64,000 bases of DNA. Origin: Oceanibaculum nanhaiense (GTDB taxonomy: Bacteria; Pseudomonadota; Alphaproteobacteria; Oceanibaculales; Oceanibaculaceae). The DNA lies in NCBI RefSeq assembly GCF_002148795.1, contig NZ_MPOB01000006.1:186001-250000 (forward strand). The letters run 5' to 3'. The position numbers and the translations under genes were made by a program. Positions 1 through 64,000 of this stretch are shown piece by piece (within the stretch, counting starts at the first letter, position 1; each line of letters opens with the position of its first letter). Under the pieces are notes generated by a model that did not search any database, was not told the DNA's origin, and saw only the letters and a list, made by a program, of their open reading frames with translations.

Positions 1-409
1 CGCTCGACACTTCTCGCCAGCGCGGCTCCAGCGTCGGCGGATTATGCTCGAACGCCTGGTTGGAGAGGTTCAGCACCTCACCCACCTGATCCACCATCAA
101 GCTATACAGCTCACCCTGGCTTTCAACCACGATGCTCATCCCCTTGCTCTCCGCCAGCGGCGGCAGGCCAAGGCGGCGGCGCAAATCGACCGCAGTCACG
201 ATGCGGCCGCGCAGGTTCAGCGAACCGGCGATCTCCGGCGGGGCCAGCGGGATACGGGTGATCCGCTGCGGGCCCAGAACATCATGCACGAGCAGAACCG
301 GGAAGCCGAACATCTGATCGGCGACGAACACGGTGACATACTGCCGGGTCAGTTCCGCCGCCGGGTCGAAGACCTCAGTGGATTGACGGGTTACAAGATC
401 GTTTGCCAT
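1..409 (-). CDS. cheW: Chemotaxis coupling protein CheW (3' end outside the window)
   Basis: Reading leftwards from an ATG at 409, the frame begins MANDLVTRQS and stays open to the window edge, giving 136 residues. A typical CheW fold can be read: an opening QYVTVFVADQMFGFPV strand, then a stretch containing NLRGRIVTAVDLRRRLGL, then GELYSLMVDQVGEVL. CheW links methyl-accepting chemoreceptors to the CheA kinase on the cytoplasmic side of the membrane. It starts 8 bases after the cheA stop codon on the same strand, so the two are almost certainly co-transcribed and translationally coupled. The C-terminus is cut off by the window, so its completeness cannot be judged. Confidence 0.93.
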   Translation of the reverse strand, partial: MANDLVTRQSTEVFDPAAELTRQYVTVFVADQMFGFPVLLVHDVLGPQRITRIPLAPPEIAGSLNLRGRIVTAVDLRRRLGLPPLAESKGMSIVVESQGELYSLMVDQVGEVLNLSNQAFEHNPPTLEPRWREVSS

Positions 410-417
410 CTTCTACC

Positions 418-3153
418 TCACATGATCCCGATGGTCTGCGACAGGGTTTGCAGCAGAGCGTCACGGTCGTCTTTCGCGACATAATCGTTGAAACCGGCCT
501 CACGACCGCGGTCGAGGTCGCGCGGGCTGGTGTGCGAAGACAGCGCCACCATCGGCACGTCCTCCCAGCGGCTTCCCCGCACCGCCTTGGCGAAATCGAA
601 GCCGTTCATGCCGGGCATCTCGATATCGCTGACGATGACGTCGAAGTCGCGGCCTTCCTCGCAATAAGACAAGGCAACATTGGCGTTCTCCGCAGCCGTG
701 ACCTCATAGCCCGCCACGGTCAGCAGCGGCGTCAGCAGGTTGCGGAAGAACGGGCTGTCATCGACCAGCAGCACGCGCTTGCCGGTCATATCCTTCATGT
801 CCTCCGGCGCCGTCGCATCGGCGTCGAACCAGTCGGCGAAGGCCTGCGACAGGTAGTGGCCGGCATCGATGATCTCGGTCGCCTTGCCGCCGATGATGGC
901 ACTGCCCATCAGGCCGCGCCGGTCCGTCTTCATGTTGATTTCGATGCGGTCCTCGATGATATCGACGATCTCGTCCACCATCAGGCCCATCGACCGCTCC
1001 TTCTCGGCGAACACCAGCACCGGCTGGGTGCCTTCGGTCTTCACCTGATAGCCGTCGAAGATCGGCACCAGCGGCATCAGACGGCCGCGGTACTGCACCA
1101 CCGGACGGCCATCCGACCATTCGACCTTGGAGCAGTCGATCTCCTCCAGGCGCGCCACCAGGGCCAGCGGCACCGCCTTCGGGCTGTCATCGCCGGCGCG
1201 GAACACCAGCAGCGAGGTCCGCGACCGCGAGGCGCTGGAGTCGATGGCCAGGGTCTCGCTGCGCTTTTCGTCCAGCGTCACGCCGATCTCGCCGGTCGCC
1301 GCGGCGATGCCGTTGGGATCGAGGATCATGATGACGCTGCCATCGCCCAGGATGGTGTTGCCCGAGAACAGCGAAATCGAGCGCAGGATCGGCGCCACCG
1401 GCTTCACCACGATTTCCTCGGTATCGAACACGCGATCGACGATGATGCCGAAGGTGTAGGTGCCGACCTGGGTAACGACGATGAAGCTGTCGCGCTCGCC
1501 GTCGGTCTCCACGGAGTCCATGTCGAGCATCTTCGCCAGCGAGACCAGCGGCAGCAGGCGGTCGCGCAGGCGCAGCACCGGCACATTGTTCAGCATCTCG
1601 ATCTGATGCTCGGAATTGTTCGACGCCCGCACCAGCTCGACCACACTGATCTGCGGAATTGCGAAACGCTCGCCCCGGCATTCGACGACCAGCGCCGAGA
1701 CGATGGCCAGCGTCAGCGGGATCTTGATCATGAAGGTCGAGCCCTTGCCTTCCTGGCTGTTGAGCTCGATGGTGCCGCCGATCTTCTCGATGTTGGTGCG
1801 CACCACATCCATGCCGACGCCGCGCCCGGAGACCGAAGTCACCTGCGCCGCCGTCGAGAAGCCGGCCTTGAAGATGAACTGCTGAATCTGCTGCATGGTC
1901 ATGCCTTCGAGCTCGGCCTCGGTGGCCAGCCCGTTCTGCAGCACCTTCTGCTTGATCTTCTCGATGTTCAGGCCGCGCCCATCATCGTTGATCTTGATGA
2001 TGATATGGCCGCCTTCGTGATAGGCGTTCAGCGTGATGACGCCGGTATCCGGCTTGCCGGCCGCCACACGGTCGACAATCGATTCGATGCCGTGATCGGC
2101 GGAGTTGCGCACCATGTGGGTGAGCGGATCCTTGATCAGCTCCAGCACCTGACGGTCAAGTTCGGTATCGGCGCCCAGCATGCGCAGATCGATCTTCTTG
2201 CCCAGTTCGTGCGACAGGTCACGCACGATGCGCGGCAGCTTCGCCCAGGCATTGCCGATCGGCTGCATGCGGGTCTTCATGACGCCGTCCTGCAGTTCCG
2301 ATGTCACCTGCGAGAGCCGCTGCAACGGCACGGTGAATTCCGAATCCTTGTAGCGCCGCATGATCTGCAGCAGCTGATTGCGGGTCAGCACCAGCTCGCT
2401 GACCATCGTCATCAGGTTTTCCAGCAGTTCGACCGAGACGCGGATATTCTGGTTGGCGACCGAGGAGTCCTTGCTCTCATCGGCGTTCCGCGCGACCTCT
2501 GTCGCAGGCTTCTTGGCAGCCGGAACGGCGGCCGGCTTGCTCGGCACGGCGGCAACCACCGGCTCATCTTCCTGCTCGGGCTGCGACGTGGCCATGTCTT
2601 CCGGCCCGGGCGTCGCCATGAAAACCGCTTCCAGCTCGTCCAGCGATACTTCACCCGGCCGCGTGCCGATTTCAGCATCGCCGCCGCCCATCGCCACGAC
2701 CTCTTCCTCAGCGGCCATCACAGGCTCTTCGGCGGCGGTGGCGGTCTCGGCAACGGATTCGATGGTGATGCTGGTCTCGCCCGCCGCCATTGCGTTGAGG
2801 GCCGCGATCAGATCATTGTCCTCGCCTTCCGGCTCGGCCTCGGTCTGCTCCAGCGTCTGGATGATCATCTTGATACGGTCGAGCGAGGCCAGGATCAGCG
2901 TCACCGCCTGCGGCGTCACTTCCAGCTCGCCATCGCGGAACCGGCCCAGCACGTTCTCCGATGCATGGGCGACGGCTTCAAGCCGCGGCAGCCCCAGGAA
3001 CCCGCAGGTGCCCTTGATGGTGTGAACGATGCGGAAAATATTGCTGAGCAGTTCCGGATCGTTCGGGTTCTGCTCCAGGCGCACCAGCTCAACATCCAGC
3101 GTTCCTAGATTTTCGACCGTCTCCGTCAGGAATTCGTTGAGCAGATCATCCAT
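418..3153 (-). CDS. cheA: Hybrid chemotaxis histidine kinase CheA with C-terminal receiver domain
   Basis: A 911-residue kinase that autophosphorylates in response to chemoreceptor state. Domain order: an Hpt domain (about 1-105) with phospho-acceptor His44 in RIVHTIKGTCGFLG; an acidic/Pro-rich linker; a dimerisation helix pair (about 230-290); a HATPase with N-box near residue 346 (HMVRNSADHG) and the GRGVGMDVV G-box; a CheW-like domain (about 490-640); a second, more divergent CheW-like segment (about 650-770); and a CheY-type receiver (about 789-911) with acidic pocket at 798-799, likely phosphorylated Asp843 (SDIEMPG) and conserved Lys894. The receiver may act as a phosphate sink or in-cis output. 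Start ATG at 3153 has AAGGA upstream. cheW follows by 8 bases. The family call is secure; the signalling pathway it feeds is not shown here. Confidence 0.95.
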   Translation of the reverse strand: MDDLLNEFLTETVENLGTLDVELVRLEQNPNDPELLSNIFRIVHTIKGTCGFLGLPRLEAVAHASENVLGRFRDGELEVTPQAVTLILASLDRIKMIIQTLEQTEAEPEGEDNDLIAALNAMAAGETSITIESVAETATAAEEPVMAAEEEVVAMGGGDAEIGTRPGEVSLDELEAVFMATPGPEDMATSQPEQEDEPVVAAVPSKPAAVPAAKKPATEVARNADESKDSSVANQNIRVSVELLENLMTMVSELVLTRNQLLQIMRRYKDSEFTVPLQRLSQVTSELQDGVMKTRMQPIGNAWAKLPRIVRDLSHELGKKIDLRMLGADTELDRQVLELIKDPLTHMVRNSADHGIESIVDRVAAGKPDTGVITLNAYHEGGHIIIKINDDGRGLNIEKIKQKVLQNGLATEAELEGMTMQQIQQFIFKAGFSTAAQVTSVSGRGVGMDVVRTNIEKIGGTIELNSQEGKGSTFMIKIPLTLAIVSALVVECRGERFAIPQISVVELVRASNNSEHQIEMLNNVPVLRLRDRLLPLVSLAKMLDMDSVETDGERDSFIVVTQVGTYTFGIIVDRVFDTEEIVVKPVAPILRSISLFSGNTILGDGSVIMILDPNGIAAATGEIGVTLDEKRSETLAIDSSASRSRTSLLVFRAGDDSPKAVPLALVARLEEIDCSKVEWSDGRPVVQYRGRLMPLVPIFDGYQVKTEGTQPVLVFAEKERSMGLMVDEIVDIIEDRIEINMKTDRRGLMGSAIIGGKATEIIDAGHYLSQAFADWFDADATAPEDMKDMTGKRVLLVDDSPFFRNLLTPLLTVAGYEVTAAENANVALSYCEEGRDFDVIVSDIEMPGMNGFDFAKAVRGSRWEDVPMVALSSHTSPRDLDRGREAGFNDYVAKDDRDALLQTLSQTIGIM

Positions 3154-3345
3154 GCTAGACCGTCCTTAAATCATGTAGCCGCGAGAGCGCCGTCAGCGAC
3201 GATTTCGCCACGACCATATTAACCAATGACCCCCATACTGAAACAGGACCTTTAAAACTTAGTAAACGAGGGAAAAGATTTTTCGTAAAATCGTACGCAA
3301 TCGACATTTCGCGCTTTATTGCCGATTCTTGCCGACCGCGCCGGC
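3154..3345 (-). promoter_or_regulatory. AT-rich intergenic region upstream of cheA
   Basis: About 190 bases between the chpT stop and the cheA start. It is visibly AT-richer than the flanks and must carry the cheA promoter. A small inverted repeat (GATTTT, 4-base loop, AAAATC at 3277-3292) is followed on the minus strand by TTTT and could be a weak terminator for chpT. No confident -10/-35 pair could be assigned. Confidence 0.4.
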
Positions 3346-3987
3346 CTATACAGACAAGGTTATGGCGCCGGCTTCCCTGACAATGTGCACCCGATTTCCG
3401 CGCCGGGCCGCGAGCATGCCGGCGAGATAGGCCGGCGCTGCCCGGGCGTCAAGTTCAGCCGGCGCGCCTGAATCGGCCATGCCCGCCTCCAGCGCCCCTT
3501 CCGTGGCTGCCTCCAGCTTCGCACCTTCACCTTGCGCAAGGGCACGGAACGCCGCCGGGTCACCCACCGCTCCCCCCATCGGGCCGCCCTCGATGCGCAA
3601 CAGCCCGCCACGCGGCAGGGATTCGGCGGCTATAATGCCAAGCAGGAGCAGCAGACGGGCGCCACCCGGTTCCGGCGGCAGGCGGTCGAGGCTCCAGTCG
3701 AGCCTCACCTTGCCCTCCTGCAGATAGCCGTCGAGCAGGCGGCGGCACTCATCGACGGGGAAATTGTCGCGTTCGCCGGCGCTGCCGAAGGCGACACGGA
3801 ACAGGCTGAGCTTTGCCGAGAGCTGACGCGCGCTGCGACCGACCAGCGACATCGCCTCGTCAGCCATATCATCCTCGCCGAACTCCTCGACCAGCTCGAT
3901 GCCATTGACGATGGCGCCGGCCGGGCTGATCAGGTCGTGGCACAGGCGGGAGATCAAAAGATCCATGACCCGCAACTCGATCTGCAT
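3346..3987 (-). CDS. chpT: ChpT-like histidine phosphotransferase
   Basis: 213 residues resembling the alphaproteobacterial ChpT family: a helical hairpin with a histidine-kinase-like DHp region followed by a degenerate ATPase-like domain that does not use ATP. The phospho-acceptor is likely His17 in SRLCHDLISPAGA. In Caulobacter, ChpT relays phosphate from the hybrid kinase CckA to CtrA and CpdR; this role is known for the family and inferred here. The start at 3987 was chosen because a clear AAGGAGA lies about 6 bases upstream; an upstream GTG would add about 32 unlikely residues. The C-terminal half is Ala/Gly-rich and weakly conserved. It lies beside cheA but is probably a separate unit. 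Confidence 0.8.
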   Translation of the reverse strand: MQIELRVMDLLISRLCHDLISPAGAIVNGIELVEEFGEDDMADEAMSLVGRSARQLSAKLSLFRVAFGSAGERDNFPVDECRRLLDGYLQEGKVRLDWSLDRLPPEPGGARLLLLLGIIAAESLPRGGLLRIEGGPMGGAVGDPAAFRALAQGEGAKLEAATEGALEAGMADSGAPAELDARAAPAYLAGMLAARRGNRVHIVREAGAITLSV

Positions 3988-4055
3988 TCGCGTCTCCTTT
4001 TGCTCTATCCTGCCCGCCTTGAGCGCAATAAACGAGACGAGGCTCAGAAACCGGC

Positions 4056-4265
4056 ATGAATTCCAACCGATATCCCCCCTCACCCCATCGCGGCGTGAAC
4101 ACCCTGGTTCCGGGCGCCCTGGTGCGCCACCCGACAGAAACGGACTGGGGCACAGGGCAGGTTCAATCCGTGATCGGCAACCGCATCACCGTCAATTTCG
4201 AGCATGTGGGTAAACAATTGATAAATGGCGACGTGATCGCTTTGGTTCCGCTGGACGAAGCGTGA
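4056..4265 (+). CDS. DUF3553 family small protein
   Basis: 69 residues containing the compact motif PGALVRHPTETDWGTGQVQSV followed by a beta-rich stretch (NRITVNFEHVGK). This matches the short DUF3553 family, common in alphaproteobacteria and of unknown function; the fold suggests an SH3/Tudor-like small barrel. It is transcribed divergently from chpT with its start only about 70 bases away, so the two promoters must overlap. The N-terminal residues before PGALV are not conserved-looking, so a slightly later start is possible. Confidence 0.72.
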   Translation: MNSNRYPPSPHRGVNTLVPGALVRHPTETDWGTGQVQSVIGNRITVNFEHVGKQLINGDVIALVPLDEA

Positions 4266-4338
4266 CGGATCGCGCTAGGCCTAGGCTGTAAACGGGTCAG
4301 ACAACACATAAGACCTGAGAATCATGAGGGAGAAAGCC

Positions 4339-6108
4339 ATGCCGCAGGACGGAGAGAAGCCGTCAGGCGAAGCCGCAGCCATTGCCCCCGTATCCCATCG
4401 GCCGGGCCGCCAATTGGGGAAACTTGCAGGCCGCGACGGCGAGGCGGGCCAGCGCCGGGCGCGCGCCTTCGCCAAAGGGCGGCAGGTCGATCCGAAGGCG
4501 CTGGCGGAACTCGACTGGCTGCTGGAAGACCGTCCGAAAAGCCGCGACCAGCTGATCGAGCATCTGCACGTCATCCAGGATCATTACGGCCATCTCTCAG
4601 CCCGGCATCTGGCGGCGCTCGCCCATCTGATGCGCCTGCCGATGGCGGAAGTGTACGAAGTCGCCACCTTCTACGCCCATTTCGACGTGGTGAAGGAAGG
4701 CGAGGAGGCGCCCGGCCTGACGATCCGCATCTGCGACAGCCTGAGCTGCCAGATGAACGGCGCCGAGGCGATCATCGCCGATCTGCAGGCCAACCCGCCC
4801 GCCGGCCGCCGCGTCCTGCGCGCACCCTGCATGGGCGCCTGCGACAAGGGCCCCGTCGTCGCCTATGGACGCACCCAGCTGACCGGCTGCACAGCGGAGA
4901 TGCTGCGTGCCGGCGGCCCCTTCCCGCTGCCGGAGACTGTGCCCTATGACGAGCTGGACGCCTATATCGAGGGCGGCGGCTACGCGCTGCTGCACGATCT
5001 GCGCGAGGACCGGCTGACCGCCGATTCCATCATCGAACAGCTGGGTGCCGCCGGACTGCGCGGGCTCGGCGGCGCCGGCTTCCCGACCGACCGGAAATGG
5101 GCGATGGTTCGCGCCCAGCCCGGCCCGAAATATCTGGCTATCAACGCCGATGAGGGCGAGCCCGGCACCTTCAAGGACCGCTTCTATATGGAGCGCGATC
5201 CGCACCGGCTGTTCGAGGGCATGCTGATCGCGGCGACGGTCACCGGCTGCGACGACATCTATCTCTATCTGCGCGACGAATATCCGCATCTGCGCGCCAC
5301 CCTCGCCACTGAACTGCACCATCTGCGCGAATCCGGCATCGCCGGTGATATCCGGATTCATCTGCGGCGCGGTGCCGGGGCGTATATCTGCGGCGAGGAA
5401 TCGGCGATGATCGAATCGATCGAGGGCAAGCGCGGCCTGCCCCGCCACCGCCCGCCCTATGTTGCGGAGAAGGGCCTGTTCGGCCGGCCGACGCTGGTGA
5501 ACAATGTCGAGACGCTGTTCTGGGTGCGCGACATCCTGCAGGATGGGCCGGACTGGTTCGCCGGGCTGGGCCGGCGTGGCCACAAGGGCATCCGCGCCTT
5601 CTCCGTCTCTGGCCGTGTGAAGGAACCAGGCGTGAAGCTGGCGCCGGCCGGCATCACCACGCGCGAGCTGATTGAGGAATATTGCGGCGGCATGGCGGAC
5701 GGCCACAGATTCAAGGCCTATCTGCCAGGCGGCGCCTCGGGCGGCATATTGCCGGCCAGCCTCGCCGACATCCCGCTCGATTTCGGCACCCTGGCCGAGC
5801 ATGACAGCTTCGTCGGCAGCCACGCCGTCATCATCCTGTCCGACCGCGACAACACCGCCGATGCCGCCCTGAACCTGATGCGCTTCTTCGCCCATGAGAG
5901 CTGCGGCCAGTGCACGCCCTGCCGGCTGGGCACCGAAAAGGCGGCGACCCTGATGGCGGAACCGGAATGGGACGAGGCGCTGCTGGGCGAGCTGGCGCAG
6001 GCGATGCGCGACGCCTCGATCTGCGGGCTGGGTCAGGCGGCCCCCAACCCGATGACCAGCGTACTGAAATTCTTCCCCGAAGATATTGCGGCACGGAGGG
6101 AGCCATGA
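4339..6108 (+). CDS. fdsB: NAD-dependent formate dehydrogenase beta subunit, NuoE-NuoF fusion
   Basis: 589 residues joining two modules that are separate genes (fdsG, fdsB) in many bacteria. The N-terminal NuoE/FdsG-like thioredoxin-fold domain (about 40-190) has four [2Fe-2S] cysteines at about 132, 137, 164 and 168 (CDSLSC...CMGAC). The C-terminal NuoF-like domain (about 215-589) has the FMN/NADH signatures GLGGAGFPTDRKW and NADEGEPGTFKDR, and a [4Fe-4S] site in SCGQCTPCR plus ICGLG near the end. It passes electrons from the formate-oxidising subunit to NAD+ in the cytoplasm. The ATG at 4339 is preferred over the one at 4324 because AGGGAG sits 5-8 bases before it. It overlaps the alpha-subunit gene by ATGA. 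The two-subunit layout resembles Methylorubrum Fdh1. Confidence 0.9.
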   Translation: MPQDGEKPSGEAAAIAPVSHRPGRQLGKLAGRDGEAGQRRARAFAKGRQVDPKALAELDWLLEDRPKSRDQLIEHLHVIQDHYGHLSARHLAALAHLMRLPMAEVYEVATFYAHFDVVKEGEEAPGLTIRICDSLSCQMNGAEAIIADLQANPPAGRRVLRAPCMGACDKGPVVAYGRTQLTGCTAEMLRAGGPFPLPETVPYDELDAYIEGGGYALLHDLREDRLTADSIIEQLGAAGLRGLGGAGFPTDRKWAMVRAQPGPKYLAINADEGEPGTFKDRFYMERDPHRLFEGMLIAATVTGCDDIYLYLRDEYPHLRATLATELHHLRESGIAGDIRIHLRRGAGAYICGEESAMIESIEGKRGLPRHRPPYVAEKGLFGRPTLVNNVETLFWVRDILQDGPDWFAGLGRRGHKGIRAFSVSGRVKEPGVKLAPAGITTRELIEEYCGGMADGHRFKAYLPGGASGGILPASLADIPLDFGTLAEHDSFVGSHAVIILSDRDNTADAALNLMRFFAHESCGQCTPCRLGTEKAATLMAEPEWDEALLGELAQAMRDASICGLGQAAPNPMTSVLKFFPEDIAARREP

Positions 6109-8873
6109 CGGACGCCATCCGCTTCACCCTGGACGGGCGCGCGGTCGAGGCTGCGCCTGGCGAGACCTTGTGGCAGGCCGCACAGCGTCTGGGCATCGAG
6201 ATACCGCATCTCTGTCATAAGCCAGCCCCCGGCTACCGGCCCGACGGCAATTGCCGCGCCTGCATGGTGGAGATCGAGGGCGAGCGCACGCTGGCTGCCT
6301 CCTGCATCCGCGCACCCGCGCCGGACATGAAGGTGAAGACCGCCTCCGAGCGCGCCAAAGCGTCGCGCCGCACCATCTTCGAGCTGCTGCTGGCCGACCA
6401 GCCGGCGCGAGAACAGGCGCATGATCCGGCCAGCGGCTTCTGGCACTGGGCCGAGGCGATGGATATCGCCGACAGCCGCTTCCCGAAGCGCGCCGCGCGC
6501 CCGAATCCTGATTCCAGCCACCCCGCCATCGCCGTGAACATGGATGCCTGCATCCAGTGCAACCTGTGCGTTCGCGCCTGCCGCGAGGTACAGGTGAATG
6601 ACGTGATCGGCATGGCCGGGCGCGGCCACCATGCCGAGATCGTGTTCGATTTCGGCGACCCGATGGGGGACAGCACCTGCGTGGCCTGCGGCGAATGCGT
6701 GCAGGCCTGCCCGACCGGCGCGCTGATGCCGGCAAGCCTGCTGAAGAAGGACGGCCTGCCTGCCAAGCAGCCGGAGCGCGAAGTGGACAGCCTATGCCCC
6801 TATTGCGGCGTCGGCTGCCAGCTAACCTTCCAAATATCGGATAACCGAATCCTTGCAGTGAAGGGCCGCGACGGGCCAGCCAACCACAACCGGCTGTGCG
6901 TGAAGGGGCGCTACGGCTTCGACTATGTGCATTCGCCGGAACGGCTGACCAGGCCGCTGATCCGCCGCGAGGATGCGCCGAAGCAGCGCGCGCTGGAGGT
7001 CGATCCCGCCAACCCGCTGACCCATTTCCGCGAGGCAAGCTGGGAGGAGGCGCTGGAAGTCGCAGCATCCGGCCTCGCCCGCATCCGCAACACGAACGGG
7101 CCGAACGCGCTGGCCGGCTTCGGCTCGGCCAAGGGCTCGAACGAGGAGGCCTACCTGTTCCAGAAGCTGGTGCGCACCGGCTTCGGCACCAACAATATCG
7201 ATCACTGCACAAGGCTGTGCCACGCCTCCTCGGTCGCGGCGCTGATGGAGGGTATCGGCTCCGGCGCGGTGACCGCGCCCTTCTATGAGTGCGCAAATTC
7301 CGACGTCATCATCGTCATCGGCGCCACGCCGACGGTGAACCATCCGGTCGCCGCCACCTTCATCAAGAACGCCGTGAAGCGCGGCGCGAAGCTGGTGGTC
7401 ATCGACCCGCGTGGCCAGGGGCTGACGCGCCACGCCCATCTGCATCTGCAATTCCGGGGCGGCACCGATGTCGCGCTGCTGAACGGCATGATCCACACCA
7501 TCATCGCGGAAGGGCTGACCGACCCCGCCTACATCGAGCGCTTCACCGAGGGCTTCGAGGAGCTGAAGGCCCGCACCGCCGCCTTCAGCCCGGAGAAGAT
7601 GGAAGGTGTCTGCGGCATTCCCGCCGAGCGTATCCGCGAGGTCGCACGGCTCTATGCCACGGCGAAGGCGGCGATGATCTTCTGGGGCATGGGCATCTCG
7701 CAACACACCCACGGCACCGACAATGCGCGCTGCCTGATCGCGCTGGCGCTGCTGACCGGCCAGATCGGCCGGCCCGGCACCGGGCTGCACCCGTTGCGCG
7801 GCCAGAACAATGTGCAGGGGGCGTCGGATGCCGGGCTGATCCCGATGTTCCTGCCGGATTACCAGCCGGTCGAGGACGCGGCAGTGCGCGATGCCTTCGA
7901 GGCAGAATGGGCGGCCGCCATCGCCCCCAACAAGGGCCTGACCGTGGTCGAGATCATGAATGCCGCCCATCGCGGCGAGATACGCGGCATGTACATCATG
8001 GGTGAGAACCCGGCCATGTCGGACCCGGACCAGACCCATGTGCGCGAGGCTTTGGCAAAGCTGGATCATCTGGTGGTGCAGGAAATCTTCCTGACCGAGA
8101 CCGCCGCCTTCGCCGATATCATCCTGCCGGCCACCGCCTTCCCGGAGAAGGATGGCAGTTTCACCAACACCAACCGGCAGGTGCAAATCGGCCGCAAGGC
8201 CATCGATGCGCCGGGCGAGGCGCGGCAGGACTGGTGGATCATCCAGGAACTCGCCAACCGGCTGGGCCTCGGCTGGAATTATGGCCACCCGCGCGACGCC
8301 TATGAGGAGACGCGCGGCCTGATGCCCTCGATCCGGGGCATCGGCTGGGACCGGCTGGAACGCGAGGGCTCCGTCACCTACCCGTGCGACAGTGCGGACG
8401 ATCCGGGGCAGGAGGTGATCTTCGGCGACGGTTTCCCGACGGCAAGCGGCAAGGCGCGCTTTGTTGCCGCCGACATCGTGCCGCCAGACGAGATACCGGA
8501 CACGGAATATCCGTTCATCCTGACCACCGGGCGAGTGCTGGAACACTGGCATACCGGGGCGATGACGCGCCGCGCCACCGTGCTGGACGCCATCGAGCCG
8601 GAACCCTTCTGCCATCTGTCGCCCGCCGACCTGGTGACGGCCGGCATCGAACCGGGAGACACGATCCGCGTGCGCACACGGCGCGGCGCCATCGCGCTGA
8701 AGGCGCGCGCCGACCGCGACGTGCCCAGCGGCACGATCTTCATTCCGTTCTGCTATGCCGAGGCGGCGGTCAATTTCCTGACCAACCCGGCGCTCGATCC
8801 CGATGGCAAGATACCGGAGCTGAAATTCTGCGCCGCCCGTGTCGAACGCACCAACCTGGAAGCGGCGGAGTAG
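6105..8873 (+). CDS. fdsA: NAD-dependent formate dehydrogenase alpha (molybdo/tungsto-pterin) subunit
   Basis: 922 residues that oxidise formate to CO2 at a bis-MGD metal centre. N-terminal NuoG-like [2Fe-2S] domain (1-80; CHKPAPGYRPDGNCRAC), two [4Fe-4S] motifs near 149 and 190 (CIQCNLC, CVACGEC), a further [4Fe-4S] motif near 231 (CPYCGVGC) at the entry to the catalytic domain, and Cys372 in DHCTRLCHA as the metal ligand (a cysteine, not selenocysteine). A molybdopterin dinucleotide-binding domain fills the last ~120 residues. The ATG at 6105 overlaps the upstream stop; longer readings only run into the previous gene. No fdhD/fdsC or fdsD gene follows, so the sulfuration chaperone must lie elsewhere. 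Mo versus W cannot be told from sequence. Confidence 0.93.
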   Translation: MTDAIRFTLDGRAVEAAPGETLWQAAQRLGIEIPHLCHKPAPGYRPDGNCRACMVEIEGERTLAASCIRAPAPDMKVKTASERAKASRRTIFELLLADQPAREQAHDPASGFWHWAEAMDIADSRFPKRAARPNPDSSHPAIAVNMDACIQCNLCVRACREVQVNDVIGMAGRGHHAEIVFDFGDPMGDSTCVACGECVQACPTGALMPASLLKKDGLPAKQPEREVDSLCPYCGVGCQLTFQISDNRILAVKGRDGPANHNRLCVKGRYGFDYVHSPERLTRPLIRREDAPKQRALEVDPANPLTHFREASWEEALEVAASGLARIRNTNGPNALAGFGSAKGSNEEAYLFQKLVRTGFGTNNIDHCTRLCHASSVAALMEGIGSGAVTAPFYECANSDVIIVIGATPTVNHPVAATFIKNAVKRGAKLVVIDPRGQGLTRHAHLHLQFRGGTDVALLNGMIHTIIAEGLTDPAYIERFTEGFEELKARTAAFSPEKMEGVCGIPAERIREVARLYATAKAAMIFWGMGISQHTHGTDNARCLIALALLTGQIGRPGTGLHPLRGQNNVQGASDAGLIPMFLPDYQPVEDAAVRDAFEAEWAAAIAPNKGLTVVEIMNAAHRGEIRGMYIMGENPAMSDPDQTHVREALAKLDHLVVQEIFLTETAAFADIILPATAFPEKDGSFTNTNRQVQIGRKAIDAPGEARQDWWIIQELANRLGLGWNYGHPRDAYEETRGLMPSIRGIGWDRLEREGSVTYPCDSADDPGQEVIFGDGFPTASGKARFVAADIVPPDEIPDTEYPFILTTGRVLEHWHTGAMTRRATVLDAIEPEPFCHLSPADLVTAGIEPGDTIRVRTRRGAIALKARADRDVPSGTIFIPFCYAEAAVNFLTNPALDPDGKIPELKFCAARVERTNLEAAE

Positions 8874-8876
8874 CCC

Positions 8877-9371
8877 CTACTCCTCGACCGCGTCCACGTC
8901 GATCGGCACGCCGGGCGCGTATTTCGTGGTCTGCAGCACCTGCATGGTCTTCACGTGGTTCACGTTGGGGGCGGCGGTCAGCCGCTCGTCCACGAAGGTC
9001 TTGTAGGCGTCCCAGTTCTCCGCCACGACCTTCAGCAGGAAATCCGCCTCGCCGGCCAGCATGTGGCACTCGCGCACCTCGGCCCAGCCATTGACGGTAT
9101 CCTCGAAGATGCGCAGATCGGCCTTGGCCTGGCTGGACAGGCCGATCAGCGCGAACACCGTCAGCTCGTAGCCCAGCAGCTCGGGCGCGATATCGGCGTG
9201 GTAGCCGCGGATGAAGCCCGCCTCCTCCAGCGCGCGCACGCGGCGCAGGCAGGGCGGTGCAGAGATGCCGGCGCGGCGCGCCAGATCCACATTGGTCATC
9301 CGGCCCTGCTGCTGCAGATCGTCGAGGATGCGCCGGTCGATACGGTCGAGTTTCACGCGCCGGGTCGGCAT
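8877..9371 (-). CDS. Lrp/AsnC family transcriptional regulator
   Basis: 164 residues: N-terminal winged helix-turn-helix (about 8-60; LDRIDRRILDDLQQQGRMTNVDLARRAG-type pattern, with SAPPCLRRVRALE as recognition region) and a C-terminal RAM/AsnC ligand-binding domain (about 70-150; ECHMLAGEADFLLKV). Proteins of this type sense amino acids or related metabolites and often repress their own gene. The ATG at 9371 has AAGGAA upstream; the open frame continues much further upstream but only as antisense of the next gene. It is convergent with the formate dehydrogenase operon (3-base gap), and its upstream region carries TTGCGCAA repeats that are good candidates for self-binding. Target genes are unknown. 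Confidence 0.9.
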   Translation of the reverse strand: MPTRRVKLDRIDRRILDDLQQQGRMTNVDLARRAGISAPPCLRRVRALEEAGFIRGYHADIAPELLGYELTVFALIGLSSQAKADLRIFEDTVNGWAEVRECHMLAGEADFLLKVVAENWDAYKTFVDERLTAAPNVNHVKTMQVLQTTKYAPGVPIDVDAVEE

Positions 9372-9427
9372 AAGGCTTCCTTGAAGAGTGACGGGGTTTG
9401 ATTTCGGGCATCCATACTGGCCCAAAT

Positions 9428-9478
9428 TTGCGCAACTATATAACAACAAGCCGCAAGTCGTGCAATTATGTTGCGCAA
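9428..9478. promoter_or_regulatory. Candidate Lrp-family operator repeats
   Basis: In the divergent region between the Lrp gene and the ELM1-family gene, TTGCGCAAC (9428-9436) faces GTTGCGCAA (9470-9478). A related GTGCAATTA lies at 9460-9468. TTGCGCAA is itself a palindrome, and the 42-base phasing is about four helical turns, as expected for an octameric Lrp-type wrapper. The stretch is AT-richer than its surroundings. Binding is inferred, not shown. Confidence 0.5.
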
Positions 9479-9575
9479 TTTTTTTACCCGCCCCGCTTCC
9501 GCTGGCGGCTTGCCGGAAGCAGCCCGGCATGTCAGTTTGCCGCCCCTTTACAGCGCTTTCGGGATTCACGCCGCA

Positions 9576-10553
9576 ATGAACACATCCGCACTGACCTGCT
9601 GGGTGGTGACCGACGGCAAGGTCGGCATGGAGATTCAGGCCATCGGTCTTGCCGAGGCGCTGGGCATCGAGCCGGTGGTGAAGCGCATCGCCCCTGCCCT
9701 GCCCTGGCGCTGGCTGCCGCCATCGCCGCTGTGGGCCTCGCTCTCCGCCGCCGGGCCGGACGGCGACCGTCTGGACCCGCCCTTCCCCGATATCCTGATC
9801 GCCAGCGGCCGGCAGTCGGCCGGCCCCGCCATTGCCATGCGCAAGGCGAGCGGCGGCAGGACCTTTACCGTGCAGATCCAGGACCCGAAGGTCGATCCCC
9901 GGCATTTCGACCTGATGATCGTGCCGGAACATGACACGGTGCGCGGCGAGAATGTGTTCACCACCTTCGGCTCGCTGAACCGCGTCACCCGCGCCCGCCT
10001 GGATGCGGAGGCAGCAAAGTTCGCGCCGCAGCTGGCCCATCTGCCGCGCCCGCTGGTCACCGTCTCGGTCGGCGGCAGCAACGACCGCTACCGGCTGGAC
10101 AGGGCCGCCATCGACGATCTCAGCGACAGGCTGCTGGCCCTGGTGCGGGAGCGCGGTGTCGGGCTTGCCGTCACGCCCTCGCGGCGCACCGGTGCGGAAA
10201 ACGAACGCCGGCTGCGCGACCGGCTGGCCGGCGCGCCGGCTGTGGTCTGGGACGGTACGGGCGAGAACCCCTATTTCGGCTATCTGGGCCTCGCCGACCA
10301 TCTGGTCGTCACCTGCGATTCGGTGAACATGGTCTCGGAAGCCTGCGCCACCGGCAAGCCGGTGCATGTCGTCATGCTGGAAGGCAGCGGCAGCGCCAAG
10401 TTCGGGCGGTTCCACGACGCGATGCGCGAAGCCGGCTATACAAGGCCCTTCACCGGCGCGCTGGAGGACTGGACCTACACGCCGCTGGACGAGACCGCCC
10501 GCGCCGCCGCCGAGGTGACGCGGAGGCTGGCGCTGCGACACCGTGAATCATGA
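9576..10553 (+). CDS. ELM1/GtrOC1 family glycosyltransferase-like protein
   Basis: 325 residues of the Mito_fiss_Elm1 family (PF06258), named after plant ELM1 but widespread in alphaproteobacteria. Visible family segments are WVVTDGKVGMEIQAIGLAEALG near the N-terminus, FPDILIASGRQS, QIQDPKVDPRHFDLMIVPEHD, TVSVGGSNDRYRL and VVTCDSVNMVSEAC. The last resembles the nucleotide-sugar side of GT-B enzymes, and the fold is thought to be glycosyltransferase-like; the bacterial role is unknown. The ATG at 9576 was chosen because the conserved domain starts a few residues later. It may be co-transcribed with the 2OG oxygenase gene 63 bases downstream. Confidence 0.8.
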   Translation: MNTSALTCWVVTDGKVGMEIQAIGLAEALGIEPVVKRIAPALPWRWLPPSPLWASLSAAGPDGDRLDPPFPDILIASGRQSAGPAIAMRKASGGRTFTVQIQDPKVDPRHFDLMIVPEHDTVRGENVFTTFGSLNRVTRARLDAEAAKFAPQLAHLPRPLVTVSVGGSNDRYRLDRAAIDDLSDRLLALVRERGVGLAVTPSRRTGAENERRLRDRLAGAPAVVWDGTGENPYFGYLGLADHLVVTCDSVNMVSEACATGKPVHVVMLEGSGSAKFGRFHDAMREAGYTRPFTGALEDWTYTPLDETARAAAEVTRRLALRHRES

Positions 10554-10616
10554 CGGTGCGTTGTAATTGACGGCGGCGGGCCGTACATATTCGATCAGGC
10601 AAATGGATGGCCCGCT

Positions 10617-11243
10617 ATGAGCATGATCGACCTCGACTCCTTTCGCGCGAAGACGCTGGAAAGCGACCCCTTCCCCTATCTGGTGCTGGATAATTTCGTG
10701 CAGCCCGAACTGGCCGCCGAGATCGGGCGCGACTTCCCCGACATCGGCAAGGGCGGCAGCTTCGATTTGTCCACCGTCAGCCCCGGCCCGGCCATGCAGG
10801 CACTGATCGACGAACTGCAAGGCGATGCCGTGCGCGATGCCTTCGCCGCGAAGTTTGGAATCGACCTGACCGACCGGCCCACCACCTTCACCCTGCGCGG
10901 CATGAGCCGGGAGAAGGATGGCCGCATCCACACCGACAGCAAGACCAAGCTGATCACCGTGCTGATCTACCTGAACGCCGACTGGCAGGATGGCGCCGAG
11001 GGCGGCAAGCTGCGCATGCTGCGCTCCCCCTCCGACCTGGAGGATTACGTCGCCGAGGTCTCGCCCGGCTTCGGCACCATGGTCGCCTTCAAATGCGTGG
11101 AGAATGCCTGGCACGGCCACAAGCCCTTCGTCGGCCAGCGCCGCTCCATCCAGCTGAACTGGGTGGTCAGCGAGGAAGCCGTGGCCGCCAGCCGCAGCCG
11201 GCACCGGATTTCCGCCTTCTTCAAGAAGCTGTTGCCGGCCTGA
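10617..11243 (+). CDS. 2-oxoglutarate/Fe(II)-dependent oxygenase (prolyl-4-hydroxylase-like)
   Basis: 208 residues with a double-stranded beta-helix fold pattern. The iron triad can be read as His105-x-Asp107 (RIHTDSKT) and a distal His166 or His168 (AWHGHKPF), with a 2-oxoglutarate-binding Arg at 175/176 (QRRSIQL). The strand TVLIYLNADW with a GGKLRML turn is typical of P4H-like small oxygenases. No signal peptide, so it is probably cytosolic. It is followed 47 bases later by a large gene of unknown function on the same strand; this class of enzyme often modifies surface-polysaccharide or peptide substrates made by neighbours. The substrate cannot be deduced. Confidence 0.78.
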   Translation: MSMIDLDSFRAKTLESDPFPYLVLDNFVQPELAAEIGRDFPDIGKGGSFDLSTVSPGPAMQALIDELQGDAVRDAFAAKFGIDLTDRPTTFTLRGMSREKDGRIHTDSKTKLITVLIYLNADWQDGAEGGKLRMLRSPSDLEDYVAEVSPGFGTMVAFKCVENAWHGHKPFVGQRRSIQLNWVVSEEAVAASRSRHRISAFFKKLLPA

Positions 11244-11290
11244 CCGGCGCCGCTTTCTCCCGATAACAAGAAACCGAAAAGCGACGCGAC

Positions 11291-13204
11291 ATGGCGCTGA
11301 AGATCGAGACCTTCAACAATCTGACCGGCGGGCATGCCTTCTTCAAGGCGATCGGCCATCCGCTCTCGCTGGCGCCGATCACGGCGCTGCTGAAGAAGCT
11401 GGGCAAGGCCGGGCCGGTCGCAATCTATGATCCGCTGGGCTTCCTGCAACCCTTCGCGGAAATCCACGGCCTTGGCGCGCTGAGCCTCGCCGGCCTCTAT
11501 GTCCAGAATATCGACAAGGTGGGCGAGAGCCTGCTCGGCCAGCCGGCGCAGCCGGTGACGGCGCTGCGCGACAGCGGCGCGAAAGCGGTGTTCGTCGCCG
11601 CCTACGATGCGGCCCGGCTGATCGACCATATCCGCCATCTGGTGCCCGCAGGGGCGCAAATCGTCTCGCTGGACGATGCCCGCCTGCCCGAGGCGATGCT
11701 GACCAACCGGCGCACTTATCTCGATCCGCTGAACTTCGCCACCAACATCGCGCTGTTCCGCGACGAAGGCGGCCATCATACCCGCGTGGTAACGGCGAAT
11801 TACTGGGCCGGCTATGGCGCCACGGGCGTGTCGCTCTGGTGCTGCCTGTTCGATGCCGAGGGCAACCGTCTGGCCGACTGGCGCGAGAGCCTGCCGGACG
11901 CCGCCGCCAGCGTGGTGCTGGACAGCCGGCAAATCCGCGCGCGGCTCGGCCTCGGCGATTTCTGCGGCAGTCTGTTCCTGCACGCTATCGGCGTGCGTGG
12001 CCATGATGTGGTGAAATACGCGCTGGACACCTATGGCGACGAACCCTCGGTGCTGTCCTGTACCCATGACGCCAATGCCTGGCCCGCCGATTTCTATGCC
12101 GGCCTGCCGGCCCCGGCGGAGGGCGAAAAAGTGCTGCTGTGGCTGCAGAACGCCCATCCCAGCCCGATCCCGGCCGGCGGCATCGGCCTGAACCTGATGG
12201 GTAGCCCGGAGATCGCCTGGCTCGACCGGGAAATCCCCGGCTTCGGCAGTCATGCGCTGGAAGTGGCCGAGCTGCTGCCCGATGCGCGCTGGCCGCAACA
12301 GATCGAGATCCAGGCCGGCAAATATATCGTCCGCCCGCGCTATGAGGTGGTGCAGGCGAATGGCCGCCGCCGCATCGCCCATGCCAATGTGGAGCGCGTC
12401 GATCTGAAGCCCGATCCGCGCCTGCCGGAGATTTCCAACCTGATGGGCAAGGGCTTCGTGCTGCCGGCCCCGGTGCTGCCGACAGACCGCTTCGAATCGG
12501 TGCTGCTGCCGACGCCGATGGCGACGACCCAGGACACGCTGCCGGTCTCGGTCGCCATCTATGACGAGACGGGCCGCGAGGTGGCGCAGCAGCGCCTCGG
12601 CACGCTGAAGCGCAGCGACAGCGTGGCGGTCGAGTTGAAAGAGATGATCGACGGCCAACTGAAGGGCGGCTATGGCCATGTCGAGCTGCTGTACGATTTC
12701 GCCGATGGCGGCGCCGGCGATGGCTGGCTGCACGGTCTGTTCCGCTATCGCGATAAGCTGACCGGCCATGCCGCCGATTCCAGCTTCGGCGCGCACATCT
12801 TCAACACGGTGCTGACCTATAAAAACGAGCCGCAGAGCTATGCCGGCCGCGCGCCCGGCCTTTCGACCCGGCTGTTCCTGCGCCTCGGTTCCGAACCGCT
12901 GGACACCATCTGCCATCTGATCTACCCGGCCTCCACACCATGGCACGGCACGTCACAGACGGACTTGGTGCTGACATCCGCCGCGGGTGCGGAGATCGCG
13001 ACAAAGCGGGTGGAGATCGCCTGTTCCGGCAGCTTCTTCTTCCGCTATTCCGAGGTGTTCGACGAGGCCACGCGGGCGAAGGCCGGCGACGGCGCCTATA
13101 TCCTGATCCGCGACGTGACCTGCAGGCTGTTCGGTTTCCACGGTTTGATCCGCGAGGCGGGCCCGGACGGCGCCTTCAGCCTTGACCACATGTTCGGCTT
13201 CTAG
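11291..13204 (+). CDS. Conserved-looking 637-residue protein of unknown function
   Basis: Not recognised as a known family. It has no signal peptide and no membrane segment. Residues 1-130 look like an alpha/beta domain (VAIYDPLGFLQPFAEIHG, AKAVFVAAYDAARLIDHI, IVSLDDARLPE) reminiscent of nucleotide- or sugar-binding Rossmann folds. Residues about 140-330 include a His-Asn-Asp stretch (SCTHDANAWPADFY). The C-terminal half is beta-rich (VSVAIYDETGREVAQQRL, GHVELLYDF, RLFLRLGSEP), suggesting beta-sandwich modules. It starts 47 bases after the 2OG oxygenase and 14 bases before the GNAT acetyltransferase, so the three are likely one transcript. A role in modifying a shared product is possible but unproven. 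Confidence 0.7.
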   Translation: MALKIETFNNLTGGHAFFKAIGHPLSLAPITALLKKLGKAGPVAIYDPLGFLQPFAEIHGLGALSLAGLYVQNIDKVGESLLGQPAQPVTALRDSGAKAVFVAAYDAARLIDHIRHLVPAGAQIVSLDDARLPEAMLTNRRTYLDPLNFATNIALFRDEGGHHTRVVTANYWAGYGATGVSLWCCLFDAEGNRLADWRESLPDAAASVVLDSRQIRARLGLGDFCGSLFLHAIGVRGHDVVKYALDTYGDEPSVLSCTHDANAWPADFYAGLPAPAEGEKVLLWLQNAHPSPIPAGGIGLNLMGSPEIAWLDREIPGFGSHALEVAELLPDARWPQQIEIQAGKYIVRPRYEVVQANGRRRIAHANVERVDLKPDPRLPEISNLMGKGFVLPAPVLPTDRFESVLLPTPMATTQDTLPVSVAIYDETGREVAQQRLGTLKRSDSVAVELKEMIDGQLKGGYGHVELLYDFADGGAGDGWLHGLFRYRDKLTGHAADSSFGAHIFNTVLTYKNEPQSYAGRAPGLSTRLFLRLGSEPLDTICHLIYPASTPWHGTSQTDLVLTSAAGAEIATKRVEIACSGSFFFRYSEVFDEATRAKAGDGAYILIRDVTCRLFGFHGLIREAGPDGAFSLDHMFGF

Positions 13205-13218
13205 CCCCCTGCCGGACG

Positions 13219-13719
13219 ATGACGGACATCCGCCTGCGTCTGGCCGGTGCTGAGGATATCCCGGCCATCGCCGGGCTGATCCGCGACATCGACCTGTATT
13301 ACCGCTCGCCGGATGCGCAGACCGTCGAAGCGACGGAAGCCGGGCTGCGCCAGCATGATTTCGGCGGCTCGGCCAAATTCGAGATTCTGCTGGCGGAGAT
13401 CGATGAGGGTCAGGGCTGGCAGGCCGCCGGCATCGCCACGCTGGCGACGCTCTATTCCACCAACGCCTCGCGGCCGGCCTTCTTCATCAAGGATCTGTTC
13501 GTGCGGGACGCCTGGCGCGGCCATGGGCTGGGCCGCAAGCTGATGCGCCGGATCGCGGCGCTGGCGCTGGAACGCGATTACGCCCGCATCGACTGGACGG
13601 CCGAGACGGGCAGTCCGGATACGCTGCGCTTCTACGATTCCATCGGCGCGCAGCGGCGGGAGGAGAAAATCTTCTTCCGCCTGAATGGCGAGAACCTCCG
13701 CACGCTGGCGGAGGAATAA
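13219..13719 (+). CDS. GNAT family N-acetyltransferase
   Basis: 166 residues with the GNAT layout: N-terminal strand IRLRLAGAEDIPAIAGLI, central beta-strands, then the acetyl-CoA pyrophosphate-binding region DLFVRDAWRGHGLGRKLMRRI (R-x-x-G-x-G/A consensus) and a terminal ARIDWTAETGSPDTLRFYDSIGA segment. It transfers an acetyl group from acetyl-CoA to an amine; the substrate is unknown. It lies 14 bases downstream of the 637-residue unknown gene and ends just before a bidirectional terminator shared with rpsU. Confidence 0.87.
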   Translation: MTDIRLRLAGAEDIPAIAGLIRDIDLYYRSPDAQTVEATEAGLRQHDFGGSAKFEILLAEIDEGQGWQAAGIATLATLYSTNASRPAFFIKDLFVRDAWRGHGLGRKLMRRIAALALERDYARIDWTAETGSPDTLRFYDSIGAQRREEKIFFRLNGENLRTLAEE

Positions 13720-13739
13720 CCCCTTACGCCAACACAAAA

Positions 13740-13760
13740 AGCCGCCTCACCGAGGCGGCT
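13740..13760 (-). terminator. Rho-independent terminator between GNAT gene and rpsU
   Basis: GCCGCCTC (13741-13748), three-base loop, GAGGCGGC (13752-13759): a perfect 8-bp GC stem, extended by an A-T pair. On the minus strand it is followed by TTTTTGTGTT, a good U-tract for rpsU; on the plus strand the tail is TTCATCATG, so it probably also ends the GNAT transcript less efficiently. Confidence 0.85.
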
Positions 13761-13793
13761 TCATCATGTCCCGTGCAAGGGAAGAAGGGCTGT

Positions 13794-13997
13794 TTAGAAG
13801 CCCTCGCGCTCCAGGCGCTTGCGCAGCAGCTTACGATGCCGGCGCACAGCTTCCGCCTTTTCGCGGGCGCGCTTCTCGGACGGCTTTTCGTAATTACGGC
13901 GCAGCTTCATCTCCCGGAAGACACCTTCACGCTGCATCTTCTTCTTGAGGGCGCGGAGGGCCTGGTCGACATTGTTGTCACGGACGACTACTTGCAC
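13794..13997 (-). CDS. rpsU: 30S ribosomal protein S21
   Basis: 67 residues, matching the alphaproteobacterial bS21 length: [20 protein letters not shown] at the N-terminus, then [11 protein letters not shown] and a very basic helical tail. S21 sits on the 30S platform near the anti-Shine-Dalgarno region and helps initiation. Translation starts at GTG (13997), with AGGAG about 12 bases upstream, a slightly long spacing. It has its own terminator at 13740-13760 and appears monocistronic. Confidence 0.97.
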
Positions 13998-14168
13998 GGC
14001 AGATACTGCTCCTAAGGTCTAATTCGTTCAGGACGGATCAGGGCGCGCCATACGGCCCGACCGGCTTCCACCCATCGAGAGGCGCGCTTGATAGCATAAG
14101 CCTTCACGCTTGTGAAGGGGGGGCGAGTCGGCTTTACCGCCACCGCCCCGCACCCCATATTGCTGTTT

Positions 14169-14729
14169 ATGAGCATAAAACAGATCCTGCGCATGGGCCA
14201 CCCCGTACTGGCCCGCATCGCCGACCCGGTCCAGGACCCGGCCAGCCCCGCCATCGCGGCGCTGGTTCAGGATCTGAAGGACAGCCTTGCCGCCGTGGGC
14301 GGAACCGGCCTTGCAGCACCCCAGATCGGCGTGCCGCTGCGCGTTGTCATCTTCGCCGTGCCGCCGCACCGGACGACGGGCGAGCCGGACGACCTGCCGC
14401 AGGAACTGATCGAGCTGATCAACCCGGAGATCGAGCCGCTGGGGCCGGAGATCGCACTGGGCTGGGAAGGCTGCCTGTCGATCCCCGGCATGCGCGGCGA
14501 GGTGCCGCGCCCCACGCGTATCCGCTATCGCGGCCAGCGTCTCGATGGCACCATGGTCGAGCGTGAGGTTGGCGGCTTCCATGCCCGCGTCGTACAGCAT
14601 GAATGCGACCATCTGGACGGGGTGCTCTATCCCCTGCGCATGACCGATATGAGAAGCTTCGGCTTCACCGACGAACTGATCGCCGCCGGCACGGCGGCCC
14701 CGATATCACAACCGGCAAAGGTGTCCTGA
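14169..14729 (+). CDS. def: Peptide deformylase
   Basis: 186 residues. All three family motifs are present: GTGLAAPQIG (motif 1, 45-54), EGCLSIPG with metal ligand Cys102, and QHECDHLDG with metal ligands His144 and His148 and catalytic Glu145. It removes the formyl group from nascent N-termini in the cytoplasm. The ATG at 14169 gives the usual IKQILRMGHPVL N-terminus. It is not beside fmt; instead the COQ9 gene overlaps its stop codon by one base (TGATG), implying coupling. Many alphaproteobacteria have two deformylases, so this may be a paralogue. Confidence 0.94.
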   Translation: MSIKQILRMGHPVLARIADPVQDPASPAIAALVQDLKDSLAAVGGTGLAAPQIGVPLRVVIFAVPPHRTTGEPDDLPQELIELINPEIEPLGPEIALGWEGCLSIPGMRGEVPRPTRIRYRGQRLDGTMVEREVGGFHARVVQHECDHLDGVLYPLRMTDMRSFGFTDELIAAGTAAPISQPAKVS

Positions 14730-15424
14730 TGGCCAGAACCGCAAAAAAGAAGATGGACATGGACGATCTGCCCGCCCTGCGCGACGCGCTGCTGGAGGCA
14801 ACGCTGCCGCACATCGCCTTCGATGGCTGGAGTGTGGCGGCGCTGCGCCATGGCGCCGCCGATATCGACCTGCCGCCCGATGCGGTCGAACGCGCCTTCC
14901 CCGGCGGGGCGGCGGACGCCGTTGCGCATTTCATCGCGCATGCCGACCGCCAGATGCTGGAGGCGCTGGACAGGCTGGACCTGCCGTCGATGAAGGTGCG
15001 CGAGCGTATCGCCACCGCGATCCGCGTGCGGCTGGAACAGGCCGCCGACCATAAGGAAGCGGTGCGCAAGGCGCTGGCCTTCACCGCCCTGCCGCAGCAT
15101 GCCGGCCTGGCGCTGAAATCGCTCTACCGCACGGTGGACGCGATCTGGTACGCGGCGGGCGACACCGCGACGGACTATAATTTCTACACCAAGCGCGCCC
15201 TGCTGGCCGGGGTCTATTCCTCGACGCTGCTGTACTGGCTGGAGGATAAGTCGGAGGGTCACGAGGCGAGCTGGAACTTCCTCGACCGCCGCATCGCCAA
15301 TGTCATGAGCATCCCGAAGCTGACCGGCAAGCTGCGTGGTGTGGCCAGCAAGCTGCCCAACCCCTTCCTGCTGTTCAAGGGGCCGAAGGGCGGGCGGCGC
15401 GGCCCGTTCCGGCCTGCCGCCTAA
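14729..15424 (+). CDS. COQ9 family ubiquinone biosynthesis protein
   Basis: 231 residues of the COQ9 family: a TetR-like helical N-terminus followed by the conserved C-terminal domain with VDAIWYAAGDTATDYNFYTKR and the GVYSSTLLYWLEDKSEGHEASWNFLDRRI-type segment. COQ9 binds isoprenoid lipids and presents quinone intermediates to the COQ7 hydroxylase in mitochondria; the alphaproteobacterial homologue is presumed to do likewise at the inner membrane. The start overlaps the def stop by one base. The C-terminal tail is short and basic (KGPKGGRRGPF). Confidence 0.9.
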   Translation: MARTAKKKMDMDDLPALRDALLEATLPHIAFDGWSVAALRHGAADIDLPPDAVERAFPGGAADAVAHFIAHADRQMLEALDRLDLPSMKVRERIATAIRVRLEQAADHKEAVRKALAFTALPQHAGLALKSLYRTVDAIWYAAGDTATDYNFYTKRALLAGVYSSTLLYWLEDKSEGHEASWNFLDRRIANVMSIPKLTGKLRGVASKLPNPFLLFKGPKGGRRGPFRPAA

Positions 15425-15434
15425 CTGACCCCGC

Positions 15435-16829
15435 CTAATCCGGCCAGACAGCCTCGTGGCTGCCGAGCGGCATTGAGGGCCGGTCCCAGCGCGGCGGCGT
15501 TTCCGATAATAGTCCGGCATGGCGCACGGCGGTCAGCTGCCCGAAGCCCGATGGGCTCTCTTCCAGCAGGTCGGCGACATCATCTTGTGACGGATCGGCT
15601 GCCGAGAAACCGCCCTCAATGCGGCCCAGCCCGCGCAGCCAGTGCCCGGTCTGCGCCAGCGACACCCGGACATGCCAGCTGCCCCCCTCGCTCATCTGCC
15701 GGGCCAGCGCGGCCATCGCGCCATAGGCCATCAGATAGCCCGACGCATGGTCGAGCGCCTGCGCCGGCAGCGGCTTCGGCCCGTCGATGCCGGCGGCCTC
15801 GGCTTCCGCCACATTCAGGCCGGACGCGGTCTGCACCAGCGAATCGAAACCGCGCCGTCCGGCCCAAGGCCCCTCATGCCCATAGGCCGACAGCGTGACA
15901 TAGATGATCCCGGGACGGATCGCCGCAGCCTGCTCCGGCCCGAAGCCGAGCGACCCAATGCCGCCAGGGCGATAGCCCTGGATCAGCACATTGGCGCCGC
16001 GCAACAGCGCCTCGAACCGCGCCTTGTCCGCCGCCGCCCGCAGATCGAGCTGCGCCGACAGCTTGCCGCGCCCGGTATCGATCACCAGCGGTTCGACCGA
16101 GGGCAGATGCGGCGCCGTTACCAGCAGCACATCGGCGCCATGCGCCGCCAGCGTGCGCCCGCCGACCGGCCCGGCAATGATCCGCGTGAGGTCCAGCACC
16201 CGCACGCCGGAGAGCGGCCTGTCTCCTGATGGCAGCATCAGCGGCGGAGCCTCGCCGATCTTCTCCAGGCTCATCAGCGGCAGCGCGGCAACCGCCTGCC
16301 CCTGCGGGTGCGCGTCCCATTCCGCGAAGCTGCGCATGGCGGTGACGACCAGCTTCGCCGCAGCGGCCTTCTGCTCGAAATCCTCCGCCCTCCAGCCCTT
16401 CAGCGCCTCGGCCACGGCCTCGCGCTCGCCGGCACAGCCGAGGATCGCCAGCACGCCCTCGTGGTGATGCGGGAAATTGGTGTGCAGCCGCACCCAGCGC
16501 CCGTCGCCGCAGCGATAAGTACCGGCAATGCTGTCCCACAGCTCCGGTGCCGGGCCGCCATCGACGCGCAGATAGCGTTCGCTGCGGAACTCTGCGGCGG
16601 CATGGCGCATATCGACGCTGACCGACTGTTCCCGGCCGCTGCGCAGCCGGTCCAGCGCCGCCGCCGCCAGTGCAGAGGCGGCGATGCTGGCCTGTGCCGC
16701 CGTGCCGACCGCGAAGGAGGATGGCAGGGCCGGCTCCGCCCCGGTCAGGGTGACGCGCGACAGTGCCGCCTCCGGCTGGCCCAGCAGCCGCCACAGGTCG
16801 GAAAGCGCGGCAGCGGGACCCCTCGCCAT
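15435..16829 (-). CDS. Class III CoA-transferase (CaiB/BaiF) with unusual domain order
   Basis: 464 residues. The family N-terminal signature (SGVRVLDLTRIIAGPVGG) does not appear until about residue 208; it is followed by a TLSAYGHEGPWAGRRGFD segment and the likely catalytic Asp in ALDHASGYLMAYGA. The first ~200 residues instead resemble the second half of an ordinary family member: AAQASIAASALAAAALDRL with SGREQSVSVDMRHAA, then TYRCGDGRWVRLHTNFPHH. The protein therefore reads as C-half followed by N-half, with the YGA/ALxR...G segment present twice. It should move CoA between acids; the substrates are unknown. The start is ATG 16829 (or GTG 16832). The cupin gene lies immediately upstream. 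Confidence 0.82.
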   Translation of the reverse strand: MARGPAAALSDLWRLLGQPEAALSRVTLTGAEPALPSSFAVGTAAQASIAASALAAAALDRLRSGREQSVSVDMRHAAAEFRSERYLRVDGGPAPELWDSIAGTYRCGDGRWVRLHTNFPHHHEGVLAILGCAGEREAVAEALKGWRAEDFEQKAAAAKLVVTAMRSFAEWDAHPQGQAVAALPLMSLEKIGEAPPLMLPSGDRPLSGVRVLDLTRIIAGPVGGRTLAAHGADVLLVTAPHLPSVEPLVIDTGRGKLSAQLDLRAAADKARFEALLRGANVLIQGYRPGGIGSLGFGPEQAAAIRPGIIYVTLSAYGHEGPWAGRRGFDSLVQTASGLNVAEAEAAGIDGPKPLPAQALDHASGYLMAYGAMAALARQMSEGGSWHVRVSLAQTGHWLRGLGRIEGGFSAADPSQDDVADLLEESPSGFGQLTAVRHAGLLSETPPRWDRPSMPLGSHEAVWPD

Positions 16830-16833
16830 CACA

Positions 16834-17133
16834 TCACCGCGGCGTTTTGAACTCGATCTCGACGAAGACGATCTCGCGGTCGGTCAGGTTGATCACGTCA
16901 TGCTCGACGCCGGCATCGCGATAATAGGAATTCCCCAGCTTTATCGGGCTTTCGGTGCGGCTGCCGTCGGGATGCTGCAGCGTCAGCACGCCGTCCGTCG
17001 TCGGCACCACGACATAATCGTAGCCATGTTTGTGCCAGCCGGTCGCATGGCCCGGCGGAAAGCGCCATTCGGTGACGCAGACACGGTCATTGTCGGCCTG
17101 CTGGGTGGCGATGGCGGCAGGGTAATCGGCCAT
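16834..17133 (-). CDS. Cupin domain protein
   Basis: 99 residues, a single small cupin barrel. Metal-binding-type motif 1 is in GHATGWHKHGYDYVVVP (two His), and motif 2 in SYYRDAGVEHDVINLT (one His). Such proteins can be metal-dependent enzymes or sensors of small acids. The ATG at 17133 has GGAG about 9 bases upstream; the in-frame TTG at 17148 is less likely. It is followed within a few bases by the CoA-transferase on the same strand, so the two probably act on the same acid or its thioester. No substrate can be named. Confidence 0.82.
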   Translation of the reverse strand: MADYPAAIATQQADNDRVCVTEWRFPPGHATGWHKHGYDYVVVPTTDGVLTLQHPDGSRTESPIKLGNSYYRDAGVEHDVINLTDREIVFVEIEFKTPR

Positions 17134-17182
17134 GACGGGAAGCTCCAAAGCTGTAAGGAAGAGTGAGTGCTTTAAGAGCCTG

Positions 17183-17755
17183 TCACGTCAGCCCGTCGAA
17201 GCCAAGCAGGACAGTGATGCCGATCACCGCGAAAATCGCGGCGGCCGCCCCATGCACCAGCTTCAGCGGCACATGGCGGGCCGCGGCCTCGCCCAGCAGC
17301 ACGGCCGGGGTATTGGCGATCATCATGCCCGCCGTGGTGCCGGCAATGACGGCGAGCAGCGACTCGAACCGCGCCGCCAGCACAATGGTGGCGATCTGCG
17401 TCTTGTCGCCCATCTCGGCCAGGAACATGCAGACCAGCGCCGCCAGGAAGGCGCCATGCCCCCGGAAGCGCGGCACCTCCTCCTCATCCAGCCTGTCAGG
17501 GATCAGCATCCAGGCGGCCACGGCGAGGAAGGACAGGCCCACCACCCAGCGCAGCCAGTCGTCGCCGATCAGCCCGGCCGCCACCGTGCCGATGAATCCT
17601 GCCAGCGCGTGATTGGCCACGGTCGCCACGAAAATCCCCAGCAGGATCGGCACTGGCTGGCGATAGCGGGCGGCCAGCAACAAGGCCAGCAGCTGCGTCT
17701 TGTCGCCAATTTCGGCGAGGGCGACCACACCGGTCGAAACGAGAAAGGCTTCCAT
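17183..17755 (-). CDS. GDT1/TMEM165 (UPF0016) family cation exporter, probably Mn2+
   Basis: 190 residues with two copies of the family motif E-x-G-D-K-T (ALAEIGDKTQ near residue 14, FLAEMGDKTQ near 113), each in a three-helix repeat, giving about six transmembrane segments separated by the charged loop PDRLDEEEVPRFRGHG. Bacterial members (for example MneA of Vibrio and Mnx of cyanobacteria) export or compartmentalise manganese. The ATG at 17755 gives the usual MEAFLVSTGVVALAE start. Regulation is visible: a probable yybP-ykoY manganese riboswitch lies at 17901-18012, and a strong hairpin sits directly before the start codon. This supports Mn2+ as the substrate. Confidence 0.9.
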   Translation of the reverse strand: MEAFLVSTGVVALAEIGDKTQLLALLLAARYRQPVPILLGIFVATVANHALAGFIGTVAAGLIGDDWLRWVVGLSFLAVAAWMLIPDRLDEEEVPRFRGHGAFLAALVCMFLAEMGDKTQIATIVLAARFESLLAVIAGTTAGMMIANTPAVLLGEAAARHVPLKLVHGAAAAIFAVIGITVLLGFDGLT

Positions 17756-17766
17756 GAAATCGCATC

Positions 17767-17816
17767 GGGTCGGACGGCGGACACACTTCGACATCGTCAG
17801 CCCGCCGTCCCGACCC
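17767..17816 (-). promoter_or_regulatory. Long hairpin just before the exporter start codon (possible riboswitch expression platform)
   Basis: On the transcript, GGGTCGG-g-ACGGCGG pairs with CCGCCGTCCGACCC: 14 base pairs with one bulged G and a 21-base loop. The stem ends 11 bases before the ATG, and the gap contains no recognisable Shine-Dalgarno. It lies between the aptamer and the start codon, so it could form in one riboswitch state and be remodelled in the other. The pairing is seen; the switching role is inferred. Confidence 0.55.
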
Positions 17817-17900
17817 GGGTTCGCGGCTGTCGATGCCAAAGGTCTCGCCAAACCGGGTGCGGGGGACCGGATGACCGGCTCCGCTGGCTGTTCGCGCCAT

Positions 17901-18012
17901 GTCATCGCCCGTGAAGGCCCCGTAGAGGCCCATATAGGCAATGCCAAGTCTGTTGACGCGACCTCCCCTCAACCGCGTTACCGCGAAAGGGGGACGGCTA
18001 CTCCCCAATGAC
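17901..18012 (-). ncRNA. Probable yybP-ykoY manganese riboswitch aptamer
   Basis: Read on the minus strand, the leader contains GGGGAGTAGC (18006-17997), the hallmark 5' loop of this class, then CGCGTCAACAGACTTGG (17962-17946) as the second conserved internal loop. The ends close by pairing of GTCAT (18012-18008) with ATGAC (17905-17901). It sits in the 5' leader of a GDT1-family gene, the transporter family most often found behind this aptamer. It has not been checked with a covariance model, so the exact ends are approximate. Confidence 0.8.
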
Positions 18013-18116
18013 GGGGCGGACGGTAAAGAGGGGCGCGGAGCCTGTCAAGCGTGGGGAATTAAAGTTGGGACCGTGCGAGTCAAGCACAGAAGGCCGCAAC
18101 CGAGCCGAAAGTGTGA

Positions 18117-18138
18117 GTCTTTAGAATCACTTAGAGAC
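18117..18138. promoter_or_regulatory. Candidate operator upstream of the methyltransferase promoter
   Basis: GTCTTTA (18117-18123) and TAGAGAC (18132-18138) form a 7-bp inverted repeat (one G-T mismatch) with an 8-base spacer, ending two bases before the -35 box. Its position suits an activator or repressor of the methyltransferase gene, possibly the facing winged-helix protein. The region 17756-18175 otherwise contains only the riboswitch leader and this promoter. Confidence 0.35.
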
Positions 18139-18140
18139 AC

Positions 18141-18168
18141 TTGACTAAGCAACTGATTCTATTATACT
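18141..18168 (+). promoter_or_regulatory. Near-consensus sigma-70 promoter of the methyltransferase gene
   Basis: TTGACT (18141-18146), 16-base spacer, TATACT (18163-18168). Transcription would begin about 7 bases after the -10 box, at about 18175, which is the base before the ATG at 18176. The message would therefore be leaderless or nearly so. The stretch is AT-rich, unlike most promoters in this window. Confidence 0.65.
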
Positions 18169-18175
18169 TTTATGC

Positions 18176-18772
18176 ATGGACACGACATACAATCTCAATG
18201 GGGGCTATAAGCCCACACTCAAGCGGTTCGCTGATCTTGGTGGCCCGGATTTCTTTCCAACACCACGCTGGGCGACATACGCGTTAATTGATAATGAGAA
18301 ATTCAAAGGCGACATTTGGGAATGCGCATGTGGCGATGGCGCCATGTCATCTGTCTTGGAAGATACGGGGAATCCTGTAATCAGCACCGATCTTTACGAT
18401 AGAGGTTATGGCGAGTGTGGAGTTGACTTCTTGTCGCCAAAACGGCGTGCAGCAAACATCATTACCAATCCGCCATACAACGCTGCCGAAGGATTCGTGC
18501 GTTCAGGTCTAGCCGTAGCGGGACAGAAATTTGCCCTTCTATTGCGCTTAGCTTTTCTTGAAGGGGCAAACCGCCAACGCACCATCTTTTCAGAATCGCC
18601 ACCTTCCCGAGTTTGGGTGTTCAGTGAACGGATCACCTTTTATCCAGCGGGCGCGGAACGTAAAGGAAGCGGAACCACAGCTTACGCATGGTTTGTTTGG
18701 GACAAAAATGCCCCTAATGGCACCGAACTTCGTTGGTTCGCGCCGGGTTATAAGGCACGATATTCTGATTAA
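18176..18772 (+). CDS. Orphan DNA adenine methyltransferase-like protein (NPPY type)
   Basis: 198 residues. Motif I for S-adenosylmethionine is readable as WECACGDGAMSSVL, the acidic residue at the end of the next strand as STDLYDRG, and the catalytic motif IV as ITNPPYNAAEG, the N6-adenine/N4-cytosine signature. No separate target-recognition domain is obvious, which fits small phage- or prophage-borne enzymes. The codon usage and base composition are AT-richer than the neighbours, suggesting transfer. No restriction nuclease lies beside it; its only partner is a small convergent winged-helix gene overlapping its stop. Translation from 18176 is probably leaderless. The methylation site is unknown; it might also act on RNA or another substrate. 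Confidence 0.72.
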   Translation: MDTTYNLNGGYKPTLKRFADLGGPDFFPTPRWATYALIDNEKFKGDIWECACGDGAMSSVLEDTGNPVISTDLYDRGYGECGVDFLSPKRRAANIITNPPYNAAEGFVRSGLAVAGQKFALLLRLAFLEGANRQRTIFSESPPSRVWVFSERITFYPAGAERKGSGTTAYAWFVWDKNAPNGTELRWFAPGYKARYSD

Positions 18773-19086
18773 CTGCGTGACTTAAGATAGCGCCTTCCTT
18801 CGTCTGTAATGCGATAGCCAGATTTAGGAACGTGCTCCAGATAACCTTCACAAATATAGTTTCCTTGTGTCTGGTAATGTGATTTTATATTTCGGATCAG
18901 TTGCTCCCATATTTCTTCATTGGGTCGCGTGATCGATCTCTGCCTATCTTCATCAGATAGATTTATGTAATTTGGAACATCACGTTTCATGCGTGGAAAC
19001 GTAGCAACCCCATTTGGCTGACTTGCAGCGATTTGAAGAACTGCAAATGCTATTTCGTTTTCTGTAGCCCGGACACCTCTTGGCAT
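18769..19086 (-). CDS. Small winged-helix protein resembling the Mrr N-terminal domain
   Basis: 105 residues. The pattern ENEIAFAVLQIAAS...DEDRQR...IWEQLIRNIKSH...GYLEHVPKSGYRITDEGRRYL matches a winged helix of the kind found at the N-terminus of Mrr-type restriction enzymes, with the final GYRIT-x-x-GRRYL wing. No nuclease domain follows; the protein ends there. It could be a stand-alone DNA-binding regulator or antirestriction remnant. The start ATG at 19086 has a very strong GGGGAGGGGG. It is AT-rich like the facing methyltransferase, and the two stop codons overlap (convergent), so both probably arrived together. The family assignment is from pattern only. Confidence 0.6.
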   Translation of the reverse strand: MPRGVRATENEIAFAVLQIAASQPNGVATFPRMKRDVPNYINLSDEDRQRSITRPNEEIWEQLIRNIKSHYQTQGNYICEGYLEHVPKSGYRITDEGRRYLKSRS

Positions 19087-19220
19087 AACCCCCTCCCCAT
19101 TTATAGTTGAAATGGTATGAGGATATTCGCTTAACAGCGAGTCGTTTTTTGCAAATTTGGGCTAAGCAGCGTACAGAATTCAATCTTCCTTAACGTTCCA
19201 GGCAAGGCGCCGCCCCTGGA

Positions 19221-19241
19221 CCCCCGGGTCAAGCCCGGGGG
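19221..19241. repeat. REP-like palindrome
   Basis: CCCCCGGG, five-base loop TCAAG, CCCGGGGG: a perfect 8-bp GC stem flanked by CTGGA and TGACA. The extended sequence is a dispersed intergenic palindrome seen in many alphaproteobacterial genomes (recalled, not searched). It sits at the right-hand edge of the AT-rich island, before the SRPBCC gene. It lacks a T-tract, so it is not a classic terminator. Confidence 0.65.
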
Positions 19242-19269
19242 TGACAGTAGGTTTGTATTCAGCTCCAAG

Positions 19270-19809
19270 TTACGCCGGCAGGCGCTGGTCGTACTCCGCC
19301 CGCAGGCTGACCCAGTGGTCCCAGTGCGGGGCCGGTGTCGTGCCGGCCAGGCGCGCGGCCAGGATGTCCAGATGCGCATGCCAGCCGGAGGACACGTTCA
19401 GCAGGATATCCCGGCTGGGCACGCGGCGGTGGATGATGGTCAGCAGCACCTCAGCCCCCTGCTGCTCCAGCGTGAAGGCGACCTCGCCGGTCTGCTTCTC
19501 GCCCCAGCTGATAACCAGCCGGCGCGGTGCGTCGAAGTCGAGGATGGTGCAGGTCATGCGGTGCTCCTCGGGCATATGCGCCGGACGCTGGCCGGGCGGG
19601 TCCGTCAGCTCGTCATTGCGCCAGACGAACTCGAAGCTGCTGCCGGGCTTGCCGTCCATGGCACCCGCCGCCAGCCACTGGCGACGCAGCTCGCCATCCG
19701 TCAGATAGGCCCAGACAAGCTCGATGGGGCCGGGCAGCAGGCGCTGGATCTTCAGCGTGGCGGGTTCGATCAGGCTGCCATAGGCATCCAGACTCATGGT
19801 GTCGCTCAT
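19270..19809 (-). CDS. SRPBCC (AHSA1-like) domain protein
   Basis: 179 residues of the START-like SRPBCC fold: TLKIQRLLPGPIELVWAYLTDGELRRQWLAAGAMD at the N-terminus (the classic helix-grip opening), FVWRNDE, ILDFDAPRRLVISWGE, a Leu/Thr-rich strand TLEQQGAEVLLTIIHRR, and the C-terminal SSGWHAHLDILAARLAG helix. Members bind hydrophobic ligands; those paired with ArsR genes are widespread but poorly understood. The start overlaps the stop of the upstream ArsR gene (ATGA), giving a tight two-gene operon. Expression is presumably controlled by that ArsR at its own operator. Confidence 0.88.
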   Translation of the reverse strand: MSDTMSLDAYGSLIEPATLKIQRLLPGPIELVWAYLTDGELRRQWLAAGAMDGKPGSSFEFVWRNDELTDPPGQRPAHMPEEHRMTCTILDFDAPRRLVISWGEKQTGEVAFTLEQQGAEVLLTIIHRRVPSRDILLNVSSGWHAHLDILAARLAGTTPAPHWDHWVSLRAEYDQRLPA

Positions 19810-20189
19810 TTTTCGTCTCCTTCCGGGGTCTCGGTCTTCGGGGGTTGGGGGGATTTGCCGGCATCCTCCTGGCGCAACAGGCGCTCGAGGATGTCCAGCC
19901 GCTCGGTCCAGAAGCGCTGGTAGAAGCCCAGCCAGTCATGCGCGCTGGCCAGCGGTCCGGGTTCGAGGCGGCAGAGATGGGTCCGGCCGCGCACCTCGCG
20001 GCGGATCAGCCCGGCCCTCTCGAGGGTCTTGATGTGCTTGGAGGCCGCCGCCAGCGAGATCGCGAAGGGGTCGGCCAGCTGACTCACCGTGCGCTCGCCA
20101 TCGGCCAGGGCCTGCAGCATCTGCCGCCGCGTGGGATCGCCGAGGGCGTGGAACACATTGTCCAGCTGTATGTTTTCATGTTCAACCAT
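19806..20189 (-). CDS. ArsR family transcriptional regulator
   Basis: 127 residues. A winged helix-turn-helix fills about 10-90 (VFHALGDPTRRQMLQALADGERTVSQLADPF, SLAAASKHIKTLERAGLI, HLCRLEPGPL). There is no metal-binding CxC motif, so it belongs to the non-metal subgroup that partners SRPBCC proteins. The C-terminus is a charged, Pro-rich tail. The operon mate follows by ATGA overlap. Its likely operators lie at 20181-20237; the first overlaps its own start codon, implying autorepression. Confidence 0.9.
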   Translation of the reverse strand: MVEHENIQLDNVFHALGDPTRRQMLQALADGERTVSQLADPFAISLAAASKHIKTLERAGLIRREVRGRTHLCRLEPGPLASAHDWLGFYQRFWTERLDILERLLRQEDAGKSPQPPKTETPEGDEK

Positions 20190-20237
20190 GTGGTTAAATA
20201 TAACCGGCCGATTTCAATAGTCAACCACTTTGTTGAA
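20181..20237. promoter_or_regulatory. Twin ArsR operators
   Basis: Two related near-palindromes: TTCAACCA-TG-TGGTTAAA (20181-20198) and GTCAACCA-CT-TTGTTGAA (20220-20237). Their centres are 39 bases apart. The first spans the arsR start codon. The second lies on the far side, so it could also influence the divergent DUF3088 gene. Confidence 0.6.
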
Positions 20238-20304
20238 TGTTAAAGAACTCCCGCATCGGGCCGCACGGTGCTGGCCGGATTTTCTTGAGCAATCGGGGAT
20301 GATG

Positions 20305-20652
20305 ATGAGCCGCGACACACTGTTCCTGCTGCGCCCGGACTTCACGGACCCGGCCTATCCTGGCCAGCGCTTCTATTGCTGGCATTGCGCGCTGATGGAG
20401 GGCGTGCTGGCGTCCTTCCCGGAGCTTGCCAATCGCCTTGATGTCGTGCGGATCGCCTGGCCACGGCCACGGCAGCCGGTCATCAACCTGGCCGACGAAG
20501 AGAACCAGTCCGTGCCGCTGCTCGTGCTGGCGGAGGGAGCGTCATCGGCGCACCAGACCGGCACGCATGAAGGCAGGGCGCTCGTCGCCGGCAAGGACGC
20601 TATCCTCGCCGCCCTGTCGGAACGGCACGGCTTCCCCGACCCGCATCCCTGA
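20305..20652 (+). CDS. DUF3088 family protein
   Basis: 115 residues resembling DUF3088: DTLFLLRPDFTDPAYPGQRFYCWHCALMEG at the N-terminus, the conserved FYCWHC pair of cysteines, then NRLDVVRIAWPRPRQPVI and SVPLLVLAEG. The Cys-x-x-Cys in a thioredoxin-like strand pattern hints at a redox fold, but no function is established. Three ATGs in a row (20299, 20302, 20305) follow GGGG at 20295; the third has the best spacing. It is divergent from the ArsR gene and shares its control region. Confidence 0.75.
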   Translation: MSRDTLFLLRPDFTDPAYPGQRFYCWHCALMEGVLASFPELANRLDVVRIAWPRPRQPVINLADEENQSVPLLVLAEGASSAHQTGTHEGRALVAGKDAILAALSERHGFPDPHP

Positions 20653-20820
20653 GACCTGAGGCCCTTCAAGCCCCCTGGGGGCATGGCTCCCCTGCGCCCG
20701 TCCGGCAGCCATGCGCGCCGTTTTTCTGGCATGCCCCGCTTGACGCTGCTAAACAGGACAACCCACTTGTGGATAAATGCCGGTTAGCGGCACAGTAATA
20801 CGGAATTGGGATACGAAATA

Positions 20821-20838
20821 GGAACCGGGACAGGTTCC
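20821..20838 (+). promoter_or_regulatory. Inverted repeat in the DAHP synthase leader
   Basis: GGAACC, six-base spacer, GGTTCC lies 18 bases before the ATG of the class II DAHP synthase gene. It could be an operator or a small leader hairpin affecting translation. The 204-base gap from 20653 otherwise shows only a GC-rich inverted repeat at 20670-20682. Confidence 0.35.
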
Positions 20839-20856
20839 GCTGCGGGAGTGAAGAAG

Positions 20857-22236
20857 ATGGCCGAGAAATGGTCGCCTGAGAATTGGCGCACGAAGCCGGT
20901 GAAGCACCTGCCGTCCTATCCGGACGCAGAGGCGCTGACGGCTGCCGAAGAACAGCTCTCGGTCTATCCGCCGCTGGTTTTTGCCGGCGAGGCCCGCAAG
21001 CTGAAAAAGGCGCTGGCCAAGGTGTCGGAAGGCAAGGCTTTCCTGCTGCAGGGCGGCGATTGCGCCGAAAGCTTCAAGGAATTCCACCCGAACAACATCC
21101 GCGACACCTTCAAGGTGCTGCTGCAGATGGCAGTGGTACTGACCTTCGGCGGTGCCGTGCCGGTGGTGAAGGTCGGCCGCCTGGCCGGCCAGTTCGCCAA
21201 GCCGCGCTCGTCGCCCACCGAGGAGATCGGCGGCGTGACGATGCCAAGCTATCTCGGCGACATCATCAACGGCATGGAATTCGAGGAAGCGGCCCGGCAA
21301 CCCGACCCGCAGCGCATGCTGCGCGCCTATAACCAGTCGGCGGCGACGCTGAACCTGCTGCGCGCCTTCAGCCAGGGCGGGTTCGCCGACCTGCATTCTG
21401 TGCATCGCTGGAATCTGGGCTTCGTGGAGCGCAGCCCGCAGGGCGAGCGCTATGCCGAGATCGCCGACCGCATCGACGAATGCCTGGCCTTCATGAATGC
21501 CTGCGGCATCACCGGCGACAGCGTGCCGCAGATGCGCGAGACCGAGTTCTACACCTCGCACGAGGCGCTGCTGCTGCCCTATGAACAGGCGCTGACGCGC
21601 GTCGATTCGACCACGGGCGACTGGTATGATTGTTCCGCCCATATGGTGTGGATCGGCGACCGGACGCGCCAGCCGGATGGCGGGCATGTCGAGTTCTGCC
21701 GCGGCATCAAGAACCCGATCGGCCTGAAATGTGGGCCCAGCCTGCCGGTGGACGATCTGCTGCGGCTGATCGATATCCTGAACCCGACGAACGAGCCGGG
21801 TCGGCTGACGCTGATCGCCCGCATGGGCCACGACAAGGTGGAAAAGCATCTGCCGCCGCTGATCCGCGCGGTCGAGCGCGAGGGCCGCAAGGTGGTCTGG
21901 TCGTCCGACCCGATGCATGGCAACACGATCAAATCCTCGACCGGCTACAAGACCCGGCCGGTGGACCAGATCCTGACCGAGGTGCGGCGCTTCTTCGATG
22001 TGCACCAGGCCGAAGGCACCCATGCCGGCGGCGTGCATTTCGAGATGACCGGCCAGGACGTCACCGAATGTATCGGCGGCGCCCAGGCGATCACTGAGGA
22101 AGCCCTGCAGGATCGCTATCACACCCATTGCGATCCGCGTCTCAACGCCTCGCAGGCACTGGAGCTTGCCTTCCTGCTGGCGGCCGAGCTGAAGGAATCA
22201 CGCACCATCGACCGGCGCGTCCAGGCAGCCCAGTAA
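20857..22236 (+). CDS. Class II 3-deoxy-7-phosphoheptulonate (DAHP) synthase
   Basis: 459 residues, full length for the class II (plant/actinobacterial-type) enzyme. It condenses phosphoenolpyruvate and erythrose 4-phosphate in the first step of the shikimate pathway. Signatures include [74 protein letters not shown] and [14 protein letters not shown]; the metal-binding Cys, His, Glu and Asp can be placed in these. The ATG at 20857 follows GGGAG; an upstream reading would add 17 unconserved residues. It appears monocistronic, with a hairpin 14 bases after the stop. Confidence 0.95.
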
Positions 22237-22249
22237 TCTTCCACCTCCC

Positions 22250-22286
22250 CCTTCCCGGCCCGCTTTACGAATCCGCGCCGGGAAGG
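22250..22286 (+). terminator. Hairpin after the DAHP synthase gene
   Basis: CCTTCCCGGC (22250-22259) pairs perfectly with GCCGGGAAGG (22277-22286) across a 17-base loop. No T-run follows, so termination would be weak or factor-dependent; it may also be a processing or stability element between the two genes. Confidence 0.45.
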
Positions 22287-22342
22287 GAGCCGTGGACTAA
22301 CGGAAGGACCGGACCGCCGCAAGGCGGGCGGCTGCAACGGCG

Positions 22343-23530
22343 ATGACTCCCGACATCAACGACATCCCGAAGCTGACGGACAAATACTTCCTGAAGAGCA
22401 AGGAGGTCGTCCGCCGCTTTGGCGACGCCCGGGTCACCTATGGCGTGTTCATGCGGCGGCCTGTCACCTTCGCACCGCGGCTGGCCGTCGAGTGGCTGCA
22501 AGGCGTGGCCAGGGCGCGCGGCACGGAATTCGACATAGCGCTGAACTTCAAGGAAGGGTCCTGGGTCGGCGCCGGCGATCCGATGATGTACATCACCGGC
22601 CCGCTCTCCCATCTGGTCGATCTGGAGACGATCTTCCTGCAGAAGATCGGGTCGGCCTGTGTCGCCGCCTATAACGCCTATACCATCTGTTCCGACCTGC
22701 CGGACGTCGCCTTCCTGGCGATGGATGCGCGCCACTGCGCCGGGCAGGAGATGATGGAGCTGATGGCCTATGGTGCCTCGGTCGGCTCCGAGAAGGCGAA
22801 GAAGAAGGTCGGCGCCGTCGGCTTCATCGGCTGCGCCACCGACGCGACCGCGCATTTCTTCGGCACCGAGAAGGGCCTCGGCACCATGCCGCACGCGCTG
22901 ATCGGCTATGCCGGCTCCACCCTGCGCGCGGCGGAGATTCTGCACGAGACCTACCCGGACGAGCCGATGACCGTGCTGGTCGATTATTTCGGCCAGGAGA
23001 TCACGGACGCGCTGGCCGTGTGTCGCCGCTTCCCCGACCTCGCGGCGGCCGGGCTGTTGTCGGTCCGCATGGACACCCATGGCGGCCGCCATGTCGAGGG
23101 TCTGGACATGGCGCAGAGCTATGCCGTGCTCGACCGCAACTGCCCGGAGGCGATCCGTGGCTACCGCAGCGATAAGGAACTGCGCTACCTGATCGGTACC
23201 GGCATATCCGCCGCCGGCATCTGGCACATGCGCGAGCAGCTCGACCAGGCTGGCTTCCCGAAGGTGAAGATCGTCGCCTCCAGCGGCTTTTCCCCGGAAA
23301 AATGCCGGATGATGGCGGTTTCGCGCGCACCGGTCGATGTGATCGGCACCGGCTCCTACCTCCCGGAGAAGTGGAGCGAGACCTACGCCACCGCCGACAT
23401 CATCGCCTATGACGGCAAGCCGATGGTGAAGCTGGGCCGCGAATTCCTGATGCAGCGCTGGGAAGAAATGCAACAGAATCCCGGATCGCCCCCCGGATCG
23501 TCCCTGGGCCTGGTATCGGGGGATAGATGA
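22343..23530 (+). CDS. pncB: Nicotinate phosphoribosyltransferase
   Basis: 395 residues of the NAPRTase family: LTDKYFLKSKEVVRRFGD, then TYGVFMRRPV, the NFKEGSWVGAGDPMMYITGP substrate region, and the phosphoribosyl-binding FLAMDARHCAGQEMMEL. Near the C-terminus come SVRMDTHGG and VKIVASSGFSPEKC, then DVIGTGSYLPEKW. It converts nicotinate and PRPP to nicotinate mononucleotide in NAD salvage. No Shine-Dalgarno stands out before the ATG. Its stop overlaps the ykgJ-like gene by ATGA. nadE lies 2 kb downstream on the same strand, supporting a loose NAD-metabolism neighbourhood. Confidence 0.88.
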   Translation: MTPDINDIPKLTDKYFLKSKEVVRRFGDARVTYGVFMRRPVTFAPRLAVEWLQGVARARGTEFDIALNFKEGSWVGAGDPMMYITGPLSHLVDLETIFLQKIGSACVAAYNAYTICSDLPDVAFLAMDARHCAGQEMMELMAYGASVGSEKAKKKVGAVGFIGCATDATAHFFGTEKGLGTMPHALIGYAGSTLRAAEILHETYPDEPMTVLVDYFGQEITDALAVCRRFPDLAAAGLLSVRMDTHGGRHVEGLDMAQSYAVLDRNCPEAIRGYRSDKELRYLIGTGISAAGIWHMREQLDQAGFPKVKIVASSGFSPEKCRMMAVSRAPVDVIGTGSYLPEKWSETYATADIIAYDGKPMVKLGREFLMQRWEEMQQNPGSPPGSSLGLVSGDR

Positions 23531-24225
23531 GCCTTGTTCCGCTGAAGGATATTCTGGGGGAACTGTCGGAGGCCATGCAGGAGAATTGCAGCCAGCTGCC
23601 GCAGAACCGGACCCCCGCCATGGTCTATACCCTGGCCAAGGGTGCTGCCGATATCCATGACGGGGCCGTGAACAGCCTGAGGCCCTCGCTGCCCCCAACC
23701 AAGGAGATCGCCTGCGCCGCCGGCTGCAGCCATTGCTGTCACTTGCCGGTGGTAACGGAGGCGATCACCGTCTTGCGGCTGGCGCATTACATCCGCACCA
23801 ATTTCTCGCCGGAGGCGATCGAGGCGCTGCGCACCCGGATTGCCGCCCGGCAGGCGCAGTTGCTGCCGCTGGACAGCGCGTCGCGGCGGCATTTCCGGCA
23901 GGCCTGCCCGCTGCTGGAAAACGGCCAATGTAGCGCCTATGAGGCCCGGCCGCTGATCTGCCGCAGCTTTAATTCCTTCGATGAATCGGCCTGTCGCACG
24001 GAGATCCTCGAAAAGGCCAATGATTTCTATATGGAAGGCTATCCGCTTCCGTTCGAGATTGGCAGCGCGCTGACAAGGGGCATGGTCAGCGGTCTTTCGA
24101 GCGCCGGCTATCGCGACGCCCAGCTCGATCTGGCTGCCGCCCTCGGCGTGGCGCTGGATCGTGCCGACGCGGCCGAGGCCTGGCTGGCCGGCGAGGATAT
24201 CTTCGCCAACTCACTGGTCGCTTGA
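23527..24225 (+). CDS. YkgJ family cysteine cluster protein
   Basis: 232 residues with the family cysteine pattern CAAGCSHCCHLPV near residue 63, then CPLLENGQCSAYEARPLICR around 125-145. The Cys residues of C-x3-C-x2-CC and C-x6-C...C are expected to bind Zn or an Fe-S centre. The biochemical role of YkgJ proteins is unsettled. The gene overlaps pncB by four bases, so it is translated from the same message. The C-terminal third is Ala-rich helical and probably peripheral. Confidence 0.85.
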   Translation: MSLVPLKDILGELSEAMQENCSQLPQNRTPAMVYTLAKGAADIHDGAVNSLRPSLPPTKEIACAAGCSHCCHLPVVTEAITVLRLAHYIRTNFSPEAIEALRTRIAARQAQLLPLDSASRRHFRQACPLLENGQCSAYEARPLICRSFNSFDESACRTEILEKANDFYMEGYPLPFEIGSALTRGMVSGLSSAGYRDAQLDLAAALGVALDRADAAEAWLAGEDIFANSLVA

Positions 24226-24294
24226 TCGGTTTCAGGCTGGCCGATAGGGTTCGTCCAACGATAATCATAAAACGCCCGGAAACGCGGAATTTCC

Positions 24295-25557
24295 ATGCCT
24301 GACACGCCCCCTCACGCTGCCGATCTGGCCCCAGATATGGCCCCTGACCTGCCCCCCTCCGATTTACCGATGTCCGGCATTCGCGTGCTCGACTGTGCGA
24401 CCTTCATCGCCGCCCCCTACACCGCCGCCATACTGGGCGAGTTCGGCGCCGAGGTGATCAAGGTGGAGCAGCCCGGCGAGGGCGATCCGTTCCGCAAGTT
24501 CGGCACGCCGGCGGCGCGCGACACGCTGGCCTGGCTGTCGGAGGCACGGAACAAGAAGAGCGTCACGCTGAACCTGCGCGACCCGAAGGGTGCCGACCTG
24601 TTCCGCCAGCTGATCGCGCAGTCTGATGTGCTGTGCGAGAATTTCCGCCCCGGCACGCTGGAAAAATGGGGCCTCGGCTGGGAAGAGCTGAAGCGGATCA
24701 ACCCGCGCCTCGTCATGCTGCGGGTCTCCGGCTACGGGCAGGATGGCCCCTACCGCGACCGGCCTGGCTTCGCGCGTATCGCGCACGCCTTCGGCGGCCT
24801 GACCTATCTGGCAGGGCTGCCGGGTGAGTTGCCGGTGACGCCGGGCTCTACCTCGCTTGCCGATTATATGAGCGGGCTTTATGGCGCCATCGGCGTGCTG
24901 CTGGCGCTGCGCCAGCGCGACAAGGCCGGAAACGGTCAGGGGCAATATATCGACGTGGCGCTCTACGAATCAGTGTTCCGCGCGCTGGACGAGCTGGCAC
25001 CCGCCTTCTTCAAGATCGGCAAGCTGCGCGAGCCTGAGGGCACCGGTACGACCAACGCCTGCCCGCACGGCCATTTCCGTTGCGGCGATGGCAAGTTCGT
25101 GGCGGTTGCCTGCACCTCCGACAAGATGTTCGAGCGGCTGGCCCAGGTGATGGGCCGCCCCGAACTGGCGGCCGAGGACATGTTCCGGACGACCCGCCAG
25201 CGCCTCGCCCGGCACAAGGAGGTCGATGGCATCGTCGCCGCCTGGATGCATTCCATGAGCCGCGACGCGGTGATGGCGGCCTGCATCAAGGGCGAGGTGC
25301 CGTGCGGCCCGATCAACTCCATCGCCGATATCGCCGAAGACCCGCATTTCCAGGCGCGCGGCAATTTGCTGCACATGATGGACGCGCTGGTCGGTGAGGT
25401 GGTGATCCCCAGCGTGCTGCCGCGCCTGTCGGACACGCCGGGCAGGGTCACCAATCTGGGGCCGTCGCTGGGGGCAGACAATGACGCCATCTATGGCGAT
25501 CTGCTCGGCCTGAGCGCGGAGGACCGCGCCGCCTTGAAGGACGCGAAGGTGATTTGA
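24295..25557 (+). CDS. Class III CoA-transferase (CaiB/BaiF family)
   Basis: 420 residues with the normal domain order: MSGIRVLDCATFIAAPYTA at about 26, VIKVEQPGEGDPFR, ENFRPGTLEKWGLGW, RVSGYGQDGPYRDRPGFA and the catalytic-Asp segment STSLADYMSGLYGAIG. After these come QYIDVALYES and a C-terminal HFRCGDGKFVAVAC domain. It moves CoA between a thioester donor and a carboxylic acid acceptor; the substrates are unknown. The first ~25 residues are Pro/Asp-rich and unconserved. It sits alone between ykgJ and nadE. Confidence 0.88.
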   Translation: MPDTPPHAADLAPDMAPDLPPSDLPMSGIRVLDCATFIAAPYTAAILGEFGAEVIKVEQPGEGDPFRKFGTPAARDTLAWLSEARNKKSVTLNLRDPKGADLFRQLIAQSDVLCENFRPGTLEKWGLGWEELKRINPRLVMLRVSGYGQDGPYRDRPGFARIAHAFGGLTYLAGLPGELPVTPGSTSLADYMSGLYGAIGVLLALRQRDKAGNGQGQYIDVALYESVFRALDELAPAFFKIGKLREPEGTGTTNACPHGHFRCGDGKFVAVACTSDKMFERLAQVMGRPELAAEDMFRTTRQRLARHKEVDGIVAAWMHSMSRDAVMAACIKGEVPCGPINSIADIAEDPHFQARGNLLHMMDALVGEVVIPSVLPRLSDTPGRVTNLGPSLGADNDAIYGDLLGLSAEDRAALKDAKVI

Positions 25558-25603
25558 GCTACCGGCAATTGACACCACCGGTTTCGGGGCCATTCTACCA
25601 CCC

Positions 25604-27286
25604 ATGACAGACACGCTCGCCCTTGCGCTCGCGCAACTGAACCCCACCGTCGGCGATATCGACGGCAATCTCGCCATGCTGCGCCGGGCACGGGCGGAGG
25701 CGGCCGCCAAAGGCGCTGACCTGCTGCTGACCAGCGAGCTGTTCCTGTCCGGCTATCCGCCTGACGATCTGGTGCTGAAGCGGATGTTCGTCGCCGCCTG
25801 CATGGAGGCGGTGGAGCATTTCGCCAAGGAGACCGCCGATGGCGGCCCAGCGGTGCTGCTCGGCACGCCCTGGCGCGTGACCGGCCCGGAAGGCGAAAAG
25901 CTGCACAATGCCATTGCCCTGCTGGATGGCGGCAAGGTGCAGACGCTGCGCTTCAAATACGACCTGCCGAACTATGGCGTGTTCGACGAAAAGCGCGTGT
26001 TCCAGCCGGGACCGCTGCCGGGGCCGGTGAATTTCCGCGGCATCCGCCTCGGCGTGCCGATCTGCGAGGATATATGGACGCCGGAAGTCGTCGAGTGCCT
26101 GGAGGAATCCGGCGCTGAAATCCTGCTGGTGCCGAACGGCTCCCCCTTCGAGGGCGCCAAGCTGGATACCCGCCTCAACATCGCCACCGCGCGCGTCGTC
26201 GAATCCGGCCTGCCGCTGGTCTATCTGAACCAGCTGGGCGGCCAGGACGAGCTGGTGTTCGATGGCGGCTCCTTCGCGCTCAACGCCGACCGCTCGCTGG
26301 CCCTGCAGATGCCGGCCTGGAAGGAAGGAATCACTGTCACCCGCTGGACCCGCGAGGGGGATGGCTGGGTCTGCGCGCCGGGCGAGATGACAGCGCCTTC
26401 CACCGATCATGAGACGATCTATCAGGCCCTCGTGCTGGGCGTGCGCGACTATGTGCTGAAGAACCGCTTCCCCGGCGTCGTCATCGGCATGTCGGGCGGC
26501 GTCGATTCGGCGCTGACCGCGGCCATTGCCGTCGATGCGCTGGGCGCCGACAAGGTGTGGACGGTGATGATGCCCTCGCCCTACACCAGCGACGAAAGCC
26601 TGGAGGATGCGGCGGAGGCCTCGCGCCTGCTGGGCGCCCGGCTGGACAGCATCGCGATCGGTCCGGCCATGCAGGCCTTCGATGCCATGCTGCACCCGGT
26701 GTTCGACGGGCTGCCCACCGATACGACCGAGGAAAATCTGCAATCCCGCGCGCGCGGCATCACGCTGATGGCGATCTCCAACAAGTTCGGCCATATGGTG
26801 CTGACCACCGGCAACAAGTCGGAGATGTCGGTCGGCTATGCCACGCTCTATGGCGATATGTGCGGCGGCTACAACGCGCTGAAGGATGTGTACAAGACCG
26901 CCGTGTTCGAGCTGTGCCGCTGGCGCAATCAGGCGGACATAGCCGGCCTGCCGCTGGGCCTGCTGGGACCGTCCGGTACCGTGGTGCCCGAACGTATAAT
27001 CACCAAGCCGCCCTCCGCCGAGCTGAAGCCTGACCAGAAGGACGAGGACAGCCTGCCGCCCTACCCGGTGCTGGACGCAATCCTGGGCAATCTGATCGAG
27101 GACGAGATGCCGGTGTCGGAGATCGTGGCGAACGGCAAGGACCGTGACCTCGTCATGCGCATCTGGCGCATGCTGGACCGCGCGGAATACAAGCGCCGCC
27201 AGGCCCCGCCGGGCGTGAAGATCACCCGCCGCTCCTTCGGACGGGAACGCCGCTATCCGATCACCAACGCCTTCCAGGGCACGTAA
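25604..27286 (+). CDS. nadE: Glutamine-dependent NAD+ synthase
   Basis: 560 residues in two domains. An N-terminal nitrilase-type glutaminase (1-270) has the Glu-Lys-Cys triad at Glu45 (TSELFLSGYPP), Lys near 118 (FKYDLPNYGVFDEKR) and Cys154 (PICEDIW). A C-terminal synthetase (about 285-560) has the ATP P-loop GMSGGVDSALT and TTGNKSEMSVGYATLYGD. It amidates nicotinate adenine dinucleotide to NAD+ using ammonia from glutamine. The length is normal. gltX2 follows by 10 bases on the same strand, suggesting co-transcription. Confidence 0.96.
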   Translation: MTDTLALALAQLNPTVGDIDGNLAMLRRARAEAAAKGADLLLTSELFLSGYPPDDLVLKRMFVAACMEAVEHFAKETADGGPAVLLGTPWRVTGPEGEKLHNAIALLDGGKVQTLRFKYDLPNYGVFDEKRVFQPGPLPGPVNFRGIRLGVPICEDIWTPEVVECLEESGAEILLVPNGSPFEGAKLDTRLNIATARVVESGLPLVYLNQLGGQDELVFDGGSFALNADRSLALQMPAWKEGITVTRWTREGDGWVCAPGEMTAPSTDHETIYQALVLGVRDYVLKNRFPGVVIGMSGGVDSALTAAIAVDALGADKVWTVMMPSPYTSDESLEDAAEASRLLGARLDSIAIGPAMQAFDAMLHPVFDGLPTDTTEENLQSRARGITLMAISNKFGHMVLTTGNKSEMSVGYATLYGDMCGGYNALKDVYKTAVFELCRWRNQADIAGLPLGLLGPSGTVVPERIITKPPSAELKPDQKDEDSLPPYPVLDAILGNLIEDEMPVSEIVANGKDRDLVMRIWRMLDRAEYKRRQAPPGVKITRRSFGRERRYPITNAFQGT

Positions 27287-27296
27287 GGCCCGTATT

Positions 27297-28619
27297 ATGA
27301 CCCTGGTCCGCTTCGCGCCCAGCCCGACCGGCCGGCTGCATCTGGGCAATGCCTTCATCGCGCTGGTGAATTCCCTGTTCGCCCGCAAGAGCGGCGGTCG
27401 CTTCCTGCTGCGTCTCGACGATACCGATCAGGAGCGTTCCACATCGGAATTCGCGGCTGCCATCGAGGCCGATCTCGCCTGGCTCGGCATTCGCTGGGAC
27501 GATTTCGCCCGCCAGTCCGAGCGGCTGGAGCGCTACGACGCGGCCATCGAACGGCTTAAGAAAAGCGGCCGGCTCTATGCCTGCTACGAGACGCCGGAAG
27601 AGCTGGCGCTGAAGCGCAAGGCGCAGCTGACCGCCGGCAAGCCGCCGGTCTATGACCGCGCCGCCCTGGCGCTGAGCGACGCCGAGAAATCGGCGCTGGA
27701 GGCACAGGGCATTGCCCCGCACTGGCGTTTTAAACTACAGGGCGACGACCCCGCCTGGACCGACCTCGTGCAGGGCGACAGCCATATCCAGATCGCCAGC
27801 ATGAGCGACCCGGTGCTGATCCGCGCCGATGGCGTCCCGCTCTACACCCTGGCCTCGGTGGTCGATGATGGCGAGATGGGTGTGACCCACATCATCCGCG
27901 GCGCCGATCACATCTCCAACACCGGCGTGCAGCTGCAGCTGTTCGCGGCGCTGGGTTTCCCGCCGCCCGGTTTCGCGCATCTGCCGCTGATTTCTGACGC
28001 CGAGGGGCAGGGCCTCTCCAAGCGGATCGGCAGCCTGTCGCTTGAGAGCCTGCGCGACAGCGGACTGGAACCGCTGGCCATCGCCTCGCTGCTGCTGCGG
28101 CTGGGGCAGGGTGAACCGCCGGAGATCTGCGCCGATTGGCAGGCGCTGGTGGAGGCCTTCGACATCGCCAAATTCGGCCATGCCACGCCGCGCCTGTCGG
28201 AAGACGATCTCACGGCAATGAACGCCAGGCTGCTGCACACCCTGCCCTACGAGGCAGTGGCCGACCGCCTGCCCGAGGGCGCCGACGCGGCGCTGTGGGA
28301 GGCGGTGAAGGGCAATATCCAGCGCCTGTCCGAGATCCCGGACTGGCAGCGCATCGTCGCCGGCCAACCAGACTCGCAGCCGACGGCGGATATGGAACTG
28401 CTGGACGCGGCCGCCGGCCTGCTGCCGCCGGAACCTTGGGACGCCGCCACCTGGAAGGGCTGGACCAAATCCGTGCAGGAGGCCACAGGCCGCAAGGGCA
28501 AGGCGCTGTTCCTGCCGCTGCGCCTGGCGCTCACCGGTCGCGAGCATGGACCGGAGCTTGCCAATCTGCTACCGCTGATCGGGCGCAAGCGCGTGCTGGA
28601 ACGGCTCTGTCGACGCTGA
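27297..28619 (+). CDS. gltX: Glutamyl-tRNA synthetase, short second type (GluRS2)
   Basis: 440 residues. Class I synthetase signatures: the HIGH-like RLHLGN at 13-18 with FAPSPTG before it, and the KMSKS-like GLSKRIGS near 239. The body is shorter than canonical GluRS, as in the second GluRS of many alphaproteobacteria. In organisms lacking GlnRS one of the two copies charges tRNA-Gln with glutamate before GatCAB amidation; whether this copy does so is not shown by sequence. The AAGG-preceded ATG at 27297 lies 10 bases after nadE. cysS follows 47 bases later. Confidence 0.93.
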   Translation: MTLVRFAPSPTGRLHLGNAFIALVNSLFARKSGGRFLLRLDDTDQERSTSEFAAAIEADLAWLGIRWDDFARQSERLERYDAAIERLKKSGRLYACYETPEELALKRKAQLTAGKPPVYDRAALALSDAEKSALEAQGIAPHWRFKLQGDDPAWTDLVQGDSHIQIASMSDPVLIRADGVPLYTLASVVDDGEMGVTHIIRGADHISNTGVQLQLFAALGFPPPGFAHLPLISDAEGQGLSKRIGSLSLESLRDSGLEPLAIASLLLRLGQGEPPEICADWQALVEAFDIAKFGHATPRLSEDDLTAMNARLLHTLPYEAVADRLPEGADAALWEAVKGNIQRLSEIPDWQRIVAGQPDSQPTADMELLDAAAGLLPPEPWDAATWKGWTKSVQEATGRKGKALFLPLRLALTGREHGPELANLLPLIGRKRVLERLCRR

Positions 28620-28666
28620 TCCGCGCCGTTCCGCCCATCCCTGCCCGATCACCGAAGAGACTTGCC

Positions 28667-30058
28667 GTGCCGCTTTACCTGCACAATACGCTGACCCGCC
28701 AGAAGGAAGAGTTCCAGCCGCTCGATCCGGGCAATGTGCGGATGTATGTCTGCGGCCCCACGGTCTATGACTATGCCCATATCGGCAATGCCCGCCCGGC
28801 GGTGGTGTTCGACGTGCTGTACCGCGTGCTGAAGGCGCTGTATCCGACGGTCACCTACGTCCGCAACTTCACCGATGTGGACGACAAGATCAACGCCAAG
28901 GCCAAGGCGACGGGCGAGGAAATCGGCACCATCACCGCGCGCACGACCGAGGCCTATCTCGAAGATATGGGCGCGCTCGGAGTGCTGGAGCCTGACGTGC
29001 AGCCGCGCGCCACCCAGCATATCGCCGAGATGATCGCGATGATCGAGACGCTGATCGAAAAGGGCCATGCCTATGCGGCGGACGGCCATGTGCTGTTCAG
29101 CGTACCCTCCATGCCGGATTACGGCCAGCTGTCGCGGCGCAACCGCGACGAGCTGATCGCCGGTGCGCGCGTCGAGGTCGCCCCCTACAAGAAGGATGCG
29201 GCGGATTTTATCCTGTGGAAGCCGTCGGAGCCGGACATCCCCGGCTGGGACAGCCCGTGGGGCCGCGGCCGGCCCGGCTGGCACATCGAATGCTCGGCGA
29301 TGAGCGCCAAATATCTCGGCGAAACCTTCGACATTCATGGCGGCGGGCTCGATCTGATCTTCCCGCACCACGAGAACGAGATTGCGCAGTCGCGCTGCGC
29401 CAGCGGCACCGCCTTCTTCGCCCGCTACTGGGTGCATAACGGCTATCTCACCGTCGAAGACGAGAAGATGTCGAAATCCATCGGCAATATCGTCACCGTG
29501 CGCGAGCTACGCGGCGACGTGCCGGGGGAGGCGATCCGCTATGCCCTGCTGGCCGGGCATTACCGCCAGCCGCTGAACTGGAGCAGCGCGCATCTGCGCG
29601 AGGCCAAGACCGCGCTCGACCGGCTCTATACCGCCGTGCGGCGGGGCCTGAGCGTCGATGAGGATATCGCGCCGGCTGATGACGTGCCGTTCGAGGTGCT
29701 GGCGGCGCTGGAGGACGATCTGAACACGCCGCTCGCCTTCGCCCATCTGCACGAGCTGGCGACCACCGCGAACAAGGCCAAGACCGACTCCCAGATCGTC
29801 GCCGCGACCGAAAAGCTGCTCGCCGCCGGCAGGCTGCTGGGCTTGCTGGGTGAAGACCCGGAAAGCTGGTTCCGCTGGCAGCCCGAAGGCGAGCAGGCCG
29901 GCCTGTCCGATGCGGAAATCGACGCGCTGATCGAGGCCCGCCGCGATGCCCGTCATGCCAAGGATTTCGCCGAGGCCGACCGCATCCGCGCCCTGCTTAC
30001 CGAGGCTGGCATCGTGCTGGAAGACGGCCCCCAGGGCACCAGCTGGAAACGGGGTTAG
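28667..30058 (+). CDS. cysS: Cysteinyl-tRNA synthetase
   Basis: 463 residues, the usual size. Class I motifs: HIGN at 38-41 in [11 protein letters not shown] and KMSKS near 267. Zinc ligands are Cys29 (MYVCGPT), Cys in [10 protein letters not shown], and His/Glu in FPHHENE. It charges tRNA-Cys in the cytoplasm. The start is taken as GTG at 28667, which gives [16 protein letters not shown]; longer in-frame readings extend into gltX without family similarity. Its stop overlaps the end of the convergent glycosyltransferase gene by four bases. Confidence 0.96.
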
Positions 30059-31317
30059 GTGGCTTTTCCCTCTCCCGCCAGGGGAGAGGGTGAAATAAGG
30101 CCATAAAGCCGCAGTAAGGGCGCAAGGCCATGCCGCTCCGGGTCGGGGCGCATTGCCGCGCGGCAGTGCTGCCACAAATCCTGCTCCGCCAGGCAGCGTG
30201 TCAGCGTTGCCGCCAGCGCGTCCGCGTCACCTTCCGGCGCCAGCAGGCCGAGCGACTGCCGGCGCACCGCCTCCGCCATGCCGCCGATATCCGACGCGAT
30301 GACCGGGCGGCCGGCGGCGAGCGCTTCCTGCAGCACCAGCGGATCGTTCTCCCACCAGACCGAGGGTGCCACGATCCAGTCCACGCCGCGCATAAGTTCC
30401 GCCGCTTCCTCCGGCGCGTAGGCACCGTGCAGCGTCACCGCCTCGCCCAACTCATCCAGCAACGGCGCGATCGCGGCGCGATACCTCTCCGGCATATGCT
30501 GGTCGTCGCCATGAACCGCGAGGCTGAAACCATGTCCTGCGCGCTTCAGCATTTGGCAGGCGCGAAGCAGCACCGCCAGCCCCTTGTGCGGCAGCAGATT
30601 GCCGAAATAGCCGAGCCGGTCGCGGCGGCGCTGTTCTGATGCCACCGCTGGCATCAGATCGGGCGCCCCATCAGGCGCGATATTCGGCAGATGATAGAGC
30701 TTGTCATGCGGCAGACCCCACTCGGCATGACGCTGCAACGCGAACAGGCTGGGGGCAATGAACCTATCCACCAGATCGAGATGCGCTGTGAGGAACAGAT
30801 AGCGGCGCTGGAAATCTGCCGCCGACAGGCCGGGGCAGCAGGCGGCGCAGGCCATCGTCTGAGCCGTCTCGCATAACGCGCCCTCCCCGGTCACCATCAA
30901 CCCGTCGCGGTGGCAGGGCAGGTGAAAATCATGCAGCGACAGCAGAATGCGAACATCCGGCAGGGTGCGGCGGATCACCGCCAGCAGCTCCGCCCCCAGA
31001 TCGTAGAGATGGTGCAGATGCACCGCCTGCGGGTTCAGCAGGGTGAGATAGCGGGCGAATTCGGCCAGGAAATGCAGGCGGTCGCGCTGCGACAGCAGGA
31101 AACGGTCGAACGCACCGCCCGCCAGCAGCGTGTCCCGCCCATCCCGGCTGCGCCGCAGGATGGTGCCGGGATGCGGTATCTGGCGGGTGGCGGCGGCCAG
31201 ATGCGCCTCCACTCTTCCATCCGCGTTCAGCGCGCGGACCAGCCGCAGCGCCTGAATCTCCGTACCACCCGGATGCACCTCCGGGTGATTATGGACCAGA
31301 TGCAGAACGCGGATCAC
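30055..31317 (-). CDS. Glycosyltransferase family 4 protein
   Basis: 420 residues with GT-B layout. The N-terminal HLVHNHPEVHPGGTEIQALRLVRAL is the acceptor-side glycine loop. The C-terminal half has GYFGNLLPHKGLAVLLRA and the nucleotide-sugar-binding PSVWWENDPLVLQEALAAGRPVIASDIGGMAE (EX7E region). An unusual Cys cluster, CETAQTMACAACCPG near residue 150, is seen in a subset of these enzymes and may bind metal. The last residues ([12 protein letters not shown]) are encoded by a dispersed palindrome at 30068-30090, so the natural C-terminus may have been extended. Its start overlaps the upstream GT gene (ATGA). Confidence 0.87.
   Translation of the reverse strand: MIRVLHLVHNHPEVHPGGTEIQALRLVRALNADGRVEAHLAAATRQIPHPGTILRRSRDGRDTLLAGGAFDRFLLSQRDRLHFLAEFARYLTLLNPQAVHLHHLYDLGAELLAVIRRTLPDVRILLSLHDFHLPCHRDGLMVTGEGALCETAQTMACAACCPGLSAADFQRRYLFLTAHLDLVDRFIAPSLFALQRHAEWGLPHDKLYHLPNIAPDGAPDLMPAVASEQRRRDRLGYFGNLLPHKGLAVLLRACQMLKRAGHGFSLAVHGDDQHMPERYRAAIAPLLDELGEAVTLHGAYAPEEAAELMRGVDWIVAPSVWWENDPLVLQEALAAGRPVIASDIGGMAEAVRRQSLGLLAPEGDADALAATLTRCLAEQDLWQHCRAAMRPDPERHGLAPLLRLYGLISPSPLAGEGKAT
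30068..30090. repeat. Dispersed palindrome inside the 3' end of a glycosyltransferase gene
   Basis: CCCTCTCCC, five-base loop GCCAG, GGGAGAGGG: a perfect 9-bp stem, just after the cysS stop. This sequence type recurs between genes in many proteobacteria (recalled, not searched) and yields a characteristic SPLAGEG-like translation. On the minus strand the second arm is followed by AAAA and then the stop codon of the GT gene. Confidence 0.65.
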
Positions 31318-33026
31318 GCGGGCACGGGAAGCGGAGTCTCGGCGAAGGCGGGATCGGCCATCAGCGCGGCGATGGCTTTGCCCCAGCGCCGGTCCTGCAG
31401 CCAGCCATTATAGAGCGAGGCGACCCCGCCTCGATGGCCCGGATGCAACGCCATCGAGGCCCTCTCCTGATGCACCAGCGCGATATCGGCACAATAGTAA
31501 TTGCGCCGCCCCAGCGCCCGGCAGGCCAGCGCCAGCGTGGAATCCTCGAAATCGCCCAGCACATACTCTTGATGAAAGCCGCCCGCCTGCCGGAACAGAT
31601 CGGCTTCGATCATCAGGCAGGCACCGGTGACGCCCGGCACCTCCCGGTTGATAAGCGCTGGCGGATGATCGCCGGGAAACCCTTTCCAGTAATGCCGGTT
31701 CACCCACCAGGGCTGTTCGCCGCGTGCGAAGAACAGGCCGGCATGCTGCAACCCACCATCGGCGAACAGCAGACGCGGCCCGGTCACGCCCGCTTCCGGC
31801 TGCGCTGCATGGAACGCTGCCAGCCGCGACAGCCAGCCGGGCGTCTCCGGCACCACATCGGCATTCAGGAACAGCAGCAGCGGCGCCGATGCCAGCCCGG
31901 CGCCTAGGGTGCAGGCCGGGCCATAGCCGTAATTCTCCGCGCACACCGCAAGGCGGCAGGCCAAACCGTAGGTCTGGTGCAGCCCCTCCAGCCGGTCACG
32001 CACTGCTATCGCATCTTCAGGCCGGTCCAGCACATAGATCAGCTCGGCCTCGCGCATGCCGGGATCGAAGCCGAAGCGCACCGCCTGAATATCGAGGAAA
32101 TCGTAAACGCCATAGAGGGGCACGATGACGCTGACCGCAGACGATACCGGCGCCATGCCGAAACGATGAGTCTCCGCGATCTGCTTGCCCGCCAGCAGAT
32201 CGCCATTCAGCACGGAGAGCGCCGGATGCACGCATCCTTCCAGCAAGGCCGGCGTTGCCGCCCCGGCGGGCAGGCTGGCCAGCAGCGCGTCCCGCCCCTG
32301 CGGCCGCGACAGCCGGTGCACGGGCGACACCAGCTCCTCCGTCAGGCCGCCCGGCAAGACGATCTCCAGCCGCACCTGCAGGCAATGGCGGGGGTCGCGG
32401 TCCAGCGGCACAAAGGCCGCGAAGTTCGGCGGCAGCGGATGGGAAGGCAGGCCGTCCGGCGCGAAATGCCGGCGCACCGGATCGTCCGCCAGCGGCAGAA
32501 AGTACGGCATGACGCGCTGGCGTTCGCCATAGGGGCTGATGAGGGTCATGCTCTGCACCGCACCTTGCGGGTCCCACAGCCAGCCGCGCAGAAACAGGCC
32601 GGCATCGCCGCAGGGTACCGCCAGCGTCAGCCCGGCCCCGAAATCATAGGCGCGGTCGGCGCGTTGCCGGGCCGGCAAAGCCTCCAGTCGTTGCAGCCAG
32701 GCGAAAGACGGGCCGAATGCCGGCTCGCTTTTCGGGCCCCCCACCTGCCCCAGCGCCGCGCGCAGGGCGAAGCGGACAGCCAGCGGATAATCCGCCACGC
32801 GCCGCAGATAGGCATCCAGATCGGGAGTGGTTTCGGGGGCGGTTTCGGACGGGCCGGGCTGCGCATCCCGCAAAAACCGGCCATGGCGGATCAGTCCATC
32901 GCGCTGGCGGCCAAGCGCCACCGTTCCCTCCGGCAGACTATCCGAGGCGCCTTCGACATAGCGAACGCCCGCTTCCAGAAGACAGGCGAACAGCAGCCCT
33001 TCCCTTTGCGCCGGCAATACCTGCAT
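31314..33026 (-). CDS. Glycosyltransferase family 2 protein with long N-terminal extension
   Basis: 570 residues. The GT-A domain is in the second half (about 295-560): VSVIVPLYGVYDFLD opening, YVLDRPED, ENYGYGPACTLGAG, the LLFLNADVVPETPGWLSRL metal-binding D-x-D-like strand, GPRLLFADGGLQHAGLFF and the acceptor-side GGFHQEYVLGDFEDSTLALACRALG. The first ~290 residues include FGAGLTLAVPCGDAGLFLRGWLWDP and resemble no family I can name; they may be a carbohydrate-binding or regulatory module. The ATG at 33026 is preferred to TTG at 33041. It overlaps the downstream GT4 gene by ATGA, so both probably build the same glycan. Confidence 0.85.
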   Translation of the reverse strand: MQVLPAQREGLLFACLLEAGVRYVEGASDSLPEGTVALGRQRDGLIRHGRFLRDAQPGPSETAPETTPDLDAYLRRVADYPLAVRFALRAALGQVGGPKSEPAFGPSFAWLQRLEALPARQRADRAYDFGAGLTLAVPCGDAGLFLRGWLWDPQGAVQSMTLISPYGERQRVMPYFLPLADDPVRRHFAPDGLPSHPLPPNFAAFVPLDRDPRHCLQVRLEIVLPGGLTEELVSPVHRLSRPQGRDALLASLPAGAATPALLEGCVHPALSVLNGDLLAGKQIAETHRFGMAPVSSAVSVIVPLYGVYDFLDIQAVRFGFDPGMREAELIYVLDRPEDAIAVRDRLEGLHQTYGLACRLAVCAENYGYGPACTLGAGLASAPLLLFLNADVVPETPGWLSRLAAFHAAQPEAGVTGPRLLFADGGLQHAGLFFARGEQPWWVNRHYWKGFPGDHPPALINREVPGVTGACLMIEADLFRQAGGFHQEYVLGDFEDSTLALACRALGRRNYYCADIALVHQERASMALHPGHRGGVASLYNGWLQDRRWGKAIAALMADPAFAETPLPVPA

Positions 33027-33101
33027 GACAGCCCCGAACAACCCACAGCGTTGCTCTCAGCTTTTCATACAATTGAAGGGAGAGAAACAGCTGGTCTGGC
33101 G

Positions 33102-34052
33102 TCAGCGCATGACGCTGGCGGTCCATTTCACGCTCGGGGCGTAACGCGGGCTGAGAAAATGATAGGTCGTGCGGATCAGCCGTACCGCATTCTCGTCGGC
33201 GGTAATGGGGGTTTCCCGCCAGAGATCGAAAATCTCGTCCCATTCCATAGAATACCCGCGCAGCAGGTCGCGCTTCTCGCGGATGTAGTTGACACTGTTC
33301 TCATAGTTCAGGACCAGGCTGCGCACCTCGGACGTGTGGTCATCCATATCGGTGAGCAGGTTCTTGATATCCTTGTCGGGCGTCGAGAACAGCACCTTCA
33401 CGCGGGCGATCTCGTCCTTCACCACTCGGCTGTTCTTGAACAGCTTCACCAGCTTTTCAAGTTTTTCCAGAATTGTATTGAGCGCCAGGAAATGCTCGCG
33501 CAGCGACTCGATATAGGAGAGTTCCCGCACCAGTGCCTCGATGCGCTGGCTGACCCGGTCGGCCGGCGAAAGCATGGCATCGCCCCCTCCGCCAATTTCG
33601 CCGCCCAGGCGCGCGATGGCCTTGTCGAGCTTTTCCTTGGTCTTGGGATCGTCCGCCAGCTGCTCCAGCAAATCCTCATCGACCAGCACCTGCTCGTCGC
33701 CGGAAATCCAGGAGGCAAGCTGCACATCGATGCGCATACGCGCGCGCTTGTAGTGGCGCGGCTCGATGCTCCAGGAGGCAGATCCGTCAATGACCTCGTT
33801 GGGAATGGAATCACCCGGATGCACTTCGCGGACATGCTTCAGCGCCTGGCCGACCAGATCGATCAGCGGCGCGTCGGGATGATCGCCCTCGATCCGGAAT
33901 TCCGTCCTGAGTGCATTGATCGGCAGCACGACCTTCAGATCGTCGGATGGCAGATTATAGACCGGCTCTCCCGACTGCGGATCGCGGCGGAAAAAGCCGC
34001 CCTCGATCTTGAAGAGACGATGCTGAAACTGGAACTGGGTCGCTTTTTCCAT
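33102..34052 (-). CDS. Unknown 316-residue protein with a C-terminal coiled coil
   Basis: Not recognised. No signal peptide or membrane segment. The N-terminus (TQFQFQHRLFKIEGGFFRRD) opens a mixed alpha/beta region to about 150. From about 150 to 300 the sequence is long, charged and helical (EDLLEQLADDPKTKEKLDKA, HFLALNTILEKLEKLVKLFK, DEIARVKVLFSTPDKDIKNL), suggesting a coiled coil. A Gly-rich hinge (GGEIGGGGDAM) separates the two. The ATG at 34052 was chosen because residues before it look random. It precedes the glycosyltransferase pair on the same strand with a 75-base gap; co-function is possible but not evident. Confidence 0.68.
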   Translation of the reverse strand: MEKATQFQFQHRLFKIEGGFFRRDPQSGEPVYNLPSDDLKVVLPINALRTEFRIEGDHPDAPLIDLVGQALKHVREVHPGDSIPNEVIDGSASWSIEPRHYKRARMRIDVQLASWISGDEQVLVDEDLLEQLADDPKTKEKLDKAIARLGGEIGGGGDAMLSPADRVSQRIEALVRELSYIESLREHFLALNTILEKLEKLVKLFKNSRVVKDEIARVKVLFSTPDKDIKNLLTDMDDHTSEVRSLVLNYENSVNYIREKRDLLRGYSMEWDEIFDLWRETPITADENAVRLIRTTYHFLSPRYAPSVKWTASVMR

Positions 34053-34177
34053 CGCCGTTGCTGACTCGATTACTGTGCAGAAGCGGTAACCATAAGCCAA
34101 GAAAGTTAACGATCTTTAAATTCCAAGAAAAATCCGCCGTGCCCGAGCCTCCCGGCGGCGCGTCGATGGCGTGGCAT

Positions 34178-35101
34178 TCAGGCCACCCGTACGATCCCGA
34201 CAAGCCCAATCAGCACCAGGGCGAGGCCGATCATCTCCCGCCGTGACAGGCTCTCGCGGAACACACGCTGCGAAACGATCAGGCTGAACAACAATTCTGT
34301 CAGCCCCAGCGTGCGCACATTGGCGACCGGCTCCAGCGCCATCGCGGTGAACCAGCCGATGGAGGCCAGCGCCCCCATCATCCCGGCCAGCAGCGACAGC
34401 CGCCAGGCCTTCAGCACGGCCAGCACCACCGGCGCGTTGCGTGCCAGCAGCCAGCCGCCCAGCAGCACTGTCTGGATGCTCTGCGCCCAGACCAGCGCGG
34501 TCGCTGCCCCCATCACCGGAGAGGCCGGCTCCAGCGCCAGCGCCGCGCCGCGATATCCCACCGCCGACAGCGCGAACATCGTGCCCGCCGCCATGCCCAG
34601 CAGGGCCGGGCGCGAGCCGAGGCCGGCGATCAGCGAGGAGAGCGACACCTTGCCGGCCGGCAGCGACACCAGCATGACGCCGGCCGTCGCCACCAGAATG
34701 GCAATGACCGCCGGCAGGCTGACCGGATCGCCGATCAGCACCGCGCCAAACACTGCGACCTGCAGGATTTCCGTCTTGGAATAGGCCACGCCCAGCGCGA
34801 AATTGCGCTCCGCCATCGCCCGCAGCAGCAGCGCCGTGGCGGCGATCTGCGCGATGGCGCCTTCCGTCACCCAGAACAGGAAACTGCCGTTCGCGCCGGG
34901 CACCGCCTCGCCTGAAGCCCCCCAGACCAGCAGCAGCCAGACAATGGCGAAGGGCAGGCCATAGAGGAAACGCACCAGCGTTGCCCCCAGCGTGCCGAGC
35001 CCGGCGACCAGATGGCGCTGCGTGGCATTGCGGATGGTCTGGGCAAACGCCGCCCACAGGGTGATCGGTATCCAGATCCAGGCAAGGTCAGCGATGGCCA
35101 T
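34178..35101 (-). CDS. DMT superfamily (EamA) transporter
   Basis: 307 residues with about ten hydrophobic helices in two EamA-like repeats: WIPITLWAAFAQTIRNATQ with the LVRFLYGLPFAIVWLLLVW helix in the first, and TMFALSAVGYRGAALALEPA leading to ANVRTLGLTELLFSLIVSQRVFRES in the second. DMT carriers move small metabolites across the inner membrane; the substrate cannot be read from sequence. The ATG at 35101 was chosen because the first helix follows immediately. It is divergent from the Bcr/CflA gene. Confidence 0.87.
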   Translation of the reverse strand: MAIADLAWIWIPITLWAAFAQTIRNATQRHLVAGLGTLGATLVRFLYGLPFAIVWLLLVWGASGEAVPGANGSFLFWVTEGAIAQIAATALLLRAMAERNFALGVAYSKTEILQVAVFGAVLIGDPVSLPAVIAILVATAGVMLVSLPAGKVSLSSLIAGLGSRPALLGMAAGTMFALSAVGYRGAALALEPASPVMGAATALVWAQSIQTVLLGGWLLARNAPVVLAVLKAWRLSLLAGMMGALASIGWFTAMALEPVANVRTLGLTELLFSLIVSQRVFRESLSRREMIGLALVLIGLVGIVRVA

Positions 35102-35240
35102 GATGCGTCTCGGCAGGGGACAGTGCCTGAACTCTACTGCAGGACAGAAGGGAAAGACCTGCATTCTCCGCAGCCCTCCTCCCGCAGTTCTCCTCCCGCA
35201 TCCGTCCTGTTCGACGCGGCGGACCGGATCGTGTAGAGCA

Positions 35241-36467
35241 ATGCACTCAAGCCCCCGTTCCGCAACCGCCGGTTCATCGATGCCCTCGACCCTTCGCCTG
35301 GCGCTGATCCTCGGCGCGCTGATCGCCTTCGCGCCGATGTCGATCGACATGTACCTGCCCGCCTTCCCGGCGCTGCAGCAGGATTTCGCCACGACAGCCG
35401 GCAATGTGCAGATGACCCTGTCGCTTTTCCTGCTGGGGCTGGCGGTGGGGCAGCTTCTCTATGGCCCGCTGGCTGACCGCTACGGCCGCAAGCCGCCGCT
35501 CTATGCCGGGCTTGCCGTCTATGTGCTGGCCTCAGGCGGCGCGGCGCTGGCCGGCAGCATCGACAGCCTGATCCTGCTGCGCCTCGCGCAGGCGCTGGGC
35601 GGCTGCGCCGGCATGGTGATATCCCGCGCCATGGTGCGCGACCTGTTCGACGAGCGTGGGTCGGCAAGGATCTACGCCCGGCTCATGCTGGTGATGGGGC
35701 TAGCGCCGATCCTGGCGCCGCTGGTCGGCGGGCAGATATTGCTGATCGCCGACTGGCGCACGATCTTCTGGGTGCTGGCCGGCTTCGGCATGCTGTGCCT
35801 GCTGGCGGTCATCTTCTTCCTGCCGGAAAGCCTGCCGGCCGAGAAACGCCGCCGCGACGGGCTGGGCCAGGTGTTCCGAACCTATGGCGGGCTGATGGCC
35901 AACGGCCACTACCTCGCCTATGCGATGACCGGCGGCTGCGTGCAGGCGGCGATGTTCGCCTACATCACCGGCTCCCCCTTTGTGTTCATCGAACTCTATG
36001 ACGTGCCGCCGGAACAGTACGGCCTGCTGTTCGGGCTGAACGCCATCGGCCTGATCGCCGCCGCGCAGTTGAACCACCGGCTGCTCGCCCGCTATGAGGG
36101 GCGCATGATCCTGAACGCCGTCCTGCCGCTTGCCGCCCTGGCCGGGGTCGCGCTGGCGCTGATCGCGGCGACCGGCATCGGCGGGCTGATCGGGCTGCTG
36201 ATCCCGCTGTTCTTCTGCGTCGCCAGCCAGGGCATTGTCGGCCCCAATGCGCTGGCCGCGGCGATGGCCCCGCAAGGCAGGAACGCCGGCAGCGCCGCCG
36301 CGCTGATCGGCGTGCTGCAATTCGGCACCGGCGGCATTGCCGGCGCGCTGGTCGGATTGCTGAATGACGGCACCGCCCGGCCGATGGCCTTCATCATCTG
36401 CGCGCTGATGCTGGCCGCGCTGGCCCTGCGCCTGTTCGTGCTGCCGAGGATGGAAGCGAGGGCATAA
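35241..36467 (+). CDS. Bcr/CflA family drug efflux MFS transporter
   Basis: 408 residues with the 12-helix MFS pattern. Family marks are APMSIDMYLPAFPALQQDF in helix 1, the motif-A loop GPLADRYGRKPPLYAGL, and RLAQALGGCAGMVISRAMVRDLF in helix 4, all typical of Bcr/CflA. It is an inner-membrane proton antiporter that exports amphiphilic drugs or metabolites. An in-frame ATG at 35280 is an alternative start and would give a more typical N-terminus; neither has a strong Shine-Dalgarno. The higBA operator begins three bases after its stop. Confidence 0.88.
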   Translation: MHSSPRSATAGSSMPSTLRLALILGALIAFAPMSIDMYLPAFPALQQDFATTAGNVQMTLSLFLLGLAVGQLLYGPLADRYGRKPPLYAGLAVYVLASGGAALAGSIDSLILLRLAQALGGCAGMVISRAMVRDLFDERGSARIYARLMLVMGLAPILAPLVGGQILLIADWRTIFWVLAGFGMLCLLAVIFFLPESLPAEKRRRDGLGQVFRTYGGLMANGHYLAYAMTGGCVQAAMFAYITGSPFVFIELYDVPPEQYGLLFGLNAIGLIAAAQLNHRLLARYEGRMILNAVLPLAALAGVALALIAATGIGGLIGLLIPLFFCVASQGIVGPNALAAAMAPQGRNAGSAAALIGVLQFGTGGIAGALVGLLNDGTARPMAFIICALMLAALALRLFVLPRMEARA

Positions 36468-36469
36468 AG

Positions 36470-36489
36470 TACGCGTGACGTAACGCGTA
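36470..36489. promoter_or_regulatory. Candidate HigA operator
   Basis: TACGCGT (36470-36476), six-base spacer, ACGCGTA (36483-36489): a perfect 7-bp inverted repeat 20 bases before the higB start, in the only short gap available for the higBA promoter. Type II antitoxins of this family usually bind such palindromes to autoregulate. Confidence 0.6.
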
Positions 36490-36508
36490 TCATTCGTTAT
36501 AGTACCAT

Positions 36509-36790
36509 GTGATCAAAAGCTTCGCCGACAAGGAAACGCGGGACTTCTTCGCCGGAAAGCGCATTCGCCGTTTTGCCGGCATTGAACGCCAGGCCGCCCG
36601 GCGGTTGCAAATCCTCGCATCGGCCGACTCCATCGAGGATTTGATGCTGCTGCCGTCCAACCGTTTCGAAGCCTTGGGCGGCAATCGGAAAGGGCAATAC
36701 AGCATCCGTGTGAACGATCGCTGGCGGTTTTGCTTCCGCTTTCGAGATGGCGAAGCGCAGGATGTGGAACTGGTGGATTATCACCGATAG
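36509..36790 (+). CDS. higB: HigB-type toxin (RelE/ParE fold)
   Basis: 93 residues: MIKSFADKETRDFFAGKRIRR-like N-terminus, then RRLQILASADSIEDLMLLPSNRFEALGG and the C-terminal QYSIRVNDRWRFCFRF, the hallmark of HigB/Killer-type RelE-fold mRNA interferases. HigB cleaves mRNA at the ribosome until bound by HigA. The start is GTG at 36509; the ATG two bases earlier is followed at once by a stop. The toxin gene comes first, as is usual for higBA, with the antitoxin 9 bases later. Confidence 0.92.
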   Translation: MIKSFADKETRDFFAGKRIRRFAGIERQAARRLQILASADSIEDLMLLPSNRFEALGGNRKGQYSIRVNDRWRFCFRFRDGEAQDVELVDYHR

Positions 36791-36799
36791 AGGATTGCC

Positions 36800-37117
36800 A
36801 TGAGCGAAGAGCGTTTCGAGCCGACCGGCAACGGCCTGCCGCCGATCCACCCCGGCGAGATATTGGCCGGAGAGATGGAAGCGCTCGGCCTGTCGGCGCG
36901 CGCCCTCGGCGAAGCGCTGGCCGTGCCGCCGAACCGCATCACAACCATCCTAAAGGGCGAACGGTCGATCTCGGCGGACACGGCACTCCGGCTCGCACGG
37001 TTTTTCGGCACCTCCGCGAAGTTCTGGCTGAATCTGCAGCAGGAATATGATCTGAAACGGACCGAGCAGGAAACCGGCGAGGCGATCCGCAAAACCGTGC
37101 GGCCGCACGCTGCCTGA
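36800..37117 (+). CDS. higA: HigA-type antitoxin (XRE family)
   Basis: 105 residues with IHPGEILAGEMEALGLSARALGEALAV leading into an XRE helix-turn-helix (NRITTILKGERSISADTALRLARFFG) and SAKFWLNLQQEYDLKR, a combination diagnostic of the HigA/VapI group. It neutralises HigB and represses the operon, probably through the palindrome at 36470-36489. It is intact and follows the toxin by 9 bases. Confidence 0.94.
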   Translation: MSEERFEPTGNGLPPIHPGEILAGEMEALGLSARALGEALAVPPNRITTILKGERSISADTALRLARFFGTSAKFWLNLQQEYDLKRTEQETGEAIRKTVRPHAA

Positions 37118-37126
37118 ATGCCACCC

Positions 37127-37194
37127 GCAAATTGACCCTCAGCAAATTGACAGGGCGGGCGGGGAATGCCTTACTGCCTGTTATCGATCATAAC
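37127..37194 (+). promoter_or_regulatory. Repeats and possible promoter upstream of the lyase-soeABC operon
   Basis: GCAAATTGAC occurs twice in tandem (37127-37136 and 37142-37151), 15 bases apart; the second overlaps a TTGACA (37147-37152) that could be a -35 box, with only a weak -10 after it. Further down, GTTAT-CGATC-ATAAC (37180-37194) is an inverted repeat of the sort bound by GntR- or LacI-type regulators. No regulator gene lies beside it. Confidence 0.45.
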
Positions 37195-37251
37195 AACTGA
37201 CGACGCCTGTCCCCAGACGGGTGACGTCCAGAAAATTCCACGGAGCGACCC

Positions 37252-37968
37252 ATGGCGTTGAAGCCCGAAACCCGGGAAAAGCTGAAGAGTGTCAGCACGG
37301 CGACGATCTGCACGGCGCTGTACAAACGCGGCTTCCGCAACCAGTTCATCCAGGATGTGCACCCGCTGAACCCGGAAGCCGGGCCGATGGTCGGCGAGGC
37401 CTTCACCCTGCGTTACATGCCGGCGCGCGAGGATCTGAACCCGCTGACTGCCTTCCAGGATCGCGGCCATCCGCAGCGCAAGGCGGTGGAGGAATGCCCA
37501 CCAGATGCGGTGTTCGTGATCGACAGCCGCAAGGATGCGCGCGCCGCCTCGGCCGGCTCCATCCTGGTCAGCCGCCTGATGAAGCGCGGCGTCGCCGGCG
37601 TGGTGACCGATGGCGGCTTCCGCGACGCGCCGGAGATCGCCCGGTTGGCCATCCCCGCCTATCACAACCGTCCCTCGGCGCCGACCAACCTGACGCTGCA
37701 CCAGGCCATCGACATCAATGTGCCGATCGGTTGCGGCGACGTGCCGGTATGGCCGGGCGACGCGGTGGTCGGCGATGGCGACGGCGTGGTGGTGATTCCC
37801 GCCCATCTGGCCGATGAGATCGCCGCCGAGGCGGTGGAAATGACCGCCTTCGAGGATTTCGTCACCGAGGAGGTGATGAAGGGCCGCTCCATTCTTGGTC
37901 TCTATCCGGCGACCGAGGAGCAGACCCGCATCGACTTCGCCGCCTGGCGCAAGGCGACCGGCCGCTAA
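37252..37968 (+). CDS. RraA family protein (HMG-aldolase/oxaloacetate decarboxylase-like)
   Basis: 238 residues of the RraA-like fold. Conserved stretches: STATICTALYKRGFRNQFI, GPMVGEAFTLRY, AGSILVSRLMKRGVAGVVTDGGFRDAPEI (the active-site G-x-x-TDGG-x-RD segment with Arg-Asp), and IGCGDVPVWPGDAVVGDGDGVVVIP. Enzymes of this family cleave or decarboxylate 4-hydroxy-2-oxo acids with a divalent metal; true RraA lacks this activity and inhibits RNase E. The extended N- and C-termini favour the enzymatic group. GGAG precedes the ATG. It is first in a five-gene run with the UxaA-family gene and soeABC. Confidence 0.85.
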   Translation: MALKPETREKLKSVSTATICTALYKRGFRNQFIQDVHPLNPEAGPMVGEAFTLRYMPAREDLNPLTAFQDRGHPQRKAVEECPPDAVFVIDSRKDARAASAGSILVSRLMKRGVAGVVTDGGFRDAPEIARLAIPAYHNRPSAPTNLTLHQAIDINVPIGCGDVPVWPGDAVVGDGDGVVVIPAHLADEIAAEAVEMTAFEDFVTEEVMKGRSILGLYPATEEQTRIDFAAWRKATGR

Positions 37969-38005
37969 TACCCGCCAGCCAGCCCCGCTTTCCGAGAGGC
38001 CAGCC

Positions 38006-39550
38006 ATGAACGCCTTCGCCAAGACCCTGACCGGTCCGGTCATCCGCCTGCACCCGGACGACAATGTCGTCGTCGCCCGCATCCCGGTCGCCGCCGGCAC
38101 CGCGATTCCGGGCGAGGGCATCGTCTCCCGCGACGAGGTGAAGCCGGGCTACAAGATCGCGTCGCGCGCCATCGCCAAGGGCGAGCCGGTGCAGAAATAC
38201 AGCACCACCATCGGCTTCGCGGCGGAGGACATCCCGGCCGGCGCCATGGTGCACAGCCACAATATCGAGTTCCGTGAATTCGACCGCGACTATGCCTATG
38301 CCCGCGACTACAAGCCGGTCGAACTGCTGCCGGAGGCGGAGCGCGCGACCTTCCAGGGCATCGTGCGGCCGGACGGGCGGGTGGCGACCCGCAACTATAT
38401 CGGCATCATCTCCACGGTGAACTGCTCCGCCACCGTGGTGCATGGCGTCGCGGATTACTTCACGCCGGAACGGCTGGCCGACTATCCCAATGTCGATGGC
38501 GTGGTCGCGCTGGCGCATCAGCTCGGCTGCGGCATGGAACTGTCGGGCGAGCCGATGAACCTGCTGCGCCGGACCATGGCCGGCTATATCCGACATCCCA
38601 ACCTGTCCGCCGCCGTGGTGGTGGGCTTGGGCTGCGAGCGCAACCAGATCGCCGGGCTGATGCTGGAGCAGGGGCTGGAGGTTTCCGACAACCTCAAGAC
38701 CTTCACCATGCAGGAGACCGGCGGTACGCGCAAAAGCATCGAGGCCGGCATTGAAGCGGTGAAGGCGATGCTGCCGGAGGCCAACAAGGTCACAAGGCAG
38801 ACCGTTTCCGCCAGCCATCTGACCGTGGGGCTGCAATGCGGCGGCTCCGACGGCTTCTCCTCGATTACCGCCAACCCGGCGCTGGGTGCGGCGATGGATA
38901 TACTGGTCCGGCATGGCGGCACGGCGATCTTGTCCGAGACGCCGGAAATCTATGGCGTCGAGCACACGCTGACGCGCCGCGCCATCAGCCGCGAGGTCGG
39001 CGAGAAGCTGATCGAGCGCATCCGCTGGTGGAAGGATGATTACAACAAGGGCCGCGATACGCAGATCAATGGCGTGGTCAGCCCCGGCAATCAGGCCGGT
39101 GGCCTCGCCAACATCTTCGAGAAGTCGCTGGGCTCCTCCATGAAGGGCGGCACCGGGCCGCTGATGGAGGTCTATAAGTACGCCGAGCCGGTGACGGCCA
39201 AGGGCTTCGTGTTCATGGACACGCCGGGCTACGACCCGGTATCGGCCACCGGGCAGGTCGCCGGCGGCGCCAATCTGATCGCCTTCACCACCGGGCGCGG
39301 CTCGATGTTCGGCGCGAAGCCGGTGCCGTCGGTGAAGCTGGCGACCAACACGCCGATGTTTACCCGCCTGGAAGAGGACATGGACATCAATTGCGGCCTG
39401 ATCATGGATGGCGAAGTCTCGATGCAGGAGATGGGCGAGCGTATCTTCCAGCTGCTGCTCGACACCGCGTCGGGCAAGCAGAGCAAGAGCGAGGAGCTGG
39501 GTGTCGGGCGCTATGAATTCGTGCCCTGGCAGATCGGCGTGATGGCGTGA
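38006..39550 (+). CDS. UxaA/GarD family hydrolyase (SAF domain fused to large catalytic domain)
   Basis: 514 residues. An N-terminal SAF-type domain (about 10-100; IRLHPDDNVVVARIPVAAG) is fused to the large UxaA/GarD domain (about 115-514), with IVRPDGRVATRNYIGIIST, HQLGCGMELSGEP, VVVGLGCERNQI, LQCGGSDGFSSITANPALG and DINCGLIMDGEVS. Characterised relatives are altronate and galactarate dehydratases and, split in two genes, the sulfolactate sulfo-lyase SuyAB, all iron-dependent beta-eliminating lyases. Its place between the RraA gene (37 bases) and soeA (22 bases) makes a sulfite-releasing C-S lyase plausible, though a sugar-acid dehydratase cannot be excluded. Confidence 0.85.
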   Translation: MNAFAKTLTGPVIRLHPDDNVVVARIPVAAGTAIPGEGIVSRDEVKPGYKIASRAIAKGEPVQKYSTTIGFAAEDIPAGAMVHSHNIEFREFDRDYAYARDYKPVELLPEAERATFQGIVRPDGRVATRNYIGIISTVNCSATVVHGVADYFTPERLADYPNVDGVVALAHQLGCGMELSGEPMNLLRRTMAGYIRHPNLSAAVVVGLGCERNQIAGLMLEQGLEVSDNLKTFTMQETGGTRKSIEAGIEAVKAMLPEANKVTRQTVSASHLTVGLQCGGSDGFSSITANPALGAAMDILVRHGGTAILSETPEIYGVEHTLTRRAISREVGEKLIERIRWWKDDYNKGRDTQINGVVSPGNQAGGLANIFEKSLGSSMKGGTGPLMEVYKYAEPVTAKGFVFMDTPGYDPVSATGQVAGGANLIAFTTGRGSMFGAKPVPSVKLATNTPMFTRLEEDMDINCGLIMDGEVSMQEMGERIFQLLLDTASGKQSKSEELGVGRYEFVPWQIGVMA

Positions 39551-39572
39551 CCCGGAAAGCATTCACTGAAGC

Positions 39573-42461
39573 ATGACACAGCACCGCAAGCCTGACCTGC
39601 TGGAACGCCTGGCCGGCCCCGCCGAGCAGGTCGAGACCTCGCCAAAGGTCGCCGACGAGACCAAGTTCACGACCTGCTACATGTGCGCCTGCCGCTGCGG
39701 CATCAAGGTGCATCTGAAGGACGGCAAGGTCCGCTATATCGAGGGCAATAAGAACCACCCGGTGAACAAGGGCGTGCTGTGCGCCAAGGGTTCCGCAGGC
39801 ATCATGACGCAATACTCCCCGGCCCGACTGCAGAAGCCGCTGCTGCGCGTGGGCGAGCGCGGCGCCGGCGAGTTCAAGGAGATCGAGTGGGAGGAGGCGC
39901 TGTCGCTGGCCACCGATTGGCTGGGCGGCATCCGCCAGACCGACCCGAAGAAGCTGGCCTTCTTCACCGGGCGCGACCAGAGCCAATCCTTCACCGGCTG
40001 GTGGGCGGCGCAGTTCGGCACCCCCAACTTCGCCGCGCATGGCGGCTTCTGCTCGGTGAACATGGCGGCCGCCGGCCTTTATTCCATCGGCGGCAGCTTC
40101 TGGGAATTCGGCGAGCCGGACTGGGAGCATGCCGAATATTTCCTGATGTTCGGCGTGGCCGAGGATCACGATTCCAACCCGATCAAGACCGGCCTGACCA
40201 AGCTGAAGGAACGCGGCGCCAAATATGTCGCGGTGAACCCGGTGCGCACCGGCTATGCCGCGATTGCCGATGAATGGGTCGGCATCCGCCCCGGCACCGA
40301 CGGGCTGTTCGTCTTCGCGCTGATCCACGAATTGCTGCGCACCAACCGCATCGATATCGACTTCCTGGTGCGCTACACCAACGCGCCCTGGCTGGTGGTG
40401 CGCAATCCGGGCGGCGCCGATGACGGGCTGTTCGCGCGCGACGCCGACGGCAAGCCGCTGGCCTGGGATGCGAAAGCAAAAGCGCCGGTCGCGGCGCCAT
40501 CCGCCGATTTCGCACCGTCGCTGGTCGGCGAGGTGACGCTGCCCGACGGCCGCAAGGCAGTGCCGGTGTTCGAATTGCTGGCCGGGCGCTATCTCGACAC
40601 CCAGTACGCCCCCGACGCGGTTGCCGAGACCTGCGGCGTCGCCGCCGACGACATCCGCCGTATCGCTGCCGAGATCGCCCATACCGCCTTCGAGAAAGAG
40701 GTGGTGATCGACCAGCCCTGGACCGACTGGGCCGGCCGCCGGCACGAGAAGATGATCGGCCGCCCGGTCGCCATGCATGCGATGCGCGGCATCTCCGCCC
40801 ATTCCAACGGCTTCCATACCTGCCGGGCGATCCATCTGCTGCAGATGCTGCTGGGTGCCATCGATACGCCGGGCGCCTGGCGCTACAAGGCGCCGTTCCC
40901 GCGCCCGATGCCGCCGGGACCGAAGCCGGCCGGCAAGGACGTAAAGCCGAACACGCCGCTGCCGGGCATGCCGCTGGGCTTCACCCAGGGGCCGGAAGAC
41001 CTGCTGGTCGAGGCCGACGGCACGCCGAAGCGCATCGACAAGGCCTATTCCTGGGAAGCGCCGATGTCCGCTCACGGGCTGATGCACATGGCGATCCACA
41101 ATGCCTGGGCGGGCGATCCCTACCCCATCGACACGCTGTTCATGTTCATGGCCAACATGTCGTGGAATTCGACCATGAACACCGGCGGCACCATCGAGAA
41201 GCTGACCGCCAAGAACCCAGATGGCGGCTACAAGATTCCGCGCATCATCTATTCCGACGCCTATTATTCGGAGATGGTGCCCTATGCCGATTTGATCCTG
41301 CCGGACACCACCTATCTGGAACGCTGGGACTGCATCTCCCTGCTCGACCGGCCGATCGGCAGCGCACACGGGCCCGCCGACGCGATTCGCCAACCGGTCA
41401 TCCAGCCGGACCGCGATGTGCGCCCGTTCCAGGATGTGCTGATCGAGCTGGGCGCACGGCTGGGCCTGCCCGGCCTGGTGAAGGAAGATGGCAGCCCGCG
41501 CTATCCCGGCGGCTATCCCGACTACATCGTCAATCACGAACGCAAGCCCGGTGTCGGCCCGCTGGCCGGCTGGCGCGGCGAGGATGGCGAGACGCCCGGC
41601 AAGGGGGCATCCAACCCGAAGCAGCTAGAACGCTATATCGAGAATGGCTGCTTCTGGAAGCATGAGCTGGAACCCGACCAGCTCTATTTCAAGCACGCCA
41701 ACAAGGGCTATCTGGAGGCGGCGGTGAAGCTGGGGCTGATCGACTCGGCCGAGCAGATCGTGTTGCAGCTCTACAGCGAGCCGATGCAGAAATTCCGCCT
41801 CGCCGCCCAAGGCCATGGCGCGGTGCAGCCGCCGGAGCGCGACCGCGCGCGCGTACAGCAATATTTCGACCCGCTGCCGATCTGGTACGTGCCGTTCGAG
41901 GAAGAAGCCGTCGATCCCGACGATTACCCACTGCATGCGCTGACCCAGCGGCCGATGCCGATGTACCATTCCTGGGGCTCGCAGAATGCCTGGCTGCGCC
42001 AGATCTACACCCGCAACCGGCTCTATATCAGCCGCGAGCTGGCGGCGGATGAGGGGCTGGAGGACGAGGACTGGGTCTGGGTCACCAGCCATCATGGCAA
42101 GCTGAAATGCCAGATCCAGACCATGGAGGGCGTGAACCGCGACACGGTGTGGACCTGGAACGCCATCGGCAAGCGCGCCGGCGCCTGGAACCTCGCCCCC
42201 GACGCGCCGGAGGCAACCAAGGGTTTCCTGCTGAACCACGCGATCAGCGAATTGCTGCCGGACCGTGGCGGCTACCGCTATTCCAATTCCGACCCGGTGA
42301 CCGGCCAGGCGGCCTGGTACGATCTGCGGGTGCGCATCGACAAGATCAAATCGAGCGAGGCGCAGCGCAGCGAGCCCGTCTTCCCGACCCTTACCCCGCC
42401 CGACCTGCCCCCGCGCCCCGCCGTGCTTCGCTACGGCGCGCCCAACAGCCGGAAACGCTGA
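39573..42461 (+). CDS. soeA: Molybdopterin sulfite dehydrogenase catalytic subunit SoeA
   Basis: 962 residues. An N-terminal [4Fe-4S] motif has Cys35, 38, 42 and 70 (CYMCACRC...GVLCAKG). The bis-MGD catalytic domain follows, with the metal-ligand Cys160 in GGFCSVNMAAAG, and a C-terminal dinucleotide-binding domain. No Tat signal is present, so the enzyme faces the cytoplasm, as known for SoeABC of Allochromatium and Ruegeria, which oxidises sulfite to sulfate. The gene order with a ferredoxin-type subunit and a DmsC-like anchor matches SoeABC. Tetrathionate or polysulfide reductases are related alternatives, but they normally carry a signal peptide. Confidence 0.87.
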   Translation: MTQHRKPDLLERLAGPAEQVETSPKVADETKFTTCYMCACRCGIKVHLKDGKVRYIEGNKNHPVNKGVLCAKGSAGIMTQYSPARLQKPLLRVGERGAGEFKEIEWEEALSLATDWLGGIRQTDPKKLAFFTGRDQSQSFTGWWAAQFGTPNFAAHGGFCSVNMAAAGLYSIGGSFWEFGEPDWEHAEYFLMFGVAEDHDSNPIKTGLTKLKERGAKYVAVNPVRTGYAAIADEWVGIRPGTDGLFVFALIHELLRTNRIDIDFLVRYTNAPWLVVRNPGGADDGLFARDADGKPLAWDAKAKAPVAAPSADFAPSLVGEVTLPDGRKAVPVFELLAGRYLDTQYAPDAVAETCGVAADDIRRIAAEIAHTAFEKEVVIDQPWTDWAGRRHEKMIGRPVAMHAMRGISAHSNGFHTCRAIHLLQMLLGAIDTPGAWRYKAPFPRPMPPGPKPAGKDVKPNTPLPGMPLGFTQGPEDLLVEADGTPKRIDKAYSWEAPMSAHGLMHMAIHNAWAGDPYPIDTLFMFMANMSWNSTMNTGGTIEKLTAKNPDGGYKIPRIIYSDAYYSEMVPYADLILPDTTYLERWDCISLLDRPIGSAHGPADAIRQPVIQPDRDVRPFQDVLIELGARLGLPGLVKEDGSPRYPGGYPDYIVNHERKPGVGPLAGWRGEDGETPGKGASNPKQLERYIENGCFWKHELEPDQLYFKHANKGYLEAAVKLGLIDSAEQIVLQLYSEPMQKFRLAAQGHGAVQPPERDRARVQQYFDPLPIWYVPFEEEAVDPDDYPLHALTQRPMPMYHSWGSQNAWLRQIYTRNRLYISRELAADEGLEDEDWVWVTSHHGKLKCQIQTMEGVNRDTVWTWNAIGKRAGAWNLAPDAPEATKGFLLNHAISELLPDRGGYRYSNSDPVTGQAAWYDLRVRIDKIKSSEAQRSEPVFPTLTPPDLPPRPAVLRYGAPNSRKR

Positions 42462-42462
42462 G

Positions 42463-43209
42463 ATGACCGCCCTGCCTCCCTCACAGCCAGGCCAGAAGAA
42501 GCTTGGCCTCGTCATCGACCTGGATGTCTGCGTCGGCTGCCATGCCTGCGCGGTCAACTGCAAGGAATGGAACACCAGCGGCCATTCGGCGCCGCTGACC
42601 GACCTCGCCCCCTATGGCGCGAAGCCGGACGGTGTATGGTTCAACCGCATCCACAGCTTCGAGGCTGGCGAGGGACCGGATAGCCGCACCGTGAACTTCC
42701 CGCGTTCCTGCCTGCATTGCGAGGAACCGCTCTGCGTCACCGTCTGCCCGACCGGCGCCAGCTACAAGCGCGCCGAGGACGGCATCGTGCTGGTGAACCC
42801 GGACACCTGCATCGGCTGCAAGCTGTGCTCCTGGGCCTGCGCCTATGGCGCCCGCGAGTTCGACAGCGACGAAGGAATCATGAAGAAATGCACGCTGTGC
42901 GTGGACAAGATCTATAACGAGAACCTGCCGGAAGAAGACCGGGTGCCGGCCTGCGTGTCCACCTGCCCGTCGCATGCGCGGCATTTCGGCGATCTCGGCG
43001 ATCCCGAGTCCGAGGTCTCGCTGCTGGTCGCCGCGCGCGGCGGCTATGATCTGATGCCGGAGCTGGGCTACAAGCCGACCAACAAGTACCTGCCGCCGCG
43101 TCCGCGCCAGAAGCAGCTTTCGGGCTGTTCTTCCATGCCCGCCGCCGATGCCGACGCGACGCCCGCCAAGGGCCTGCTGCGCTGGGTTGACCAGCTGCTG
43201 TCGCGCTGA
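42463..43209 (+). CDS. soeB: Sulfite dehydrogenase Fe-S subunit SoeB
   Basis: 248 residues with four ferredoxin-type clusters: CVGCHACAVNCKEW near 23, CLHCEEPLCVTVCPTGA near 83, CIGCKLCSWACAYG near 111, and CTLCVDKI...CVSTCPSHA. It carries electrons from SoeA to the membrane anchor. There is no signal peptide. It starts one base after the soeA stop (TGAGATG) and soeC follows 38 bases later. The C-terminal ~50 residues are variable and lack clusters. Confidence 0.92.
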   Translation: MTALPPSQPGQKKLGLVIDLDVCVGCHACAVNCKEWNTSGHSAPLTDLAPYGAKPDGVWFNRIHSFEAGEGPDSRTVNFPRSCLHCEEPLCVTVCPTGASYKRAEDGIVLVNPDTCIGCKLCSWACAYGAREFDSDEGIMKKCTLCVDKIYNENLPEEDRVPACVSTCPSHARHFGDLGDPESEVSLLVAARGGYDLMPELGYKPTNKYLPPRPRQKQLSGCSSMPAADADATPAKGLLRWVDQLLSR

Positions 43210-43247
43210 TCCCGCTGCCCGGAATTGCCCCCAAGAATGACCGCACG

Positions 43248-44195
43248 ATGAACCCCGCCTTTTCCGTCATCTTCTTCACCACCGCTTCCGGCGCCGGCTA
43301 CGGCCTGATCGCGCTGTTCGGGATTGGCGCCATGCTCGGCCTGCTGCCGGACGACCGCTGGTTCGGCGGCGTCAGCCTGGGCGTGGCGCTGGCTTTGGTC
43401 TCCGCCGGCCTGCTGTCCTCCACCTTCCATCTCGGCCGCCCGGAGCGCGCCTGGCGCGCCTTCTCGCAATGGCGCACCTCCTGGCTGTCGCGCGAGGGCG
43501 TGCTGTCGGTGCTGGCCTTCGTGCCGGCCGGGTTGCTGTGGCTGGTCTGGATGTTCTGCGGGCCGGGCCTGTGGACAATGATCCTCGGCCCGATCGCCAC
43601 GCTGCTGGCGCTGGCGACGGTCTGGGCGACGGCGATGATCTACGCCTCGCTGAAGCCGATCCATCAATGGCACAACAAGTGGGTGCTGCCGAACTATCTG
43701 GCGCTGGCGCTGTTCACCGGCGGCGTTCTGCTCTACGGGCTGCTGCATCTGTGGGGCCCCGCCCTGCCGCTGGCCGGCGAGGCGGCACTGGTGGCCGGTC
43801 TGATCGCGCTGACGCTGAAGCGGCTGTACTGGAACTTCATCGACCGCACGGCGGCCGCCAGCACGCCCGAAACGGCCACCGGCCTCGGCCATCTCGGCAA
43901 GGTCCGGCTGTTTGAGGCGCCGCATACCGAGAGCAACTATCTGCTGAAGGAAATGGGCTTCAAGGTCGGCCGCAAGCATGCCGCGAAGCTGCGCCGCATC
44001 GCGCTGATCGCGGGCTTCTACATCCCGATCCTGCTGACCATGCTGGCGCTGACCTCCGCCGGGCAGAGTGTGGCGGTGGCCTCGTCCCTGCTGTCGGTCC
44101 TCAGCATCGCCATCGGCATCGTGGCCGAACGCTGGCTGTTCTTCGCCGAGGCGAAGCACACGGTCATGCTCTATTACGGCGCCGAACGGGTCTGA
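43248..44195 (+). CDS. soeC: Sulfite dehydrogenase membrane anchor SoeC (DmsC-like)
   Basis: 315 residues with about eight transmembrane helices (for example FSVIFFTTASGAGYGLIALFG, GVLSVLAFVPAGLLWLVWMF, LPNYLALALFTGGVLLYGLL, SVAVASSLLSVLSIAIGIVAE). STFHLGRPERAWRAFSQWRTSWLSREG is the DmsC/NrfD-family loop. It transfers electrons to the quinone pool in the inner membrane. It is last in the run; its stop is 3 bases from the stop of the convergent BisC-like gene, leaving no room for a terminator. Confidence 0.9.
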   Translation: MNPAFSVIFFTTASGAGYGLIALFGIGAMLGLLPDDRWFGGVSLGVALALVSAGLLSSTFHLGRPERAWRAFSQWRTSWLSREGVLSVLAFVPAGLLWLVWMFCGPGLWTMILGPIATLLALATVWATAMIYASLKPIHQWHNKWVLPNYLALALFTGGVLLYGLLHLWGPALPLAGEAALVAGLIALTLKRLYWNFIDRTAAASTPETATGLGHLGKVRLFEAPHTESNYLLKEMGFKVGRKHAAKLRRIALIAGFYIPILLTMLALTSAGQSVAVASSLLSVLSIAIGIVAERWLFFAEAKHTVMLYYGAERV

Positions 44196-44198
44196 CCG

Positions 44199-46508
44199 TC
44201 AGGCCACAGCCGGCTGGTTGAAGGCCGTTATTTCCGGCAGATCCTCGCGCCACAGCTCTATCTCGACCAGGCAGCTATGCGCCACCGGCCCCTGCGCCAG
44301 GCGCGAGGTGCCGCGGTCGCGGGTCAGCACGTTGGGGTTGCCGTGCTTCTCCAGGCTGCCGGGATGCTCCGGCTCCAGCGGGTCGAACCAGGCGCCGGTC
44401 GCCAGCTGCACCACGCCCGGCCTCACCACGTCGGAGACGATGACACCGGCCAGCAGCGCGCCGCGCCCGTTGAACACGCGCACTACGTCGCCATCGGTCA
44501 CGCCGCGCGCCTTCGCGTCGTCGGGGTGGATCCAGACCGGCTCCCGCCCCTGGATCTTGCTGGCGCGGCTGACCGTGCCATTGTCGAGCTGGCCGTGCAG
44601 GCGGGTGCGCGGCTGGTTCGACATCATGTGCAGCGGATAGTCGCGCGCCTTCTCCGAGCCCAGCCATTCCTGCGGCGCGCGCCAGACCGGATGGCCCGGG
44701 CAATCGTCATAGCCGAAGCCGGCAATGGTTTCCGAGAAGATCTCGATCCTGCCCGACGGCGTGTTCAGCGGCTGCGCGTCCGGGTCGGCGCGGAAGCCCT
44801 CGAACAGGGTGAAGGGCTTGTCCGGTGCCGGAATCTCGACATGGCCGGCCTCCCAGAATGCATCGAAGGACGGCACCGTCACCTCATGCTCGGCGATGCG
44901 CTGCTGCCAGACCTCATAGAGGTGGCGCACCCATTCCATCTCGTTGCGGCCCTCGGTGAAGGCATCGCGGAAGCCCAGCCGCTCGGCCATGCCGGCAAAG
45001 ATGTCGTGGTCGTGCCGCGCCTCGCCCACCGGCTCGACCGCCTTGTGCATGGCCATGACGAAACGGTCGCGCGGGCTGGAGCCGAGATCGTTGCGCTCCA
45101 GAGTCGTGGTTGCCGGGAACACGATATCGGCATGGCGCGCCGTGGCGGTCCACCAGGGCTCGTTCACGATCACCGTGTCGGGCTGGCGGAAGGCACGGAC
45201 CAGCCGGTTCAGATCCTGATGATGATGGAACGGGTTGCCGCCGCACCAATAGACGATCTTGATGTCCGGGTAGGTGCGCTTCTCGCCGTCATAATCGTAG
45301 GTAGCGCCCGGCTCCAGCAGCATGTCGGCGATGCGCGCGACCGGGATGAAATTATCGGCAGCGCCCCTGCCGGCCAGCATGTTCGGCGTCGGCAGCTTCC
45401 GGCGCGGTGCGCCCATCGCCGCCTCGCAGCCATAGCCGAAGCCGTAGCCGCCGCCGGGCAGGCCGATCTGTCCCAGCATCGCCGCCAGCGTGACGGTCAT
45501 CCAGTAGGGCTGTTCGCCATGGTCGGCGCGCTGCAGCGACCAGGCGGTGGCGATCATGGTGCGGGTGCCGGCCATGCGCCGGGCGAGGCCACGGATGGTT
45601 TCCGCCGGGATGCCGCAGAGACCTGCCGCCCAGCCGGCGTCCTTCGGCTGGCCGTCGGTCTTGCCCAGCAGATAGGGCAGGAATGCGTCGAACCCGACCG
45701 TATAGCGGTCGAGGAAGCCCTGATCGTGAAGATTCTCCGTCACCAGCGTATGGGCCAGCGCCAGCATCAGCGCGGTATCGCTGTTCGGGCGCACCGGCAG
45801 CCATTCGGCGCCGAGGAATTCCTCCGCATCGTCGCGCAGCGGACTGATGTTCACGAATTCGACGCCAGCCTGCCTGCAGCGTTCCAGCCAGGGCTTCGAC
45901 ACATGCGAACCGACGCCGCCGGAATCGATCTGCGCGTTCTTCAGCGGCACGCCGCCGAAGCAGACCATCAGCTTCGTGTGCTTGGCGATGCCGTCCCAGG
46001 AGGAGAGCGGCCCCTGCACCGATTCCAGCGAGCCGACGATGCGCGGCAGCAGGGTGATGGCAGCGGCATAGCTGTAATTCTGCACCTGCCGCGTGAAGCC
46101 GCCCATGCCGTTCAGGAAGCGGTGCAGCTGGGTGCGCGCATGGTGGAAGCGCCCGGCGCTCGACCAGCCGTAGGAGCCGCCGAAGATCGCCTCATTGCCA
46201 TGGGTATCGCTGACCCGCTTCAGCTCGGCGGCGGCGAGGTCCAGCGCCTTGTCCCAGGAGACCGGCACGAAGGCCTCCGCTCCGCGCAGATGACGGCGGC
46301 CACCCGGCCCTTCCTCCAGCCAGCCCTTGCGAATCATCGGCTGGCGGATGCGACTTTCATCGTACAGCGCCTCCGGCATGGAGGTGATGAGCGGCGACGG
46401 ATCCTCATCCTTCTCGAAGGGGGTGACGCCGACAACCCGCCCGTCCGTTACCTGGGCGCGGAACGCGCCCCAGTGCGAGCTGTGAATGACGCCCTTGCCG
46501 CCGGCCAT
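44199..46508 (-). CDS. bisC: Cytoplasmic molybdopterin reductase (biotin sulfoxide/S-oxide reductase type)
   Basis: 769 residues of the DMSO-reductase type with a serine metal ligand, Ser112 in GGSYGWSSAGRF. There is no N-terminal Fe-S motif and no Tat signal, as in BisC. Other marks: TRQVQNYSYAAAITLLPRIVGS, CGGNPFHHHQDLNRL, NEPWWTATARHADIVFPATT and the C-terminal SNQPRTRLHGQLDNG. It probably reduces an S- or N-oxide in the cytoplasm; the substrate is uncertain, and biotin sulfoxide is only the best-known example. The ATG at 46508 has AGGGAGGC upstream. It ends against soeC, giving two molybdoenzymes of sulfur chemistry side by side. Confidence 0.85.
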   Translation of the reverse strand: MAGGKGVIHSSHWGAFRAQVTDGRVVGVTPFEKDEDPSPLITSMPEALYDESRIRQPMIRKGWLEEGPGGRRHLRGAEAFVPVSWDKALDLAAAELKRVSDTHGNEAIFGGSYGWSSAGRFHHARTQLHRFLNGMGGFTRQVQNYSYAAAITLLPRIVGSLESVQGPLSSWDGIAKHTKLMVCFGGVPLKNAQIDSGGVGSHVSKPWLERCRQAGVEFVNISPLRDDAEEFLGAEWLPVRPNSDTALMLALAHTLVTENLHDQGFLDRYTVGFDAFLPYLLGKTDGQPKDAGWAAGLCGIPAETIRGLARRMAGTRTMIATAWSLQRADHGEQPYWMTVTLAAMLGQIGLPGGGYGFGYGCEAAMGAPRRKLPTPNMLAGRGAADNFIPVARIADMLLEPGATYDYDGEKRTYPDIKIVYWCGGNPFHHHQDLNRLVRAFRQPDTVIVNEPWWTATARHADIVFPATTTLERNDLGSSPRDRFVMAMHKAVEPVGEARHDHDIFAGMAERLGFRDAFTEGRNEMEWVRHLYEVWQQRIAEHEVTVPSFDAFWEAGHVEIPAPDKPFTLFEGFRADPDAQPLNTPSGRIEIFSETIAGFGYDDCPGHPVWRAPQEWLGSEKARDYPLHMMSNQPRTRLHGQLDNGTVSRASKIQGREPVWIHPDDAKARGVTDGDVVRVFNGRGALLAGVIVSDVVRPGVVQLATGAWFDPLEPEHPGSLEKHGNPNVLTRDRGTSRLAQGPVAHSCLVEIELWREDLPEITAFNQPAVA

Positions 46509-46650
46509 GAATGCCTCCCTTTTGTAACCGCATCTTCTCAATAAGAGAGGAACGGGCGCACTTCAATATCCGCCGATGCGAACCAGCCCTGCAATACACT
46601 CCCCTCGGCGCTGGCCGAACCTTGGCGCCGGGGCCATATAGTGTCGCGTC

Positions 46651-47676
46651 ATGTCGAACACAAAAGCCGAAAACTGGCCGGGAAACTGGGTCGAGACGCG
46701 GCCCGAGGGGCTCTATGTCCGCCCCGGTGGCTTTTATGTCGATCCCCTGCGCCCGGTGGACCGTGCCGTCATCACCCATGGCCATGCCGACCATGCCCGC
46801 CCCGGCCACAGGGCGGTGCTGGCGACCGCGGGCACGCTGGCGATCATGCGCGCCCGCTATGGTGAGGAGGCCGGCCAGGCGCGGCAGGCGCTGGCCTATG
46901 GCGAGAGTATCCGCATCGGCGAGGTCGATGTCGCCCTGCATCCGGCCGGCCATGTGCTGGGCAGCGCGCAGGTCAGCCTCACCTGGCGTGGCGCGCGCCT
47001 CGTTGTCTCCGGCGACTACAAGCGCCGGCGCGACCCGACCTGCTCTGCCTTCGAGCCCGTACCCTGCGATGTCTTCGTGACCGAGGCAACCTTCGGCCTG
47101 CCGGTGTTCCGCCATCCGCCCGACACTGAGGAAATCGCGAAACTGCTGCATTCGCTGGCGGTGTTCCCGGAACGCGCGCATGTCGTCGGTGTCTATGCGC
47201 TGGGCAAGGCGCAGCGGCTGATCCGGCTGCTGCGCGAGGCCGGCTATGACCAGCCGCTCTATGTGCATGGCGCGCTGCAGGCGCTGTGCGACCTCTATGA
47301 GGCGGAGGGCGTGCCGCTGGGGCCGCTGCGCCCGGCGCTGGCGGCGGAGAAGGAAGCCTTCCGGGGGCAGATCGTGCTGGCCCCGCCCTCGGCCATTGCC
47401 GACCGCTGGTCGCGCCGCCTGCCCGATCCGCTGACTGCCGCCGCCTCGGGCTGGATGCGGGTGCGCCAGCGCGCCAAGCAGCGCGGCGTGGAGATGCCGC
47501 TGGTGATCTCCGACCATGCCGACTGGGACGAGCTAATGCGGACGCTGGACGATGTCGGCGCGCCGGAAGTCTGGGTCACGCATGGCCGGGAGGAGGCGCT
47601 GGTGCATGCCGCCCGGCAGCGCGGCATCGCGGCGCGCGCGCTGTCGCTGATCGGTTTCGAGGAAGAGGGGCAATAG
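46651..47676 (+). CDS. Ligase-associated DNA exonuclease (metallo-beta-lactamase fold)
   Basis: 341 residues. The metallo-beta-lactamase signature is H43-x-H45-x-D47-H48 in VITHGHADHARPGH, followed by a beta-CASP-like region: LHPAGHVLGSAQVSL, SGDYKRRRDPTC, VFVTEATFGLP, GVYALGKAQRL and the late LVISDHADWDEL and EVWVTHGREE. It matches the exonuclease that accompanies an ATP-dependent ligase in the Lhr/ligase repair set of proteobacteria. The ligase gene starts one base after its stop, so they form a coupled pair. Confidence 0.92.
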   Translation: MSNTKAENWPGNWVETRPEGLYVRPGGFYVDPLRPVDRAVITHGHADHARPGHRAVLATAGTLAIMRARYGEEAGQARQALAYGESIRIGEVDVALHPAGHVLGSAQVSLTWRGARLVVSGDYKRRRDPTCSAFEPVPCDVFVTEATFGLPVFRHPPDTEEIAKLLHSLAVFPERAHVVGVYALGKAQRLIRLLREAGYDQPLYVHGALQALCDLYEAEGVPLGPLRPALAAEKEAFRGQIVLAPPSAIADRWSRRLPDPLTAAASGWMRVRQRAKQRGVEMPLVISDHADWDELMRTLDDVGAPEVWVTHGREEALVHAARQRGIAARALSLIGFEEEGQ

Positions 47677-47677
47677 C

Positions 47678-49270
47678 GTGAAGCCCTTCGCCACCCTGCT
47701 GGATGCGCTGATCTTCACCCCGTCACGCAACGCTAAGCTGCGGCTGATCGCCGACTATATGGCCAACACGCCCGACCCGGACCGCGGCTATGCGCTGGCG
47801 GCGCTGACCGGCGACCTCACCTTCCGCGCGGCGAAGCCGGCGCTGATCCGCCAGCTGGTGGCCGAGCGTGTCGATCCCGAACTGTTCGGCTGGTCCTACG
47901 ATTTCGTCGGCGACCTGGCGGAAACGGCGGCGCTGATCTGGCCGGAAAGGCCCAGCATCCGGGGCAGCAACCGCGACTGGCCGCATCTGGCCGAAGTGGT
48001 GGAGCGGTTGGACAGTGCGGGCCGTGCCGAGGTGCCGGGCCTGCTGGCGGAATGGCTGGACGCGCTGGACGCGACCGGGCGCTGGGCGCTGCTGAAGCTG
48101 ATCACCGGCGGCCTGCGCGTCGGCGTCTCGGCGCGGCTGGCCAAGACCGCCGTAGCCGCGCTGGGCACTATCGATCCCGCCGAGGTGGAGGAAGTCTGGC
48201 ACGGGCTGGAAATGCCCTATGCCCCGCTGTTCGCCTGGGTGGAGGGCAAGGCACCCCGCCCCGCCGTCGAGGCCGGCGCCGGGTTCCGCCCGCTGATGCT
48301 GGCCAACCCGCTGGAAGAGCGCGAGATCGAGGCGCTGGACGCAGCCGCCTACCGTGCCGAATGGAAATGGGACGGCATCCGTGTGCAGATCGCCGCGCGC
48401 GGCGGGCAGCGGCGGCTCTATTCCCGCACCGGCGACGATATCTCGCGCACCTTCCCCGATATTCTGGAGGCGATGGATTTCGACGCGGTGCTGGATGGCG
48501 AGCTGCTGGTGCTGCGCGCGGGCGAGATCGCCCCCTTCAACGACCTGCAACAGCGGCTGAACCGCAAGAGCGTGACGCCGAAGCTGCTGCGCGAACATCC
48601 GGCGCATGTGCGGCTCTACGATCTGCTGTTCGATGGCGACGAGGATCTGCGCCCCCTGCCCTTCGATACCCGCCGCGCAAAGCTGGAGGGGTGGCACGCC
48701 CGCACCGGGCCGGACCGCATGGATGTGTCGCCGCTGATCCCCTTCGCGCATCTGGACGAATTGAAGGCGCTGCGAGCCGGCGCCCGCGACGCCGCCATCG
48801 AGGGGCTGATGCTGAAACGCGGCGACAGCCCCTATCTGGCCGGTCGGCCGAAAGGCCCCTGGTTCAAATGGAAGCGCGATCCGCTGACGCTGGATGTCGT
48901 GCTGATGTACGCCCAGCGCGGACATGGCAAGCGCTCCTCCTTCTATTCCGATTATACGTTCGGCGTCTGGCGCGGAACGGAGCCGGGGGCGGAGCTGGTG
49001 CCGGTCGGCAAGGCCTATTCCGGTTTCACCGATGCGGAACTGCTGGAGCTGGACAAATGGGTGCGCAATCACACGACCGACCGGTTCGGCCCGGTGCGCG
49101 CGGTCGAAGCCGGCCTGGTGCTGGAAGTCGCCTTCGACAGCGCGCACCCCTCGCCCCGGCACAAGAGCGGCTATGCGCTGCGCTTCCCGCGCATCCACCG
49201 CATCCGCTGGGACAAGCCGGCGGAGGAAGCCGACCGCATCGAGACGGTGACGGGACTAGCCATGACATAA
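47678..49270 (+). CDS. ATP-dependent DNA ligase (damage-response type)
   Basis: 530 residues. An N-terminal helical DNA-binding domain (1-200), then the adenylation domain with nucleophile Lys230 in EWKWDGIRVQI and RLYSRTGDDISRTFP, a later EGLMLKRGDSPYLAGRPKGPWFKWKRD-type block (motifs IV-V), and an OB-fold domain (about 405-520) with GVWRGTEPGAELVPVGKAYSGF. It seals nicks using ATP, unlike the housekeeping NAD-dependent ligase. The start is GTG at 47678 with GAAGAGGGG before it. This group is reported to be linked to cross-link/cisplatin tolerance. The partner genes pdeM and lhr lie just beyond the PAS gene on the other strand. Confidence 0.93.
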   Translation: MKPFATLLDALIFTPSRNAKLRLIADYMANTPDPDRGYALAALTGDLTFRAAKPALIRQLVAERVDPELFGWSYDFVGDLAETAALIWPERPSIRGSNRDWPHLAEVVERLDSAGRAEVPGLLAEWLDALDATGRWALLKLITGGLRVGVSARLAKTAVAALGTIDPAEVEEVWHGLEMPYAPLFAWVEGKAPRPAVEAGAGFRPLMLANPLEEREIEALDAAAYRAEWKWDGIRVQIAARGGQRRLYSRTGDDISRTFPDILEAMDFDAVLDGELLVLRAGEIAPFNDLQQRLNRKSVTPKLLREHPAHVRLYDLLFDGDEDLRPLPFDTRRAKLEGWHARTGPDRMDVSPLIPFAHLDELKALRAGARDAAIEGLMLKRGDSPYLAGRPKGPWFKWKRDPLTLDVVLMYAQRGHGKRSSFYSDYTFGVWRGTEPGAELVPVGKAYSGFTDAELLELDKWVRNHTTDRFGPVRAVEAGLVLEVAFDSAHPSPRHKSGYALRFPRIHRIRWDKPAEEADRIETVTGLAMT

Positions 49271-49310
49271 TCAAGTATGATTCAATCGATTCGCTGTGCA
49301 GAAGATTAGG

Positions 49311-49850
49311 ATGCCACACCTTGCCTTACGGTCGTTTGCCCCTGGGAATGACTTCGTGACCGAGACTGAACGTGACTGGTTTCTGGTCGAAGAGACGACG
49401 GACCGTCAGGATTGGCACCCCCTTGTGCGCACGCTGCACGATTACTGGCGGCAGATCGCGCCCCCTGGTGGCCTGCCGGGCCGCCAGCATATGGACCCGC
49501 TGGACATACCGGACCTGCTGCCGCGCATCTGGCTGCTCGATGTGGTGCAGCCGGGACCGCGTTTCCGGTTCCGGCTTGTCGGCAGCCGCATCGCGGACCG
49601 GCTCGGCTACGACCCTACCGGCGAATGGCTGGAGGACGCGCTCCTTGATTATGAGAGCAATCCAAGCCTGACGGACCGCTATAGGGCGACCGTGGAAAGC
49701 GGCCGCCCGACATACCGGCTGGGTCCGCAAAGACTGACCCGCACCCGGGATTTCGAGTTCGTGGAGAACATCTTCCTGCCGATGGCGGAGGATGGGCGGA
49801 CGGTCGATATGCTGATGGCGCTGTCGGTGCTGGTGGAGAATCCCGATTAA
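49311..49850 (+). CDS. PAS_5-like domain protein
   Basis: 179 residues. A PAS-like core of the alphaproteobacterial PAS_5 family is readable: LHDYWRQIAPPGGLPGRQHMDPLDIPDLLPRIWLLDV-type opening, RFRFRLVGSRIADRLGYDPTGEWLED, then RATVESGRPTYRLGPQRL and FEFVENIFLPMAEDGRTVDMLMALSVL. No output domain is attached, so it is probably a small sensor or adaptor. The start is uncertain: ATG 49311, with GTG at 49296 or 49356 as alternatives; the last has a GGGA at good distance. It sits between the ligase gene and pdeM, and may simply be a bystander in the repair cluster. Confidence 0.75.
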   Translation: MPHLALRSFAPGNDFVTETERDWFLVEETTDRQDWHPLVRTLHDYWRQIAPPGGLPGRQHMDPLDIPDLLPRIWLLDVVQPGPRFRFRLVGSRIADRLGYDPTGEWLEDALLDYESNPSLTDRYRATVESGRPTYRLGPQRLTRTRDFEFVENIFLPMAEDGRTVDMLMALSVLVENPD

Positions 49851-49872
49851 TACCGGCGCTTAACGCCGCCGC

Positions 49873-50544
49873 TTAACGCCGCCTGGGCAGGCTGTGCACC
49901 TTGGCGCGGCCGATCAGGTGGATATCGAAGCCAGCTGGAAACAGCCGGCCAATGGCCGGGTCGGAGACGTCCAACCCACCAGCATAGGCGCCGAAGGCCG
50001 GCAGGATCAACCGCCTGCCATCGGTCACGAAACAGCGCCCCGACACCCGGCGTGCCCGGGTCTGCACCGTGGCCTTCGGGTGGTAATGGCCGCTGACCTC
50101 GCCTTCCGCGCGGCCGGCCAGCGCCTCGTGCCGGAACACCAGCGGCCCCAGCACGATCTCGGACTCAACGCGCCCGCCCCAGTCCGCCGGCGGAGCGGGA
50201 TCGTGATTGCCGGCGATCCAGCGCCAGTCGCAGGACGAAGTTAACCGTGACAGCACCGTGATATCATCCGTATCCAGCCGCGTCGCAGCGCCGCCATCGT
50301 GGAAGCTGTCGCCCAGGCAGATCAGTGTTGCCGGCTTCAGCCGCGCCATCACCGCCTCCAGCCGGGCCAGCGTCTCCCGCGTGTCGTAGGGCGGCAGCAG
50401 CGTACCGCGCGCAGCGAAGCCGGTGCCCTTTTCCAGGTGCAGATCGGCAGCGACCAGCAGCCGGCGCTCCTCCCACCACAGCGCGCCGCTGAAATCCGCG
50501 GTCAGGAGGGTGCCGTTGAGCAGGAATCGGGCGGCACTATCCAT
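49873..50544 (-). CDS. pdeM: Ligase-associated endonuclease/phosphodiesterase PdeM
   Basis: 223 residues of the metallophosphoesterase fold with all metal motifs: DLHLEKG (34-40), GDSFHDGG, GNHDPAPP and GHYHPK. PdeM enzymes hydrolyse phosphodiesters with Mn2+ and accompany the ligase, exonuclease and Lhr helicase in the same repair set. The ATG at 50544 has AGGA about 5 bases upstream; GTG at 50559 is less likely. It follows the lhr gene by 33 bases on the same strand. Confidence 0.91.
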   Translation of the reverse strand: MDSAARFLLNGTLLTADFSGALWWEERRLLVAADLHLEKGTGFAARGTLLPPYDTRETLARLEAVMARLKPATLICLGDSFHDGGAATRLDTDDITVLSRLTSSCDWRWIAGNHDPAPPADWGGRVESEIVLGPLVFRHEALAGRAEGEVSGHYHPKATVQTRARRVSGRCFVTDGRRLILPAFGAYAGGLDVSDPAIGRLFPAGFDIHLIGRAKVHSLPRRR

Positions 50545-50577
50545 AGGATCCTGGTTCACGCAGGGTTCACGCAGAGT

Positions 50578-53064
50578 TCACAGCGGCAGGCTGGCTTGCG
50601 GCGGCAGGCGGGTGGCGTCGTCGATCAGCGCTTCGGCGGCCTCATCCAGCAGATCGTCAAGGCCGGCACCATAGACCTGCTCCCGCCCGATCTCCAGCAT
50701 GACCGGCACGGCCAGCGGCGAGATACGGTCGAGCCGGCGATGCGTGATCCGGCCCTTGATGCGGCCCAGCATGGCGGACAGGCGGGAAATGTCGGTGAGG
50801 CCACCCGCCGCGTCGGCGCGGGTGGCGCGCAGCAGCACATGGGATGGCTCGTGCTTCCTCAGCACGTCATAGATCAGGTCGGTGCTGAAGGTGACCTGCC
50901 GGCCGGTCTTCTCCTGCCCCGGCGCGCGTTTCTCGATCAGCCCGGCAATGACCGCAACATTGCGGAAGGTGCGGCGGAGCATGCTGCTCTCATCCATCCA
51001 TTCTTCCAGATCGTCGCCCAGCAGATCCTCCGCGAAGAGGTCGTCCATCGCGGCGGCCGGCACCGGCGTCACGCTCCAAACCGCCAGCACATAGTCGGAG
51101 GCGACGAAGCCCAGCGGGCCGAACCCCATGCGCTCCATCCGCCGCGTCAGCAGCATGCCCAGCGTCTGATGCGCGTTGCGGCCCTCGAAGCAATAGGCGA
51201 CCAGGAATTCCTTGCCGCCGCGCGGGAAGCTCTCGACCAGCAGCCCGTCGCGGCGCGGCATGACGGAACGGAACTGCTGCATGCGCAGCCATTCCTCGAC
51301 CGGCGCCGGCAGGGTCGGCCAGTTCGCATCATCCTGCAACAAGCCACGCACCCGGTCGGCCAGAGAGGTGGACAACGGCAATCGCCCGCCGGCATAGGCC
51401 GGTATCTTCGGCGCATCGCCCGTGGCCGGGCTGGCCTGCACCATCGTCTCCCGCAACCCGTCAAAGCGCAGCAGCCGGCCGGCGAACAGGAAGGTGTCGC
51501 CGGGTTCCAGCCCCATGACGAAATATTCCTCGACCTCGCCCAGGATCGGCCCGCGGTTCAGCCGCACCTTCAGCGTCACCGCCTCGACGATGGTGCCGAC
51601 ATTCATCCGGTAGCGGCGCAGGTGCGACGGGTGCGACAGCCGCCAGCCGCCGTCACTCCCCTTTGGTCCGTCGCCGATCAGCCGCCGGTAGCGCTCATAG
51701 CTGCGCAGCGCATAGCCGCCGGTGGCACAGAATTCCAGAACATCGTCAAAGGTCTGGCGGTCGAGGCCGGCATAGGGCGCGGCTCTGGCGATCTCGGCAT
51801 ACAGCGCGTCGGCCTGGAATGGCCCGGCGCAGGCGGTACCGACAATATGCTGGGCCAGCACGTCCAAGCCGCCGGGGCGCGGCGGGTCGCCATCCAGCTC
51901 CATCGCGCGGATGCCGTCCAGCGCCGCCTTGCATTCCAGCACCTCGAAGCGGTTGGCTGGCACCAGCAGAGCGCGGCTCGGCGTATCCAGCCGGTGATTG
52001 GCGCGACCAATGCGCTGCAGCAGCCGGCTGACCCCCTTCGGTGCCCCGATCTGCACCACCAGATCGACCGCTGCCCAGTCGATGCCGAGATCGAGCGAGG
52101 AGGTTGCCACCACCGCACGCAGGGCGCCGCGCGCCATCGCCGCCTCAACCTTGCGGCGCTGCTCGACGGCGAGGCTGCCATGATGCAGGCCGATGGGCAA
52201 ATTGTCGTCGTTCAGCCGCCACAGCTCCTGGAACACGATCTCCGCCTGGGCGCGGGTATTCACGAAGATGATGGCGGTTTTCGCCGCCTTCACCGCCTCA
52301 TAGACCTCCGGCAGGGCAAAGACCGCCATATGGCCCGACCAGGGCATGCGCCCGCGCGGCAGCAGGATCTTCACCTCCGGCTTAGCCGCTTCGCCGCCTG
52401 CCACCAGCGCCACATCGCCGGCATCGGCCCGGCCCTCCGCCGACAGATAGGCCAGCAGCGGATCGCGGTGCGCCACCGTGGCCGACAGGCCGACGCGCCG
52501 GCAGCCGGGGGCCAGGCTCGACAGCCGCGCCAGACCCAGCGCCAGCAGATCGCCGCGCTTCGTGCCGGCAATCGCGTGCAGCTCGTCCAGCACCACGCAT
52601 TTCAGCCCGGCGAACATCTGCGGTGCATCCGGGTAGGACAGCAGCAGCGCCAGCGATTCCGGCGTGGTCAGCAGCATCTGCGGCGGTTTCGTGCGCTGAC
52701 GCAGCCGTTTGGATTGCGGCGTGTCGCCGGTCCGCGTTTCGATGCGGATCGGCAGGCCCATCTCGGCCACCGGCACTTCCAGATTGCGGTGGATATCGAC
52801 CGCCAGCGCCTTCAGAGGCGAGACATAGAGCGTGTGCAGGCCCGAATAGTCACCATCCGCCAGTTCGACCAGACTGGGCAGGAAGCCGGCCAGCGTCTTG
52901 CCGCCGCCGGTTGGCGCGATCAGCAGCGCCGAGCGCCCCGCCCGCGCCGCCGCCAGCATGGCCAGCTGATGGGCATGCGCCTGCCAGCCACGCCGGGCGA
53001 ACCAGGCGCGGAAGCTTTCGGGCAGCAAGTCGCTGATCGGACCTGTGGTCACATATTCGGGCAT
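50578..53064 (-). CDS. lhr: Lhr-like ATP-dependent DNA helicase
   Basis: 828 residues, the Lhr-Core length. Walker A is at 50-57 (APTGGGKT), SPLKALAVDIHRNL is motif Ia, TPESLALLLS motif Ib, VVLDELHAI motif II (DELH box), and GLSATVA motif III. The second RecA domain has TAIIFVNTRAQAEI, VATSSLDLGIDW and LQRIGRANHRLD. A winged-helix and the Lhr-specific C-terminal region follow. It translocates 3'-5' on single-stranded DNA and unwinds RNA:DNA hybrids in characterised relatives. It forms an operon with pdeM and acts in DNA repair. Confidence 0.95.
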   Translation of the reverse strand: MPEYVTTGPISDLLPESFRAWFARRGWQAHAHQLAMLAAARAGRSALLIAPTGGGKTLAGFLPSLVELADGDYSGLHTLYVSPLKALAVDIHRNLEVPVAEMGLPIRIETRTGDTPQSKRLRQRTKPPQMLLTTPESLALLLSYPDAPQMFAGLKCVVLDELHAIAGTKRGDLLALGLARLSSLAPGCRRVGLSATVAHRDPLLAYLSAEGRADAGDVALVAGGEAAKPEVKILLPRGRMPWSGHMAVFALPEVYEAVKAAKTAIIFVNTRAQAEIVFQELWRLNDDNLPIGLHHGSLAVEQRRKVEAAMARGALRAVVATSSLDLGIDWAAVDLVVQIGAPKGVSRLLQRIGRANHRLDTPSRALLVPANRFEVLECKAALDGIRAMELDGDPPRPGGLDVLAQHIVGTACAGPFQADALYAEIARAAPYAGLDRQTFDDVLEFCATGGYALRSYERYRRLIGDGPKGSDGGWRLSHPSHLRRYRMNVGTIVEAVTLKVRLNRGPILGEVEEYFVMGLEPGDTFLFAGRLLRFDGLRETMVQASPATGDAPKIPAYAGGRLPLSTSLADRVRGLLQDDANWPTLPAPVEEWLRMQQFRSVMPRRDGLLVESFPRGGKEFLVAYCFEGRNAHQTLGMLLTRRMERMGFGPLGFVASDYVLAVWSVTPVPAAAMDDLFAEDLLGDDLEEWMDESSMLRRTFRNVAVIAGLIEKRAPGQEKTGRQVTFSTDLIYDVLRKHEPSHVLLRATRADAAGGLTDISRLSAMLGRIKGRITHRRLDRISPLAVPVMLEIGREQVYGAGLDDLLDEAAEALIDDATRLPPQASLPL

Positions 53065-53115
53065 CGCCGCAGATGTAAGCCGAAGCAGGGCGCGGTCAAA
53101 GCCCCATCCGCGCGC

Positions 53116-53388
53116 TCACCCGCCGCTGACCGCCGTGATGATGAAGACCTCCGTGCCCGGCGGCAGCGGTGTGGCGAGCGTTGCCCGCCTGCCCTCCACG
53201 AACACATTGATGTGCCGACGGATGGCCGGGCGGCTGTCGCACAGCCGGTCGCGCATGCCGGGCCAGCGCGCCTCCAGCGCGTCCATCACCTCGTCCACCG
53301 TGCCGGCTTCCAGTTGCAGCAGACCCGGCGCGCCGGGAAACAGCGGCAGCAGCGCCGCCGGCAGGGTGACGGAAACCATTTTGCCCAT
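53116..53388 (-). CDS. MoaD/ThiS-like ubiquitin-fold protein with C-terminal Gly-Gly
   Basis: 90 residues: VSVTLPAALLPLFPG, LQLEAGTVDEVMDALEARWPGMRDRL, INVFVEGRR, and the C-terminal PPGTEVFIITAVSGG. The beta-grasp pattern and the terminal Gly-Gly are those of sulfur-carrier proteins (MoaD, ThiS, CysO), whose C-terminus is adenylated and thiocarboxylated. There is no E1-like, MoaE or ThiG partner here. It follows the BNR beta-propeller gene by 11 bases on the same strand, a pairing I recall from other bacteria without a known role. The ATG at 53388 is chosen; 53379 is an alternative. Confidence 0.83.
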   Translation of the reverse strand: MGKMVSVTLPAALLPLFPGAPGLLQLEAGTVDEVMDALEARWPGMRDRLCDSRPAIRRHINVFVEGRRATLATPLPPGTEVFIITAVSGG

Positions 53389-53399
53389 TACGCCACGCG

Positions 53400-54485
53400 T
53401 CACGCCGCCCTGAGCAGCGTCTCGACCGAGAAAATCGCCGGCAGGTGCTGGGCCAGGCATGTCCAGTTCTCGCCCTCGTCATTGCTGGCGTAGAGCGCGC
53501 CGCCGCTGGTGCCGAAATAGACCCCGGCCTTGTCCAGCCGGTCGGTTGCCAGCGCCTGCCGCAACACACCGAAGAAGGCGCCCTGCTGCGGCAGGCCGGC
53601 GCGCTTGTCCTGCCAGCTTGCCCCGCTATCGCTGGTGCGCCAGACCGCCGCCTTGGCGCCGGGCATGTAGCGGCCGGCGATATCGCCGTTTAGTGGCAGC
53701 AGGAACAGCGTGTCGGGATCGCGCGGATGGGCCGCCGCCGGAAAGCCAAAGCTGGAGGGCAGCCCCGCCTCGATGCTGTGCCACTGCCGCCCGCCATCGT
53801 CGCTGCGGTACATGCCGCAATGATTCTGCTGGTACAGCCGTTCCGGCATGCCGGGCGCCATCACGATGGAATGGACGCACTGGCCAATCTCCGGATAGCG
53901 CTGGTCCTCCGGGTTGTAGTCACAGCGCGTGCCCTGGTTACGCGGCTCCCAGCTCTCCCCGCCATCCTCGGTGTAGAACACGCCGGCGGTGGAGATGCCG
54001 GCCCACAGCTTCTTCGGGTCGGTCGGGTGCGGCACCAGCGAGTGCAGGATCAGCCCGCCGCCGCCCGGCATCCAGCGATCACGGGTCGGATGCGCGTTCA
54101 GCCCGGTCACCGGCACCCAGCTCTCGCCGCCATCGGTGCTGCGGAACAGGCCGGCCGGCTCCACCCCGGCATAGAGGCTGCCATCGGCCGCCCGGGCCAG
54201 GCTCCAGACCGACTTTATCGGCTCCTGGCCTTCCGGATAGGCGAGGCCGGCGCTGGAATGGCTCCAGCTCTCGCCGCCATCGGCCGATTTCCACACCGCC
54301 GGCCCGAACCAGGCATCGCCGCCGCCGGCATAGATGGTGCCGGTCTGTGGATCGCCGATCACATGATTGACCGGCCAGGTCTGGCAGAACGGGCCGCGCA
54401 GCGTGAAATCCTTCCGGGCCGGATCGCTTTCCAGAATGAAGGCGCCCTTCTTGGTGCCCAGCAGAACCAGCAGTCTTTGCGTCAT
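53400..54485 (-). CDS. BNR/Asp-box beta-propeller (sialidase-like) protein
   Basis: 361 residues with six Asp-box motifs of the S-x-D-x-G-x-x-W type: SADGGESW, STDGGESW, TEDGGESW, SDDGGRQW, SDSGASW and SNDEGENW. This gives a beta-propeller related to sialidases and to the photosystem assembly factor HCF136. There is no signal peptide, so it is probably cytosolic and unlikely to be a true sialidase. Conserved His/Cys patches (VPHPTDPKKLWAG, GQCVHSIVMAPGMPERLYQQNHCGMYRS) may form a ligand site. The ATG at 54485 is preceded by GGAGG. The ThiS-like gene follows immediately, so they probably act together. Confidence 0.85.
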   Translation of the reverse strand: MTQRLLVLLGTKKGAFILESDPARKDFTLRGPFCQTWPVNHVIGDPQTGTIYAGGGDAWFGPAVWKSADGGESWSHSSAGLAYPEGQEPIKSVWSLARAADGSLYAGVEPAGLFRSTDGGESWVPVTGLNAHPTRDRWMPGGGGLILHSLVPHPTDPKKLWAGISTAGVFYTEDGGESWEPRNQGTRCDYNPEDQRYPEIGQCVHSIVMAPGMPERLYQQNHCGMYRSDDGGRQWHSIEAGLPSSFGFPAAAHPRDPDTLFLLPLNGDIAGRYMPGAKAAVWRTSDSGASWQDKRAGLPQQGAFFGVLRQALATDRLDKAGVYFGTSGGALYASNDEGENWTCLAQHLPAIFSVETLLRAA

Positions 54486-54551
54486 CCCATCCTCCACGCT
54501 TGATTTTTCCTGCCCCGCCTGCCTCTGTCATGTCTGGGGCTTGACTTAAAA

Positions 54552-54563
54552 GTTGATATCAAC
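54552..54563. promoter_or_regulatory. Perfect palindromic MarR operator
   Basis: GTTGATATCAAC is a perfect 12-bp palindrome, 11 bases before the marR start. It lies in the 89-base divergent gap to the BNR gene, in an AT-rich stretch with TTGACT just upstream (54541). Its form (TTGATATCAA core) is typical of MarR-family sites. Confidence 0.7.
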
Positions 54564-54574
54564 ATTAATTAAAC

Positions 54575-55021
54575 ATGTCAAAACGAGAAACCGTTCCGTT
54601 TGAGACGACCTTGCATGTGCGCGACACCTGCCTGTGCCTGCATGCCCAGCGCGCCGCCCGATCCCTGGCGCGCCGCTTCGACGACGCGCTGCGGCCGGTC
54701 GGGCTGAATAACGGCCAGTTCTCCCTGATGATGTCGCTGAACCGCCCGGAGCCCGCGCGCATGGGCGATGTCGCAAGCCTGTTGGCGATGGACCGCACTA
54801 CCTTGACCGCCGCGCTGAAACCGCTGACGCGGCGCGGCCTCGTGGAGATCCTGATCGACCCGAAGGACAAGCGCAGCCGCCGGCTGGTGCTGACCGATGC
54901 CGGCCGCGCCCTGCTCGCTGAGGCAGTGCCGATCTGGGAAAAAAACCACGCCGAGATCGACAAGCTGCTGGGCGATGCTGAAGCGCAGCGGCTGCGTAAC
55001 GGGCTGGTCACGCTTTCCTGA
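54575..55021 (+). CDS. MarR family transcriptional regulator
   Basis: 148 residues: helical dimerisation N-terminus with RDTCLCLHAQRAARSLARRFD, winged helix NNGQFSLMMSLNRPEPARMGDVASLLAMDRTTLTAALKPLTRRGLVEI, and wing IDPKDKRSRRLVLTDAGRALL. The CLC cysteine pair in helix 1 could make it thiol-responsive, which is conjecture. It probably represses itself through the palindrome at 54552-54563 and may also control the BNR-ThiS pair and/or the catabolic operon starting at 55168. Confidence 0.9.
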   Translation: MSKRETVPFETTLHVRDTCLCLHAQRAARSLARRFDDALRPVGLNNGQFSLMMSLNRPEPARMGDVASLLAMDRTTLTAALKPLTRRGLVEILIDPKDKRSRRLVLTDAGRALLAEAVPIWEKNHAEIDKLLGDAEAQRLRNGLVTLS

Positions 55022-55080
55022 TTTTTACCATGCGTTATGCCGTCACTGCGCAGGCCCATGACGAATTGCGCTGGCTGCCT

Positions 55081-55119
55081 ACTTACACATAAGTCAGTCA
55101 CATGGCATACTGATATAAG
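55081..55119 (+). promoter_or_regulatory. Promoter/operator region of the DHDPS-family operon
   Basis: An inverted repeat ACTTA-caca-TAAGT (55081-55094) overlaps a second pair, TCAGT (55094-55098) and ACTGA (55109-55113). An extended -10, TGATATAAG (55111-55119), follows, without a good -35 box. The combination suggests an activated or repressed promoter about 48 bases before the first gene. Confidence 0.45.
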
Positions 55120-55167
55120 ACAATACGCCGGCAAGGCGTATGGCACGCGACAGAACGGGAGGGAAAG

Positions 55168-56133
55168 ATGCGACGCTTCAAGGACTTCCAGCCGAAGGGC
55201 GTGATTCCGGCGACCCTGCTGGCGCTGAATGACGATTACTCGATCAACGAAAAAGAATCGCGCCGCCACAACGCGCATGTCGCGGCGACGCCCGGTCTTG
55301 CCGCCGTCACGGTGAACGGCCACGCCTCGGAAGTGCATGCCTGCACCTTCGAGGAGCAGAAGCGCATCCTGGATTTCTGCCTGGATGAAATGGGCGACCG
55401 GATTCCCCTCATCAACGGCATCTATGCCGATGGCAGCCACGAGGCCGCACGCCTGGCCAGGATGGCGGACGAGGCCGGCGCATCCTGCCTGTTGGTGTTC
55501 CCGCCGCAGAGCATGACGATGGGCGGCCAGCTAAGGCCGGAGATGGCCGTCGCCCATTTCAAGATGATCGCCGACGCCACCGACCTGCCGATCATCCTGT
55601 TCCAGTACCCGATGGGCACCGGCCTCGGCTATCCGTTCGAGACGCTGCTGAAGCTGTTCGAGGAAGTGCCCTCGATCAAGGCGATCAAGGACTGGTCGAA
55701 CGATGCGATGCTGCATGAGAAGCACATCCGCACCTTCCAGAACCTGCCGCGCCCGGTGACGGTGCTGACCACCCATTCCTCCTGGCTGATGGCCTCGCTG
55801 ACCTTGGGTGCGGGCGGATTGCTGTCCGGTGCGGGCAGCGTGATCCCTGACCTTCAGGTCGCGCTGTTCGAGGCGGTGCAGGCCAAGGACCTTGCCAAGG
55901 CGCAGGCGATCAACGACCGCATCTACCCGCTGGCGCAGGCCTTCTACACCCCGCCCTTCCTCGACATGCACAACCGCATGAAGGAATGCCTGGTGATGCT
56001 GGGCCGGGCCGAGAAAGCAGTGATGCGCCCGCCATTGATGAAGCTATCGGCGGAGGAGCTGTCGCGCCTGCGCGCGGCGCTGGCCGAGGCCGGCATCGGC
56101 CGCGACGGAGCGATGCCGCTCGCCGCCGAGTAA
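55168..56133 (+). CDS. Dihydrodipicolinate synthase family aldolase/lyase
   Basis: 321 residues, a (beta/alpha)8 barrel of the DapA/NanA class. The Schiff-base lysine is Lys174 (IKAIKDWSND), with Tyr147 in LFQYPMGTG. The usual GTTGE substrate loop is replaced by TVNGHASEVHACTFEE, so this is not a lysine-biosynthetic DapA. Family members catalyse aldol cleavage, hydration or dehydration of 2-oxo acids. It begins the operon (GGGAGGG before the ATG), with the flavin reductase 12 bases later. Together with the two SDRs it points to breakdown of a specific hydroxy/oxo acid, not identifiable from sequence. Confidence 0.85.
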   Translation: MRRFKDFQPKGVIPATLLALNDDYSINEKESRRHNAHVAATPGLAAVTVNGHASEVHACTFEEQKRILDFCLDEMGDRIPLINGIYADGSHEAARLARMADEAGASCLLVFPPQSMTMGGQLRPEMAVAHFKMIADATDLPIILFQYPMGTGLGYPFETLLKLFEEVPSIKAIKDWSNDAMLHEKHIRTFQNLPRPVTVLTTHSSWLMASLTLGAGGLLSGAGSVIPDLQVALFEAVQAKDLAKAQAINDRIYPLAQAFYTPPFLDMHNRMKECLVMLGRAEKAVMRPPLMKLSAEELSRLRAALAEAGIGRDGAMPLAAE

Positions 56134-56145
56134 GGCGCCCGCCCC

Positions 56146-57939
56146 ATGGCCGACCTGTTCGCGCCGGGCCGGATCGGTCCGGCGACGCTCCCCAACCGTG
56201 TCGTGATGGCCTCGATGACGACCCGCGCCGCCGATGCGGAGGGTTTCGTCACCGAGGACGGCATGGCCTATTACCAAGCCCGCGCGCGCGGCGGCGTCGG
56301 CCTCATCACCGTGGAGATGGCGGCACCGGAAAAGGCCGGCAGGCACCGCTTCCACGAACTTGGCCTGTATGACGACCGGTTCCTGCCAGGTCTGACCCGG
56401 CTCGTTGCGATGATCCATGAGGAAGGCTCCGCCGCCAGCATCCAGCTTGGCCATGGCGGCGGCCACACCCGCAAGGATATCTGCGGCGAGACGCCCATCG
56501 CCCCGTCGGCCGTGCCGCATCCGGTGCTGGAGATCACGATGGAGACCATCGTGCCGGAGGCGATGACGAAGGAGCGCATCGAGCAAACGGTCCGCGCCTA
56601 TGTCGAAGCCGCCGACCGGGCCAGGCGCGCCGGTTTCGACTGCGTCGAAATCCACGCCTCGCATGGCTATCTGATCTCGCAGTTCCACACCCCGGCCGAG
56701 AATATCCGCACCGACGACTATGGTGGCAGCCTAGAGAACCGGGCGCGCTTCGGCCTCGACATCACCCGCCGCATCAAGGCCGAGGTGCCCGGAATCGGCG
56801 TGATCTACCGGCTGACGGTGGAGGATTATTTTCCCGACGGTCTGCCCTTCGCGGACGGGTTCCAAATTGCGGTCTGGGCCGCCGAGGCCGGGGCCGATGC
56901 CCTGCATATCTCCGCCGGGCATTACCGCTCGCTGCCCTCCGCCGCGCGCATGATCCCGCCAATGTGGATGGGCGAGGCGCCGTTCCTCGATTTTGCGCGC
57001 CAGATCAAGCGGGCGGTGAAGATACCGGTGATCGCCGTCGGCAATCTGGGCGACCCGGCCCTCGCCCGGCAGGCGGTGGCGTCCGGCGAGGTCGATTTCA
57101 TCGCGCTTGGCCGCCCGCTGCTGGCCGACCCCGACTGGGTGAACAAGGCGAAAGCCGGCAAGGCCGTGCGTCGCTGCCTTGCCTGCAACAGCTGCATCGA
57201 TGGCATGCGCGGCGGCGGCAGGCTGCATTGTCTGGTGAACCCGACGGTCGGGCGCGAACTGCTGTTCGCCAATGGTCGCCCGCCCGCCCAACCGCCCAGC
57301 GGCGAGAGGATCGCGGTGATCGGCGGCGGGCCAGCCGGCCTCAGCTACGCCGCGCTGGTCGCCGGGGATAATGCGGTGACTTTGTTCGAGCGTGACGCGC
57401 ATCTGGGCGGCAGCTTCCGGCTCGCCGGTCTTGCGCCAAAATTCCAGGAAGTGGAGACGCGCGCGGGCAGCTTCCTTTCCTACATCAATGCACTGGAAAA
57501 GGACTGCCGCGACAAGGGCGTGATCCTCCACACCGGCGTCGATGTCACCCGCGACCCCGCACTGCTGGACGGTTTCGACCGCGTCGTCGTGGCGACCGGT
57601 GCTGCCTACCGCTATGGCCTCGGCCTCGCCATCCCCGCCCTGCTGCGCGCCGGGGCCGGCAAGTGGCCCGGCCTATCCAGACTGATGGCGCGGCCGGGCC
57701 TGCGCGACTGGTTCTATCACCGTGCCCGATACGGAACCGGGCATGCAACCAGTGACCAGCTTGCGTCGCGGCCCGGCCAGACGGTCGAGGTGATCGGCGA
57801 TGCCCGCCGCGCCGGCAAGGCGATTCCCGCCCTGCAAAGCGCCTTCGCCGCCGCCCTGCTTGGCGATCCCGCAGCACTCGAACAGAGGGAACAGGCGATG
57901 CCGAATCTCCCTGCCCGCTCCCCAAGAAAGGAAGACTGA
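56146..57939 (+). CDS. Old-yellow-enzyme-type NADH:flavin oxidoreductase (2,4-dienoyl-CoA reductase-like), compact
   Basis: 597 residues. An FMN-binding TIM barrel (1-345) shows PGRIGPATLPNRVVMASM, IQLGHGGGHT, EIHASHGYLISQFHTP and GGSLENRARF. A [4Fe-4S] motif, CLACNSCIDGMRGGGRLHC, follows at about 343-361, then an FAD-binding GGGPAGLSYAALVAG. FadH-type enzymes are usually about 650-680 residues; here the second nucleotide-binding motif is missing and the region between VVVATG and EVIGDARRAGKAIPALQSAF is short. It reduces an activated double bond or oxidises an amine or ring. It is the second gene of the operon, 5 bases before the first SDR. Confidence 0.85.
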   Translation: MADLFAPGRIGPATLPNRVVMASMTTRAADAEGFVTEDGMAYYQARARGGVGLITVEMAAPEKAGRHRFHELGLYDDRFLPGLTRLVAMIHEEGSAASIQLGHGGGHTRKDICGETPIAPSAVPHPVLEITMETIVPEAMTKERIEQTVRAYVEAADRARRAGFDCVEIHASHGYLISQFHTPAENIRTDDYGGSLENRARFGLDITRRIKAEVPGIGVIYRLTVEDYFPDGLPFADGFQIAVWAAEAGADALHISAGHYRSLPSAARMIPPMWMGEAPFLDFARQIKRAVKIPVIAVGNLGDPALARQAVASGEVDFIALGRPLLADPDWVNKAKAGKAVRRCLACNSCIDGMRGGGRLHCLVNPTVGRELLFANGRPPAQPPSGERIAVIGGGPAGLSYAALVAGDNAVTLFERDAHLGGSFRLAGLAPKFQEVETRAGSFLSYINALEKDCRDKGVILHTGVDVTRDPALLDGFDRVVVATGAAYRYGLGLAIPALLRAGAGKWPGLSRLMARPGLRDWFYHRARYGTGHATSDQLASRPGQTVEVIGDARRAGKAIPALQSAFAAALLGDPAALEQREQAMPNLPARSPRKED

Positions 57940-57944
57940 CCGCC

Positions 57945-58709
57945 ATGTATGATCTCACCGGCAGGAAGGCGCTGATCACCGGCGGCGCCAACGGCATCGG
58001 CCGCGCCACCGCACTGCGCCTCGCCAGGGAGGGCTGCGACATTGCCCTGCTCGACCGCGAGCCGGCGGAAGAAACGGCGGCTGCCGTGCGCGCGCTGGGC
58101 CGCGAGGCCCATGTCGCGGTCGGCGATGTCACCGACGAGGCCTCGGTCACGGCAGCGGCCAATCAGCTCGTGAAGGCGCTGGGTCCTGTCGATGTGCTGG
58201 TGAACAGCGCCGGCATCCTGCGCCTCGGTTCGCTGATCGAGATGGATCCGAAGGACTGGCGCAACAGCTTCGCCGTCAATGTGGACGGCATCTTCTGGAC
58301 CTGCCGCGCCGTGCTGCCCGCCATGGTCGCGCGCAAGCAGGGCCGGGTCATCAATATGGCGTCCTGGCTCGGCAAGAAGGCGATCGCCAATTACAGCGCC
58401 TATTGCGCCAGCAAATTCGCGGTCATCGGCGTGACGCAGAGCCTGGCGATGGAGATGGCGCCGCACGGCATCACCGTGAACGCGGTTTGCCCCGGCCTGA
58501 TCGTCGAGACCAGGATGCGCGATGAATCCGAAGCGCAGCACCAGGCGCTGGGCCTGCCGATGGCGAAGGACCGGGTGAACACCATCCCGATGGGCCGGCT
58601 CGGCCTGCCGAACGACGTCGCCCGGCTGGTCTGCTTCCTGGCGTCGGACGAATCCGATTATATGACCGGCCAGTCGATCAACATCACCGGCGGCCTCTGG
58701 ACCAGCTGA
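57945..58709 (+). CDS. SDR family oxidoreductase
   Basis: 254 residues of the classical short-chain dehydrogenase: TGGANGIG (cofactor loop), NSAG replacing the usual NNAG, catalytic Ser in NMASW and Tyr-x-x-x-Lys in YCASK, and a C-terminal INITGGLW. An acidic residue after the second strand (LLDRE) favours NAD over NADP. It is third in the DHDPS-family operon, 34 bases before a second SDR, so it probably oxidises an alcohol in the same pathway. Confidence 0.9.
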   Translation: MYDLTGRKALITGGANGIGRATALRLAREGCDIALLDREPAEETAAAVRALGREAHVAVGDVTDEASVTAAANQLVKALGPVDVLVNSAGILRLGSLIEMDPKDWRNSFAVNVDGIFWTCRAVLPAMVARKQGRVINMASWLGKKAIANYSAYCASKFAVIGVTQSLAMEMAPHGITVNAVCPGLIVETRMRDESEAQHQALGLPMAKDRVNTIPMGRLGLPNDVARLVCFLASDESDYMTGQSINITGGLWTS

Positions 58710-58743
58710 CTCCATTCGCTTTCGCAAAAGAGGAAAAGAAACC

Positions 58744-59505
58744 ATGCGCTTAAAAGACAAGATCGCCATCGTCACCGGGGGCGGCTCCGGCATCGGCCAT
58801 GCCACCTGCCTGACCTTTGCCCGTGAAGGGGCGTACGTCGTGGTCGCCGACCGCAATGCGGAGGCCGCCGCCAAGGTCGCGGAGGCGCTAAAAAAAGCCG
58901 GCGGCAAGGGCGAGGCGCTGGCCGTCAATGTGGCCGACTCCAAGGCCGTGAAGGCGATGGTCGAGGATGTCGCCGCGCGTCACGGAAAGCTGGACATTCT
59001 GGTGAACAATGCCGGCTATGGCATCGCCGGCACGGTGGTGAACACCACCGAGGAGGACTGGGACGCGCTGATGGCGGTGAATGTGAACGGCGTGTTCTAT
59101 GGCTGCAAGCACGCCATCCCGATCATGGAGAAGCAGGGCGGCGGGGTGATCGTGAACACCGCCTCCACCGTCTCCAAGGTGGGCATCCCGAACCGCGCGG
59201 CCTATTGCGCCTCGAAGGGTGCCGTCGCGTCGCTAACCCGCGCCATGGCGCTGGATCATGTGGACGCCAACATCCGGGTGAACTGCGTGGCGCCGGGGAC
59301 AATCGAATCGCCCTATTTCGACGAGATTTTCCGCAAGAGCAACGATGCGGCGGCCCTGCGCGACGGGCTGGAAAAGCGTCAGGCGATGAAGCGGCTGGGC
59401 AAGCCGCAGGAGATTGCCAACGCCATCCTGTTTCTGGCCAGTGAGGAAAGCAGCTTCTGCACCGGCTCGATGATGCTGGTCGATGGCGGCTGGACGGCGA
59501 AGTAA
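58744..59505 (+). CDS. SDR family oxidoreductase
   Basis: 253 residues: TGGGSGIG, NNAG, catalytic Ser in NTAST and YCASK, with C-terminal MMLVDGGW. The Asp after beta-2 (VVADRN) again suggests NAD. AGAGGAAAAG precedes the ATG. It closes the four-gene operon; a convergent glycosyltransferase begins 12 bases after its stop with no visible terminator. Having two different SDRs suggests two sequential alcohol/ketone steps. Confidence 0.9.
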   Translation: MRLKDKIAIVTGGGSGIGHATCLTFAREGAYVVVADRNAEAAAKVAEALKKAGGKGEALAVNVADSKAVKAMVEDVAARHGKLDILVNNAGYGIAGTVVNTTEEDWDALMAVNVNGVFYGCKHAIPIMEKQGGGVIVNTASTVSKVGIPNRAAYCASKGAVASLTRAMALDHVDANIRVNCVAPGTIESPYFDEIFRKSNDAAALRDGLEKRQAMKRLGKPQEIANAILFLASEESSFCTGSMMLVDGGWTAK

Positions 59506-59517
59506 GGCTCAACGGCC

Positions 59518-61179
59518 CTAGCGGCGGATCGTCACGATCCCGCATTTCGCCAGCCATGCCAGCCCCCGGAAGCCGATGGGCTGGCGCTCGGCCGGCAAAT
59601 GCCGCACCAGATCCTCCGCCCGCCATTCCGGCACCTCGGCCAGATGCCGGCACAGGATTCGGGCATCCTCTACCGGGAGCAGCGCATTCCTGGCGTAGGT
59701 GATATGCGGCGAGGCATAGGCGGCCTCCAACTCCCATAGCCCCTCCGGCGCCAGCCGCACGAGGCTGTCCGCCGTCAGCACCCGGCTGGGGTAGGCGGCG
59801 AATTGCTGGAAAGGATCGAGCCGCCAGGGGTCCGCCGGCCTGTCCGGCGAAGGCGGTACAATCTCCACCGCCCGGGCGCGGCGTTCCGCCAGTTCTGCCC
59901 AGAGCACCTGATAGGCCGGCACGATGGCCGACCAGTCGAAATGTGCCCGCGCCCGCGCCCGGCCGCTTTCTCCCATCGTCCGGCGCAGATCGGCATCCTC
60001 AGCCAGCTTCAGGCAGGCCTCCGCGCAAGCCTCGATATCGACGGCGGTAAACAGGCTCGCCTTGCCGATATAGAGGTCATAGCGATCCATCCCCAGCGCA
60101 TGACGCGCGGCAAGATCGCCACCGCCGCCCGCCATCGGGGTCAGGGTGGGAATGCAGAATCCGTCAATTCCGTCTCGCACCGTATCGCGATAGCCGTCCC
60201 AGTCGCTGACGACGACCGGCAGCCCCGCCGCCATCGCCTCCAGCGGCGTCAGCCCGAAAGTCTCCTGGATATTGTCGCTGGGCGAGACGAAGAAATCCGC
60301 CGCCGACCAGATCTGCCGGTGCGCTTCGTCCTCCAGGGGGGAGACGATATGCACGCCCACCGAGGGGGCAAGTTGTGCTGCAGCGCTTCGGAAGCCGCGT
60401 TCCAGCCCGGCATTGTGGAACCATCCTGCCTGGATCAGATGCAGCTTGCGGGTGGTCCGCTGCGCGGCACGTTCCAGCGCCATGTACATCGGATCGGGAT
60501 TGGCCTTCGCGTGCGCGCTCAGCCGGCCGACGAACAGCGCCACGACATCCTCCGGGCCGATCCCCAGCCGCCCGCGCCAGGCGGCACGCTGTGCCTCGTC
60601 CCGGCCATAGGCCGCGCAGTCGATGCCCAGCGGGATCGTCCGCAGCTCGGGCAGGGACGGCGGGGCGGCGCCCATCCTCTCCTCCAGATAGGCGGCAACC
60701 GCCTGAAGCTGCCGCTCCACCGCATCGCGGCCGGCCCGTGAGGTGCAGATCAGCGCATCCCAGGGCTGGATCGGGGCCAGCAACAGGTCGCCGATGGCAT
60801 CCATTGCTGCAGTCGAGGCAAGGGTGTGCGTCACGCCGCACAGGCTGTAGGCGCGTTGATTGAAGCCCCGGCGCAGGAAGGCCGCGGGGCGCAAATTCGG
60901 GCCGGAGAGGAACAGGCATCCCGCCTCCGCGATTGCCGATGCGCTGTCCATCGGTGCCCAGCGCACCTCACGGTGCGGCCCACCCACCGATGCAGCGATG
61001 GCGGCAAAACGCCCGGCATCGTCCGGCGAGGCGGCACAACAATACAGGCTGTCCGCGACCGCATGCCGGGCATAGCCGCGCAGGAATCCCTCCTCCGCCA
61101 CCTGCCGGCCCATCGGCCTGTCCATGACATTGTCCGGACGATAGAGAATGGCCGCGTTGCCCTGCGCGCACTCAGTCAT
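59518..61179 (-). CDS. Glycosyltransferase family 4-like protein
   Basis: 553 residues. The GT-B donor half is clear: FVGRLSAHAKANPDPMYMAL, HLIQAGWFHNAGLERGF, and SPSDNIQETFGLTPLEAMAAGLPVVVSDWDGYRDTV (EX7E region). The N-terminal half lacks a recognised signature but includes CGVTHTLASTAAMDAIGDLLLAPIQPWDALICTS-type text typical of such enzymes. The last ~100 residues (after WRLDPFQQF) are an extra tail of unknown role. The start is ATG 61179, with GGAG 12 bases upstream. It is not obviously linked to its neighbours. Confidence 0.85.
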   Translation of the reverse strand: MTECAQGNAAILYRPDNVMDRPMGRQVAEEGFLRGYARHAVADSLYCCAASPDDAGRFAAIAASVGGPHREVRWAPMDSASAIAEAGCLFLSGPNLRPAAFLRRGFNQRAYSLCGVTHTLASTAAMDAIGDLLLAPIQPWDALICTSRAGRDAVERQLQAVAAYLEERMGAAPPSLPELRTIPLGIDCAAYGRDEAQRAAWRGRLGIGPEDVVALFVGRLSAHAKANPDPMYMALERAAQRTTRKLHLIQAGWFHNAGLERGFRSAAAQLAPSVGVHIVSPLEDEAHRQIWSAADFFVSPSDNIQETFGLTPLEAMAAGLPVVVSDWDGYRDTVRDGIDGFCIPTLTPMAGGGGDLAARHALGMDRYDLYIGKASLFTAVDIEACAEACLKLAEDADLRRTMGESGRARARAHFDWSAIVPAYQVLWAELAERRARAVEIVPPSPDRPADPWRLDPFQQFAAYPSRVLTADSLVRLAPEGLWELEAAYASPHITYARNALLPVEDARILCRHLAEVPEWRAEDLVRHLPAERQPIGFRGLAWLAKCGIVTIRR

Positions 61180-61277
61180 CACGTCGTTACGCTCCACCCG
61201 CTTTTCCCCGGCGGCGAGTATCCCCTATCCAGACAATACCCGGAAGCTGCGTCGGGCGGCGTGGGGCGGTGTGGCAC

Positions 61278-63452
61278 CTATCCGCCCTGGGCCGCCAGCA
61301 GGCGCAGCAGCGCCGCCTCAATCTCTTCCTCGCCGGCGATGGCCGCGCGTTCCAGCACCTTGGAGACGCTGGGCGAGGCCTCCCCACCCATCAGCCGCTC
61401 GACCGGCTGGTCCAGCCAGTCGAAATAGCGGCGCTGCACCTCGTCGGCCAGCCAGCCGCCATAGGAGGTGCCGCGGGCGCCCTGCTCGACGATCAGCACG
61501 CTGTTGGTCTTCTCGATGCTGGCACCCACCGTCTGCCAGTCCAGGCTGGCGCGGTCCAGGCTGCGCAGGTCGATCAGCTCCACATCGAGCCCCAGACGCT
61601 CGATCACGGCGAGGCATTTCGGCACCATGGAGAGATAGGTCAGCACCGTCGCCCGGCGCCCTTCGCGGCGAACCAGCGCCTTGCCCAGCGGGATAACATA
61701 GTCGAGATCGCCGTCGGGAATGCGCCCCATCGATTGGTAGAGATCGACATGCTCGATCACCAGCACCGGGTCTCGGCAGGCCAGCGCCGCATTCATCAGC
61801 CCGATATAGTCAAAGGGTGTGGCCGGCGCCACGATGCGCCAGCCCGGCGATGTCGCGAAGATGCCGGCCGGATCCATCGAATGCTGCGAGCCATAGCCCG
61901 TGCCCATCGCCACCTTGGTGCGCAGCACCAGCGGCACCTCCGTCTCGCCGCCGAACATGTGGCGGGCCTTGCCGATCTGGTTGAACACCTGGTCGGCGGC
62001 GACCCACATGAAATCCGGGTACATGAATTCCACCACCGGCTTGTAGCGCCCGTCGGCAGCCAGCCCGCCGGCAAGGCCGAGGAAGGCCTGTTCGGCAATC
62101 GGCGTGCCCAGCACCCGGCCCGGGAAGGCATCCGCCAGCCCGCGCGTGGCGCCGTTGGTGCCGCCCTTCAGCCGGTGGATATCCTCGCCCATGAGCAGGA
62201 TCGACCGATCCTCTTCCATACGCCGGTGCATGACATCGGCCGCCGCATCGACGAATTTCCGCTCGACCAGGCTGCCCTTGTAGCTGTGTTCCTCTGCCGT
62301 GCGCCTGCCGGACAGTTCCGACAGATCGCCCCTGATGCCGACATCGCGGAAGCCGGGATCGGGCCAGAGCGACGGCACGATAGACCGCCGGTTGCCGTCC
62401 GCCTGGGTCAGGCCGGCGCTGGCCGCCTGCATCGCCGCCACGGCGCGGGCCCGTAAGCCATCCACATCCTTCTGTGTGATCAGCTTGCGGGCGATCATCT
62501 CCCGCGCCACCCGGTCCAGCGGATCGCGGGTGCGCCAGTCGGCCTCCTCCTCCTTCGTGCGGTAGCCGAAGGCACTGCCCGGCAGCGGGCCGTTCTGGTG
62601 GAAATAGCGATAGACCTCGGCCTCGATGACCGTCGGCCCCTTGCCGGCGCGCATATGGTCCAGCGCCTCGCCCATCGCCAGATGGACAGCCAGCGGGTCC
62701 ATGCCATCGACCCGCCAGGCCGGAATGCCAAAGCCCAGCGCCCGGCCCGACAACCGCGCCTCGCGCGTCGATTCGGCAACCGTGGTGGCAACCGCGTAGA
62801 GATTATTCTCGATGAAGAAACAGATCGGCAGCGACCAGGCGGCGGCAATGTTCATGGTCTCCAGCACCGCGCCGATATTCACCGCGCCATCGCCGAAATA
62901 GACCACCATCACATCACCGGTACCGGCCAGCTTGTGCGCCAGTGCCGCCCCCGCCCCCGGCGGCACGCCGCCGCCGACGATGGCGTTGGTGCCCAGCGCC
63001 CCGGCCGCATCCCAGCGCAGATGCATGGAGCCGCCGCGCCCCTTGCAGTAGCCCGGCGAGAGCCCGAGGATTTCCGCCAGTGTCTTGGTCAGCACCGCCT
63101 GTACCTCGCCCTCGACTGCACCGCGCGGGTCATACCCCTGCGGGCTGACATAGGACAGGGCCTTGGCGAGGAACTGGTGATGGCCGCGATGCGAGCCGCT
63201 GACCTGATCGGTGGCGCGTAGCGGCAGGATGGAGCCGACCGCGCCACCCTCCTGCCCAATGGAGGAATGGGCCGGGCCGTGCACCAGCCCCTCGCCGGCC
63301 AGCACCAGCACCTCCTCCTCGAAGGCACGGATCAGATGCAATTGCGTCAGCAGCGAGCCGAGCAGCGCCGGATCGGCCTTGTCCCAGTCGCGTTTCGTGG
63401 TGCGCAGCGACCGCCAGGGGGCCAGCGGCGAAAGCTCTTCATAATCGGGCAC
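61278..63452 (-). CDS. Fused E1 alpha-beta thiamine-diphosphate 2-oxoacid dehydrogenase
   Basis: 724 residues joining E1-alpha (about 30-330) and E1-beta (about 380-720) in one chain. The alpha half has the TPP motif GDGAVNIGAVLETMN ending in FFIENNLYAV, and GSHRGHHQFLAK, CKGRGGSMHL. The beta half has LMGEDIHRLKGGTNGATRGL, GTPIAEQAFLGLAGGLA, PVVEFMYPDF, and YSMGR-like QSMGRIPDG. It decarboxylates a 2-oxo acid (pyruvate-, acetoin- or branched-chain type). No E2 or E3 gene is adjacent, so either the partners lie elsewhere or it works alone. The start is GTG at 63452 with a strong GGGGAGGGG. Confidence 0.88.
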   Translation of the reverse strand: MPDYEELSPLAPWRSLRTTKRDWDKADPALLGSLLTQLHLIRAFEEEVLVLAGEGLVHGPAHSSIGQEGGAVGSILPLRATDQVSGSHRGHHQFLAKALSYVSPQGYDPRGAVEGEVQAVLTKTLAEILGLSPGYCKGRGGSMHLRWDAAGALGTNAIVGGGVPPGAGAALAHKLAGTGDVMVVYFGDGAVNIGAVLETMNIAAAWSLPICFFIENNLYAVATTVAESTREARLSGRALGFGIPAWRVDGMDPLAVHLAMGEALDHMRAGKGPTVIEAEVYRYFHQNGPLPGSAFGYRTKEEEADWRTRDPLDRVAREMIARKLITQKDVDGLRARAVAAMQAASAGLTQADGNRRSIVPSLWPDPGFRDVGIRGDLSELSGRRTAEEHSYKGSLVERKFVDAAADVMHRRMEEDRSILLMGEDIHRLKGGTNGATRGLADAFPGRVLGTPIAEQAFLGLAGGLAADGRYKPVVEFMYPDFMWVAADQVFNQIGKARHMFGGETEVPLVLRTKVAMGTGYGSQHSMDPAGIFATSPGWRIVAPATPFDYIGLMNAALACRDPVLVIEHVDLYQSMGRIPDGDLDYVIPLGKALVRREGRRATVLTYLSMVPKCLAVIERLGLDVELIDLRSLDRASLDWQTVGASIEKTNSVLIVEQGARGTSYGGWLADEVQRRYFDWLDQPVERLMGGEASPSVSKVLERAAIAGEEEIEAALLRLLAAQGG

Positions 63453-63563
63453 GGAACCCCTCCCCGTCAGCCGCCGGGCTTTACCGCGCCCGCAGCCGGT
63501 TGCTTAAATCTTTGATTAGCGTGACCTTACGGTCCGGGCTGGTGGGGAACAAGGGGACAGGCC

Positions 63564-64000
63564 ATGATTTCATTCGAGGGCAGGGTGCTGCTGATGAGCG
63601 GTGCCGCCGGCGGCATCGGCCTCGCCACCGCGCAGGTCTTCGCGCGTGCCGGGGCCAGCCTCGCGCTGGGCGATCTGGATGAACAGCGGCTGGCGGAAAT
63701 GTGCGCCGCACTCGGCCTGCCGGAAGATCGCCTGCTGCTGGCCCGCCATGACGTGACCGAGCCGGAAAGTTCGCGGGATCTGGTGCGACAAGCGCAGGAG
63801 AAGTTCGGCGGCGTCGATATCGTGGTGCCGAATGCCGGGCTTTATCCAACCGATCCGTTCGACAGCATGAGTGCGGCAAGCTGGTCGCGGACACTGGCGG
63901 TCAATCTGGATGGGGTGTTTCATCTCTGCCAGGCGGCGCTACCGGTGTTGCGGCCCGACGCCGCGATGGTGCTGGTCGCCTCGATGGCCGCGCATTATGG
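63564..64000 (+). CDS. SDR family oxidoreductase (3' end outside the window)
   Basis: The frame from ATG 63564 is open to the window edge, giving about 145 residues: MSGAAGGIGLATAQVF (cofactor loop), GDLDEQRL (acidic residue favouring NAD), HDVTEPESS, NAGLYPTDPFD, NLDGVFHLCQAAL and VLVASMAAHYG containing the catalytic Ser. The Tyr-x-x-x-Lys lies beyond the window. It is divergent from the fused E1 gene (111 bases between starts), so the two may share a control region. Confidence 0.88.
   Translation, partial: MISFEGRVLLMSGAAGGIGLATAQVFARAGASLALGDLDEQRLAEMCAALGLPEDRLLLARHDVTEPESSRDLVRQAQEKFGGVDIVVPNAGLYPTDPFDSMSAASWSRTLAVNLDGVFHLCQAALPVLRPDAAMVLVASMAAHY

Follow-up and report, generated by a model that had tools for sequence, protein, structure and literature searches.

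The window analysed here, a stretch of 64,000 nucleotides from Oceanibaculum nanhaiense, carries an inserted AT-rich cassette in which a small phage-type DNA adenine methyltransferase (MTase), preceded by a promoter loaded with GANTC sites, converges on a stand-alone winged-helix protein (wHTH). Both genes are conserved, and they recur as a pair in many other loci, in alphaproteobacteria and in their phages. Phage enzymes that mimic the specificity of CcrM are already known, and they raise the question of why phages and chromosomes keep them; the GANTC-loaded promoter and the wHTH partner point to control by the enzyme's own mark. Our main reading, to which we give about an even chance, is that the cassette is a mobile CcrM mimic expressed according to the GANTC methylation state of its own promoter, the wHTH being the probable reader or regulator. 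What is new here is a subfamily of phage-type, putatively CcrM-mimicking enzymes that combines a GANTC-loaded promoter with a dedicated convergent wHTH; a literature search of limited coverage found no description of the MTase and wHTH pair.

An AT-rich insertion with two convergent genes

An earlier note on this DNA had described an AT-rich mini-island, and the description was confirmed. The stretch from 18000 to 19249 has a GC content of 0.45–0.51 in 500-bp windows, versus 0.58–0.72 in the flanking windows, and it is an insertion, as both flanking genes are present, but not the ~1.14 kb between them, in each of the genus's other three genomes (3/3). Exact junctions were obtained by blastn from one of these genomes (G001), with homology ending at 18056 and restarting at 19193, and thus delimiting the inserted DNA listed in Table 1. 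The island is flanked by a gene for a GDT1-type transporter with a manganese riboswitch on one side and by an AHSA1-domain gene on the other, which are directly adjacent to each other in the three other members of the genus. Within the island, two open reading frames (18176–18772 on the plus strand and 18769–19086 on the minus strand) have 4 bp in common, in agreement with the convergent genes with overlapping stops reported earlier.

Flanking direct repeats and terminal inverted repeats were sought at the island ends and none was found, so that transposon-like ends were rejected; the sole inverted pair of note at the island lies inside the promoter (TAGAATCACTT/AACTGATTCTA). The REP-like palindrome at 19220–19245, previously taken as the right edge of the island, is also present in the empty site of G001; it is therefore a host element beside the island and was ruled out as its edge. 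The manganese (yybP-ykoY) riboswitch (Rfam RF00080, 17847–18018, minus strand, 45.1 bits with a cut-off of 45) precedes the GDT1-family cation antiporter gene, and the island was inserted just upstream of it.

Table 1. Features of the inserted cassette (positions in the window)
Feature	Position	Strand	Details and basis
Inserted AT-rich cassette	18057..19192	.	About 1136 bp; blastn versus empty sites of G001-G003, GC profile
GANTC site 1 (GAGTC), distal	18077..18081	.	Sequence; -99 from start codon
GANTC-N4-GANTC pair (GAGTC TTTA GAATC), sites 2+3	18115..18128	+	-61/-52 (or -60/-51) pair recurs across loci
-35 element TTGACT of MTase promoter	18141..18146	+	Predicted
GANTC site 4 (GATTC), -35/-10 spacer; TGATTCT	18155..18159	.	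Fits GcrA-type motif YGAKTCK
-10 element TATACT	18163..18168	+	Predicted
DNA adenine methyltransferase, phage-type, 198 aa	18176..18772	+	phrog_799 4.8e-58; 36.7% identity to phiLM21_p027
Catalytic motif IV, NPPY (residues 98-101)	18467..18478	+	NPP invariant in 19 aligned relatives
Stop-codon overlap TTAA, 4 bp	18769..18772	.	Both ORFs
Mrr_N-like winged-helix protein, 105 aa	18769..19086	-	Pfam Mrr_N 1.2e-5; AlphaFold2 model; winged-helix matches
Probable recognition helix of wHTH, residues 61-70 (Q62, R65, N66, S69, H70)	18877..18906	-	Helix 61-69 in model

A phage-type methyltransferase with probable GANTC specificity

The MTase matches the profile phrog_799, annotated as 'DNA methyltransferase', over residues 23–194, and has no match in Pfam or NCBIfam and no significant match in PADLOC. 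Across 19 relatives the SAM-binding motif ACG.G and the NPP of motif IV are invariant, the fourth position of the latter being Y or F. The identification as a small DNA methyltransferase without a nuclease stands, on the phrog_799 match, the NPPY motif and the absence of an endonuclease from the island. The structural model of the enzyme is of middling quality (pLDDT 73.8) and its structure search matches many SAM methyltransferases; sequence searches against solved structures returned nothing close.

The informative relative is phiLM21_p027, a 218-aa phage enzyme to which residues 25–193 of the MTase align with 36.7% identity, and which was tested and methylates GANTC (Decewicz et al. 2017, PMC5537653). 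According to the same report, GANTC is also methylated by three Paracoccus prophage enzymes of 179 aa and by two larger ones from Sinorhizobium prophages; like phiLM21_p027, these are said to have no sequence relationship with CcrM. From this relative and from the composition of the promoter in front of its gene, the MTase of the window probably has the CcrM-like specificity GANTC. It resembles the phiLM21_p027 type in being a small NPP[Y/F/W] enzyme of phage origin from the same bacterial class. Nevertheless, phiLM21_p027 sits in a co-directional gene run leading to a DnaB helicase gene, whereas the subfamily of the window is marked by a GANTC-loaded promoter of its own and by a convergent wHTH, and its neighbours are often non-phage genes. 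Unlike the cellular CcrM, the MTase contains no RAMA domain and matches no Pfam family; the CcrM-like gene of the host is a separate locus, with RAMA, beside an rnhB-like gene (the latter labelled by eye).

The methyltransferase and the wHTH recur as a convergent pair

Relatives of the MTase were collected from two sources, viral contigs (the best 80 of 93) and genomes of bacteria and archaea (282 confirmed matches, of which the best 80 were used); nearly all titles among the latter 80 were alphaproteobacterial. The window and the loci whose MTase shows at least 60% identity and starts by residue 12 were taken as 100 close loci, which were reduced to 93 non-redundant loci by leaving out near-identical promoters. 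A wHTH of the same family converges on the MTase in 89 of the 100 close loci, a slightly low count inasmuch as one locus (L025) ends at the MTase stop and the wHTH of another (L023) is a tblastn match without a called ORF. In the non-redundant set the pair is present in 82/93 loci and its stops lie no more than 20 bp apart in 73 of the 82; the four-base stop overlap is found in 36/89 pairs (35/82 when non-redundant).

The pairing separates this subfamily from its distant relatives. An even draw of 385 alphaproteobacterial genomes yielded five MTase matches at 365 bits or more and 20 at 172 bits or less, and the wHTH adjoined the MTase in 5/5 subfamily members (at least 365 bits, the genome of the window included) versus 0/20 distant relatives. 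No wHTH match was detected anywhere in the 20 genomes with a distant relative, and a weaker wHTH match without the MTase was present in two of the seven wHTH-positive genomes of the draw. The neighbourhood survey proposed in the earlier note was thus positive for the same convergent pair.

Estimates of dN/dS for the wHTH were 0.096 (window versus L092, from Nisaea nitritireducens) and 0.079 (L152 versus L153), and that for the MTase was 0.013 (L152 versus L153), synonymous change being saturated in the other MTase pairs tried. Judged from these ratios, the cassette is under selection. The earlier note had suggested a reduced restriction-modification relic, left behind after loss of the nuclease, a notion that draws on the MTase lying beside an Mrr_N-like domain without a nuclease. 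We rejected this explanation as extremely improbable: both genes are open and conserved, with estimable dN/dS values of 0.01–0.10, and the same nuclease-free two-gene form is kept in 89/100 loci. Moreover, the largest recurring neighbour family besides the wHTH within 6 kb of the 100 loci reaches 6 loci, and no widely recurring neighbour, including a linked restriction endonuclease, was found in that range.

The compact two-gene unit, with its overlapping 3' ends and patchy spread, could also recall an addiction or toxin-antitoxin-like pair, in which one product would be harmful, either through unscheduled GANTC methylation or as a DNA-binding toxin, and its restraint by the other would keep the cassette in the genome. 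In Caulobacter, constitutive CcrM is reported to disturb the cell cycle and to elicit a stress response (PMC3973325), in line with such harm. However, the gene order is convergent and not operonic, and 11 of the 93 non-redundant loci have an MTase without a detected wHTH (some of them because of a contig end or a wHTH that escaped detection), and we consider this explanation very unlikely.

The genomic settings of the cassette are mixed. Phage genes are neighbours in several loci, comprising terminase (L016, L027), portal (L011), tail (L017), head-tail adaptor (L022), primase (L019) and holin (L098) genes, and ordinary chromosomal genes flank other loci, that of the window included, an assignment made by eye on the sequences of the neighbours. 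These settings fit a phage cargo gene that also persists alone in chromosomes. One viral contig encodes a second DNA methyltransferase (L014:8083-9366; phrog_116, 6.9e-51) about 2.5 kb from the cassette.

The promoter of the methyltransferase gene is loaded with GANTC

Four GANTC sites (at 18077, 18115, 18124 and 18155) are located in the 100 bp that precede the MTase gene of the window. Across the 93 non-redundant loci, the 150 bp upstream of the MTase contain 229 GANTC sites, compared with 26.9 predicted by the GANTC rates of the individual loci and with 70.8 +/- 7.8 (maximum 95) in dinucleotide shuffles. Among the words of the form XY.ZW tested, GANTC was the most enriched (8.7x; the next reached 4.7x), and its central base was free (T84 G58 A50 C37), which fits recognition of GANTC as such. 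Distant relatives without a wHTH lacked this enrichment: 19 chromosomal loci had 0 GANTC (3.2 expected) and 30 viral loci had 13 (9.7 expected). Thus, the GANTC-loaded promoter and the wHTH partner are jointly conserved in the MTase subfamily and absent from its distant relatives.

The sites are arranged around predicted promoter elements in a recurrent manner. In a set of 63 promoters anchored on the GANTC of the -35/-10 spacer, of which a few (L017, L023, L113) are anchored on a GANTC other than the intended one, the commonest layout places a GANTC-N4-GANTC pair at -40/-31 relative to the spacer site (15/63, with 4 more at -39/-30), and a TTG occurs at -14 in 33/63. A consensus derived from 30 loci reads GA.TC.TttGAATCActTA...TTGacTAAcc.acTGATTCTG.TAta. 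The arrangement is not universal: nine of the 93 loci have no GANTC in the 150 bp upstream, another 120-bp window of the same locus is denser in GANTC in 34/93, and the spacer GANTC as defined is missing in 30/93, 23 of which have a wHTH. GANTC sites are also carried by the L199 promoter. In the common promoter type, a dyad CTTAG...CTAAG around the -35 element was recognised by eye. In the window, 7 bp separate the end of the -10 element from the start codon of the MTase (18163–18176), and a similar spacing recurs in loci with a spacer GANTC at -20; from this spacing the MTase mRNA is predicted to be leaderless, with transcription starting at or beside the ATG.

The full three-site arrangement has a single occurrence in the host genome, at the island, which argues for a private promoter and not a regulon. 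In viral contigs the short pattern TTGNNTAA-N5-TGATTCTGNTA, a loose one, identified 38 stretches, 5 of them with an MTase just downstream. The partial correlation of promoter similarity was higher with the similarity of the MTase (r 0.44) than with that of the wHTH (r 0.14), which weakens the case for the wHTH as the promoter-binding factor; support was accordingly insufficient to take the wHTH as a proven operator-binding repressor.

GcrA and the host CcrM

A phage-type cargo gene wired into its host would offer another explanation for the promoter, namely that its GANTC sites serve CcrM and GcrA, that the MTase is activated by GcrA and timed by the cell cycle, and that the wHTH is unrelated. 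GcrA reads methylated GANTC at promoters (PMC3667746, PMC7987155); it is reported to bind methylated GANTC promoters, several of which are lowered by 60–80% by GANTC mutations (PMC3667746), and YGAKTCK is described as a GcrA-type motif (PMC7987155). The spacer GANTC matches this motif in 44/63 anchored promoters, that of the window (TGATTCT) among them, and in another genome (G007) about 250 bp separate a distant MTase relative from a gene of the GcrA family. Nevertheless, 19 of the 63 spacer sites deviate from YGAKTCK, the tight pairing with the wHTH is left unexplained, and GcrA was not detected in any of the four genomes of the window's genus, either with the profile PF07750 or with a protein query (best E 0.07). 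The same profile detected GcrA in 10/21 genomes overall and in the Caulobacter control. We therefore regard wiring of the MTase to the host through GcrA as unlikely. In other hosts the promoter may be used by GcrA, which is unlikely to be needed for it in this one. The G007 locus (contig 7, 464736–465877), with its distant MTase relative near a GcrA-family gene, is possibly another writer-reader pairing.

A winged-helix protein as candidate reader of methylated GANTC

The wHTH is a single-domain protein without a nuclease domain, whose nearest family is the N-terminal domain of E. coli Mrr. Its match to Pfam Mrr_N (PF14338) reaches 25.7 bits, under the curated cut-off of 29.5, and the best relative tested (L092) reached 27.1 bits. 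A winged-helix fold is predicted by the AlphaFold2 model (pLDDT 94.1), which matches MarR/PadR and other winged helices with Z scores up to 8.0, all of them generic and none specific; the best Foldseek E value was 0.04, and DpnI and HhiV4I were not among the structure matches listed. Regarding the earlier description of an Mrr DNA-recognition domain without its nuclease, the absence of the nuclease and, in the model, the winged-helix fold are upheld, and the Mrr_N label itself is weak.

Residues 54, 62, 66 and 70 of the wHTH, which include Q62, N66 and H70 of the probable recognition helix, are identical in 99–100% of the 82 loci. With a mean column identity of 38% in the family alignment, this near-invariance suggests that the helix keeps a constant DNA target. 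Winged-helix domains of DpnI, HhiV4I and other enzymes are reported to sense m6A (PMC11037411), and E. coli Mrr is reported to be triggered by M.HhaII, which produces G6mANTC (PMC12707154). Because its fold class includes m6A readers and Mrr is triggered by G6mANTC, the wHTH is a reader candidate and, by analogy with these enzymes, it is a probable reader or regulator of m6A-GANTC. It shares with EcoKMrr, DpnI and HhiV4I the winged helix, of a class that reads m6A in those enzymes, and is Mrr_N-like; in contrast to them, it stands alone at about 105 aa without a nuclease, and adjoins a writer in 5/5 subfamily loci.

The resemblance to an Mrr DNA-binding domain that lacks its nuclease could alternatively serve counter-restriction. 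The MTase would then protect against GANTC-cutting enzymes and the wHTH would shield m6A-GANTC from Mrr-like type IV enzymes by competition, the GANTC-richness of the promoter merely keeping expression low once the DNA is methylated. The triggering of Mrr by G6mANTC methylation (PMC12707154) and the location of some loci in phages or prophages, with terminase, portal, tail and holin neighbours, are consistent with such a role. However, CcrM is reported to commonly methylate GANTC already in alphaproteobacterial hosts (PMC5537653), so that GANTC-cutting or GANTC-triggered restriction should be rare there; in addition, many loci lie among unrelated genes and PADLOC gave no match of weight. Counter-restriction, to which the antirestriction module of the earlier note corresponds, thus appears quite unlikely.

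Proposed mechanism and comparison with known systems

Returning to the reading of a methylation-gated CcrM mimic, we propose that the cassette spreads horizontally, as a 'moron' in phages and as a solo insertion in chromosomes. The MTase would be driven by its own sigma-70-type promoter with built-in GANTC sites, usually a GANTC-N4-GANTC pair upstream of the -35 element and one site in the -35/-10 spacer. Methylation of these sites, by the MTase and by the host CcrM, would set the output of the MTase and so feed back on its own expression; such methylation-dependent transcription is what we infer from the composition of the promoter. The feedback could take either of two forms. Silencing of the fully methylated promoter would allow a burst of expression on entering a new cell or after replication, followed by shut-off, and activation of the methylated promoter would create a self-reinforcing state. 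The wHTH may bind methylated or unmethylated GANTC at the promoter and thereby act as the cassette's own reader or regulator, a role suggested by analogy with m6A-sensing winged helices. Points against this reading are the identity of no more than about 37% to the GANTC-tested relative, the loci that depart from the promoter layout, and the occurrence of the wHTH without this MTase in a viral contig, in two genomes and at the end of a DinD-like protein.

Among the interpretations listed in the earlier note, the relic was not borne out, and the best fit is the epigenetic switch, given a promoter crowded with the likely target site of the MTase; methylation-driven switching is the putative consequence of this arrangement. 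A broader and more tentative interpretation, which we hold to be possible but doubtful, is that of a self-contained mobile writer-reader circuit, which would pack the CcrM/GcrA logic into one 1.1-kb cassette, would sense GANTC methylation at a private promoter and would equip hosts across Alphaproteobacteria, among them some in which GcrA is not detected, with a second GANTC programme under independent control. Such a cassette would resemble the host CcrM and GcrA in its probable GANTC target, in the GANTC sites of the regulated promoter and in the logic of a writer plus a reader; it would differ in its candidate reader, a winged helix whose gene belongs to the cassette itself.

Some MTases of restriction-modification systems self-regulate by methylating their own promoters. 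The cassette is similar to these in that the probable target sites of its MTase lie inside its own promoter, and dissimilar in that no restriction enzyme is linked to it. If the proposed mechanism is true, the cassette would be a natural and compact model for transferable epigenetic circuits, and the wHTH would be a candidate for a new class of m6A readers acting on transcription instead of DNA cutting.

Variants and relatives of the wHTH

In six loci (L021, L097, L108, L117, L128 and L148) the wHTH encoded downstream of the MTase is a variant of 220–250 aa with an extra N-terminal part, for which no Pfam family was found in the four that were scanned; the usual spacer GANTC is missing in all six. 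Relatives of the wHTH also occur in other contexts. A 69-kb viral contig (L009:4914-5330) contains one without the MTase, between a nuclease-like gene that immediately precedes it and a helicase-like gene (both labelled by eye). In a plasmid of Agrobacterium pusense (pC; L262:2432-2788) a relative is located one gene away from a large annotated DNA methyltransferase gene, in divergent orientation. Finally, a wHTH-like domain, 32% identical, forms the C-terminal end of the DinD (DNA-damage-inducible) protein encoded in Zymomonas pZM36 (L091:5001-5297).
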